From Hymenobacter sp. (lineage in GTDB: Bacteria > Bacteroidota > Bacteroidia > Cytophagales > Hymenobacteraceae): DNA of 34,524 nt. Under the pieces are notes generated by a model. It was not told the DNA's origin, did no database searches, and worked only from the letters and a program-made list of their open reading frames with translations. The stretch is from the NCBI GenBank assembly GCA_025354605.1, contig JANXMN010000209.1:1-34524 (forward strand), in the 5' to 3' direction. Positions 1-34,524 of this stretch are shown piece after piece (within the stretch, counting starts at the first letter, position 1; each line of letters opens with the position of its first letter). The position numbers were made by a program, and so were the translations under genes.

Positions 1-3
1 CTG

Positions 4-1359
4 TTGCGCAGCGAAGGCGTGAGCGAGCGCCGCGCCCGCTTGAGCAAGCTTTCCGATTGGCTGCACGCGCACCGCACCGACATTCAGCAGGCCCTGCTCA
101 CCGATTTCCGCAAGCCCACGGCCGAAACCGACCTCACCGAAATCTGGACTTCGCTGGTCGAGCTCAAGCACACTAGCAGCCACCTCAAGAAGTGGATGGC
201 CGCGCGCACCGTGGGGGTGAACATGGCCCTGCTGGGCACCCGCTCGTGGGTGCAGGTCGAGCCGAAAGGCGTGGTGCTCATTATCTCGCCCTGGAACTAC
301 CCCTTCTATCTGGCCGTGGGGCCACTGATTTCGGCCATCGCGGCCGGCAACGCCGTCGTCATTAAGCCCGCCGAGCAGACGCCGGCCACCTCGGCCCTGC
401 TCCAGAAAATGTGCGAAGACATGTTCCGGCCCGATGAGGTGCTGCTGGTGCAAGGCGGCAAGGAGGAAGCCACCGACCTGCTGGAACTGCCCTGGGACCA
501 TATTTTCTTCACCGGCAGCCCCGAGGTGGGCAAAATTGTGATGCGTGCCGCCGCCGAGCACCTCTGCGGCCTCACGCTGGAACTGGGCGGCAAAAACCCC
601 ACCGTAGTGGACGAAACCGCCAACCTGCGCGACGCGGCCGAGAAAATCGTGTGGGGCAAGTTCCTCAACAACGGCCAGACCTGCGTGGCCCCCGACTACC
701 TGCTGGTGCAGGAAAGCGTGCAGCCCGTCCTGCTGAAAGAGCTGGCAGATGCCATTGAACGCGCCTACAATCCCGCCGGCGCGGGCGTGGCCGCCTCCGA
801 CTCGCTGGCCCGCGTGGTGAACCCCCACCACTTTGCCCGCCTGGCCGGCCTGCTCGAAGATGCCCAGGCCAAAGGGGCTACCGTGGCCGTGGGCGGCCAG
901 CTGGATGCCAGCCAGAACTACATCGCGCCCACCATCCTCACCAACGTGCCGGCCGATGCCCGCGTGCTGCAGGAAGAGATTTTCGGCCCGCTGCTGCCCG
1001 TGCTCACCTACAAAAACCTGAACGAGACGACGGCCTACGTCAACGCCCGCCTGAAGCCGCTGGCGCAGTACGTGTTCAGTACCAGTGCCGAAAACCGGCG
1101 CTATCTGCTCGACAATATCTCGGCCGGCGGCGCGAGCGTGAACGAGGTGGTGCTGCACTTCGCGCACCCTGAGCTGCCCACCGGCGGCGTGGGCAACTCG
1201 GGCCTGGGCAAGGCCCACGGCCACGCGGGCTTCCTGGCTTTCAGCAACGAGAAGGGCGTGATGCGGCAGCGCGTGGGCCTTACCGGCATCAAAGCCATGT
1301 ACCCGCCCTACACGCCCAAGGTGAAAAAGCTGGTGGCGCTGCTGGTGAAATACCTCTAG
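4..1359 (+). CDS. Aldehyde dehydrogenase family protein (5' end probably outside window)
   Basis: ALDH motifs: SPWNYPFYL, GNAVVIKPAEQTPAT, FFTGSPEVGKIV, LELGGKNPTVV, NNGQTCVAPDY, EEIFGPLLPVL. ORF opens at the window edge. Confidence 0.93.
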   Translation: MRSEGVSERRARLSKLSDWLHAHRTDIQQALLTDFRKPTAETDLTEIWTSLVELKHTSSHLKKWMAARTVGVNMALLGTRSWVQVEPKGVVLIISPWNYPFYLAVGPLISAIAAGNAVVIKPAEQTPATSALLQKMCEDMFRPDEVLLVQGGKEEATDLLELPWDHIFFTGSPEVGKIVMRAAAEHLCGLTLELGGKNPTVVDETANLRDAAEKIVWGKFLNNGQTCVAPDYLLVQESVQPVLLKELADAIERAYNPAGAGVAASDSLARVVNPHHFARLAGLLEDAQAKGATVAVGGQLDASQNYIAPTILTNVPADARVLQEEIFGPLLPVLTYKNLNETTAYVNARLKPLAQYVFSTSAENRRYLLDNISAGGASVNEVVLHFAHPELPTGGVGNSGLGKAHGHAGFLAFSNEKGVMRQRVGLTGIKAMYPPYTPKVKKLVALLVKYL

Positions 1360-1360
1360 C

Positions 1361-2149
1361 GTGAAATTTCGGGGCAAGGTCGTCTGGATAACCGGGGCTT
1401 CGGCCGGTATTGGCGAGGCGCTGGCGCGGGAGCTGGCCGGGCAGGGCGCGCGGCTGGTGCTCTCGGCCCGCAACGAAGCCGCGCTGCACCGCGTGGCCGC
1501 TGCCTGCGCCCCGGCCGATACCTTGGTGCTGCCGCTGGATTTGGCCGCGCCCGATACTTTCGGCGCGGCCGTAGTGGCCGTGCAGGCCCATTTTGGCCAG
1601 CTCGACATGCTTATCAACAACGGCGGCATCAGCCAGCGCAGCCTGGCCCTGGAAACCTCGCTCGAAGTGGACCGCCGCCTGATGGAAGTCGACTACTTCG
1701 GCCCCGTAGCCCTGAGCAAGGCGGTGCTACCAGCCATGCTGGCCCAGGGCAGCGGGCGGCTGGTGGTCATCAGCAGCTTGGTGGGCAAGTTTGGCACCCC
1801 ATACCGCAGTGCGTACGCGGCCGCCAAGCACGCGCTGCAAGGGTTTTTCGATTCGCTGCGGGCTGAGCTGCACGGCAGCGGCGTGGGCGTCAGCATCATC
1901 TGCCCCGGTTTCATCCATACCAGTGTGTCGGTGAATGCGCTGACCGGCGACGGCCGCGCCCTGGGCCAAATGGATGAGGCCACCGCCAATGGCCTGGCTC
2001 CGGCCGAATTCGCCCGCCGGGCCGTGCGCGCCCTGGCCCAGGAACGCGACGAAGTGGCCATCGGCGGCCGCGAAATCTGGGGCCTGCTCCTCAAGCGGCT
2101 GGCCCCCGGCCTGTTTGCACGGGTGCTGCGGAAAGCGCGGGTACGGTAG
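1361..2149 (+). CDS. SDR family NAD(P)-dependent oxidoreductase
   Basis: GASAGIGEALA Rossmann motif, NNGGIS, YAAAKHAL catalytic YxxxK; GTG start immediately after the ALDH stop. Confidence 0.93.
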   Translation: MKFRGKVVWITGASAGIGEALARELAGQGARLVLSARNEAALHRVAAACAPADTLVLPLDLAAPDTFGAAVVAVQAHFGQLDMLINNGGISQRSLALETSLEVDRRLMEVDYFGPVALSKAVLPAMLAQGSGRLVVISSLVGKFGTPYRSAYAAAKHALQGFFDSLRAELHGSGVGVSIICPGFIHTSVSVNALTGDGRALGQMDEATANGLAPAEFARRAVRALAQERDEVAIGGREIWGLLLKRLAPGLFARVLRKARVR

Positions 2150-2228
2150 CGGAAAACGCCGGTAGCGGCCGGCGTTGAGGCAGCGGGAGTTGCGGGTTAC
2201 TTTCCGGCGGACGGCGGCATGAACGGTC

Positions 2229-2921
2229 ATGCAAGCTCTTCCTTCCCTCCGCCAGCTAGTTTTCGCAGCCGCCGGCTTGCTGCTCACCGCCTGCGAGAAG
2301 AACAGTGAGGTGGCCTTCCTGGACCCTTTTCCGGCACAGGCAGCGGATATAGGCGCGTTTCCGGCCCGGCACCGGGGCGTGTACACGGCCGCCGACTCCG
2401 AGCGCTCCCTGTGCGTTGGGCGCACGGCCGTGTGGCGGCAGGAGTTGCAAACGCAGCAGTGGAGCCTGCATCAGCTCGATTCACTCGGCTACCGGCTGCG
2501 AGCCGACAGCAGCTACCTGGAAAACGGGATGCCCCATTACCTGCACCGCATCGGGCGCGACTCGGTGCGCGAGAGCTGGCTCTGGATTGACACTATTTTC
2601 AGCCTCGGAGGCCTGGAACAGTCCCGCCTGCGTCGTTTCCAGGGGCGCTACTACCTCAGCACCGACCTCATGGCCCAAACCGATACGAGCGTAAAGTGGC
2701 AGGTTGAGCGGTTAGAGATTGTGGGCCGCCACCTCATCTGGCAAAGCCTGGGTAGCGACACCCTGCGTCTGGGCGTGCTGGCTCCGGGCACCGTGCGCTA
2801 CCATCGGCACAACGCCACATCCTACTTCCGGCTCGCGCCTGCTTCAAAGGCGGAGGCCCGGCGCATCGGCCGCTATGCAGGGCTGTGGGAGACCAAGGAG
2901 GAATACAACCGGCGCCACTGA
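2229..2921 (+). CDS. Hypothetical lipoprotein
   Basis: Long ORF with N-terminal hydrophobic segment and lipobox-like LLLTAC. Confidence 0.7.
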   Translation: MQALPSLRQLVFAAAGLLLTACEKNSEVAFLDPFPAQAADIGAFPARHRGVYTAADSERSLCVGRTAVWRQELQTQQWSLHQLDSLGYRLRADSSYLENGMPHYLHRIGRDSVRESWLWIDTIFSLGGLEQSRLRRFQGRYYLSTDLMAQTDTSVKWQVERLEIVGRHLIWQSLGSDTLRLGVLAPGTVRYHRHNATSYFRLAPASKAEARRIGRYAGLWETKEEYNRRH

Positions 2922-2942
2922 GGCCGGAAGCCGCGTGGGTAG

Positions 2943-3359
2943 CTACTGCGGTGGCTTAGCCGGCTGCAGCCGGTGGAAGGCCAGCGGGGCCGTGGCAAAA
3001 AGGAAAACCCCAAACAAGGCCTGGTCGCAGAGGTGGAGCGGCACCATGTTGGGCACCGGTGGCCCCCAGTAGCCGGCCAGGTAAGTGTAGGTGTTCACGC
3101 AGATATCGGCCACCATGATGGCCAGGCCCAGCCGGATACCCGCTTTGGGCTGCCACCACAGCAGCAACACCGTCAGCGGGTCAAGCAGCGTCAGCGCATC
3201 CCAGAAAACCCCGATGCCCAGCGGCACGGGAAACGCCAGAAACCCACGCCGCAGCAGTCCGGCTACATGCGTGTAGGTGCCGGCCAGCAAGCAAACTGAA
3301 TAGATGCCGAATAGTAGTCGGACCGAGGGTGGGTAAGTCGCAAAACGGGTACGCAGCAT
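2943..3359 (-). CDS. Hypothetical integral membrane protein
   Basis: Several hydrophobic segments; internal ATG at 3359 (MLRTRFATYPPSV) chosen over the longer ORF start at 3473. Confidence 0.65.
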   Translation of the reverse strand: MLRTRFATYPPSVRLLFGIYSVCLLAGTYTHVAGLLRRGFLAFPVPLGIGVFWDALTLLDPLTVLLLWWQPKAGIRLGLAIMVADICVNTYTYLAGYWGPPVPNMVPLHLCDQALFGVFLFATAPLAFHRLQPAKPPQ

Positions 3360-3508
3360 AGACAGGAGTAGAGGGCAGGAGGCCAGACTGCCCTCCGACG
3401 CACAAGTGGCTGCTGCACCCGCAAAGTACGAAGTGGCCGCGAGCGATATCGCAATGCGTGTGCGGCGTGGCACGGGCTTCGGAGTGCGCCCTGCTGGTTT
3501 GGCGCGGG

Positions 3509-3916
3509 TTATTGCTTCTGCTGCATCTCAGCGGCAATTTTCTGCTGCACGCCTTTCGTTTGCAGCAGCTTAAGCTTGGACGGGCCAATCACGGCGCGCA
3601 GTTCCTGCTGCGAGCTGCCATTGATGCGCTTGAGCTCGGCCAGTAGCTGGGGCGACTGGGCCGGCAGCTTCTCCTTGGCGGCATTCGATTCCTTGAGCGT
3701 GCCGCTGAGCACCTTGCGCACGCGGGCCGTCTGGTCGGGGCTGAGCTTGAGCTCGGTCCCCATCACGTCGGCCAGGTCGCGGGCGGCGGTAGGCGGCGCG
3801 GGCGAGTCGGCCGTGCGCACGGTTTCGACCACCGGCACCGGGCGGTTGCGGTGGAACAGGGAGCAACTTCCCAGCGCCAGGCTCAGGAGCAGAAAGGGAA
3901 AACGAACGGAACGCAT
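3509..3916 (-). CDS. Hypothetical lipoprotein
   Basis: Signal peptide and lipobox (LLLSLALGSCS); helical charged C-terminal half. Confidence 0.65.
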   Translation of the reverse strand: MRSVRFPFLLLSLALGSCSLFHRNRPVPVVETVRTADSPAPPTAARDLADVMGTELKLSPDQTARVRKVLSGTLKESNAAKEKLPAQSPQLLAELKRINGSSQQELRAVIGPSKLKLLQTKGVQQKIAAEMQQKQ

Positions 3917-4028
3917 ACGGAGACGAGGAGGCGAAATTTCTAGTAACTACGCGCGAAATGGCCTAATGGTGGCGGCAGCGGTAAAATTGGGGCCGGCCAC
4001 CTGCTCCGTATGGCGGCGTATCGCCGCG

Positions 4029-4415
4029 CTAACGCACCGGGGCCAGTTGGGCCGGCGGCTCCGGCCAGCGGGCCAACTGCCGCTCCAGCTTGTTGCGGCG
4101 GTGCAGCAGCTTCCGTTGCCCGGCTGCCGAGGGCAGCAAGCTATCGAGTCGGGCATCGGTCTGCTGCTCAATGCGGTGCAGGCTCTCCTGTTTGGCTGCT
4201 CCTTTCAGCTGCTTGCGGGCGGTTTGGCGCAGGGCCCGGCGGCGTGCTACAATTTCGCGGAACCGCATGCGCCCACCCTGGCCCAGGTTGCTCAGCACGC
4301 CCCGAACCCCGCCGCCGCAGTTGCCCAGCAGCAGCACTGCCAGCAGCGGCAGCAGCAACAGGTAGGGCAGGGGCGGGCGCTTCATGCGGGCGAAAACCGG
4401 GCCGGCTGGTTGCAT
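4029..4415 (-). CDS. Hypothetical small secreted/lipoprotein-like protein
   Basis: N-terminal hydrophobic segment LLLPLLAVLLLGNCGGG; resembles the neighbouring 4425..4793 product. Confidence 0.55.
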   Translation of the reverse strand: MQPAGPVFARMKRPPLPYLLLLPLLAVLLLGNCGGGVRGVLSNLGQGGRMRFREIVARRRALRQTARKQLKGAAKQESLHRIEQQTDARLDSLLPSAAGQRKLLHRRNKLERQLARWPEPPAQLAPVR

Positions 4416-4424
4416 AGAACAAAA

Positions 4425-4793
4425 TTACCAGGTTTCCAGGGCTTCGAGTGCTCTGGGGTTGGGCAGAGGGTTGTTGCCGCGGACAAAACCAAGGTGATGC
4501 TCTATCTGGTGGCGGTTCCGATGGAAGGGCCGCGCACGATAACGAGTGTTCAGCAAGCTATCGATGCGAGCGGAGCTGGCCGCCGCAATGCGTGCCAACT
4601 CGGTGCGCCGGACCGGGCCGCGCAGGCCCACTGCGGCGGCCGCGCGTTGCGCTCGCTCTGCCTGTATGTAGGCCTGCAATTGACGACGGTCTTCCCGGTG
4701 TAATCTGGCAAGGTAGCGGTGCCCTCCGCCACAGCCGGTTATCAGCAATAAAACCAGGAAAAGGCAGAGATGGGGCAGAACTATGTGCTTCAC
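4425..4793 (-). CDS. Hypothetical lipoprotein
   Basis: Lipobox LLLITGCGGG; ARIDSLL and RNRHQIEHHL segments match ARLDSLL and RRNKLERQL of the adjacent ORF. Confidence 0.6.
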   Translation of the reverse strand: MKHIVLPHLCLFLVLLLITGCGGGHRYLARLHREDRRQLQAYIQAERAQRAAAAVGLRGPVRRTELARIAAASSARIDSLLNTRYRARPFHRNRHQIEHHLGFVRGNNPLPNPRALEALETW

Positions 4794-4888
4794 GGAGGCG
4801 AAAGTAAGTAGCGGGGATGCTACGAGGCCGCGCGTGGGCGGTCAGCTGCCGCTACAATCCTCCCACGCCCAAGCTCGCGGCGGCCACC

Positions 4889-6895
4889 TCACACCGCTAC
4901 GGCCTCACGCCGCACGGCCGGGAACGTCGCTTTCATCCCTTGGGCTGTGAAGTGGGCCAGGGCCATAATGGTGAGCATGGGGTTCACGCCGCTGCATGCC
5001 GGAAAGGCCGAGCCATCGGCCACGAAGAGGTTCTGCACCTCCACGGTTTCGCCGTTGAGGCGCAATGGGTGGGTGGCGGCGTCGCCGCCCATGCGGCAGG
5101 TGCTCATTTGGTGGGCGCTGTAGAGGCCAAACTGGTTGGGCTTCCAGCTCAGGTGGGGCAGCTGGTCGAGCAGGGCGGGGTTGACAATCCGGCCTTCTTC
5201 AACCTTGAGGGTGGGCAACGTGCCGTGGGGCAAATAAATAGTGTGGGCCCCGGCAGCGGCGTGGATGTGGGCGGCGGCGCGCACACCCTCCAGCATGTTG
5301 GCGCGGTCGAAATCGGAAAGCGTGTAGTCAATCAGCGCCGCGCCGTTTTTGTCGATGGTAACCCGGCCGCCCTCGCGGTCGCGGGTGAGCACGATGAACG
5401 AGCCGAGGTGGTCGGCGTCGCGCATCATCTCGTGGTGCTGCTTGCCTGAGCGCCAGGGCAGCACCATGCTCAGCAGGCCGGGGTGGGTGGGGGGCGTTTC
5501 GAGCTTGGCCCCGAAGTTGGTGCCGTGCAGCATGGTGTAGGTGTCATTCACCACGCTCATGCTCGGGCCGTGCCAGGAGTTCATGGGCTGCGGATAGCGG
5601 CCGGCCACAATCACGGTGGGGTGCAGGTGCAAGTGCAGGCCCAAATGCGGGTGCTTCAGGCCCGAGCGCAGCAGCAGGGCCGGCGTCTGAATGGCCCCGC
5701 CGGCCACCACCACGCGCCGCGCCCGCACCGTAATGCGCACCTCGCGGCCGTCGGGCGTGCGGTACACCGCCTCGGCCCCGGTGGCCCGGCCCTGGGCAAT
5801 GGTCACGCGGTCGACCTTGGTAGTGGCCAGGATGCGAGCGCCGTGCTCGAAGGCCGTGAGTAAATACGTGTTCAGCGTGCCCTGCTTGATGCCGTGAGCG
5901 TCGCCCAGGGTGGAGTAGCCCAGGCTGCGGAAATGCTCGTCCGAATCGGTAAGGGCCTTTTCGTTGCGCGGAATCAGCTTCACTTCCTGGCCCAACTTGG
6001 TCGAGCCGTCCCAGAGGGCCTGGTTCTGGCCGTTGTGGCGGGTATAGTTGGTGTTCACGCCAATGGTGCGGGCCACGGCGTTGATGCTTTCCTTGAACTC
6101 CAGCGTGGTGAAGTGGGGCGCGTTGTGCTCGCGGGCCCATTCCTGCAGCACGTAGTCGGGGGTGCGGAAGGCCCCGGCCCAGTTCACAGTGGTGCCCCCG
6201 CCCAGGCAGGAGCCGGCCAGAATGCCGATGCTGCCATCCTGGGTGGCCAGCGTGCCTTTGGCATCGTAGAGCGCGCCGAGCATGTCGACTTCGCGCTGCG
6301 TAAAGTCGCAGCCGTGGCAGTAGGGGCCTTTTTCAATAATGAGCACATCGTGGCCCGCCGCGGCCAGCTCGCCGGCCACCACGCCGCCGCCCGCGCCCGA
6401 GCCAATCACCAGCACTTCGCAGTCGTAGGTAGTGTCGGTGTCGGGCTGGAGGGTACGGATGGGCCGGGGCGTGTCCACGGGCCGCTCGTCGGGGCCGGGG
6501 TAGCCGAGGTGTCCCCAGGCGGCGGGCAGCTCGGCCATGCTGCCGCCGTAGTAGAGCAGCGTACACAGCTTGCGCAGCGCCTGGAAGCCCTTGCGCAGCT
6601 GCGGTACGTTGCTGGCGGCCCAGCTTTGCAGCAGCTGCTCGCGCTGCGCCGCATCGAGCTTGCGAAACGGTTTCAGCGGTCCGAACCAGGTCAGGCCCAG
6701 CACCGGCTTTTCCAGTAAGTCAAGCAGCTGGCTGAACTCGGCCTGCGCCCCGGCCGGCTGCTCGCGGATGGCTTCTTCGAGCTTGTCCAGGTTAAGGCCG
6801 GCCGAGCCGGCCGGAATGCCCTCGGCAAGGGCGGGAACGAAGGTGTCGGCCAAAGCCAGGAGGACGGCGGAGCGGGTGGGAGTGAGCGAGAACAT
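4889..6895 (-). CDS. GMC family oxidoreductase
   Basis: FAD-binding GSGAGGGVVAGELAAAGHDVLIIEKG, GSCLGGGTTVNWAGAFRTP, GGAIQTPALLLRSGL, C-terminal HQMSTCRMG and VADGSAFPACSGVNPMLTIMA. Confidence 0.93.
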   Translation of the reverse strand: MFSLTPTRSAVLLALADTFVPALAEGIPAGSAGLNLDKLEEAIREQPAGAQAEFSQLLDLLEKPVLGLTWFGPLKPFRKLDAAQREQLLQSWAASNVPQLRKGFQALRKLCTLLYYGGSMAELPAAWGHLGYPGPDERPVDTPRPIRTLQPDTDTTYDCEVLVIGSGAGGGVVAGELAAAGHDVLIIEKGPYCHGCDFTQREVDMLGALYDAKGTLATQDGSIGILAGSCLGGGTTVNWAGAFRTPDYVLQEWAREHNAPHFTTLEFKESINAVARTIGVNTNYTRHNGQNQALWDGSTKLGQEVKLIPRNEKALTDSDEHFRSLGYSTLGDAHGIKQGTLNTYLLTAFEHGARILATTKVDRVTIAQGRATGAEAVYRTPDGREVRITVRARRVVVAGGAIQTPALLLRSGLKHPHLGLHLHLHPTVIVAGRYPQPMNSWHGPSMSVVNDTYTMLHGTNFGAKLETPPTHPGLLSMVLPWRSGKQHHEMMRDADHLGSFIVLTRDREGGRVTIDKNGAALIDYTLSDFDRANMLEGVRAAAHIHAAAGAHTIYLPHGTLPTLKVEEGRIVNPALLDQLPHLSWKPNQFGLYSAHQMSTCRMGGDAATHPLRLNGETVEVQNLFVADGSAFPACSGVNPMLTIMALAHFTAQGMKATFPAVRREAVAV

Positions 6896-6909
6896 ACTGC
6901 GCGGAAAAA

Positions 6910-7135
6910 GTAGCCCGCAGCCTTTGCTGCGTCGGCGTTGAAAAGGTAAGAACTTTTCCGTAAAGTGTTAGGCTTGCCGAGTAATTGCAGGGCGCAGAAG
7001 TAGCCCGCAGCCTTTGCTGCGTTTGGTGTTGAACGAGAGGCGGCCCGTTCCTTTGGGGCGGGAATGCGTTATTGCCCCAACGATTGACGCAGCGAAGGCT
7101 GCGTGCTACATTCCGCAGCGAAGGCTGCGTGCTAC
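6910..7135. repeat. Cluster of four short interspersed repeats (two direct, two inverted)
   Basis: gtagcccgcagcctttgctgcgt at 6910-6932 and 7000-7022; inverted near-copies acgcagcgaaggctgcgtgctac at 7087-7109 and ccgcagcgaaggctgcgtgctac at 7113-7135. Confidence 0.85.
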
Positions 7136-7140
7136 GTCTT

Positions 7141-7665
7141 ATGTCCAAGCTCGTTCAAACGCCCGAAACCCGGCACCGCATCTACTTCCAGGACTGCGAC
7201 ATGCTGGGCCACCTCAACAACGCCCGCTACTTCGATTACTTCCTCAACGCCCGCGAAGACCACAGCGCCACCCATTACCAGCTGAACATGGGCGAGCTGG
7301 CCCGCGAGCAAAGCGCCGCCTGGGTCATCACCAAGCACCACATCAGCTACCTGAAACCGGCCCGCCAGGGAACCGAGGTGCGCATTTGCAGCCAGGTCAT
7401 TCACTTCGACAACTCCGGCCTGGTGCTCGAAATGCAGATGCGTAGCGACGACGGCCAGCGCCTGCTGGCCCTGCTGTGGTCGGAAATGGCTTTCGTGACT
7501 ACGCCCGCCGGCACCCGAACCGACCACTCCAATGCCCTGATGGACCTGCTCGACGACCTTGATGTGGATGGTGTGAACTACGACCCGGACGGCTTTGATG
7601 AGCGCGTGAAAGAGGTGCGCCAGCAGCTGAAAAAGCTGCGGAAGGAGGCGGGGGTGGGGGAGTAG
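7141..7665 (+). CDS. Acyl-CoA thioesterase, 4HBT/hotdog-fold type
   Basis: RIYFQDCDMLGHLNNARYFDYFLNAREDH hotdog thioesterase motif; ATG at 7141 chosen because the upstream extension is made of the repeat cluster. Confidence 0.85.
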   Translation: MSKLVQTPETRHRIYFQDCDMLGHLNNARYFDYFLNAREDHSATHYQLNMGELAREQSAAWVITKHHISYLKPARQGTEVRICSQVIHFDNSGLVLEMQMRSDDGQRLLALLWSEMAFVTTPAGTRTDHSNALMDLLDDLDVDGVNYDPDGFDERVKEVRQQLKKLRKEAGVGE

Positions 7666-7674
7666 CCGGTAACG

Positions 7675-7870
7675 TCTGTCATTGCGAGGAGAGCGCAGCG
7701 GACCGCGGCAATCCGTTCTCTCTCAGCGACCAGCATAATAAAGCGACCAATCCCTTTTTAAATGGAAAGCCCCGACACTGAGTAGTGCCGGGGCTTCTTA
7801 CATTTTAGGGGCTTTCTGCATCGAGAGGACGGATTGCCGCGGTCCGCTGCGCTCCCCTCGCAATGACAGA
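7675..7870. repeat. Long inverted repeat (REP/MITE-like) flanking an intergenic hairpin
   Basis: 40-nt arms 7675-7714 and 7831-7870 are reverse complements with one mismatch (TCTGTCATTGCGAGG[A/G]GAGCGCAGCGGACCGCGGCAATCC). Confidence 0.85.
7767..7796. terminator. Stem-loop, candidate terminator between convergent genes
   Basis: aagccccgacact-gagt-agtgccggggctt, 13-bp stem with one mismatch, between the thioesterase and M1 peptidase stops. Confidence 0.65.
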
Positions 7871-7873
7871 TGC

Positions 7874-9736
7874 TTACCGCGCCGAAGCCACGTTGTCCTT
7901 CTCGTTGGCATCCATAAAAATGCCGCCGTCCAGCCTCACCGATTTCACGGCTTTGGGCACGGTTATTACGGCTTGCTGCTGGTTGGTGCGCCACACGGCG
8001 GCGGTCTGGTGCCGGGTTTCCCTGGTGCCATCGGTGTATTCCAGCACCATGTCGAAGGGAGCCGCGAAGCCGCCCACGTTATTCACGGTCACGCTGCTGC
8101 CGGACACCGGGCCCACGGCCAGGTCGATGTAGCCGTTGCTGAAAAACCAGTTGTTGAAAAACCAGTTCAAATCCTGGCCGCTGGCGCTGCTCATCGAGTT
8201 GAAGTAGTCCCACGGAATGGGGTGCTTGCCGTGCCAGCGGTCCATGTACTCGTGCAGGGCTTTCTTGAAGAGGGCGTCGCCGAGCATGTCTTTCAGCGCT
8301 AAATAGCTGAGCGAGGGCTTGCCGTAGGCGTTGTTGCCGTAGCCGGCGCGCAGCTCGCTGCTGGGCGTGATGATGGGCAGGTCCTCGGCCGTGGCGGCGT
8401 CGTGAATCCAGCGGTTCACCCGGAACATCTTGTAGAGCTTGTCGGCGGCTTCCTGGCCGTTTTCGCTGCGGCCGATGAGCAGCTCGAATGTGGTGGCCCA
8501 GCCCTCGTCCATGTAGGCGTAGCGGCTTTCGTTGATGCCCATGTAGAAGGGGAAGTAGGTGTGGGCGATTTCGTGGTCCTGCACAAACTCGGCAAACTTG
8601 GGGTCTTGTTGCGGGCTGTCGTTCACCATCATCGGGTATTCCATGTCGGCAAAGCCCTGGAAAGCCGTCATTTTGGGGAAGGGGTAGGCTACGCCGGGCC
8701 AGTTGTTGGAGTTCGAGAACCAGCCCAGCGCGTACTGCCCGTTCTTTACAGACTGCCGGAAATCCACCGTCGAGTCGGCGTAGGCGGCCTGCATGCTGGC
8801 GCGGCGCTTCGCCTTGGCATCGACGACGACGCTGGCGGCATCCCAGACGTAGTGGTTGCTCAGGCCCACGGTCACATCCGAAATGTCCTTAGCGGTCCAA
8901 ACCCAGGTGTTGGTGCCGTTTTGGGTGGTGATGCTGTTGTTGGCCAGGTCGGCGGCGGTAGCGACGTGGATGACGGCGTCGCTGGTCATCGACTGCTGGA
9001 GGCGCTTGGCCGCCGCCGGTTGCAGCACCTGCTTCGGGTTTTGCAGGGTGCCGGTGGCCCACACCATGTAGTTGGCCGGCACCTGCACGCGCAGGGTGTA
9101 GTCGTTGAAATCGTTGTAGAACTCCTTGCTGTCGACGAAGGGCAGGCGGTCCCAGCCGTTGTAGTCGTCGTACACGGCTATGCGGGGATAGAAGTAGGCC
9201 AGGAAGAAAGTGGTAGGGTCGATGCGGCCCTCGCGGCCGCTTTCGAGGGAAATCGGGAAGTGCCACACCACGCTCAGCTGCACCGAATCGTGGGGCAGCA
9301 GGGGCTTGGGCAGGCGCACCACCCGGAAGGTGGCGGGGCCGTCGGGGTACGGGCGGGGCTGCCCAGCCACGGCAAACGAGTCGATGCTGACGCCGCTGGT
9401 GAGGTAGTCGGGGCTGGCGTCGCGGTCGCGCGGGGCGCCCGGCTTATGGATATTCTCAATCAGCCGCATGGTGAGCGTGCGCAGCGTATCGGGGCTGTTG
9501 TTGAAGTAGGTGATGCGCTCGCGGCCGCGCACGTCGCGGGCGGGCGGGGCGGCGGCCACGGTGATGTCGTAGCGGGCGCGGTTCTGCCAGTAGTGGGGGC
9601 CGGGGCGGCCATCGGGGCCGCGGGTGCCCTTGGCAAAGGCCGCCCTGATGTCGCGCGGCTGGTAGAGGGGGGTGGTTTGGGCGGCGGCGGGCCGGGCCAG
9701 GCCGGCGAGCAGCAGCAGGGGAAGCAGTCGTTTCAT
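7874..9736 (-). CDS. M1 family metallopeptidase
   Basis: HEIAH zinc motif in VQDHEIAHTYFPFYMGINESRYAYMDEGWAT; signal peptide from the internal ATG at 9736 (MKRLLPLLLLAGLARPAAAQ). Confidence 0.9.
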   Translation of the reverse strand: MKRLLPLLLLAGLARPAAAQTTPLYQPRDIRAAFAKGTRGPDGRPGPHYWQNRARYDITVAAAPPARDVRGRERITYFNNSPDTLRTLTMRLIENIHKPGAPRDRDASPDYLTSGVSIDSFAVAGQPRPYPDGPATFRVVRLPKPLLPHDSVQLSVVWHFPISLESGREGRIDPTTFFLAYFYPRIAVYDDYNGWDRLPFVDSKEFYNDFNDYTLRVQVPANYMVWATGTLQNPKQVLQPAAAKRLQQSMTSDAVIHVATAADLANNSITTQNGTNTWVWTAKDISDVTVGLSNHYVWDAASVVVDAKAKRRASMQAAYADSTVDFRQSVKNGQYALGWFSNSNNWPGVAYPFPKMTAFQGFADMEYPMMVNDSPQQDPKFAEFVQDHEIAHTYFPFYMGINESRYAYMDEGWATTFELLIGRSENGQEAADKLYKMFRVNRWIHDAATAEDLPIITPSSELRAGYGNNAYGKPSLSYLALKDMLGDALFKKALHEYMDRWHGKHPIPWDYFNSMSSASGQDLNWFFNNWFFSNGYIDLAVGPVSGSSVTVNNVGGFAAPFDMVLEYTDGTRETRHQTAAVWRTNQQQAVITVPKAVKSVRLDGGIFMDANEKDNVASAR

Positions 9737-9885
9737 TGCGGAGACAGACGTTGGGAGGAATGGGGGCGTTGCACGCAAAGATGGAGCGTGAACGCAGCGG
9801 AGGCAGGGAGGAGGCGCTTGCGGTGGGCGACTGGCACTGGCGGACTGGCGGGTTTGCGCGTACTTTTCAGGTATAAAGTTCCCCC

Positions 9886-12259
9886 ATGCCCATTCAGAAT
9901 AATTTATTGGCTGCCTGCTCTGGCTTGCCGGCTTGGCTGCGTCGGCTGGTCCTGCTGCTGCTGACCGGGCTGACGGCCGCCAGTGCCATGGCCCAGCCCG
10001 CGCCCACCCGCACCCGACCCGCCGCGCCCGATACCGTGGCCCACGACGATGCCCACCGCCTCGAAGTGGCCTACACCACGCTGAGCGGTATTTCGGGCCA
10101 GGTGCGCTATGTGTTCGACTCGCGCGAGGTGGCCGAGGAGCTGCCCGACATCGCCGAAAACCTGCACGCCATCCGGCACAGCGTGGAGGAAACCGGGCAG
10201 GTGGTCGACATCAAGCAGCTGCAAATGTGTCAGCTCATGCTCGGCAATATTCAGGAGCAACTGGCGGAGTGGCGCACGGCCCTGGGCGGGGCCCACGAGG
10301 CCCTCGAAGGCATGCAGGCCCGGCTGGTGGGCCTGGCGCATCCGCCCATGCGGCCGGCGGCGCACGATGCGGCGGCCCGGGCCCTGGCGCACGCCGACTC
10401 GGCCCTGCAGGCGCGGCAGCAGCGCATCGGCGGGCTGCTGGCCAAGCGGTTTGCCCGCACCCGCGAGCTGCAGACGCAGGTGGCCGCCAACTATATTCAG
10501 ACCCTGGAACTGCAGGACGAGGTGGGCGACCAGCTGCGGCGCTTCGGGCGCGGCACCATCAAGGCGGCCTTTCCGCCACTGTGGGCGGCGCGGCCCGTGC
10601 CGCCGCCCCCCATCGACCACGATGCCCTCGACGACGAGCGGTACAAGCAGGAAATTATCGGCTACTACTTCGCCCACAATTGGGATAACTGGGTCTTCAT
10701 GGTCCTGATTGGGCTGGTGTTCTACGGCTGGGTCAGCTTTAACTACCGCCGCGTGAAAGCCCAGACGCTGGCGCTGGAGGAAAATTTTCGCTACCTGCGG
10801 CCGGGGCCGCTGGCGGCTACCGGGGTGGTAATGTTCAGCCTGGCACCGGCTCTGGAGCTGCACCCGCCGCCGGTGTACCTGGCGCTGCTGCAGGCGCTGC
10901 TGCTGCTGGCCCTCACGGTGGTGTTTGCCCGCAGCTGGGCGCGGCCGTTGTTTCGGTACTGGCTGGGGCTGGTGGCGTTCGTGGTGGTGCTAACCCTTAC
11001 CAACGCCAGCGCCGACAGCGGCCTGGGCGCCCGCTGGGGGCTGCTGGTGCTGAACGTGCTGGCCGTGGGGCTGGGGGGGCTGCTGCTGTGGCGGCTGCGC
11101 GAAACCATGGCCTTGCTGCGCTTCCTCATTCCCGTAACCTGGCTCTTTATTGGGTTGAATGGGTTGGCGGTGGTCGGCAACGTGCTGGGGCGGCTGAGTT
11201 TGGCCAAGCTGTTCAGCACAGCGGCCATTTTCGGGCTCACGCAGGGGATTGGGCTGGCCGTGTTCGTCGAGCTGTTCACCGAGGCCTTTCACCTGCAGAT
11301 TCTGGGCAGCCGCTCGGGCGAGGGCCGGGCCGTCAGCTTCGATTTCGACCAGATTGAGAAGCACCTGCTGCGCCTGCTCACGGGCGTGGCGGCGGTGCTG
11401 TGGCTGCTGGTGTTCACCTCCAACCTCAACGTGTACACCAGCCTCTACGCCGGGCTTGAGCAGCTGCTCACGACGGCGCACTCGCTGGGCAGCACCAGCT
11501 TCACGCTCGGCAACATCCTGCTGTTCTTCTTCATTCTTTTTGTGTCGGCGCAGCTGCAGCAGTACATCGGCTACTTTTTCGGCGAGGTGGGCGAAGACGC
11601 CAGCGCCGAAGCCCGGCACCGGGGCTCGTGGCTGGTGGCTGGTGGCGCTGCGGCTGCTGCTGGTGGTGGTGGGCTTCGCGCTGGCCACGGCCGCCACGGG
11701 CCTGCCCCTGAGCAAAATTGCCATCGTGTTTGGGGCGCTCAGCGTGGGCATTGGCCTGGGCTTGCAGAGCATCGTGAATAACCTGGTGTCGGGCATTATC
11801 CTGATTTTTGAGCGGCCGTTTCACGTGGGCGACTTCATTGAGGTAGCCGGCAAGTCGGGTCGGGTGCTCGATATTGGTATCCGGTCCAGCAAGCTGGCCT
11901 CGCTCACGGGCTCGGAAATTATCCTGCCCAACGGCGACCTGCTCTCGCAGCACGTCATCAACTGGACGCGCACCAACGACCACATTCGCGTCGACCTAGT
12001 TCTCAAACTGGCCCCCGGCACCGACCTGCAAACCGACCTGCAAACCGCCCGCTCCCTGATTGAGCAAGAGGTGATGGCCAGCCCCTACACCATGCACACG
12101 CTGCCGCCCGAAATCCTGCTCAGCAGCGTGAACGGGCAGGAATACGAGTTGAAAGTCTTGTTCTGGGTCACTAATATCCGGCAAGAGCAGCTCACCAAAA
12201 GCGAGATTCTGGCCGGCATCTACCGGCGCTTCACGGCGCAAGGGCTGCTGCTGAGCTAG
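9886..12259 (+). pseudogene. MscS-type mechanosensitive channel, frameshifted by a 7-bp tandem duplication (pseudogene, phase-variable gene or assembly error)
   Basis: The N-terminal ORF (9886..11781) loses frame at ctggtggctggtgg; the MscS domain (IVFGALSVGIGLGLQSIVNNLVSGIILIFERPFHVGDFIEV) continues in the frame of ORF 11249..12259. Confidence 0.85.
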
Positions 12260-12394
12260 GGGAGCAGCAGTGGGTAAGTCCTAGAGCGGTTTCGGGGTCA
12301 GTCTACAGTCAAGAGCGAGTAGGGGCGGGGTCGTACCAGTACTAACCCTGAGACCGCCTCAGTAAGTTTGCCAGGGAACTTCCTGCTGCCTCTT

Positions 12395-12982
12395 ATGAAA
12401 CAACTAGTGTTATTACTGCTGATTTTGGGCCTGGGCCTGGGCCTGTGGACCGGCTGCCAGCCCCAAGTCACTGTCGAAAAGCCAGCCCCGGCCCCCAAGC
12501 CGCATCCGCAGGCGGTGGCCCCGAAGCTGCCCAAGGGCGCGGTGAAGGGCGATTTTGATGGCGACGGCACGGCCGAGTACGTGTGGCTGGTGCCGCCCGA
12601 AGTAGTGGATGAGATGGAGTGCAAGGGCGAATGCACCAGCTACCTGCGGTTCTCGAAGGCGCGGTTTCCGGCCATCGCGCGCCCCAACTGCATTGGCGGC
12701 ACGCCCACCAACCTGGGCGACCTGAACGATGACGGCGGCGACGAAATCGGGCTGCTGCCAGAGTGGTTCGTCGGCTGCTGGATGGATTACTTCGTGTACA
12801 CCTACCGGGCCGGGCAGTGGCGGCCGCTGGTGGCACCCTTCGCCACGCACTGCAACCAGTGGGAGGCCGAGGTAAAGCCCATCGAGAAAGACCCCGGCAA
12901 GAAGGGCTTTGTCCTGATTCGGTACATGGAAATGGGCGACACCACGTTTGCCGTGAAAACGAAGTCGGTGCCGGTGCGGTAG
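12395..12982 (+). CDS. Hypothetical lipoprotein
   Basis: MKQLVLLLLILGLGLGLWTGCQ lipobox; acidic DFDGDGTAEYVWL segment resembling FG-GAP/EF-hand-like loops. Confidence 0.7.
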   Translation: MKQLVLLLLILGLGLGLWTGCQPQVTVEKPAPAPKPHPQAVAPKLPKGAVKGDFDGDGTAEYVWLVPPEVVDEMECKGECTSYLRFSKARFPAIARPNCIGGTPTNLGDLNDDGGDEIGLLPEWFVGCWMDYFVYTYRAGQWRPLVAPFATHCNQWEAEVKPIEKDPGKKGFVLIRYMEMGDTTFAVKTKSVPVR

Positions 12983-13009
12983 AACTTGGCGGCGGTTCGG
13001 GGTCCGGTG

Positions 13010-13059
13010 GATGTAGGGGCGGGGGCAAGCCCTACCGGGTACGACCCCGCCCCTACATC
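13010..13059. repeat. Perfect inverted repeat, hairpin-forming interspersed element
   Basis: GATGTAGGGGCGGGG (13010-13024) and CCCCGCCCCTACATC (13045-13059); a related copy, TAGGGGCGGGGTCGTACC, lies near 12319-12336. Confidence 0.8.
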
Positions 13060-13323
13060 GTTCAGTGTATAATGAATCCGCAACGGCTGGCTGCGGCTGG
13101 TGGCCGGGCTGTTGGGTGCGCAGTGAGGCAGGCCGGGCGCGGGGGGTGGGCATTGCAATAGGGGAGGGTTGGTGGGCCGGCAGGTGCGCCGGGGGCACAA
13201 AGGCGTTGGCATACGTCAACGAACGGGGTTAATTACGTCTATAGCCCGCCGCAACTGGTCGAAAAAATTTCGGCCGCTGGTGGGGTTGCTCTTATTTCGT
13301 GGCCTATCAATTCTGCTACGGTT

Positions 13324-15753
13324 ATGAAAACGCGCCTCGTCAGCTGCCTGCTTTTCTTCTTGTGGACTGCCGGCTGGAGCGCGCGGGCTCAGGGCGTGGA
13401 GGTGCGGGGCGTGGTACGCACCGAAGCCGGGCAGCCCGTGGAATTTGCCACGGTGGTGCTGCTGCAGGCGGCCGATTCGACCAGCAGCGCCCAGGGCACC
13501 GTGGCCGATGCCACCGGGGCCTTCGTGCTGCCCGGCGTAGCACCGGGAGCCTACCGGCTGCGGGTGTCGTTTATTGGGCTACAGGCGCGCACGCAGGCGC
13601 TGCTGGTGCGGGCCGGCGAGGTGCCGGCCCCGGTGGTGGTGCAGCTGGCCGCCGCCACGGCGCAGCTGGCCGAAGTGAAGGTAACGGCCAACCGGCCCCG
13701 CATTACGCAGCTGCCCGACCGCTTGGTGATGGACGTGGCCAACACGGCCCTGGCCACCGGCTACACGGCCCTGGAAGTGCTCGAAAAAGCCCCCGGCGTG
13801 TACGTCGACCCCCGGTCGGAGAGCATTTCGCTGAATGGCAAGGGCGCCCTGGTTATCGTGGATGGCAAGCGCACCTACATGTCGGGGGCCGACCTGGCAG
13901 TGTTTCTGAAGGGCCTGGCCAGCCAGGAGCTGCAGAAGGTAGAGCTCATTACCAGCCCCGGCGCGAAGTACGACGCCGAGGGCGCGGGCGGCATCGTGAA
14001 CATCATCACCAAAAAGAGCCTGCTCGATGGCACCCGGGGCACCCTTACGGTGGGCCTGGGCGGCACCACCAACAGCCGGCAGACCGGCGGCTTCACGCTC
14101 AACCACAAGCACGGCCCCGTGGCCCTGTACACGGGCTACACCGTGGGCGGCCGCCAGACCACGGCCTCGGAGCAGGCCCAGACCGACTACCTGGCCGATG
14201 GCGTGCCCACGGCCACCCACCTGCTGACGGCCACTTCCACCACCCGCCAGCTGGCCCACAACGTGAAGGCCGGGCTCGACTGGCAGTTGAGCCCCCGCAC
14301 GGCCCTCAACCTGTACCTGCGCGGCCTGCGCACCGACCGCACCAACCCCACGCTGGCCACTACCCGGCTGCTGCTCTACCAGGGCCGGCCCGACTCGACG
14401 CTGACCAGCGATACCCGCACCACGTATTTCTCGACGCAGTACGCCGCCAACCTGGGCCTGCGGCAGGTGCTCGACACCCTGAGCACGCTGAGCGCCGACC
14501 TGGACTACTCGCGCTTCGAGGCCGCCAGCGACAACCTTATCAGCAACGAGTTCGGGACCGAGCAGGGCTCCGTGCCGGGCCGCAGCCTGTACCTGCGCAA
14601 CCACCTGCCCACCACCATCAACATCGTGGCCGGGCAGCTCGACTACGAGCGGCGGCTGCCCGTCGGCACGCTGGCGCTGGGGGCCAAGCACAGCTACGTG
14701 ACCTCGGCCAACGATGCGCGCTACGAGCTGCGGCAGGGCGACGTGTGGGGGAACGATGCCCGCCGCACCAACTACTTCACCTACCAGGAAAACATCACGG
14801 CCGCCTACGCCACCTTCGCCGGCAAGCTGCACGGCCTCGACTACCGCCTGGGCCTGCGCCTGGAGCAAACGGCCTCGCTGGGCCAGCTGCGCACCACCGA
14901 CGAGCGCAACGCCCGCAACTACCTCAACCTGTTTCCGTCGGTGCTGCTGAGCCAGGCCGTGGGCAAGCACGACTTTCTGAGCCTGGCCTACGGGCGGCGC
15001 ATCCAGCGCCCCAGCTACCAGTCGATGAACCCTTTCATCTACTTCCAGGATGTGTACACCTACTCGCAGGGCAGCCCGTTTCTGCGGCCCGAGTTCACCC
15101 ACGCCTTCGACCTGACCTATACCCTGAACAGCACCTACGTGCTGGCCGTGGGCTACTCGCAAACCTCCGACGTAATTGCCTGGGTGACGCAGCGCGAAAC
15201 GCCCGAGTCGCGGGTGTCGCAGACGCGCGCCCAGAACCTGAGCAGCCAGCGCCAGTGGTCGCTCACGGCCACGCTACCGTGGTCGCCGTGGAAGTGGTGG
15301 TCCATTTCCAGCTCGCTGAATGCCAATTACACCACCTACCTGCAGCCGGGCGTGGCCAACGCGCCCCGCACCATGCAGGGCGTGTCGGGGGTGGGCAGCG
15401 TGTCCAACGACTTTACGCTGCCCGGCAACTGGCACCTGAGTGCCTCGGCCTACGTGCAAAGCGCCCGGCCCGGTGGCGTTACCCGCCAGCTGGGGCAGCT
15501 GTCAGCCAACCTGGGGGCGCAGAAGAAATTCATGCAGGACCGGCTGGCGCTGCGCCTGATATACAACGACGTGCTGCGCACGGCTCGCGCCGTCACGATT
15601 CAGGAGTTCGACAACCTGCGCGGCCGCGACACCTACCGCTGGGACTCCAATTTTTTCCTGGTGTCGCTCACCTACCAGCTCGGCAACCAGAAGGTGAAAG
15701 CCGCCAACAAGAACCATAACGTGACGCAGGATGAAGAAGGACGCATCAAATAG
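13324..15753 (+). CDS. Outer-membrane beta-barrel / TonB-dependent receptor-like protein with CarboxypepD-like N-terminal domain
   Basis: Signal peptide; VEVRGVVRTEAGQPVEFATVVL carboxypeptidase-regulatory-like domain; plug-like LPDRLVMDVANTAL...VIVDGKRTYMSG...AEGAGGIVNIITKK; long C-terminal beta-rich region. Confidence 0.9.
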   Translation: MKTRLVSCLLFFLWTAGWSARAQGVEVRGVVRTEAGQPVEFATVVLLQAADSTSSAQGTVADATGAFVLPGVAPGAYRLRVSFIGLQARTQALLVRAGEVPAPVVVQLAAATAQLAEVKVTANRPRITQLPDRLVMDVANTALATGYTALEVLEKAPGVYVDPRSESISLNGKGALVIVDGKRTYMSGADLAVFLKGLASQELQKVELITSPGAKYDAEGAGGIVNIITKKSLLDGTRGTLTVGLGGTTNSRQTGGFTLNHKHGPVALYTGYTVGGRQTTASEQAQTDYLADGVPTATHLLTATSTTRQLAHNVKAGLDWQLSPRTALNLYLRGLRTDRTNPTLATTRLLLYQGRPDSTLTSDTRTTYFSTQYAANLGLRQVLDTLSTLSADLDYSRFEAASDNLISNEFGTEQGSVPGRSLYLRNHLPTTINIVAGQLDYERRLPVGTLALGAKHSYVTSANDARYELRQGDVWGNDARRTNYFTYQENITAAYATFAGKLHGLDYRLGLRLEQTASLGQLRTTDERNARNYLNLFPSVLLSQAVGKHDFLSLAYGRRIQRPSYQSMNPFIYFQDVYTYSQGSPFLRPEFTHAFDLTYTLNSTYVLAVGYSQTSDVIAWVTQRETPESRVSQTRAQNLSSQRQWSLTATLPWSPWKWWSISSSLNANYTTYLQPGVANAPRTMQGVSGVGSVSNDFTLPGNWHLSASAYVQSARPGGVTRQLGQLSANLGAQKKFMQDRLALRLIYNDVLRTARAVTIQEFDNLRGRDTYRWDSNFFLVSLTYQLGNQKVKAANKNHNVTQDEEGRIK

Positions 15754-16981
15754 CCCCGCCGCGCTGGCCGACCCCGACCCCGCGGCCCTGGCCACCGCCC
15801 CCCTGGCGCGGCTGGAACAGATTGCGGCCCGGCTGCAGGCCCCGCTGCCGCCGTTTGGCCGGCCGGGCTTTTCGGGCGGGCAGCTGGGGCCGTTCCTGTT
15901 TCTGTTCGCCTACGCCGCCCTCATCGAAGGGGCTGAGGAGGCCGCGGCGGCCGCCCAGCGCCAGCTGCAGGCCGCCATTCAGGACTTTCTGGGGCTGGCT
16001 CCCGGCCTGACGTATTACCGCGAGCTGGCCGAGTTCGGCAGCGTGCTGCTCTACTTGCAGGAGCAGGGCTACCTCGACGAGAGCGTGGAGCCGTTGCTGG
16101 AGCAGGTCGACCGCCGGGCCGTGCACGGGCTGGAGGCGCTGGCCGCCCAGCAGCAGTTCGACCCTTTTGTGGGCTATCTGCCGCTGGCGCACTACTTTTT
16201 GTGGCGCCACGCGGCGGCGGCTAGCCCCGGCAGTACGGCCATGCTGCGCCTAGCCGTGGATACGCTGCTGCGCGACTACCAGCCCGGGGCCGACGGCACC
16301 ACGGGTTTCTGGTTTTCGGGCCTGTTTGGCCAGCGCCAGATTTACCTGAGCTGGAGCCACGGGCAGGCCGCTATGATGCTGTTTCTGACGCAGCTGCTGG
16401 CCGCCGACCTGCCCTACCGCCGCCCCGAGCTGCGGCAGGTGCTGGCCGGGGCCGCCCGCTACTGCCTGCTGCCGCACGCCCACACCGGCCGCAACCGCTA
16501 CCCCGACATCGTGGACCAGCCCGGGGCCTCGAACACGCTGAACCTGTGCTACGGCGACCTGGGCATTGGTTTTGCCCTGCTGCAGGCCGCCCGGGCCCTG
16601 GCCGATGCCGACCTGGACCGGCACGCCCACCACACCCTGGCCCTGGCCGCCGCCCGCCGCGACCCCGCCGCGTGCAACGTGCACGATGCCTCGTTCATCT
16701 ACGGGGCCAGCGGCAACGCCATGCTGTTCAAGGCCCTGCAGCAGGATTTTCCGGAGCTGCCGGGGTTTGGCGAAGCCGCCGCCTACTGGTATGGGCAGGC
16801 GCAGGCCCTGTGCCAGCATCCCGGCCAGGTGGCCGGCTTCCGGGGGCACTACAACCAGCAGGTGCCCAGCGCGCACTACTCGCTGTTTGAGGGCCTGGCC
16901 GGCGTGGGCTTGGCCCTGCTCGAATTCGAAGTTGATTCCCTTCACTTGCTGCCCTTGTTGGGCTACCCCGCTTTCTCATGA
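15731..16981 (+). CDS. LanC-like protein with degenerate zinc site
   Basis: LanC-type repeats: YLSWSHGQAAMM, LNLCYGDLGIGFALL, YSLFEGLAGVGLALLE. The position of the canonical CHG motif reads FIYGASG. Confidence 0.82.
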   Translation: MKKDASNSPAALADPDPAALATAPLARLEQIAARLQAPLPPFGRPGFSGGQLGPFLFLFAYAALIEGAEEAAAAAQRQLQAAIQDFLGLAPGLTYYRELAEFGSVLLYLQEQGYLDESVEPLLEQVDRRAVHGLEALAAQQQFDPFVGYLPLAHYFLWRHAAAASPGSTAMLRLAVDTLLRDYQPGADGTTGFWFSGLFGQRQIYLSWSHGQAAMMLFLTQLLAADLPYRRPELRQVLAGAARYCLLPHAHTGRNRYPDIVDQPGASNTLNLCYGDLGIGFALLQAARALADADLDRHAHHTLALAAARRDPAACNVHDASFIYGASGNAMLFKALQQDFPELPGFGEAAAYWYGQAQALCQHPGQVAGFRGHYNQQVPSAHYSLFEGLAGVGLALLEFEVDSLHLLPLLGYPAFS

Positions 16982-18198
16982 CCACGGACACCCTTGTTTC
17001 GCCCCAGGCCGCTACCATCGCGCAGGGTCTGCGCATTCTGGCCCAGATGGCACCCCCCGCCGTAGCCGACCTGTCGCTCTTCACCGGTAAGCTCGGCCAC
17101 GTGCTGCTGTATGCCTACGCCTACAAGCACAGCGGCGCCGACGCCCATTGGCAGCGCCTGACCGAAACCCTGGACGACGTGCTGGCCCAGCTGCAGCCGT
17201 CCTCGTCGGCCCGCCTGCTCACGCAGCCGGGCCTGCTGCCCAATCTGGCAATGGTGCTGCAGGTGCTGCGTACCGACGACATTGCCGACATCGAGCTGGG
17301 CGAAGAAACCCTGACGCAGTTCGACGAGGTGGTGGGCAAGCAGGCGCTGGCCTACATCCGGGGCCGCAACATCGATTTCCTGTACGGGGCCACCGGGGCG
17401 CTGCACTACCTGGGCACCCGGGCCGCCGGGCGGCCGGTGGTGGAAGCCACCCTGCGCGACCTGCTGGCCGCGCTGCTCGAAACGCGGGTGGAAGACGAGC
17501 GGGGCATTCGCTTTTTCAACGCCCACATCAACCACCTCAACGGCAATACCGACATCAACCTGGGGCTGGCCCACGGGCACTGCGGCCTGCTGCTGGTGCT
17601 GCTGCAGCTGCACGAGGCCGGCCTGCTGCAGGATGAAATCGCGCCGCTGGCCGGGCGCATGGTCGACTACCTGCTGAGCCTGGAGCTGCCGCCCGAGCCC
17701 GAAAAAGGCCGGGTGTCGTTTTTCCCGGCCCGCCACGAAGACGGCCGGCCCCTGCACGACCCCCTGAACCGCCAGGCCTACAACAACCGCATGGGCTGGT
17801 GCTACGGCGACCTGAACGTGGTGCAGGTGCTGCACCAAGCCGCGCGGATGCTGGGCCGCCCCGAGCTCGACGCCCTGGCTTGCCGGGTAGGCGCGCACAC
17901 CTGCACGCGCCGCGCCGAGTTCGACTCGGGCATCGACAGCGCGCATCTCTGCCACGGCTCGGCCAGCCTGGCCCTGTACTACCGCCAGCTGTATGCCGCG
18001 CAGCCGCTGCCCTGCTACCGCGAGGCCCACGCCTACTGGAAGCAGGAAACCCTGGACCGGCTGCCCGCTGCCTACGAGCAGGGCGACGAGGCATTTCAGG
18101 CCTCGGGCCTGCTCATGGGCCTGCCCGGCCTGCTGCTCTGGCTGATTACCGAAGAGCTGGGCGAGCCGGTGGCCTGGCCGCAGCTTTTTCTGCTGTAG
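16978..18198 (+). CDS. lanC: Lanthionine synthetase C family protein (LanC-like cyclase)
   Basis: NLGLAHGHCGLLLVLLQL, GWCYGDLNVVQVL, HLCHGSASLALYYRQL: both Cys ligand motifs and His present; 4-nt ATGA overlap with the upstream gene. Confidence 0.9.
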   Translation: MTTDTLVSPQAATIAQGLRILAQMAPPAVADLSLFTGKLGHVLLYAYAYKHSGADAHWQRLTETLDDVLAQLQPSSSARLLTQPGLLPNLAMVLQVLRTDDIADIELGEETLTQFDEVVGKQALAYIRGRNIDFLYGATGALHYLGTRAAGRPVVEATLRDLLAALLETRVEDERGIRFFNAHINHLNGNTDINLGLAHGHCGLLLVLLQLHEAGLLQDEIAPLAGRMVDYLLSLELPPEPEKGRVSFFPARHEDGRPLHDPLNRQAYNNRMGWCYGDLNVVQVLHQAARMLGRPELDALACRVGAHTCTRRAEFDSGIDSAHLCHGSASLALYYRQLYAAQPLPCYREAHAYWKQETLDRLPAAYEQGDEAFQASGLLMGLPGLLLWLITEELGEPVAWPQLFLL

Positions 18199-18251
18199 CA
18201 GTTCTGAGGGCGGCCATTTTTCTGGTTTTCACTCTTTTCTCCTTCCCGCTT

Positions 18252-19199
18252 ATGAAAGACTTAGCCATTGGACTGCTGGATTTTGGCGTGCGCCGCCTGT
18301 CGATGAACAGCCTGCTGCGCGTGACCGACCTGCTCGACTACGCCGCCCGGGCCGACCAGCTGGGCTTTTCGCGGCTCTGGCTCAGCGAGCACCACATAGG
18401 GTCGGCGCGCCAGGCCTGGGGCAGCCCCACCGTGCTGCTGCCCCTGCTGGCGGGCATGACCAGCCGCATTCGGGTGGGAGTGGCCGGCGTGCTGCTGGGC
18501 ATTCACCAGCCCTACCACGTGGCCGGCGACTACAAGATGCTGCACAACCTGTTCCCGGGCCGCATCGACCTGGGGCTGGCCAATGGCGGCGTGATGCCCA
18601 GCGTGGCCGAGCTAGCCACCGGCGTGGCCGGGATGAACATGCCGCAAGCTTTTGCGGATAACCTGGAAAAGCTGTTTTTCTGCCTGCGCCAGGAAGATGA
18701 GATGGCCAAGCTGGGCACCGTGCTGCCCCCGTTTCGCGGGTCGGTGCCCGACACCTGGGCCCTCACCACCAACATGGGTAAAGCCCTGCCGCGGGCGCTG
18801 CAACACGGCATGAACCTATCGCGCTCCATCTTTCACAAGGGCGCCGACCGGGAGTATCACAAGGCTGCCATGCAGGAGTTCCGCGAGGAGTACCGGGAGC
18901 GGCACGGCAAATACCCGCGCACCAACCTGGTGGTGGCCGGGGCCGTGCACCACACCACGGCCAAGGCCAAGGCGGCGGCGGCCCCCGTCGAGAGCGGCTA
19001 CGACTACAACGTGGTGGGCACGCCGGCCCAGTTTCACGAAACCCTGCTGCAGTTTCAGGAAGACTATGGCTACGACGAAATCATTATTCAGAATGTGGCC
19101 CTGCGGCCCAAAGACCGCGCCCTGGCCCTGGAGCTCTGGAGCGAAATGTTCGACCTGAAAAACCGCGCCATGCTTCCCCTCACCAACACGGTTGCCTAA
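18252..19199 (+). CDS. LLM (luciferase-like) class flavin-dependent oxidoreductase
   Basis: LGFSRLWLSEHHIGSARQAWGSPTVLLPLLAGMTSRIRVGVAGVLLGIHQPYHVAGDYKMLHNLFPGRIDLGLANGG; ATG at 18252 chosen within the longer ORF. Confidence 0.9.
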   Translation: MKDLAIGLLDFGVRRLSMNSLLRVTDLLDYAARADQLGFSRLWLSEHHIGSARQAWGSPTVLLPLLAGMTSRIRVGVAGVLLGIHQPYHVAGDYKMLHNLFPGRIDLGLANGGVMPSVAELATGVAGMNMPQAFADNLEKLFFCLRQEDEMAKLGTVLPPFRGSVPDTWALTTNMGKALPRALQHGMNLSRSIFHKGADREYHKAAMQEFREEYRERHGKYPRTNLVVAGAVHHTTAKAKAAAAPVESGYDYNVVGTPAQFHETLLQFQEDYGYDEIIIQNVALRPKDRALALELWSEMFDLKNRAMLPLTNTVA

Positions 19200-19203
19200 A
19201 ACG

Positions 19204-19304
19204 CTGGTTGCCGGTTGCTAGTTTTTGGTTGCTAGTTTCTTGTTTTTAGCTCAATTAGCAACCAGAAACTAGCAACCAGAAACCAGAAACTAACAACCAG
19301 GAAC
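19204..19304. repeat. Imperfect long inverted repeat built from GGTTGCTAGTTT units
   Basis: ggttgctagttt units on the left and tagcaaccagaaactagcaaccagaaaccagaaactaacaacc on the right, between the LLM gene and the C39 transporter. Confidence 0.75.
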
Positions 19305-19322
19305 CCTTTCCCCTTCCCGCCA

Positions 19323-21509
19323 ATGTCTGCTTTCCCCTATTACCGGCAGCTGGAGACCATGGACTGTGGCCCCACCTGCCTGCGCATGATTGCGCGCTTC
19401 TACGGCAAAAATTTCAGCCTCGAAACCCTGCGCCACAAAACCCGGCGCAGCCGCAGCGGCGTGTCGCTGCTGGGCATCAGCAAGGCGGCCGAGCAGATTG
19501 GCTTCCGCACCGTCGGGGCCAAGGTGAGCTATAGCGCGCTGGAAGGCACGGCCAATCTGCCCTGCATCGCGCACTGGAACCAGGACCATTTCGTGGTCAT
19601 CTACAAAATCAAGCGCGGGCGGGTGTACGTGGCCGACCCCGGCCGCTCGCTGCTCTCGTACCCGAAAAAGGAGTTTCTCGAAAAGTGGCAGATAGCCCAA
19701 ACCCCCGCCGAGGAAGGCATTGTGCTGTTCGTGGAACCCACGCCTTCGTTCTACGCGGTGGAGGAAGAAATCGACTCCTCGATTGGGGTGGCCAAGATTG
19801 TGGCCTACCTGCAGCGCCACCGCAAGTTGTTCTGGCAGCTGTTGCTGGGCCTGCTGGTGGGGGCGCTTATTCAGGGCCTGCTGCCATTTTTTACGCGGGC
19901 CATCGTCGACATCGGCATCAGCACGCGCGACGTGCGCTTCATCTACACTATTCTGGCCGGGCAGCTGCTGCTGTCGGTGGGCCAAACGGCGGTGGAGTTT
20001 ATCCGGGGTTGGATTCTGCTGCATATCAGCACGCGCATCAGCATCGCCATCCTGTCCGACTTTCTGATGAAGCTGCTACGGCTGCCGCTGTCGTTTTTCG
20101 ATGCCACCATCACCGGCGACATCATGCAGCGCATCAACGACCAGCGGCGCATCGAGTCGTTTCTCACCGGCACGCTGCTCAACACCCTGTTTGCGGTGAT
20201 GAGCCTGCTGGTGTTCGGCACGGTGCTCTTCAGCTTCAGCCGGCCCATTTTCGTCATCTTTCTGGCCGGCAGCCTGCTCTACATGGGCTGGGTGCTGTTT
20301 TTTCTGCGTTTCCGCAAGAAGCTTGACTACAAGCGCTTCGACATCGCCAGCCAGTCGCAGAACAATATTATGCAACTGGTGGCAGGCGTGCACGAAATCA
20401 AGCTCAACGACTGCGGCAGCCACAAGCTCTGGGAGTGGGAGCGCATTCAGGCCAAGCTGTTTCACTTCAACACCGAGTCGCTCTCGCTGAGCCAGTACCA
20501 GCAGGTGGGCGCGTTTTTCCTCAACCACACCAAAAACATTCTCATCATCTTTTACGCGGCGCAGGCTGTGCTGCAGGGCACGCTGTCGCTGGGCGAGATG
20601 CTGGCCATTCAATTTATCGTGGGGCAGCTCAACCTGCCCGTCGAGCAGCTCATTCAGTTCAGCCAGAGTGCGCAGGATGCCAAAATCAGCGTCGACCGCC
20701 TCAACGACGTGCACCGCGTGGCCGACGAGGAGCCCGAAGACCAGCTGCTGCTCACCCACCTGCCCGACGACAAAACCATTTCCCTGCGCGACGTGGGCTT
20801 CACCTACCCCGGGGCCGGCAACCGCGCCGTGCTCCAGGGCCTCAACTTCGATATTCCGCAGGGCAAGATAACGGCCATCGTGGGCGACAGCGGCAGCGGC
20901 AAAACCACCATCCTCAAGCTGCTGCTGAAGGTGCAGGTGCCCGAAACCGGCCGCATTGCCATCGAAGACACCGACTACAACGCCATTTCGCACGCCGCCC
21001 TGCGCAAAGACTGCGGCGTGGTGATGCAGGACGGCTACATTTTCTCCGACACTATTGCCAACAACATCATGGTGAGCAGCGAGGAGAAAAACCCCGGTCG
21101 CCTGCTGCACGCCCTACGCATGGCCAACATCGAGCAGTTTGTGAAAGACTCGCCCCTGGGCCTCAATACCAAGATTGGGGCCGACGGCAACGGCGTGAGT
21201 CAGGGCCAGAAGCAGCGCATTCTAATTGCCCGGGCCATCTACAAAAACCCCAGTTACCTCTTCCTCGACGAAGCCACCAACGCCCTGGATGCCAACAACG
21301 AAAAGGTCATCATGAGCAACCTCAACCAGTTTTTTGAGGGGCGCACCGTGGTGGTGGTGGCCCACCGGCTGAGCACCGTGCGCAACGCCGACCAGATTAT
21401 CGTGCTCCAGAAGGGCAAGGTAACTGAGCAGGGCACCCATACCGAGCTGGTGGCCCGGCAGGGGGCGTATTTTCACCTGGTGCGCAACCAGCTCGAACTG
21501 GGCAACTAA
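19323..21509 (+). CDS. C39 peptidase domain-containing ABC transporter (bacteriocin export/leader cleavage)
   Basis: C39: LETMDCGPTCLRMIARFYGK, HWNQDHFVVIYKI...VADPG; ABC ATPase: GDSGSGKTT, GVSQGQKQRILIARAI, YLFLDEATNALD. Confidence 0.95.
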   Translation: MSAFPYYRQLETMDCGPTCLRMIARFYGKNFSLETLRHKTRRSRSGVSLLGISKAAEQIGFRTVGAKVSYSALEGTANLPCIAHWNQDHFVVIYKIKRGRVYVADPGRSLLSYPKKEFLEKWQIAQTPAEEGIVLFVEPTPSFYAVEEEIDSSIGVAKIVAYLQRHRKLFWQLLLGLLVGALIQGLLPFFTRAIVDIGISTRDVRFIYTILAGQLLLSVGQTAVEFIRGWILLHISTRISIAILSDFLMKLLRLPLSFFDATITGDIMQRINDQRRIESFLTGTLLNTLFAVMSLLVFGTVLFSFSRPIFVIFLAGSLLYMGWVLFFLRFRKKLDYKRFDIASQSQNNIMQLVAGVHEIKLNDCGSHKLWEWERIQAKLFHFNTESLSLSQYQQVGAFFLNHTKNILIIFYAAQAVLQGTLSLGEMLAIQFIVGQLNLPVEQLIQFSQSAQDAKISVDRLNDVHRVADEEPEDQLLLTHLPDDKTISLRDVGFTYPGAGNRAVLQGLNFDIPQGKITAIVGDSGSGKTTILKLLLKVQVPETGRIAIEDTDYNAISHAALRKDCGVVMQDGYIFSDTIANNIMVSSEEKNPGRLLHALRMANIEQFVKDSPLGLNTKIGADGNGVSQGQKQRILIARAIYKNPSYLFLDEATNALDANNEKVIMSNLNQFFEGRTVVVVAHRLSTVRNADQIIVLQKGKVTEQGTHTELVARQGAYFHLVRNQLELGN

Positions 21510-21595
21510 GCCCGGCGGCGGGAAGTGCGCGCGCCGCCTTACCTTGCCGCCGCCAACTACCCCGGGCCCCTGGTCCGGACCTTTCCCTACCTGAT

Positions 21596-22711
21596 ATGTT
21601 GGATAAGTCGAAGGGGTTGACGGCCCTGCTTTCCGGTACCAGCGCCAACAAGCGGGCGACGGTGCTGCTGCACATTGCCTTCTGGCTGGTGGCCTACAAC
21701 TGGTTCGTGTTTCAGAGCCGGTGGCTGAGCGGCAACCTGCACCAGGAGGCCACCACGCTCATGGCCCTCACGCGCAATGTGGTGGTGCTGGTTGTCTTCT
21801 ACCTGGTGTCCTATTGCATCAGTCCGCGCCGCTACGTGCGGCTCACCTGGCTGTTGGTGGTGCTGCTGCTGCTGTTTTCGGTGGTGGTGTACGGCTTGCT
21901 GTCGTACTACTTGCTCAACTACATCGATGTGGCGTACCCGGATATGCCGCCGTACTTTAAGAAAATGACGGCCAACATGTCGGCCCAGGGACCCTGGACG
22001 ATGTTTATCAACCTGGACGTGCTGTATTTTCACATCGTTCAGTTGATTATCGCGTTTTTCATCCCGTTCATCATCAAGGCGTTCCGGATTATCTTTCAGA
22101 CCCGCGTGCACAGCATTGCCCTGGAGAAAGACAACCTGAAGCTGGAACTGGACTTTCTGCGCTCGCAAATCAACCCGCATTTCCTGTTCAATACGCTCAA
22201 CAGCGTTTATTCCCTTATCGAGGACAAGGATAAGACAGCGGCTTCCATCGTGCTGTCGCTGTCGCACATGATGCGCTACGCCCTCTACGACTCGTCGTCG
22301 ACGGAGGTGGAGGTGGACAAGGAGCTGGCCTTCATTCAGAACTACGTCGAGATTCAGAGCATCCGGCACCGCCGCCGGCTCGACGTCGACCTCGACATTT
22401 CGCACCAGCTCGGCACCCAGCGCATTCCGCCGCTGCTGCTCATTAACTTTATCGAAAATGCCATCAAGCACGGCATCGACAAGCTGCTGAAAAAGGCCTG
22501 GATACGCATTCAGGCGTATCGCGATGACCAGGGCGCGTTTTGCTTCAGCGTCGTCAATTCCAAGCCCAGCCGCCCCGACGATGAGCACGTCGAGGGCATT
22601 GGCATCAAAAACACCCGCCGCCGGTTGAATATTCTGTACCCCAACGCGCACACGCTGCACATTCGCCAGACCGACACCCAGTACGAAATCATGCTCCGGA
22701 TATGGCAATAG
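21596..22711 (+). CDS. LytS/YehU-type sensor histidine kinase
   Basis: Several N-terminal TM segments; LRSQINPHFLFNTLNSVYSLIED; ATPase LLLINFIENAIKHGI. Confidence 0.93.
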   Translation: MLDKSKGLTALLSGTSANKRATVLLHIAFWLVAYNWFVFQSRWLSGNLHQEATTLMALTRNVVVLVVFYLVSYCISPRRYVRLTWLLVVLLLLFSVVVYGLLSYYLLNYIDVAYPDMPPYFKKMTANMSAQGPWTMFINLDVLYFHIVQLIIAFFIPFIIKAFRIIFQTRVHSIALEKDNLKLELDFLRSQINPHFLFNTLNSVYSLIEDKDKTAASIVLSLSHMMRYALYDSSSTEVEVDKELAFIQNYVEIQSIRHRRRLDVDLDISHQLGTQRIPPLLLINFIENAIKHGIDKLLKKAWIRIQAYRDDQGAFCFSVVNSKPSRPDDEHVEGIGIKNTRRRLNILYPNAHTLHIRQTDTQYEIMLRIWQ

Positions 22712-23439
22712 ACAAGCGGCTGACCTGTATTATCATCGACGACGAGCCGCTGGCTCAAGAGCTCCTCGAAAAGTATGCTTCGCGGCTGCCCTCGCTCGAG
22801 CTGCTGGCTATTTTCGACGATGCCGTGGAGGCGTTGAACGGCGTGGAAACCCTGCGCCCCGACGTGATTTTTCTGGATGTAAACATGCCCCAGATGACGG
22901 GCATCGAGTTCCTGCAAACTTTTGCGGCCTACCGGCCGGCGGTGGTGCTCACCACGGCCTATCCCGAATACGCCCTCGAAGGCTACGAGTACAACGTCAC
23001 CGACTTTATTCTGAAGCCCATCACGTTCGAGCGCTTCGCTAAGGCCCTCAACAAGGTGCGCGACCAGCTGCTGCCTCCCGCGCCGGCCCCGGTCCAGGCC
23101 GCCGACGCGCCCGATGGCAAGCGCATGCTGCTCATCAAGGAGAACAAGCGGTTTGTGCGGGTGGCCGTGGGCGACGTACTGTTTGTGGAGGGCATGAAGG
23201 ACTACCTGAAAATCCATACCACCAACAAGGTCATCATCACGCACATGACCATGACCAAGATGGAAAGCATGCTCGACGAGGCCAGCTTTTTGCGGGTGAA
23301 CCGCTCCTACATCGTGCAGAAAGCGGCCGTGCGGGCCATCAATGGCAACGTTATCGAAACCATCAACAACGTGGAGCTGCCCATTGGGGTGAATTACCGC
23401 GAGGTAATCCGCAAGATTACCGAGAAGGGCGTGCTGTAG
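22702..23439 (+). CDS. LytTR family response regulator
   Basis: Receiver: CIIIDDEPLAQELLEKY...VIFLDVNMPQMTGIEFL...ILKPITFERF; LytTR domain: VLFVEGMKDYLKIHTTNKVIITHMTMTKMESML...FLRVNRSYIVQ. Confidence 0.94.
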   Translation: MAIDKRLTCIIIDDEPLAQELLEKYASRLPSLELLAIFDDAVEALNGVETLRPDVIFLDVNMPQMTGIEFLQTFAAYRPAVVLTTAYPEYALEGYEYNVTDFILKPITFERFAKALNKVRDQLLPPAPAPVQAADAPDGKRMLLIKENKRFVRVAVGDVLFVEGMKDYLKIHTTNKVIITHMTMTKMESMLDEASFLRVNRSYIVQKAAVRAINGNVIETINNVELPIGVNYREVIRKITEKGVL

Positions 23440-23445
23440 GCCCGC

Positions 23446-23910
23446 CTACCGGGCCAGGAACTTGGCCAGCAGCGACTGCCGCCGCAGCATGATGCGGGCC
23501 GTGCCCGAAAACGACGGGTAGAGGGCCGCGCCGGCGAGCGGGGCCAGCGTTATCACCACCGGGTGCTGCTGCTGCCGGGCCGTGGGCTCCACCCGGAGCA
23601 CGCGGCCCGTAAGGCGGGTGTCGCCCAGCTCGTGCACCTGCAGCTGCACGGCCTGCCCCGGGCGCACGGCCGCGTACTGCTCGCGGCCAATGGTGCCCAG
23701 CGCCAGCAGGCGGCCCGGGCCGGCAGCAGTCGGCGGGGCGGCCGCCAGGGTCACGTCAGTCGTCACAAATTCCGGGTACTGAAACCACGCCGTGAAGCCC
23801 AGCAGCACCACGAGCAGGCCGATAATTATCAGGTTGCCCCAGCGTAGCACCAGGCTGGGCCGGGTGAGCATGATTTCCTTGATGTCGTTGTGGAGGTAGT
23901 TGTCAGACAT
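23446..23910 (-). CDS. Short HlyD-like membrane protein, possible truncated/minimal periplasmic adaptor
   Basis: MSDNYLHNDIKEIMLTRPSLVLRWGNLIIIGLLVVLLGFTAWFQYPEFVTTDVTL resembles the HlyD-type N-terminus; C-terminal LTGRVLRVEPTARQ...SGTARIML; overlaps the lanB stop by 8 nt. Confidence 0.72.
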   Translation of the reverse strand: MSDNYLHNDIKEIMLTRPSLVLRWGNLIIIGLLVVLLGFTAWFQYPEFVTTDVTLAAAPPTAAGPGRLLALGTIGREQYAAVRPGQAVQLQVHELGDTRLTGRVLRVEPTARQQQHPVVITLAPLAGAALYPSFSGTARIMLRRQSLLAKFLAR

Positions 23911-26900
23911 GGGCATAGCGGACGGTGGTTGGCGGGGAGGAAACGCCCTTGCGCATGGCGAGCTGGGCAGTGTAGTGCTTGTGCAGCAGGGTGTAGAGGG
24001 TGAGTTCGTGCTGGCGGGGCTGCGAGAGCACAAACCGGTTGAGGTACATGTGCACGTAGCTGGCCAGCAGGTCGAAGCCCTGGTCGGTGGCCAGGATGCC
24101 AGCGGGGTGCCGGGCCAGAATGGTGGCCACCGCCCCCGCCCAGCGCTGCCGTCGGTCGGCAAACTCCTGCACGGCTTCCTCAGTCTCAGTCGCTGCATCC
24201 TCGATGGGGTTCAGGAAGCGCAGTAGCTGGCGGCTCTCTTTCCGGTACTTGTCGTTGAGTTGCAGCTGCAGGCCCTTATCGCCGCGAAACTCCTGGAAAA
24301 ACCCGCGGCTGAGGCGCTCCAGCAGCTGGTGCTTGTCGGGCAGGGCCAGCCCAAAGTCAGTCAGCATCTCGTCGAGGCCGCGCAGGGCCAGCAGCCAGCG
24401 GTAGGTTTCGCCCTCGTCGCCGCCCAGCAGGTTCAGCACGCGGGCAGTGGCCAGGCTGTCGTGGCCAAACAGCTCTTCCGAGGTTTCAATGTTGTCGGCC
24501 CCGTAGCGTTCCAGCTCGCGCACGTAGGTGTCGAGCTGCACCTTGTGGAGGCGGCCCTGCGCCAGGGCCGGGGCCAGGGCCTCGTTCAGCTCGTGCAGCA
24601 GCGTGCCCAAATGCACGGCCGGCGTTTCGGCCAGCTGAAAACGCAGGCGCAGATGAAACTGCGGGTCGTTGTAGCGAATAAAGAACCACTGCCGGATAAT
24701 GCCCCGCGCCCGCCACTGCTCGGCCAGCGGCAGCACCACGGCGCACAGCAGCTGGTCAAGCGATTTGGTGCCGCCGTACAGCTTCAGGTAGGCCCACTCG
24801 CTGCCCGGCAGAAACTCCCGGGCCGGGAGCGCGGCGTTGGTCCGGGCGCTGCCGCCGGCCTGGGGCCGGCCCGCCGCGTTAAACAGCGGCAGCAGCACTT
24901 CGTTGCCGAAGCGCTGGCCCTCGGGCCCCACGAAGCAGCGCTCGGGCGTGGCCAGGTACTCGGTGAGGCGCAGCACCCCGGTCTTTTCGAGCTGTTGCAG
25001 CAGCAGCTGCCGCGCTGTCGGAAAGTCGCTGTCAATCAGCAGCTCGTTGTCGTGCTCGGTCAGGCAGAAGTAGCGGGGCAGGCCGTGCGTGGCCAGGTAG
25101 GCGCGCAGCTGTTCGTCGGTAACCGGGCCGGTAGCTTTGGCTCCCACCAGCAGCTCGCGCCGGATGCACCAGCGGGCTTTGGCTACGATAATGTTCTTAT
25201 ACTCCACGCGCGGCAGGAAGGCCTGCTCGTTCAGATTGCCCCAGCTCCAGCCGGTGCCCGAATAGAGGCGGTCCTTCTGCAGGTCGCACAAAAACCGGTA
25301 CATGGGCAAGCCGGTGGTGTAGTTGTGAGCCGTGGAGAGGCGCGGTATCACCTGCTTGCCGAGGCGGCGCGAACGCAGCACCACCCGCCCCTGCCGCACC
25401 GATACCAGCAGGTCGTGGGCCGGCAGCTGCTGGTCGGCCGGCACGGTGGCGGGGCTCAGAAACGGAATTTCGTAGGCGCGCAGGTTCGGCCGCATCAGAA
25501 TGTTGCCCACCCGGGCCTCGGGCAGGTGCACCACTTCGGCATACACCACCCCGTCGGTATCGGGCTCGGCGCGGCGCAGGGTGGCCCGCACGTCGGCCAG
25601 CAAGGCCTCGTCGCCGTAGCAGAAGCGGCCCAGCAGGTTGGCCGCCGACGGCCCCGAGCACACGCCGAGCGCAAACTGAAACTGCCCGGCATCGAGCTCC
25701 CGGGCCGATTCGGCCAGCAGCGAGCCGAAGGCGTAGAGGCTGGCCGGGGTGGCCGTACCCGCGTCGGGCTGCTCGTCGAGGCCGGCCAGGTCGGCGGTGG
25801 TCAGCGCCACCACGCGCGTCTCGTCGCGCAGGGCGCGGTGGTACAGGTCGTGGGCCAGCTGCACGCTTTTCTTCCAGCTGGCGGTGGGCGTGGTGGGTTC
25901 CGGGCGCGGACTGATGCCTTCGAGCACGGGCAGGTAGTCGCCGTGGCCGGGGCTGGCGTGCCCGTAGCCCACCCCCGATTCGTTGTCGAGGGCCAGCAGT
26001 AGCGGGACTTCCTGCTCTTCAAAGCGCGCGCTGAAATCTTTGGCGAAGCGGCCAAGGTCGGGTGGCAGCTGCAGGGTGCCCAGCCGGCACAGCTCGCCCA
26101 CCTGCCCGGCAATGGTGCCCACCACCGAAGCGGCCAGCTCGTTGCGCTCGGTGTTATAGAATAAGTCGGTTTGAATCAGGTCTTTCGAACCTGATGGGCT
26201 GTACGTGTCGCTTAGCAGCTGGTGCGTTTCCTGGAAGCTGGCTACCCCGCCAGTGGCCAGCAGAGCCAGCAGGCGGTGCAGCGGAACTAGGTCGGCGGCG
26301 GGCACTTTGCCCGCCAGGCGAGCGGGCAGCCCATCGAGGTACAGCTCGCCGGTGATGGTCGGCTCCAGCTCACTCATCAGGAGCTGCGAGTCAATCAGCT
26401 GGTGCAGATATGCCCGCGCCTCCTCGCCCGAAGCGGTGGGCTCGGCCTGGCACACCAGGGCCAGCAGGTCGGTAAAAGTGCTGCCGGCGGCGGCGGCGGC
26501 CAGCAGTCCGGTCAGGTAGCTGGTGGCGGGCACCGAAGTCAGGGTGTAGCTGCGGCGCTTGTTTTTGACGGTGAATTCGACGTAGCGGAACGTGTCGCCG
26601 GTCTGGTAAAGGCTGTTATTGGGGAAATAACGCAGGTTTTCGCGCAGCGCCGGCGAGGTCAGCAGCTCCTGCACCAGCTCGCTCACGTAGTTCATGTCAA
26701 GCCGCGAATGCTTGCGCAATGCCTGGTCAGCAAACCGGATATCGGTTTGGGCACCCACCTGGCCCCGGGCGCACCCTGCAAACAGGCCGTAGGGCGTGCT
26801 GCGGGTACTCATGCGCAGCACGTACTTGTACAGCGTCAGGGCCAGCTTGTCGGCCTGTTTGGCCGAGTCGGTGCCGCCGCTGGCCAGCGCTTTCAGCAGC

Positions 26901-27118
26901 TCGGCGTGCAGCGCTGGCGAAGCCGTATAAATGGCTTCCTGGAGCAGTGGGTCGGCAAAAAAAGTCAGCAGTCGGGGCAGCAGCCCCTGCGGCGCTTCCT
27001 GCGTATCGGCGTGCAGCTGCCACACCGTTTGCACGGGCAGCAAAGGCCGCCGGAGCACATAGAAGCTTTCGGGTTCGAGTTGCAACGGCAACGCTGGCGG
27101 AGCGGAGGAAAGGCGCAT
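23903..27118 (-). CDS. lanB: Class I lantibiotic dehydratase, LanB-type, with SpaB_C/thiopeptide-type C-terminal domain
   Basis: 1071 aa; RMSTRSTPYGLFAGCARGQVG, LDMNYVSELVQELL, RVEYKNIIVAKARWCI; C-terminal EWAYLKLYGGTKSLDQLL and WFFIRYNDPQFHLRLRF elimination-domain-like motifs. Confidence 0.93.
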   Translation of the reverse strand: MRLSSAPPALPLQLEPESFYVLRRPLLPVQTVWQLHADTQEAPQGLLPRLLTFFADPLLQEAIYTASPALHAELLKALASGGTDSAKQADKLALTLYKYVLRMSTRSTPYGLFAGCARGQVGAQTDIRFADQALRKHSRLDMNYVSELVQELLTSPALRENLRYFPNNSLYQTGDTFRYVEFTVKNKRRSYTLTSVPATSYLTGLLAAAAAGSTFTDLLALVCQAEPTASGEEARAYLHQLIDSQLLMSELEPTITGELYLDGLPARLAGKVPAADLVPLHRLLALLATGGVASFQETHQLLSDTYSPSGSKDLIQTDLFYNTERNELAASVVGTIAGQVGELCRLGTLQLPPDLGRFAKDFSARFEEQEVPLLLALDNESGVGYGHASPGHGDYLPVLEGISPRPEPTTPTASWKKSVQLAHDLYHRALRDETRVVALTTADLAGLDEQPDAGTATPASLYAFGSLLAESARELDAGQFQFALGVCSGPSAANLLGRFCYGDEALLADVRATLRRAEPDTDGVVYAEVVHLPEARVGNILMRPNLRAYEIPFLSPATVPADQQLPAHDLLVSVRQGRVVLRSRRLGKQVIPRLSTAHNYTTGLPMYRFLCDLQKDRLYSGTGWSWGNLNEQAFLPRVEYKNIIVAKARWCIRRELLVGAKATGPVTDEQLRAYLATHGLPRYFCLTEHDNELLIDSDFPTARQLLLQQLEKTGVLRLTEYLATPERCFVGPEGQRFGNEVLLPLFNAAGRPQAGGSARTNAALPAREFLPGSEWAYLKLYGGTKSLDQLLCAVVLPLAEQWRARGIIRQWFFIRYNDPQFHLRLRFQLAETPAVHLGTLLHELNEALAPALAQGRLHKVQLDTYVRELERYGADNIETSEELFGHDSLATARVLNLLGGDEGETYRWLLALRGLDEMLTDFGLALPDKHQLLERLSRGFFQEFRGDKGLQLQLNDKYRKESRQLLRFLNPIEDAATETEEAVQEFADRRQRWAGAVATILARHPAGILATDQGFDLLASYVHMYLNRFVLSQPRQHELTLYTLLHKHYTAQLAMRKGVSSPPTTVRYAHV

Positions 27119-27333
27119 GGCACGGTAAAGCTAATTCGGGCATAAAAACCACTGCCCGGGCCGAAAATAAGTCTTTGGGGCCAACTGTCTGCACCGCGCA
27201 GCGGCCGGCAGCGGCTCCCCGGAATGGGTAGTTGGGACCTTGAAGGCAGGCAAAGCGGCCGGGTGGCCCACTGGGAAGCGACGCGCGGGGTAAACCGACC
27301 CCGGTCCGCGCCAAAATAATGCGGCGGATAGCA

Positions 27334-27369
27334 TTTCGGGTAGCACAACCTGCGTCGTGCTACCCGAAA
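27334..27369. terminator. 13-bp perfect stem-loop between precursor genes and lanB (possible attenuator/processing site)
   Basis: TTTCGGGTAGCAC - aacctgcgtc - GTGCTACCCGAAA; no immediate U-tract on the minus strand. Confidence 0.55.
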
Positions 27370-27389
27370 GCTAAAAGCCAACCGAGTCG

Positions 27390-27584
27390 TTACTCCTGCG
27401 TTGGCAGGCCCCGGCAGTTGACCGGGTTGCAGCTAAACGCCGGGCACGACGACTGCCCGCCCTGGGTGGTTTGTTCCGGCTGCTGCCCTCCGGCAATGGT
27501 ACTGAGTTGGTCATCATCGAGTTTGGCAATGATTTCGCGGTCCAGTAGCAAGATGCGGGATAGGGTGATTCGCTTTTTTTTCAT
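27390..27584 (-). CDS. Lanthipeptide precursor candidate A1 (divergent leader and core)
   Basis: MKKKRITLSRILLLDREIIAKLDDDQLSTIAGG-QQPEQTTQGGQSSCPAFSCNPVNCRGLPTQE: GG leader similar to A2-A5, Cys/Ser core. Confidence 0.82.
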   Translation of the reverse strand: MKKKRITLSRILLLDREIIAKLDDDQLSTIAGGQQPEQTTQGGQSSCPAFSCNPVNCRGLPTQE

Positions 27585-27611
27585 AGCGGCGGGCCATAGC
27601 TCCCGTCAGGG

Positions 27612-27815
27612 CTAGCCGTTGCAGGAGCAGGCCTGGCACGAATTAATCGTGGGGAAGAAGTCGGCGGCTTCCTGCTGAACGCCACCGCCGTTGCACGTAT
27701 TGGTGCCGGCAGCCAGGCCGCCTTCGAGCGTGCCGAGCTGGTCTTCGTTGAGCTTGGCGATGGTTTCCTTGTCGAGCGACAGGGCATTATCGAGTTTGAT
27801 GGCTTTCTTTTTCAT
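27612..27815 (-). CDS. Lanthipeptide precursor A2
   Basis: MKKKAIKLDNALSLDKETIAKLNEDQLGTLEGG-LAAGTNTCNGGGVQQEAADFFPTINSCQACSCNG. Confidence 0.9.
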   Translation of the reverse strand: MKKKAIKLDNALSLDKETIAKLNEDQLGTLEGGLAAGTNTCNGGGVQQEAADFFPTINSCQACSCNG

Positions 27816-27869
27816 GGGGAGGGTTGAGGTGTAAGTGATTTGAGAGAAAAAAGTCTTGGCAATTATCCG

Positions 27870-28067
27870 TTACACGGCATCAAACACGTTGCAGGAGCAT
27901 GCACTACACGATGCGTTAGTTTGTTGAAAATCACTGCCGTTACAGGTAAGGGTAGTTGGTGAGGCCAGGCCGCCTTCGAGCGTATTGAGTTGCTCTTCGT
28001 TGAGGCGCGAGATGGTTTCCTTATCGAGCGAGAGTGAGGTTTCGAGCTTGATGACTTTCTTCCTCAT
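27870..28067 (-). CDS. Lanthipeptide precursor A3
   Basis: MRKKVIKLETSLSLDKETISRLNEEQLNTLEGG-LASPTTLTCNGSDFQQTNASCSACSCNVFDAV. Confidence 0.9.
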   Translation of the reverse strand: MRKKVIKLETSLSLDKETISRLNEEQLNTLEGGLASPTTLTCNGSDFQQTNASCSACSCNVFDAV

Positions 28068-28104
28068 CGCAGAGATAAGAACTGGGGCGAACGAAGAAAA
28101 TGAC

Positions 28105-28305
28105 CTAGCCTACCGGCCCGTTGCAGGAGCAAGCATCGCAGGAGGGGCCGGTTTGGAAGCCTTCCTCGGCCAGCCGGGCGCAGGTATTGGTGCCGCCGGC
28201 AGCCATGCCGCCTTCGAGTTGGCCCAGCTGCTCTTCGTTGAGCCGCGAGATGGTCTCCTTGTCGAGCGACAGCGAGTTTTCGAGTTTAATGACTTTCTTT
28301 TTCAT
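28105..28305 (-). CDS. Lanthipeptide precursor A4
   Basis: MKKKVIKLENSLSLDKETISRLNEEQLGQLEGG-MAAGGTNTCARLAEEGFQTGPSCDACSCNGPVG. Confidence 0.9.
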   Translation of the reverse strand: MKKKVIKLENSLSLDKETISRLNEEQLGQLEGGMAAGGTNTCARLAEEGFQTGPSCDACSCNGPVG

Positions 28306-28338
28306 ACCAAGGAAAGCAGATGCGGTTGCGGTAATGAA

Positions 28339-28542
28339 TTAATGATTGCAGGAACAAGCCTGGCACGAAGCAATCGTACCATTATCGAGGGCGGCGTCCT
28401 GCAAACCGGCGGCGTTACAGGTGTTGGTGCCGCCGGCAATCATGCCGCCTTCGAGCGTGCTGAGCTGGTCTTCGTTGAGCTTGGCGATGGTTTCCTTGTC
28501 GAGCGACAGGGCATTATCGAGTTTGATGGCTTTCTTTTTCAT
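28339..28542 (-). CDS. Lanthipeptide precursor A5
   Basis: MKKKAIKLDNALSLDKETIAKLNEDQLSTLEGG-MIAGGTNTCNAAGLQDAALDNGTIASCQACSCNH; internal ATG at 28542 chosen by alignment with A2-A4. Confidence 0.9.
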   Translation of the reverse strand: MKKKAIKLDNALSLDKETIAKLNEDQLSTLEGGMIAGGTNTCNAAGLQDAALDNGTIASCQACSCNH

Positions 28543-28651
28543 GGGGAGGGTTGAGGTGAAAGATGAAAAAAACGGGAAATAAAAGTCAGCGGTACGGGCC
28601 GGCACCGGGCGCTGCTTTGTGGGAGCGGAAGCCGCAAATGGCTCCGCAATG

Positions 28652-28858
28652 CTATTGGCGGGCCGTAGTTGGCCGGGCCTGTAAATGCTGAAGGGCTTCG
28701 TCGTCCTCAATCCACCAGTAGGTGTTCTCCGGCTTTATCTCGGCAGGCTTACCACCGAAAAAGTGGTCCATTTCGACGCTGGAAAGCTGGTCGGTGGCAG
28801 CAATAGATTTTGCCGCTTTGCTCGTTAAAAAATTGAGCGCCCGCTTGATGGATTGCAT
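28652..28858 (-). CDS. Small peptide with GG-type leader but no Cys
   Basis: MQSIKRALNFLTSKAAKSIAATDQLSSVEMDHFFGG-KPAEIKPENTYWWIEDDEALQHLQARPTTARQ; same strand, just upstream of A5. Confidence 0.6.
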   Translation of the reverse strand: MQSIKRALNFLTSKAAKSIAATDQLSSVEMDHFFGGKPAEIKPENTYWWIEDDEALQHLQARPTTARQ

Positions 28859-29350
28859 GGAAGAAGGGAGAACTAGTGGTTAGAAGACCTTACAAATGAA
28901 TTAGTCCGTCAGACGATAAAAAAATAAAATAGACCAAGTGAAGTAAAAGTCATCTGAATAATGCCCCGTATTTCGACGAACCCGGGAGCGTTAGCGAGAA
29001 AATAAATAAAATATAACGTGTATTCGCCCCCGTAATCAAATATCAATTTAAAATATTATGGTGTGTATTATCAGCTGTTTGTCAGTTGCAGGCGGCAGCA
29101 GGGCCGAGCGTTTAGACGCCCGAGCATTCATTCCGCCGCTCGGGCTGGTTGGTATTAGCTGGCACAGATTTTCCGGCCACGAGCTACCTGTTCGTGCGTT
29201 GCGACTGCATCCCAGCGCCTTTTATAATCGCCAGCGCTTGTGAGCAGGCGCGCACGGTTATTTGAAGACAAGGGATGTCAGACAGCGGATGCTGCCGCAG
29301 TTACTTCTCGGTGCGGCTTTTGGCAGCGTAGGGCCGGAGACGAGGGCATA

Positions 29351-29379
29351 AAAAAAACCTGTCATTCTGCATGACAGGT
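29351..29379 (-). terminator. Rho-independent terminator for the receiver-domain gene
   Basis: ACCTGTCAT-tctgc-ATGACAGGT stem with an A-run on the plus strand (U-tract on minus) directly following. Confidence 0.75.
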
Positions 29380-29420
29380 CAGGGCGAATCCGGAAGGATT
29401 TTTATTTCTTAAAGCACGCG

Positions 29421-29897
29421 CTAAAATTTAGCCATTGTCTGCGTGACGGCATTCGCGAAGTCGTTATAAGTATACGGCTTGGTCAGTAGTTGAACGTGAG
29501 GGATGCTGACCTGAGCGACGGATTCAGGGGGGAATGCCGACGTAATAATTATGTTAGAAAAATGGGCCGCGAACAACCTCATTTCCGGGCTTATCCGAAA
29601 GTCGTTGGAGGGATTGTCCAGTAAATCCAGAAATACAATGTCCACGTCCGGTAATTCCGAAGGCGAGGTAATAGTTTCTATCAGCCATTTTATTTCGAGC
29701 CCCACGAAACGGTTGATATATTTTACCAATAACTCCTGCGCCAGATATTCATCTTCGATTATTCCGCAAGTAAACACGTGGTGGTTGGGGGAATAGTGAA
29801 AATTAAACGATGGGTAGATAGTAACCGGTGAGAGAGTACACTTCTCACATCTGCTCAGGAAGCAGAAAGGCTCAGAAAAGAGCCCTAGCGATGGCAA
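29421..29897 (-). CDS. Stand-alone response-regulator receiver domain protein (start uncertain; GTG near 29777 possible)
   Basis: CGIIEDEYLAQELLVKYINRFVGLEIKWLIETITSPSELPDVDIVFLDLLDN...LLTKPYTYNDFANAV parallels the receiver of the 22702..23439 regulator; no output domain. Confidence 0.7.
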   Translation of the reverse strand: MPSLGLFSEPFCFLSRCEKCTLSPVTIYPSFNFHYSPNHHVFTCGIIEDEYLAQELLVKYINRFVGLEIKWLIETITSPSELPDVDIVFLDLLDNPSNDFRISPEMRLFAAHFSNIIITSAFPPESVAQVSIPHVQLLTKPYTYNDFANAVTQTMAKF

Positions 29898-30155
29898 CTC
29901 GATTTCTAAAGAGGGTTTCTTTGGAAGTTGCGAAAACCAATCCAGGACACGAAATAGCAGCGCCTGGAGCCTGCTGGTTTCGTGTCCTGGGTTGAGCGAA
30001 GCTTCGAAAAAAGTGAGGTGCTCACTTAAGAATTAGCCAGTAGTTCGAATGAGGTGGTGCCAAAATCCGGGCTGCTGCCCAAACCCGGCGCATTAGACGC
30101 TACGCTGCTACCCTATGCCAGCACTGATTAATCTTCGCAATGGCGGTTTGCCGAA

Positions 30156-30296
30156 TTAAAGCGTCTCGCAGAGGGGCGTTGAAGTAGTCATGTGCAGCAA
30201 GGCATGGCCTATTGCCGATGCCGGAGTGGTAGTCAACTGCGAAACAACTTCCTTGTAGAAAGGCAGCTTGGCGGTAGTAGAAAGTTTCTTTTTCAT
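30156..30296 (-). CDS. Small Thr/Ser-rich peptide, possible orphan RiPP precursor
   Basis: MKKKLSTTAKLPFYKEVVSQLTTTPASAIGHALLHMTTSTPLCETL; N-terminus resembles the MKKK...LDKETIxxL leaders, but there is no GG. Confidence 0.45.
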   Translation of the reverse strand: MKKKLSTTAKLPFYKEVVSQLTTTPASAIGHALLHMTTSTPLCETL

Positions 30297-30775
30297 ATTC
30301 GATGAATGAGAAAAATGTGGAAAAATGAAGTGAACCAATTCGATTCGCAGGTAAAGCAACGATGCAGAAAAATATAAATCGTCGATTTTCGACTAATTGA
30401 GGGAAGTCTTCGACGTTTCGAGTTGGCACAGTGCAGCTACTATCCGGTGGCAGCCATGTTTTTACTGATTTTTCCTGCTGATTATCAGCATTCAACATGA
30501 TTTTTGCCCGTGGAATCGGTTCCTAGATTTGAATTTGCGAGTGAGCATGGGCCGTTCGTATTCTGCCGCGCGGGGCACCAGGTTACATAGCGCCCCGCGA
30601 AGCGCTTCATCCCACCACTTTCGCAAACGGGGAAATCCGGGCATCAACCGCCCCCGCCAATATTTCGCGAGCAGTGAATTGGCAGTTGCCTCACCGGCCT
30701 TGTGCCAGCGCAAACGCTTGGCCAGGTCGGAATCAGGGACGGGTAATGATGCGCGAGTAGCTGCTCGGCTGGGCC

Positions 30776-30889
30776 TTAGCCCTGCGCGCCTAGGGCCACT
30801 AGCAGCCCGAGCAGCCCAAGCAGTGTGAGGCCCAACAGGCGGGGCAGCAGGGTGGAGGAAGCGCGGCGGGCAAGGGCGGACGAGGACAT
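30776..30889 (-). CDS. Putative 37-aa single-span membrane protein
   Basis: ATG at 30889 to TAA at 30776: MSSSALARRASSTLLPRLLGLTLLGLLGLLVALGAQG. Confidence 0.35.
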   Translation of the reverse strand: MSSSALARRASSTLLPRLLGLTLLGLLGLLVALGAQG

Positions 30890-31269
30890 AGCGGAAGGGA
30901 ATAAATAGTGGTAATACTCAAAGCTGCTTACCCGCCGGTCGCCGCGCAAATCAATTCGGCCACTGGCGGACTAGCATCGGCGAATGCGGCCTGGGAGGCG
31001 GCCACGCCACCAGCGGGTGGGTGCCACAGCTACGCCAAACCAACCCCGGCCGGATTGCCGGGCCGGGGCCGCTTTCGGGCCGGAGCCGGGGCTGCCTCGC
31101 CGGCAGGCCCGGCCACCGCCCGGCTCGCCGCAACTTCTCTCCCTGTACTGTTCTGCTTAGCCCCGCTAGCTGGCCAAAAGCCCGAATTTTACGGAACCTG
31201 CGGCCTTTTGGGGCGTAAACGGAAGCAGTCGGGTATATCCCCGGCTTCGTTTTATTCCCTCTCCATCCG

Positions 31270-31848
31270 ATGAGCATCTTCAGTAGCGACAAACTCAAGG
31301 GCAAGAAAATTGCCATTATTGCCACCGATGGCTTCGAGCAGGCCGAACTCGATGAGCCCAAGAAATACCTCGAAGGTGAAGGTGCCGAAACCCACGTCAT
31401 CTCCCTCAAAAGCGGCTCCATCAAGGGCTGGGACGGCCCCAAAAAGGATTGGGGCGACAAAGTGGACGTCGACAAAGTCATCACCGACGTGCAGCCCGCC
31501 GACTACGACGCCCTAGTGCTGCCCGGCGGCCAGATGAACCCCGACATCCTGCGCCTGAACAAGGATGTGGTAAGCTTCGTGAAGCAGTTTGCCGGCTCGG
31601 GCAAGGTGCTGGCCGCCATCTGCCACGGCCCCTGGCTGCTGGTGGAGGCCGACGTGGTGCGGGGCAAGCGCGTGACGAGCTGGCCCAGCCTGCACACCGA
31701 CCTGAAAAACGCCGGCGCGCAGTGGGAAGACTCCGAAGTGGTGTGCGACCACGGCCTCATCACCAGCCGCAAGCCGGAGGACATTCCAGCCTTCAACAAG
31801 AAAATCGTGCAGGAGATGCTGGAACCCCAGCACGGCGGCAACCAGTAG
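31270..31848 (+). CDS. DJ-1/PfpI family type 1 glutamine amidotransferase-like protein
   Basis: IAIIATDGFEQAELDEPKKYLE, DALVLPGGQMNPDILR, VLAAICHGPWLLVEADVVRGKRVTSW with nucleophile-elbow Cys. Confidence 0.93.
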   Translation: MSIFSSDKLKGKKIAIIATDGFEQAELDEPKKYLEGEGAETHVISLKSGSIKGWDGPKKDWGDKVDVDKVITDVQPADYDALVLPGGQMNPDILRLNKDVVSFVKQFAGSGKVLAAICHGPWLLVEADVVRGKRVTSWPSLHTDLKNAGAQWEDSEVVCDHGLITSRKPEDIPAFNKKIVQEMLEPQHGGNQ

Positions 31849-31863
31849 GCCAGGCCAGCCAGG

Positions 31864-31920
31864 CCAGCCAATACGAAAGCCCCAACCAGTCGTGCTGGTT
31901 GGGGCTTTCGTATTGGCTGG
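31864..31920. terminator. Long perfect hairpin, bidirectional terminator candidate
   Basis: CCAGCCAATACGAAAGCCCCAACCAG-tcgtg-CTGGTTGGGGCTTTCGTATTGGCTGG between convergent genes. Confidence 0.8.
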
Positions 31921-31942
31921 CTGGCCCACGACTCCGGGGCCG

Positions 31943-32485
31943 CTAGGGCTGCAACAGCGGCCAAGTGCCGGCTAACCAGTGCAGCAAGCCCCATACTATT
32001 CCATCGAAGAGGAGCAGGAAGCCGCCCTGCACCCACAGCGCCCGCCCGTAGCCGAGCAGCCGTTCGGGCCGCGCTATTCCGGGGCGGGCAGCCCGCCGGC
32101 GCAGGTAGCTGCCCGTCAGCACGTATAGCACATCGAGCCCGGCGTTGCCGCCAAACAGGTTTTCGTAGTAGCGCTGGGTAGTGAGCAGCTCGGTCGCGTC
32201 GAGGCTGGTGGGAGGCGTGAAGTGCAGGTGCAGAATGCCCCAGGCGGCCAGCGCGGCGTTCACCAGGTTCCACAGCACGTTCAGGCTGTAGAAGTGGAAG
32301 GGCTCGTAGCGGCGGTCGGCCTGGGCCAGGTAGTAGCCGCCGCCAATCAAATTCAGCAGCACCCAGGCCGCGAGCACGGCCAGCGCCTGCCCCAGCACGT
32401 GCTCGCGCTGCATAAACTGCGCCGCCAGCGCGGCGGCCGAGGCGGGCGGCAGCATCAGGCAGGCGGGGCTATTTGCGGGAGCCAA
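31943..32485 (-). CDS. Hypothetical integral membrane protein
   Basis: 180-aa ORF with several hydrophobic stretches; start may be the internal ATG (MLPPASAAALAAQF). Confidence 0.65.
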   Translation of the reverse strand: MAPANSPACLMLPPASAAALAAQFMQREHVLGQALAVLAAWVLLNLIGGGYYLAQADRRYEPFHFYSLNVLWNLVNAALAAWGILHLHFTPPTSLDATELLTTQRYYENLFGGNAGLDVLYVLTGSYLRRRAARPGIARPERLLGYGRALWVQGGFLLLFDGIVWGLLHWLAGTWPLLQP

Positions 32486-33176
32486 TGCCCAGGTACACCT
32501 GGATGCACTGGTTGCGCACGTTGCCAGTGGTGGTGATGGCCGTGGTGCCGTACTTCAGACTAGCCCCGTTCTGGTAGAGGTCGGCCAAGCTCAGCTCGTA
32601 GCGCACGCCCAGGCGGCCGATGCCCAGGCGGGCTTCGGCCCCACCCACCACGCCGTAGTCGAAGCTGTTGTAGCCATTGGCTTGCAGGTCGAGGTTCTGG
32701 CCGTCGCGCAGCACCTTGGTGAGCAGGCCCACCTGCGGCCCCAGGTGAAAGCTGAGCGTTTCGGTGAGGTTGCCCACGAACAGTACGGGCAGCTCGATGT
32801 AGTCGAGGCGGGTGTCGAACGCCGGATAGGGCGTCATCACGGGGGCGGTGCCGGAGCCGCTGCTTACCGAGCCGGCATCGGTGTGATAGCCCTTGCGTGA
32901 GTACAGTACTTCTATCTGGAGCGAAGCGAAGTTGTTGAAGCCAAACTGCGCGTAAGCTCCGCCGTTGAAGGCGGCCAGGGAGTTGGCGTTGGGGAATAGG
33001 TCGACATCGCTGCCCTTTACGTAAGCCACATTGTAGCCCCCTTTGATGCCCACGCCGGAATTGCGCGATTCGTTGCCGGAGCCCCCGTTGTCGTAAGCGG
33101 TCGAGCTCATGCCGCCCTGAGCAAAGGCGGGAGTGGCGAAGCCAGCCAGAGCCAGCAGAAGGAAAATCTTTTTCAT
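32469..33176 (-). CDS. Outer membrane beta-barrel protein (PorT-like)
   Basis: Signal peptide MKKIFLLLALAGFATPAFAQ; GVGIKGGYNVAYVKG, AQFGFNNFASLQIEVLYSRKGYH, LDYIELPVLFVGNLTETLSFHLGPQVGLL. Confidence 0.85.
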   Translation of the reverse strand: MKKIFLLLALAGFATPAFAQGGMSSTAYDNGGSGNESRNSGVGIKGGYNVAYVKGSDVDLFPNANSLAAFNGGAYAQFGFNNFASLQIEVLYSRKGYHTDAGSVSSGSGTAPVMTPYPAFDTRLDYIELPVLFVGNLTETLSFHLGPQVGLLTKVLRDGQNLDLQANGYNSFDYGVVGGAEARLGIGRLGVRYELSLADLYQNGASLKYGTTAITTTGNVRNQCIQVYLGIGSRK

Positions 33177-33301
33177 CAGCAGCAAAGGGAAACAGTTGAT
33201 AAAGAGTCCGGCCATTGCGGGCCGGTCGCTAAGCGATACGATAAAACAAAAATAGAGGCCCATGAGGCCTCTATTTTTATGCTGAGATTGCCAAATGCGG
33301 G

Positions 33302-33997
33302 CTATTGCCGGAAGCCCACCGATACGTAAAGCTGAATCACCTGATTGTGAATCGACGGGTTGTACGATGGCGTAGTGCTGCCAGCAAAATTAAATTTGGT
33401 GCTGGTATCGAAGATTTTGCCGAACGACAAGTCGTAGCGGGCACCAATACGAGCCGGGCCCACACGATATGCCCCGCCGACGATGCCGCCGAAGTCCACC
33501 GTATTAAAGCCGTTTTCGGCCAGCCCAAGAATCTTATCCCCCGATTTGGCATTGGTCAGCAGTGACACCTGCGGACCAATGTGCACCGCGAAGTTGTCGG
33601 TCAGGTTGGCTACGTAGAGAATCGGCAGCTCAAAATAGGCCATCTTGGTGGCCTGGTTGGTTTTCACTTGCTGCGTACCGTTGTAGGACGTTACGTCGGA
33701 ATTGTAGCCCTTGCGGTTGTAGAGCAGCTCCACCATAACAGAGGAGAAATTGTTGAAGCCAAACTGGCCGTACACCCCGGCGTGAAAATCGTGGTAGGCC
33801 GAGCCATTGGGAATGTCGTCGCCGTAGGGCCGCGAGAAGTTGTAGCCCCCTTTCACCCCGAAGCCGGTATTGCCCGAGTCGGTCGATTTCCCGCCGGTGT
33901 AGTCTTTTGAGGTGAGGGTGCCGCCTGGCCGGGCCTGGGCAAACGCGGCGGTAGACGTGGTAACGGCCAGCAGCAGAAACAGAAGAGACTTTTTCAT
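33302..33997 (-). CDS. Outer membrane beta-barrel protein (PorT-like), paralog of 32469..33176
   Basis: MKKSLLFLLLAVTTSTAAFAQ; GFGVKGGYNFSRPYG, GQFGFNNFSSVMVELLYNRKGYN, MAYFELPILYVANLTDNFAVHIGPQVSLL. Confidence 0.88.
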   Translation of the reverse strand: MKKSLLFLLLAVTTSTAAFAQARPGGTLTSKDYTGGKSTDSGNTGFGVKGGYNFSRPYGDDIPNGSAYHDFHAGVYGQFGFNNFSSVMVELLYNRKGYNSDVTSYNGTQQVKTNQATKMAYFELPILYVANLTDNFAVHIGPQVSLLTNAKSGDKILGLAENGFNTVDFGGIVGGAYRVGPARIGARYDLSFGKIFDTSTKFNFAGSTTPSYNPSIHNQVIQLYVSVGFRQ

Positions 33998-34198
33998 AAT
34001 AAAAACTTATATAAGGGAATGAGCACCAGGGTTTCCCGAAAAAAAGGAAACGATATTTTGGTTGTGTCCTATACTTTCTCCGGCGCGTCAGGGTTGTCTG
34101 CGGGCCGTATTTTGCCGAAAAAGCCGGCGGGCGTGCGGCTCATTGCGGGCGCATCCCTACCTTTGGGCACTTGGCTTTCCCTGGTGGGGCCAGCAGCC

Positions 34199-34273
34199 GG
34201 GGAGTTAGCTCAGTTGGTTCAGAGCGCCACCCTGACACGGTGGAGGTCGTTGGTTCGAGCCCAATACTCCTCA
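34199..34273 (+). tRNA. tRNA-Val(GAC)
   Basis: Cloverleaf readable: acceptor GGGGAGT/ACTCCTC, D-arm GCTCAGTTGGTTCAGAGC, anticodon arm CCACC-CTGACAC-GGTGG, T-arm GTTGGTTCGAGCCCAAT. Confidence 0.92.
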
Positions 34274-34277
34274 CGGA

Positions 34278-34310
34278 AACCCTCATTGCCGCGCGCAGTG
34301 AGGGTTTTTT
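34278..34310 (+). terminator. Rho-independent terminator downstream of tRNA-Val
   Basis: AACCCTCATTGC-cgcgc-GCAGTGAGGGTTTTTT. Confidence 0.8.
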
Positions 34311-34524
34311 ATTGCGGTGCACCCGGTTTACCCTTCCATGCTTGTGAGCCCGGTGCCGCTGCTCGCGTAGCGCCGGGCCGGGAGCAGCGCCCGGTTAGCC
34401 GGTAGTTGTAGGCGGCGGGCGGGCACTCGGCACACGCTATGAAGGCCTAGGCCAACCGCGAAGCGACTATTGGCTGCCCTGACTTATCGGCCAATTATGT
34501 ACCTTGTTGGCCTCCAACCTTCCT

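Follow-up and report, generated by a model that had tools for sequence, protein, structure and literature searches.

A LanC-like protein deficient in zinc ligands, hereafter LanC1, is encoded beside an intact LanC, LanC2, at 16 loci from 15 Bacteroidota genomes belonging to several families. The LanC of class I systems is usually presented as one zinc enzyme. The window, by which we mean the whole stretch of 34,524 nucleotides analysed here from Hymenobacter sp. contig JANXMN010000209.1, carries one such pair. As predicted from its genes (Table 1), it encodes the core modification machinery for class I lanthipeptides in a relative of Hymenobacter. Our preferred reading is that LanC1, together with LanC2 and a luciferase-like (LLM) protein encoded after them, may be a substrate-handling subunit of the class I machinery. 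We assign this explanation, taken as a whole, a probability of about 0.45.

Active-site residues of the two LanC proteins

Both proteins of the window match the Pfam LANC_like family (PF05147), with 59.3 bits for LanC1 and 84.8 bits for LanC2 against a cut-off of 23.2, and a profile search of the host genome detected no further PF05147 member. Residues for catalysis and zinc binding were located by alignment with NisC D141, H212, C284, C330 and H331, as listed in PMC10604976. LanC2 exhibits the complete D-H-C-C-H set, so that the zinc ligands which the initial annotation had placed in its WCYG and LCHG motifs are borne out. The equivalent residues in LanC1 are D144, H210, C273, I323 and Y324. 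Its motifs SHG (H210), LCYGDLG (C273) and FIYGASG (I323, Y324) correspond to AHG, WCYGDLN and LCHGS in LanC2. The zinc-ligand positions C284, C330 and H331 of NisC are therefore occupied by C, I and Y, in agreement with the same annotation, which had noted a retained LCYGDLG, a CHG replaced by FIYGASG and two of three ligands missing. D141 and H212 both have their equivalents, and the D144 column holds Asp in 48 of 48 aligned intact LanCs. According to these alignments, LanC1 has given up two of three zinc ligands while retaining the proposed acid/base pair.

AlphaFold models were obtained from very small alignments with three relatives at most (pLDDT of 65 for LanC1 and 68.5 for LanC2, pTM 0.69). 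Compared with known structures using VIA-align, the LanC1 model, an (alpha/alpha) toroid of the LanC type at this mean pLDDT, matched NisC first (Z 19.6, 341 residues, rmsd 4.1), then other LanC proteins and, further down, LanKC structures. The model supports the LanC fold only and not the site geometry, its pLDDT being under 50 for residues 249-273 and 316-318 around the site. Since the ligand loops are poorly resolved in both models, no zinc-site geometry was read from them. A PDB sequence search with LanC1 returned an unrelated match only.

Table 1 Features annotated in the window
Feature	Position	Strand	Length	Evidence or remark
Outer-membrane beta-barrel protein (OMP_b-brl_3 with CarboxypepD_reg)	13324..15753	+		Pfam E 9e-99
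LanC1	15731..16981	+	416 aa	LanC-like, two of three zinc ligands lost
LanC2	16978..18198	+	406 aa	Canonical zinc LanC (D133, H199, C275, C325, H326)
Luciferase-like (LLM) flavin oxidoreductase, LanJC-type candidate	18252..19199	+		Pfam Bac_luciferase 5e-24
C39-peptidase ABC exporter	19323..21509	+		Pfam Peptidase_C39, ABC_membrane, ABC_tran
Sensor histidine kinase	21596..22711	+		Pfam His_kinase 7e-27
LytTR response regulator	22702..23439	+		Pfam Response_reg and LytTR
Short HlyD-like membrane-fusion protein	23446..23919	-		Pfam HlyD_3 E 0.0014, below cut-off
Full-length LanB dehydratase with both N and C domains	23903..27118	-		Lant_dehydr_N 1e-164, Lant_dehydr_C 9e-65
Precursor peptide, 3 Cys in core	27390..27584	-		NF038153 class I lanthipeptide leader, 36 bits
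Precursor peptide, 4 Cys in core (CNG...SCQACSCNG)	27612..27815	-		NF038153, 46.5 bits
Precursor peptide, 4 Cys in core	27870..28067	-		NF038153, 45.9 bits
Precursor peptide, 4 Cys in core	28105..28305	-		NF038153, 51.4 bits
Precursor peptide, 4 Cys in core	28339..28542	-		NF038153, 48.1 bits
Cys-free small peptide with GG motif	28652..28858	-		Similar peptides at same place in L036/L038
Receiver-like response-regulator protein	29421..29897	-	158 aa	Upstream of precursors, without obvious output domain

Gene neighbourhood and precursor peptides

The class I assignment relies on a LanB with both Lant_dehydr domains near the LanC genes and on five precursors associating a class I leader with a core of Ser/Thr plus Cys. 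All five score above the NF038153 cut-off of 22 (36-51 bits), and the four-Cys cores found in four of them end in the form SCxACSCN. The earlier description of the surroundings had to be corrected in the light of the Pfam matches: the gene upstream of LanC1 encodes the outer-membrane beta-barrel protein, LanB lying on the minus strand. The barrel gene would be the first gene of a likely operon containing the lanC pair. The LLM protein matches the MsnO8 family but under the family cut-off. C39-peptidase ABC exporters cleave GG leaders.

Homologues of the HlyD-like protein occupy the same place in loci L036 and L038. The window gene, which is far shorter than typical membrane-fusion proteins and also than its counterpart frame in L036, may be truncated. 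The GG-motif peptide at 28652..28858 matched no Pfam or NCBIfam family and, being Cys-free, was ruled out as a lanthionine precursor. Other Cys-free GG-motif peptides lie near precursors at L036:4182-4373, L038:4179-4370, L113:5782-5955 and L125:3985-4197; of all these peptides, including that of the window, the 2 that were tested had no family match. They might act as a signal that is exported or as helper peptides.

Conservation of the pair in Bacteroidota

Pairs were surveyed by searches at the genus, family, order, class and phylum levels, followed by locus-by-locus reading. The genus search yielded three close LanC1 relatives (69, 53 and 52% protein identity), each adjoining a LanC2 relative; two of them belong to Hymenobacter frigidus and H. 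perfusus. The combination of IY in LanC1 and CH in LanC2 is common to the window and the three other Hymenobacter species (4/4). Because IY is identical in three species at 52-69% identity, chance or a sequencing error could be excluded. With IY conserved in four species and dN/dS values well below 1 (see below), a sequencing error or a decaying pseudogene was rejected. In a scan of genome contigs, LanC1 alone as query detected 0 loci and an alignment as query three loci.

LanC2 reads D-H-C-C-H at 16/16 pair loci. At these same loci, LanC1 reads DHCIY (4), DHCLY (2), DHCYY, DHCCY, GHCLF (4), SHCTY (3) or NCLQY (1); the CH pair, or at least its His, is thus lost in every case. An outer-membrane barrel gene adjoins LanC1 on the upstream side in most pairs. 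The ATGA overlap of lanC1 and lanC2, put forward in the initial annotation, holds for the window but is no general trait, being present in only some pairs, while in others the genes stand about 19-31 bases apart.

An LLM gene directly follows the lanC pair at all 16 pair loci, and of the 43 other clusters 3 have one (p 9e-12 by Fisher test, uncorrected for relatedness, the loci not being phylogenetically independent). Four loci (L117-L119 and L121) have two LLM genes in a row.

Origin and selection of LanC1

A tree of 79 LanC-like proteins was built with IQ-TREE. The 26 LanC1 proteins it includes form one side of a branch (support 100/99), apart from the branch holding the partner LanC2, and the split is kept after masking the ligand motif columns (SH-aLRT 97). 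Each LanC1 shares 16-23% identity with its own LanC2 partner. The tree, masked or not, and this low within-pair identity led us to reject a recent tandem duplication; judging from them, LanC1 appears as an old, conserved LanC paralogue.

Distances among the LanC1 proteins of the pairs correlate with those among the LanC2 proteins (Mantel r 0.946, p 0.0001), which demonstrates co-inheritance, by itself a sufficient cause, and is compatible with an interaction without proving it. The dN/dS ratios between orthologues (Nei-Gojobori) range from 0.09 to 0.44 for LanC1 and from 0.11 to 0.54 for LanC2. Purifying selection on LanC1 is at least as strong as that on LanC2.

Conservation was ranked over 395 columns for 25 LanC1-clade proteins. 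The H210 column ranks 23rd, with His in 23/25, and position 324 (NisC H331) is Tyr or Phe in 25/25; D276 and G325 are invariant. The position of the lost C330 ranks 311th, among the most variable of the clade. This is the pattern to be expected with selection acting on the pocket and no longer on zinc binding. Hence the metal site has been given up and the surrounding pocket kept. Some members of the clade have G, N, S or E instead of D144, and 8/25 have lost C273.

We also considered that LanC1 might be an ordinary LanC with a zinc site rebuilt from other residues. Like H210 and C273, C315, located eight residues ahead of the lost Cys, and H373 do not vary among the four closest orthologues, for which they remain candidate ligands. 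Across the 25 proteins, however, C315 is Cys and H373 is His in just 5 each, no replacement Cys/His column is conserved or comes near the level of H210, and the weak model was unable to place the two residues. Alternative ligands were accordingly rejected for the clade, and a rebuilt site seems very improbable to us. The 16 pairs, the Mantel correlation, the purifying selection and the lack of an alternative Cys/His column all support the loss of the zinc site and a conserved two-gene unit.

LanC1-clade proteins in clusters without an intact LanC

Twelve LanC1-clade proteins sit in clusters without an intact LanC2. A PF05147 search at E 0.001 found no second member in G041, G053, G018, G175, G213 and G334; in G041, G053 and G018, another LanC-like protein is encoded that is likewise devoid of zinc ligands. 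Clusters of this type contain LanB and Ser/Cys precursors. Since part of the clade occurs without a zinc-intact LanC, LanC1 is more than a mere accessory or obligate helper of LanC2. This counts against the substrate-handling reading, LanC1 having no LanC2 to assist at least there.

One alternative places LanC1 outside ring chemistry, as a LanC-fold binding protein serving export, immunity or regulation and tied to the barrel protein and the exporter. Consistently, the outer-membrane barrel gene precedes lanC1 also where the cluster has no LanC2, and in some Hymenobacter clusters two LanC-like proteins are retained, neither of which has the zinc ligands. Yet the active-site motifs are among the most conserved parts of LanC1, and in the window lanC1 has the barrel gene on one side and, with an overlap of 4 bases, LanC2/LLM on the other. 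We hold this role to be improbable.

At L145 (G701), neither LanC-like protein has zinc ligands, one belonging to the LanC1 clade and the other to the LanC2 side. A further, distinct group of LanC-like proteins devoid of zinc ligands, with Asp at the His212 position, was observed in other Hymenobacter clusters near kinase/regulator and LanB genes (L041:17190-18419, L211:1721-2959, L049:2160-3434, L052:9907-11172 and L214:9181-9999). Among the clusters with zinc-less LanC proteins, L039, L040, L041 and L042 encode two full-length LanB genes that differ in their similarity to the window LanB.

Comparison with known systems

NisC and the other class I LanC proteins share with the pair the fold and family (PF05147), all active-site residues in the case of LanC2, and the company of LanB and class I precursors; LanC1 differs from them in lacking two zinc ligands and adjoining a second LanC. 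Cyclases of the class III LanKC type function without zinc ligands. For instance, Ser, Phe and Asp replace the ligands in ThurKC, where Phe770 and Asp771 are required for cyclisation (PMC10604976). Like them, LanC1 associates a LanC-like domain without canonical zinc ligands with lanthipeptide synthesis. In LanKC, however, the cyclase forms a fusion protein with lyase and kinase domains, and D141 and H212 are lost as well, whereas LanC1 is free-standing (a LanC domain only), belongs to a LanB cluster and keeps H212, together with D141 and C284 in the window.

This precedent bears on a second live reading, in which LanC1 would be a metal-independent cyclase forming rings, or else crosslinks of the labionin-like or another Michael type, through H210, D144, C273 and Tyr324, LanC2 making other rings. 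It would fit with the D141/H212 equivalents kept in the window, the aromatic residue found clade-wide at H331, the clusters that combine LanB and Ser/Cys cores with zinc-less LanC proteins only, and the structural match of LanC1, which is best with NisC and extends to LanKC. On the other hand, LanC1 differs from ThurKC in having no Asp at H331, and as D144 varies and C273 is not always kept within the clade, there is no complete catalytic set common to all members. We consider such an activity rather unlikely, but it keeps appreciable weight because LanC1 is not simply LanC2's obligate helper.

LanC-like proteins without the C/CH motif also occur in Bacteroidota in the radical-SAM clusters of Bacteroidales. 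As far as the consulted part of that report goes, these clusters differ from the window in having no LanB and no described pairing with an intact LanC, and its authors doubt a lanthipeptide role (PMC10352776). Frankia EAN1pec has a class I cluster with two LanC genes, for which the portion consulted reports no ligand loss; we set it apart by this description and not by sequence (PMC3091789).

The LLM protein LanJC has been proposed to reduce dehydrated residues in birimositide (PMC7268733). The window protein resembles it as an LLM family member in a lanthipeptide cluster and is a candidate only, the known case being a two-component Streptomyces lanthipeptide with class II precursor families. 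By analogy, we infer a possible link between the lanC pair with its LLM gene and D-amino acid formation.

We found no description of a conserved zinc-less/zinc LanC pair in the literature searched; as its coverage was incomplete, the novelty is provisional.

Possible function of LanC1

A copy without metal site that is kept in many species probably has another job, and a partner or substrate-handling role is plausible. According to the substrate-handling reading, LanB would dehydrate Ser/Thr in the five precursors and LanC2 would add Cys thiols to the dehydrated residues. LanC1, presumably unable to hold zinc in the canonical way, would most likely still bind the core, dehydrated and in part cyclised, through a cleft that is predicted to retain H210 and to have an aromatic residue where H331 was lost. 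LanC1 would act in a putative complex with LanC2 and probably also with the LLM protein, if the latter is a reductase, and may steer which dehydrated residues cyclise and which stay for reduction to D-amino acids. That H210 is kept, and in the window D144 and C273 too, exceeds the needs of a pure scaffold and counts against this reading. Of the initial proposal of a pseudo-cyclase acting as scaffold, regulator or partner, the lost zinc site and the conserved pair stand, the role itself being only one of the two live readings.

Tentatively, and with somewhat less than even confidence, Bacteroidota class I lanthipeptides may be the products of a cyclase with two subunits, of which the zinc-less LanC either cyclises without metal or, with the LLM reductase, decides between rings and D-amino acids. 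The finding also calls for caution with genome-mining rules that treat every PF05147 match as a cyclase. A conserved zinc-less partner makes it testable what sets the ring pattern in class I peptides, and in what way the LanC fold can act without metal outside class III.

Follow-up and report, generated by a model that had tools for sequence, protein, structure and literature searches.

Comparison with described class I lanthipeptides

In the biosynthesis of class I lanthipeptides, LanB dehydrates serine and threonine residues of the core peptide to Dha and Dhb, and LanC joins cysteine thiols to them as thioether rings. For class I clusters of Bacteroidota, the leader motif LxLxKx5L has been described together with a double glycine (GG) and a C39 peptidase (Walker et al. 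2020, PMC7268733). RuiA of Runella limosa and ChmA of Chryseobacterium, both from Bacteroidota class I systems, were produced in E. coli carrying three thioether rings after seven dehydrations, and are served by one LanB and one LanC according to the paper's description (PMC9993889). The pinensins of Chitinophaga pinensis are class I lanthipeptides of the same phylum with a split LanB (PMC7268733). A structural study stated that the zinc ligands of the cyclases are strictly conserved outside class III (PMC10604976); the class III enzyme ThurKC, a fused lyase-kinase-cyclase, has a LanC fold without zinc ligands in its cyclase domain and has lost the catalytic His212 of NisC (Asp667 in ThurKC; PMC10604976).

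The window (the whole stretch of 34,524 nucleotides analysed, from a Hymenobacter sp., contig JANXMN010000209.1) has the same leader motif, GG, C39 exporter, LanB and LanC as the Bacteroidota L1a class I lanthipeptides (NF038153, PMC7268733), but of the two only the window has a fixed S-C-x-x-x-S-C unit and a tandem of a zinc-less LanC (LanC1) with a second LanC (LanC2) and a luciferase-like (LLM) oxidoreductase. Its LanB is fused, which places the locus outside the pinensin family. LanC1 resembles the cyclase domain of ThurKC in lacking zinc ligands, but it stands alone, keeps His212 and is encoded in a cluster with LanB; it has 416 aa with LANC_like as the sole match above cut-off and no kinase domain, so that it is not a class III LanKC. 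The locus is interpreted here, with a probability of about 0.85, as encoding a family of class I lanthipeptides whose cysteine frame is under selection and which both LanC proteins serve.

Five precursor peptides

The precursor genes lie on the minus strand. Four of them are intact orfs of 65-67 aa between 28542 and 27612: A5 (28339-28542, 67 aa, core MIAGGTNTCNAAGLQDAALDNGTIASCQACSCNH, S-C-x-x-x-S-C unit at 28348-28368), A4 (28105-28305, 66 aa, core MAAGGTNTCARLAEEGFQTGPSCDACSCNGPVG, unit at 28123-28143), A3 (27870-28067, 65 aa, core LASPTTLTCNGSDFQQTNASCSACSCNVFDAV, unit at 27891-27911) and A2 (27612-27815, 67 aa, core LAAGTNTCNGGGVQQEAADFFPTINSCQACSCNG, unit at 27621-27641). Their nearly identical leaders fit MKKKxIKLxxxLSLDKETIxxLNExQLxxLEGG, and their cores have [T]x[T]C close to the start, a variable middle and SCxACSCN close to the end. 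The preliminary description had recognised a family of four precursors with these constant leaders, variable middles and fixed ends, all of which are confirmed, but it overlooked a fifth, A1 (27584-27390, 64 aa), with a second type of core (...QSSCPAFSCNPVNCRGLPTQE) in which SCPAFSC occupies 27429-27449. The fixed C-terminal SCxACSC is therefore a property of A2-A5, and the element common to all five precursors is S-C-x-x-x-S-C.

The curated class I lanthipeptide leader family NF038153 (lant_leader_L1a) is matched beyond its cut-off by all five, including the divergent A1 (E=5.8e-9); the values for A2-A5 are 2.9e-12, 4.5e-12, 8.8e-14 and 9.3e-13 (a range of 9e-14 to 5e-12). The matches are not attributable to chance, because no other place in the entire 5.5 Mb genome matches the family. 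Each precursor joins an L1a leader (LxLxKx5L) to a core with serine or threonine and cysteine, and A1-A5 are new members of the Bacteroidota class I lanthipeptides; a class I product is very likely, since genes for LanB, LanC and a C39 protein adjoin the precursors. The nisin-type lipid II motif SxxxCTP(G/S)C was found in none of the five cores.

A leader-like small peptide ending in TTSTPLCETL is encoded at 30156-30359 (-) of the window beside a receiver-domain protein (29421-29897, minus strand). Relatives are found near clusters at loci L035, L037, L078, L079, L103 and L105, some of them barely below the NF038153 cut-off.

Conservation of the cysteine frame

The alignment covered eleven distinct precursors of A2 type, drawn from four Hymenobacter genomes, one of them Hymenobacter frigidus (G035, locus NZ_BMGY01000083.1). 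In the core, Cys40, Ser58, Cys59, Cys62, Ser63 and Cys64 are invariant, Thr37, Thr39, Ala61 and Asn65 are almost invariant, and the middle has no conserved column among these eleven sequences. A threonine four residues ahead of the second cysteine, found in the window and in genomes G061 and G120, was dropped as a part of the frame as it is missing in H. frigidus. The family therefore presents variable segments flanked on either side by a fixed cysteine-bearing end, its cysteine frame being conserved but not its middle; the suggestion that a conserved framework surrounds a diversified middle was borne out by comparison of homologs. The three other Hymenobacter clusters each encode a single A1 ortholog, with the pattern SSCxAFSCNPx[ND]C.

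The comparison of A2 with A5 separates the history of the leader from that of the core. The leaders differ at one of 99 nucleotides, and so appear to have been recently duplicated or homogenised; the middles are not alignable; and three of the eight codons of SCQACSCN differ, each synonymously, which indicates that the end of the core is kept by selection at the protein level. A 131-nt repeat, 96% identical, spans the leader and the sequence upstream of it in both A2 and A5 (27705-27835 and 28432-28562), the mark of a recent duplication or gene conversion.

Other genes of the cluster

Upstream of A5 on the minus strand, a companion peptide (28652-28858; EMDHFFGGKPAE...YWWIEDD) is free of cysteine, has a double-glycine motif and keeps its position in G061, G120 and H. 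frigidus. It is followed on this strand by A5-A2, A1, LanB and a short HlyD-like protein. LanB (23903-27118, 1071 aa) is a full-length class I lanthipeptide dehydratase with glutamylation and elimination domains fused and both PF04738 and PF14028 complete (Lant_dehydr_N 1.3e-164, Lant_dehydr_C 8.5e-65). The HlyD-like membrane-fusion protein (23446-23910), for which the HlyD_3 match is weak and below cut-off, adjoins LanB in G061, G120 and H. frigidus as well.

The plus strand carries, in order, a TonB-dependent receptor-like outer-membrane protein, LanC1, LanC2, LLM, a C39 peptidase-ABC exporter, a histidine kinase and a LytTR regulator. The receptor-like gene (13324-15753), first in the operon and named from a weak TonB-receptor match, keeps this position in many LanC1 clusters. 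The exporter (19323-21509; Peptidase_C39 2.9e-33, ABC_membrane, ABC_tran) is expected to cut after GG and to export the product. The LytS-like sensor histidine kinase (21596-22711), with no NCBIfam match, is named from its neighbour and its conservation, and the LytTR-type response regulator (22702-23439) from BtsR/LytR-family matches; both have the same place in G061 and G120. The companion peptide, exporter, kinase and regulator resemble, by analogy, a double-glycine inducing-peptide circuit. GG peptides similar to the companion are also present in G227, G076, G124 and L089.

Gene set and order are identical in G061 and G120, and the portion from precursors to LanB is found in H. frigidus too. 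A scan for sigma-70-type promoters near the precursors gave four matches, none convincing, and two of them are simply codons of the A2 and A5 leaders; the Bacteroidota promoter motif was not found upstream of the cluster.

Two LanC proteins

LanC2 (16978-18198, plus strand; LANC_like 5.8e-24) is a canonical zinc LanC (WCYGD ... LCHG, AHG) that aligns with the zinc ligands and catalytic histidine of NisC. Its ligands, Cys275, Cys325 and His326, are invariant across 13 orthologs. LanC1 (15731-16981, plus strand; LANC_like 3.1e-16) has lost two of the three ligands (LCYGD ... FIYG), with cysteine, isoleucine and tyrosine at NisC positions Cys284, Cys330 and His331, and is therefore not a zinc-dependent LanC by its residues; it also lacks the equivalent of the conserved Asp141. 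Its catalytic histidine (NisC His212) is retained and is invariant in an alignment of 21 LanC1 sequences. Since a PDB sequence search with LanC1 matched no LanC, the fold was checked with AlphaFold. The model (pLDDT 84.9, pTM 0.88) has the alpha/alpha toroid of LanC: Foldseek aligned it with NisC (2g02) at a TM score of 0.71, and the best matches were LanCL1/2.

Thirty-one LanC1 sequences, none with a complete zinc triad, form a single clade (support 100/99) that extends through Hymenobacter, other Cytophagales, Chitinophagaceae and further families of the class. To judge from its sequences, the clade is ancient and under selection. Gene decay was rejected as the cause of the LanC1 degeneracy because the dN/dS ratio between G061 and G120 is equal for the two proteins (0.114 for LanC1, 0.116 for LanC2) and the clade without the zinc triad is old. 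PF05147 profile searches detected no zinc-type LanC in ten genomes, mostly drafts, that have LanB, class I precursors and zinc-less LanCs (G298, G413, G063, G083, G082, G028, G051, G116, G599 and G797). The Hymenobacter genomes G063, G083, G082, G028 and G051 have clusters that encode a pair of LanBs and a pair of LanC-like proteins; both of the latter lack the zinc ligands, and the second has lost His212 as well (loci L052, L058-L061, L067-L068 and L075).

The LLM flavin oxidoreductase (18252-19199, plus strand; Bac_luciferase 2.1e-24) is a candidate LanJC-type reductase or S-oxidase, and the odds are about even that it tailors remaining Dha and Dhb or the thioethers. LanC1 and a zinc LanC2 occur in tandem in 16 clusters, and in 16/16 an LLM gene is present and adjoins the gene of the LanC2 lineage, as it does in G599 and G797. 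The idea that LLM tracks LanC1 was rejected: LLM is absent from clusters with LanC1 only and follows its LanC2-lineage neighbour. Oxidation of a thioether to a sulfoxide, the reaction of GarO in actagardine biosynthesis, is a realistic alternative to reduction of Dha to D-Ala by an enzyme of LanJC type, if somewhat short of an even chance; membership in the LLM family (PF00296) is compatible with both reactions and the constant proximity to the LanC2-lineage gene in LanC1+LanC2 clusters speaks for it, but the lanthipeptide role proposed for the superfamily in print is LanJC-type reduction (PMC7268733). The birimositide cluster likewise includes a luciferase-like oxidoreductase, LanJC, but is a two-component cluster of Streptomyces (PMC7268733), whereas the LLM of the window is a candidate by PF00296 and position.

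The S-C-x-x-x-S-C unit and ring formation

The unit was counted as [ST]Cxxx[ST]C in distinct cores. In a first, exploratory set it was found in 38 of 71 distinct cores from LanC1 clusters, representing 13 of 25 clusters (the exact unit is missing from 12), and in none of 83 cores from 21 clusters with zinc LanCs only; shuffled cores yielded about one. For a later sample, more genomes of the phylum and class were drawn by the LanC1 profile and their cores were inspected only afterwards. The unit was present in six of eight precursors of LanC1 clusters (all four of G599 and both of G797, but neither of the two of G610) versus 0/28 beside zinc LanCs. One of two cores in a further LanC1-clade cluster, that of G260, has it. 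Thus S-C-x-x-x-S-C was found only in sampled clusters with a LanC devoid of zinc ligands, and these clusters are related by descent and do not represent independent events, so that p-values calculated for the association exaggerate its strength.

The G797 core AQEGAAASCVLLSCNKQQ contains two serines and two cysteines in all, and therefore its non-adjacent thioether options are only Ser8-Cys14 and Cys9-Ser13. If both were closed, the first in the usual direction and the second in reverse, nested rings of opposite polarity would be predicted. Cytophagales precursors at L089, L108, G508 and G227 are built on an analogous plan, with a start of [ST]x[ST]C or similar, an acidic variable middle and an SCCxxSC end, and in one class I cluster of Chitinophaga solisilvae (L118) about 19 different precursors are encoded in a row.

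In the proposed pathway, LanB would convert core serine and threonine to Dha and Dhb, the LanC cyclases would join cysteine thiols to these as thioether rings, the C39-ABC exporter would cleave after GG and secrete the peptide, and the kinase/LytTR pair would regulate the cluster. The association of S-C-x-x-x-S-C with zinc-less LanC points to zinc-free ring closure in class I lanthipeptides. On the strength of this co-occurrence, it is tentatively proposed that LanC1 may close the C-terminal S-C-x-x-x-S-C without the usual zinc site, and that zinc LanC2 may close the N-terminal T-x-T-C and other rings. That LanC1 is, more specifically, a zinc-independent class I cyclase that recognises S-C-x-x-x-S-C and closes a compact thioether pair is conceivable, but should be regarded as speculative. 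The "tight ring knot" previously imagined at the C-terminus is plausible, and A1, the S-C-x-x-x-S-C unit, the zinc-less LanC and the oxidoreductase, features that lay outside the preliminary description, bear on how C-terminal rings might form.

Instead, the products could be ordinary class I lanthipeptides in which LanC2 and its zinc close all rings and LanC1 is a pseudoenzyme, a scaffold that binds the leader, LanB or LanC2. With every zinc ligand in place, LanC2 could form all of the rings in the window, beside a LanC1 without equivalents of Cys330, His331 and Asp141. However, the ten mostly draft genomes in which profile searches found zinc-less LanCs alone have class I clusters, LanC1 is as constrained as LanC2 and keeps a His212 that an inert scaffold would not need, and its presence tracks the core motif; this explanation is a serious contender, yet a somewhat doubtful one.

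A two-component lantibiotic with A1 as one partner and A2-A5 as the other is unlikely. One A1 type and two to four A2 types are indeed encoded in each of the four Hymenobacter clusters, but the lipid II motif is absent and two-component lantibiotics are typically class II. Disulfides in place of thioethers are very improbable: three or four cysteines are close together in precursors that are exported after GG cleavage, and LanB could spare the S-C pairs, but a full LanB is encoded beside every A2-type precursor, serine or threonine is fixed adjacent to cysteine, and the leaders are of class I lanthipeptide type.

Significance of the LanC1 clade

Neither class I LanCs lacking zinc ligands nor the S-C-x-x-x-S-C unit was found described in the open-access literature, which was the scope of the search; measured against that literature, the pairing of a zinc-less class I cyclase with a core motif is a new variant. 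The statement that the ligands are strictly conserved outside class III (PMC10604976) is contradicted by these stand-alone class I LanCs, which form a clade under selection, lack the full zinc triad and are the sole LanCs in some genomes. The LanC1 clade is a simple system for asking how thioether rings close without metal, for which S-C-x-x-x-S-C is a short substrate for testing, and the natural set of A2-A5 reveals which core positions tolerate diversity.
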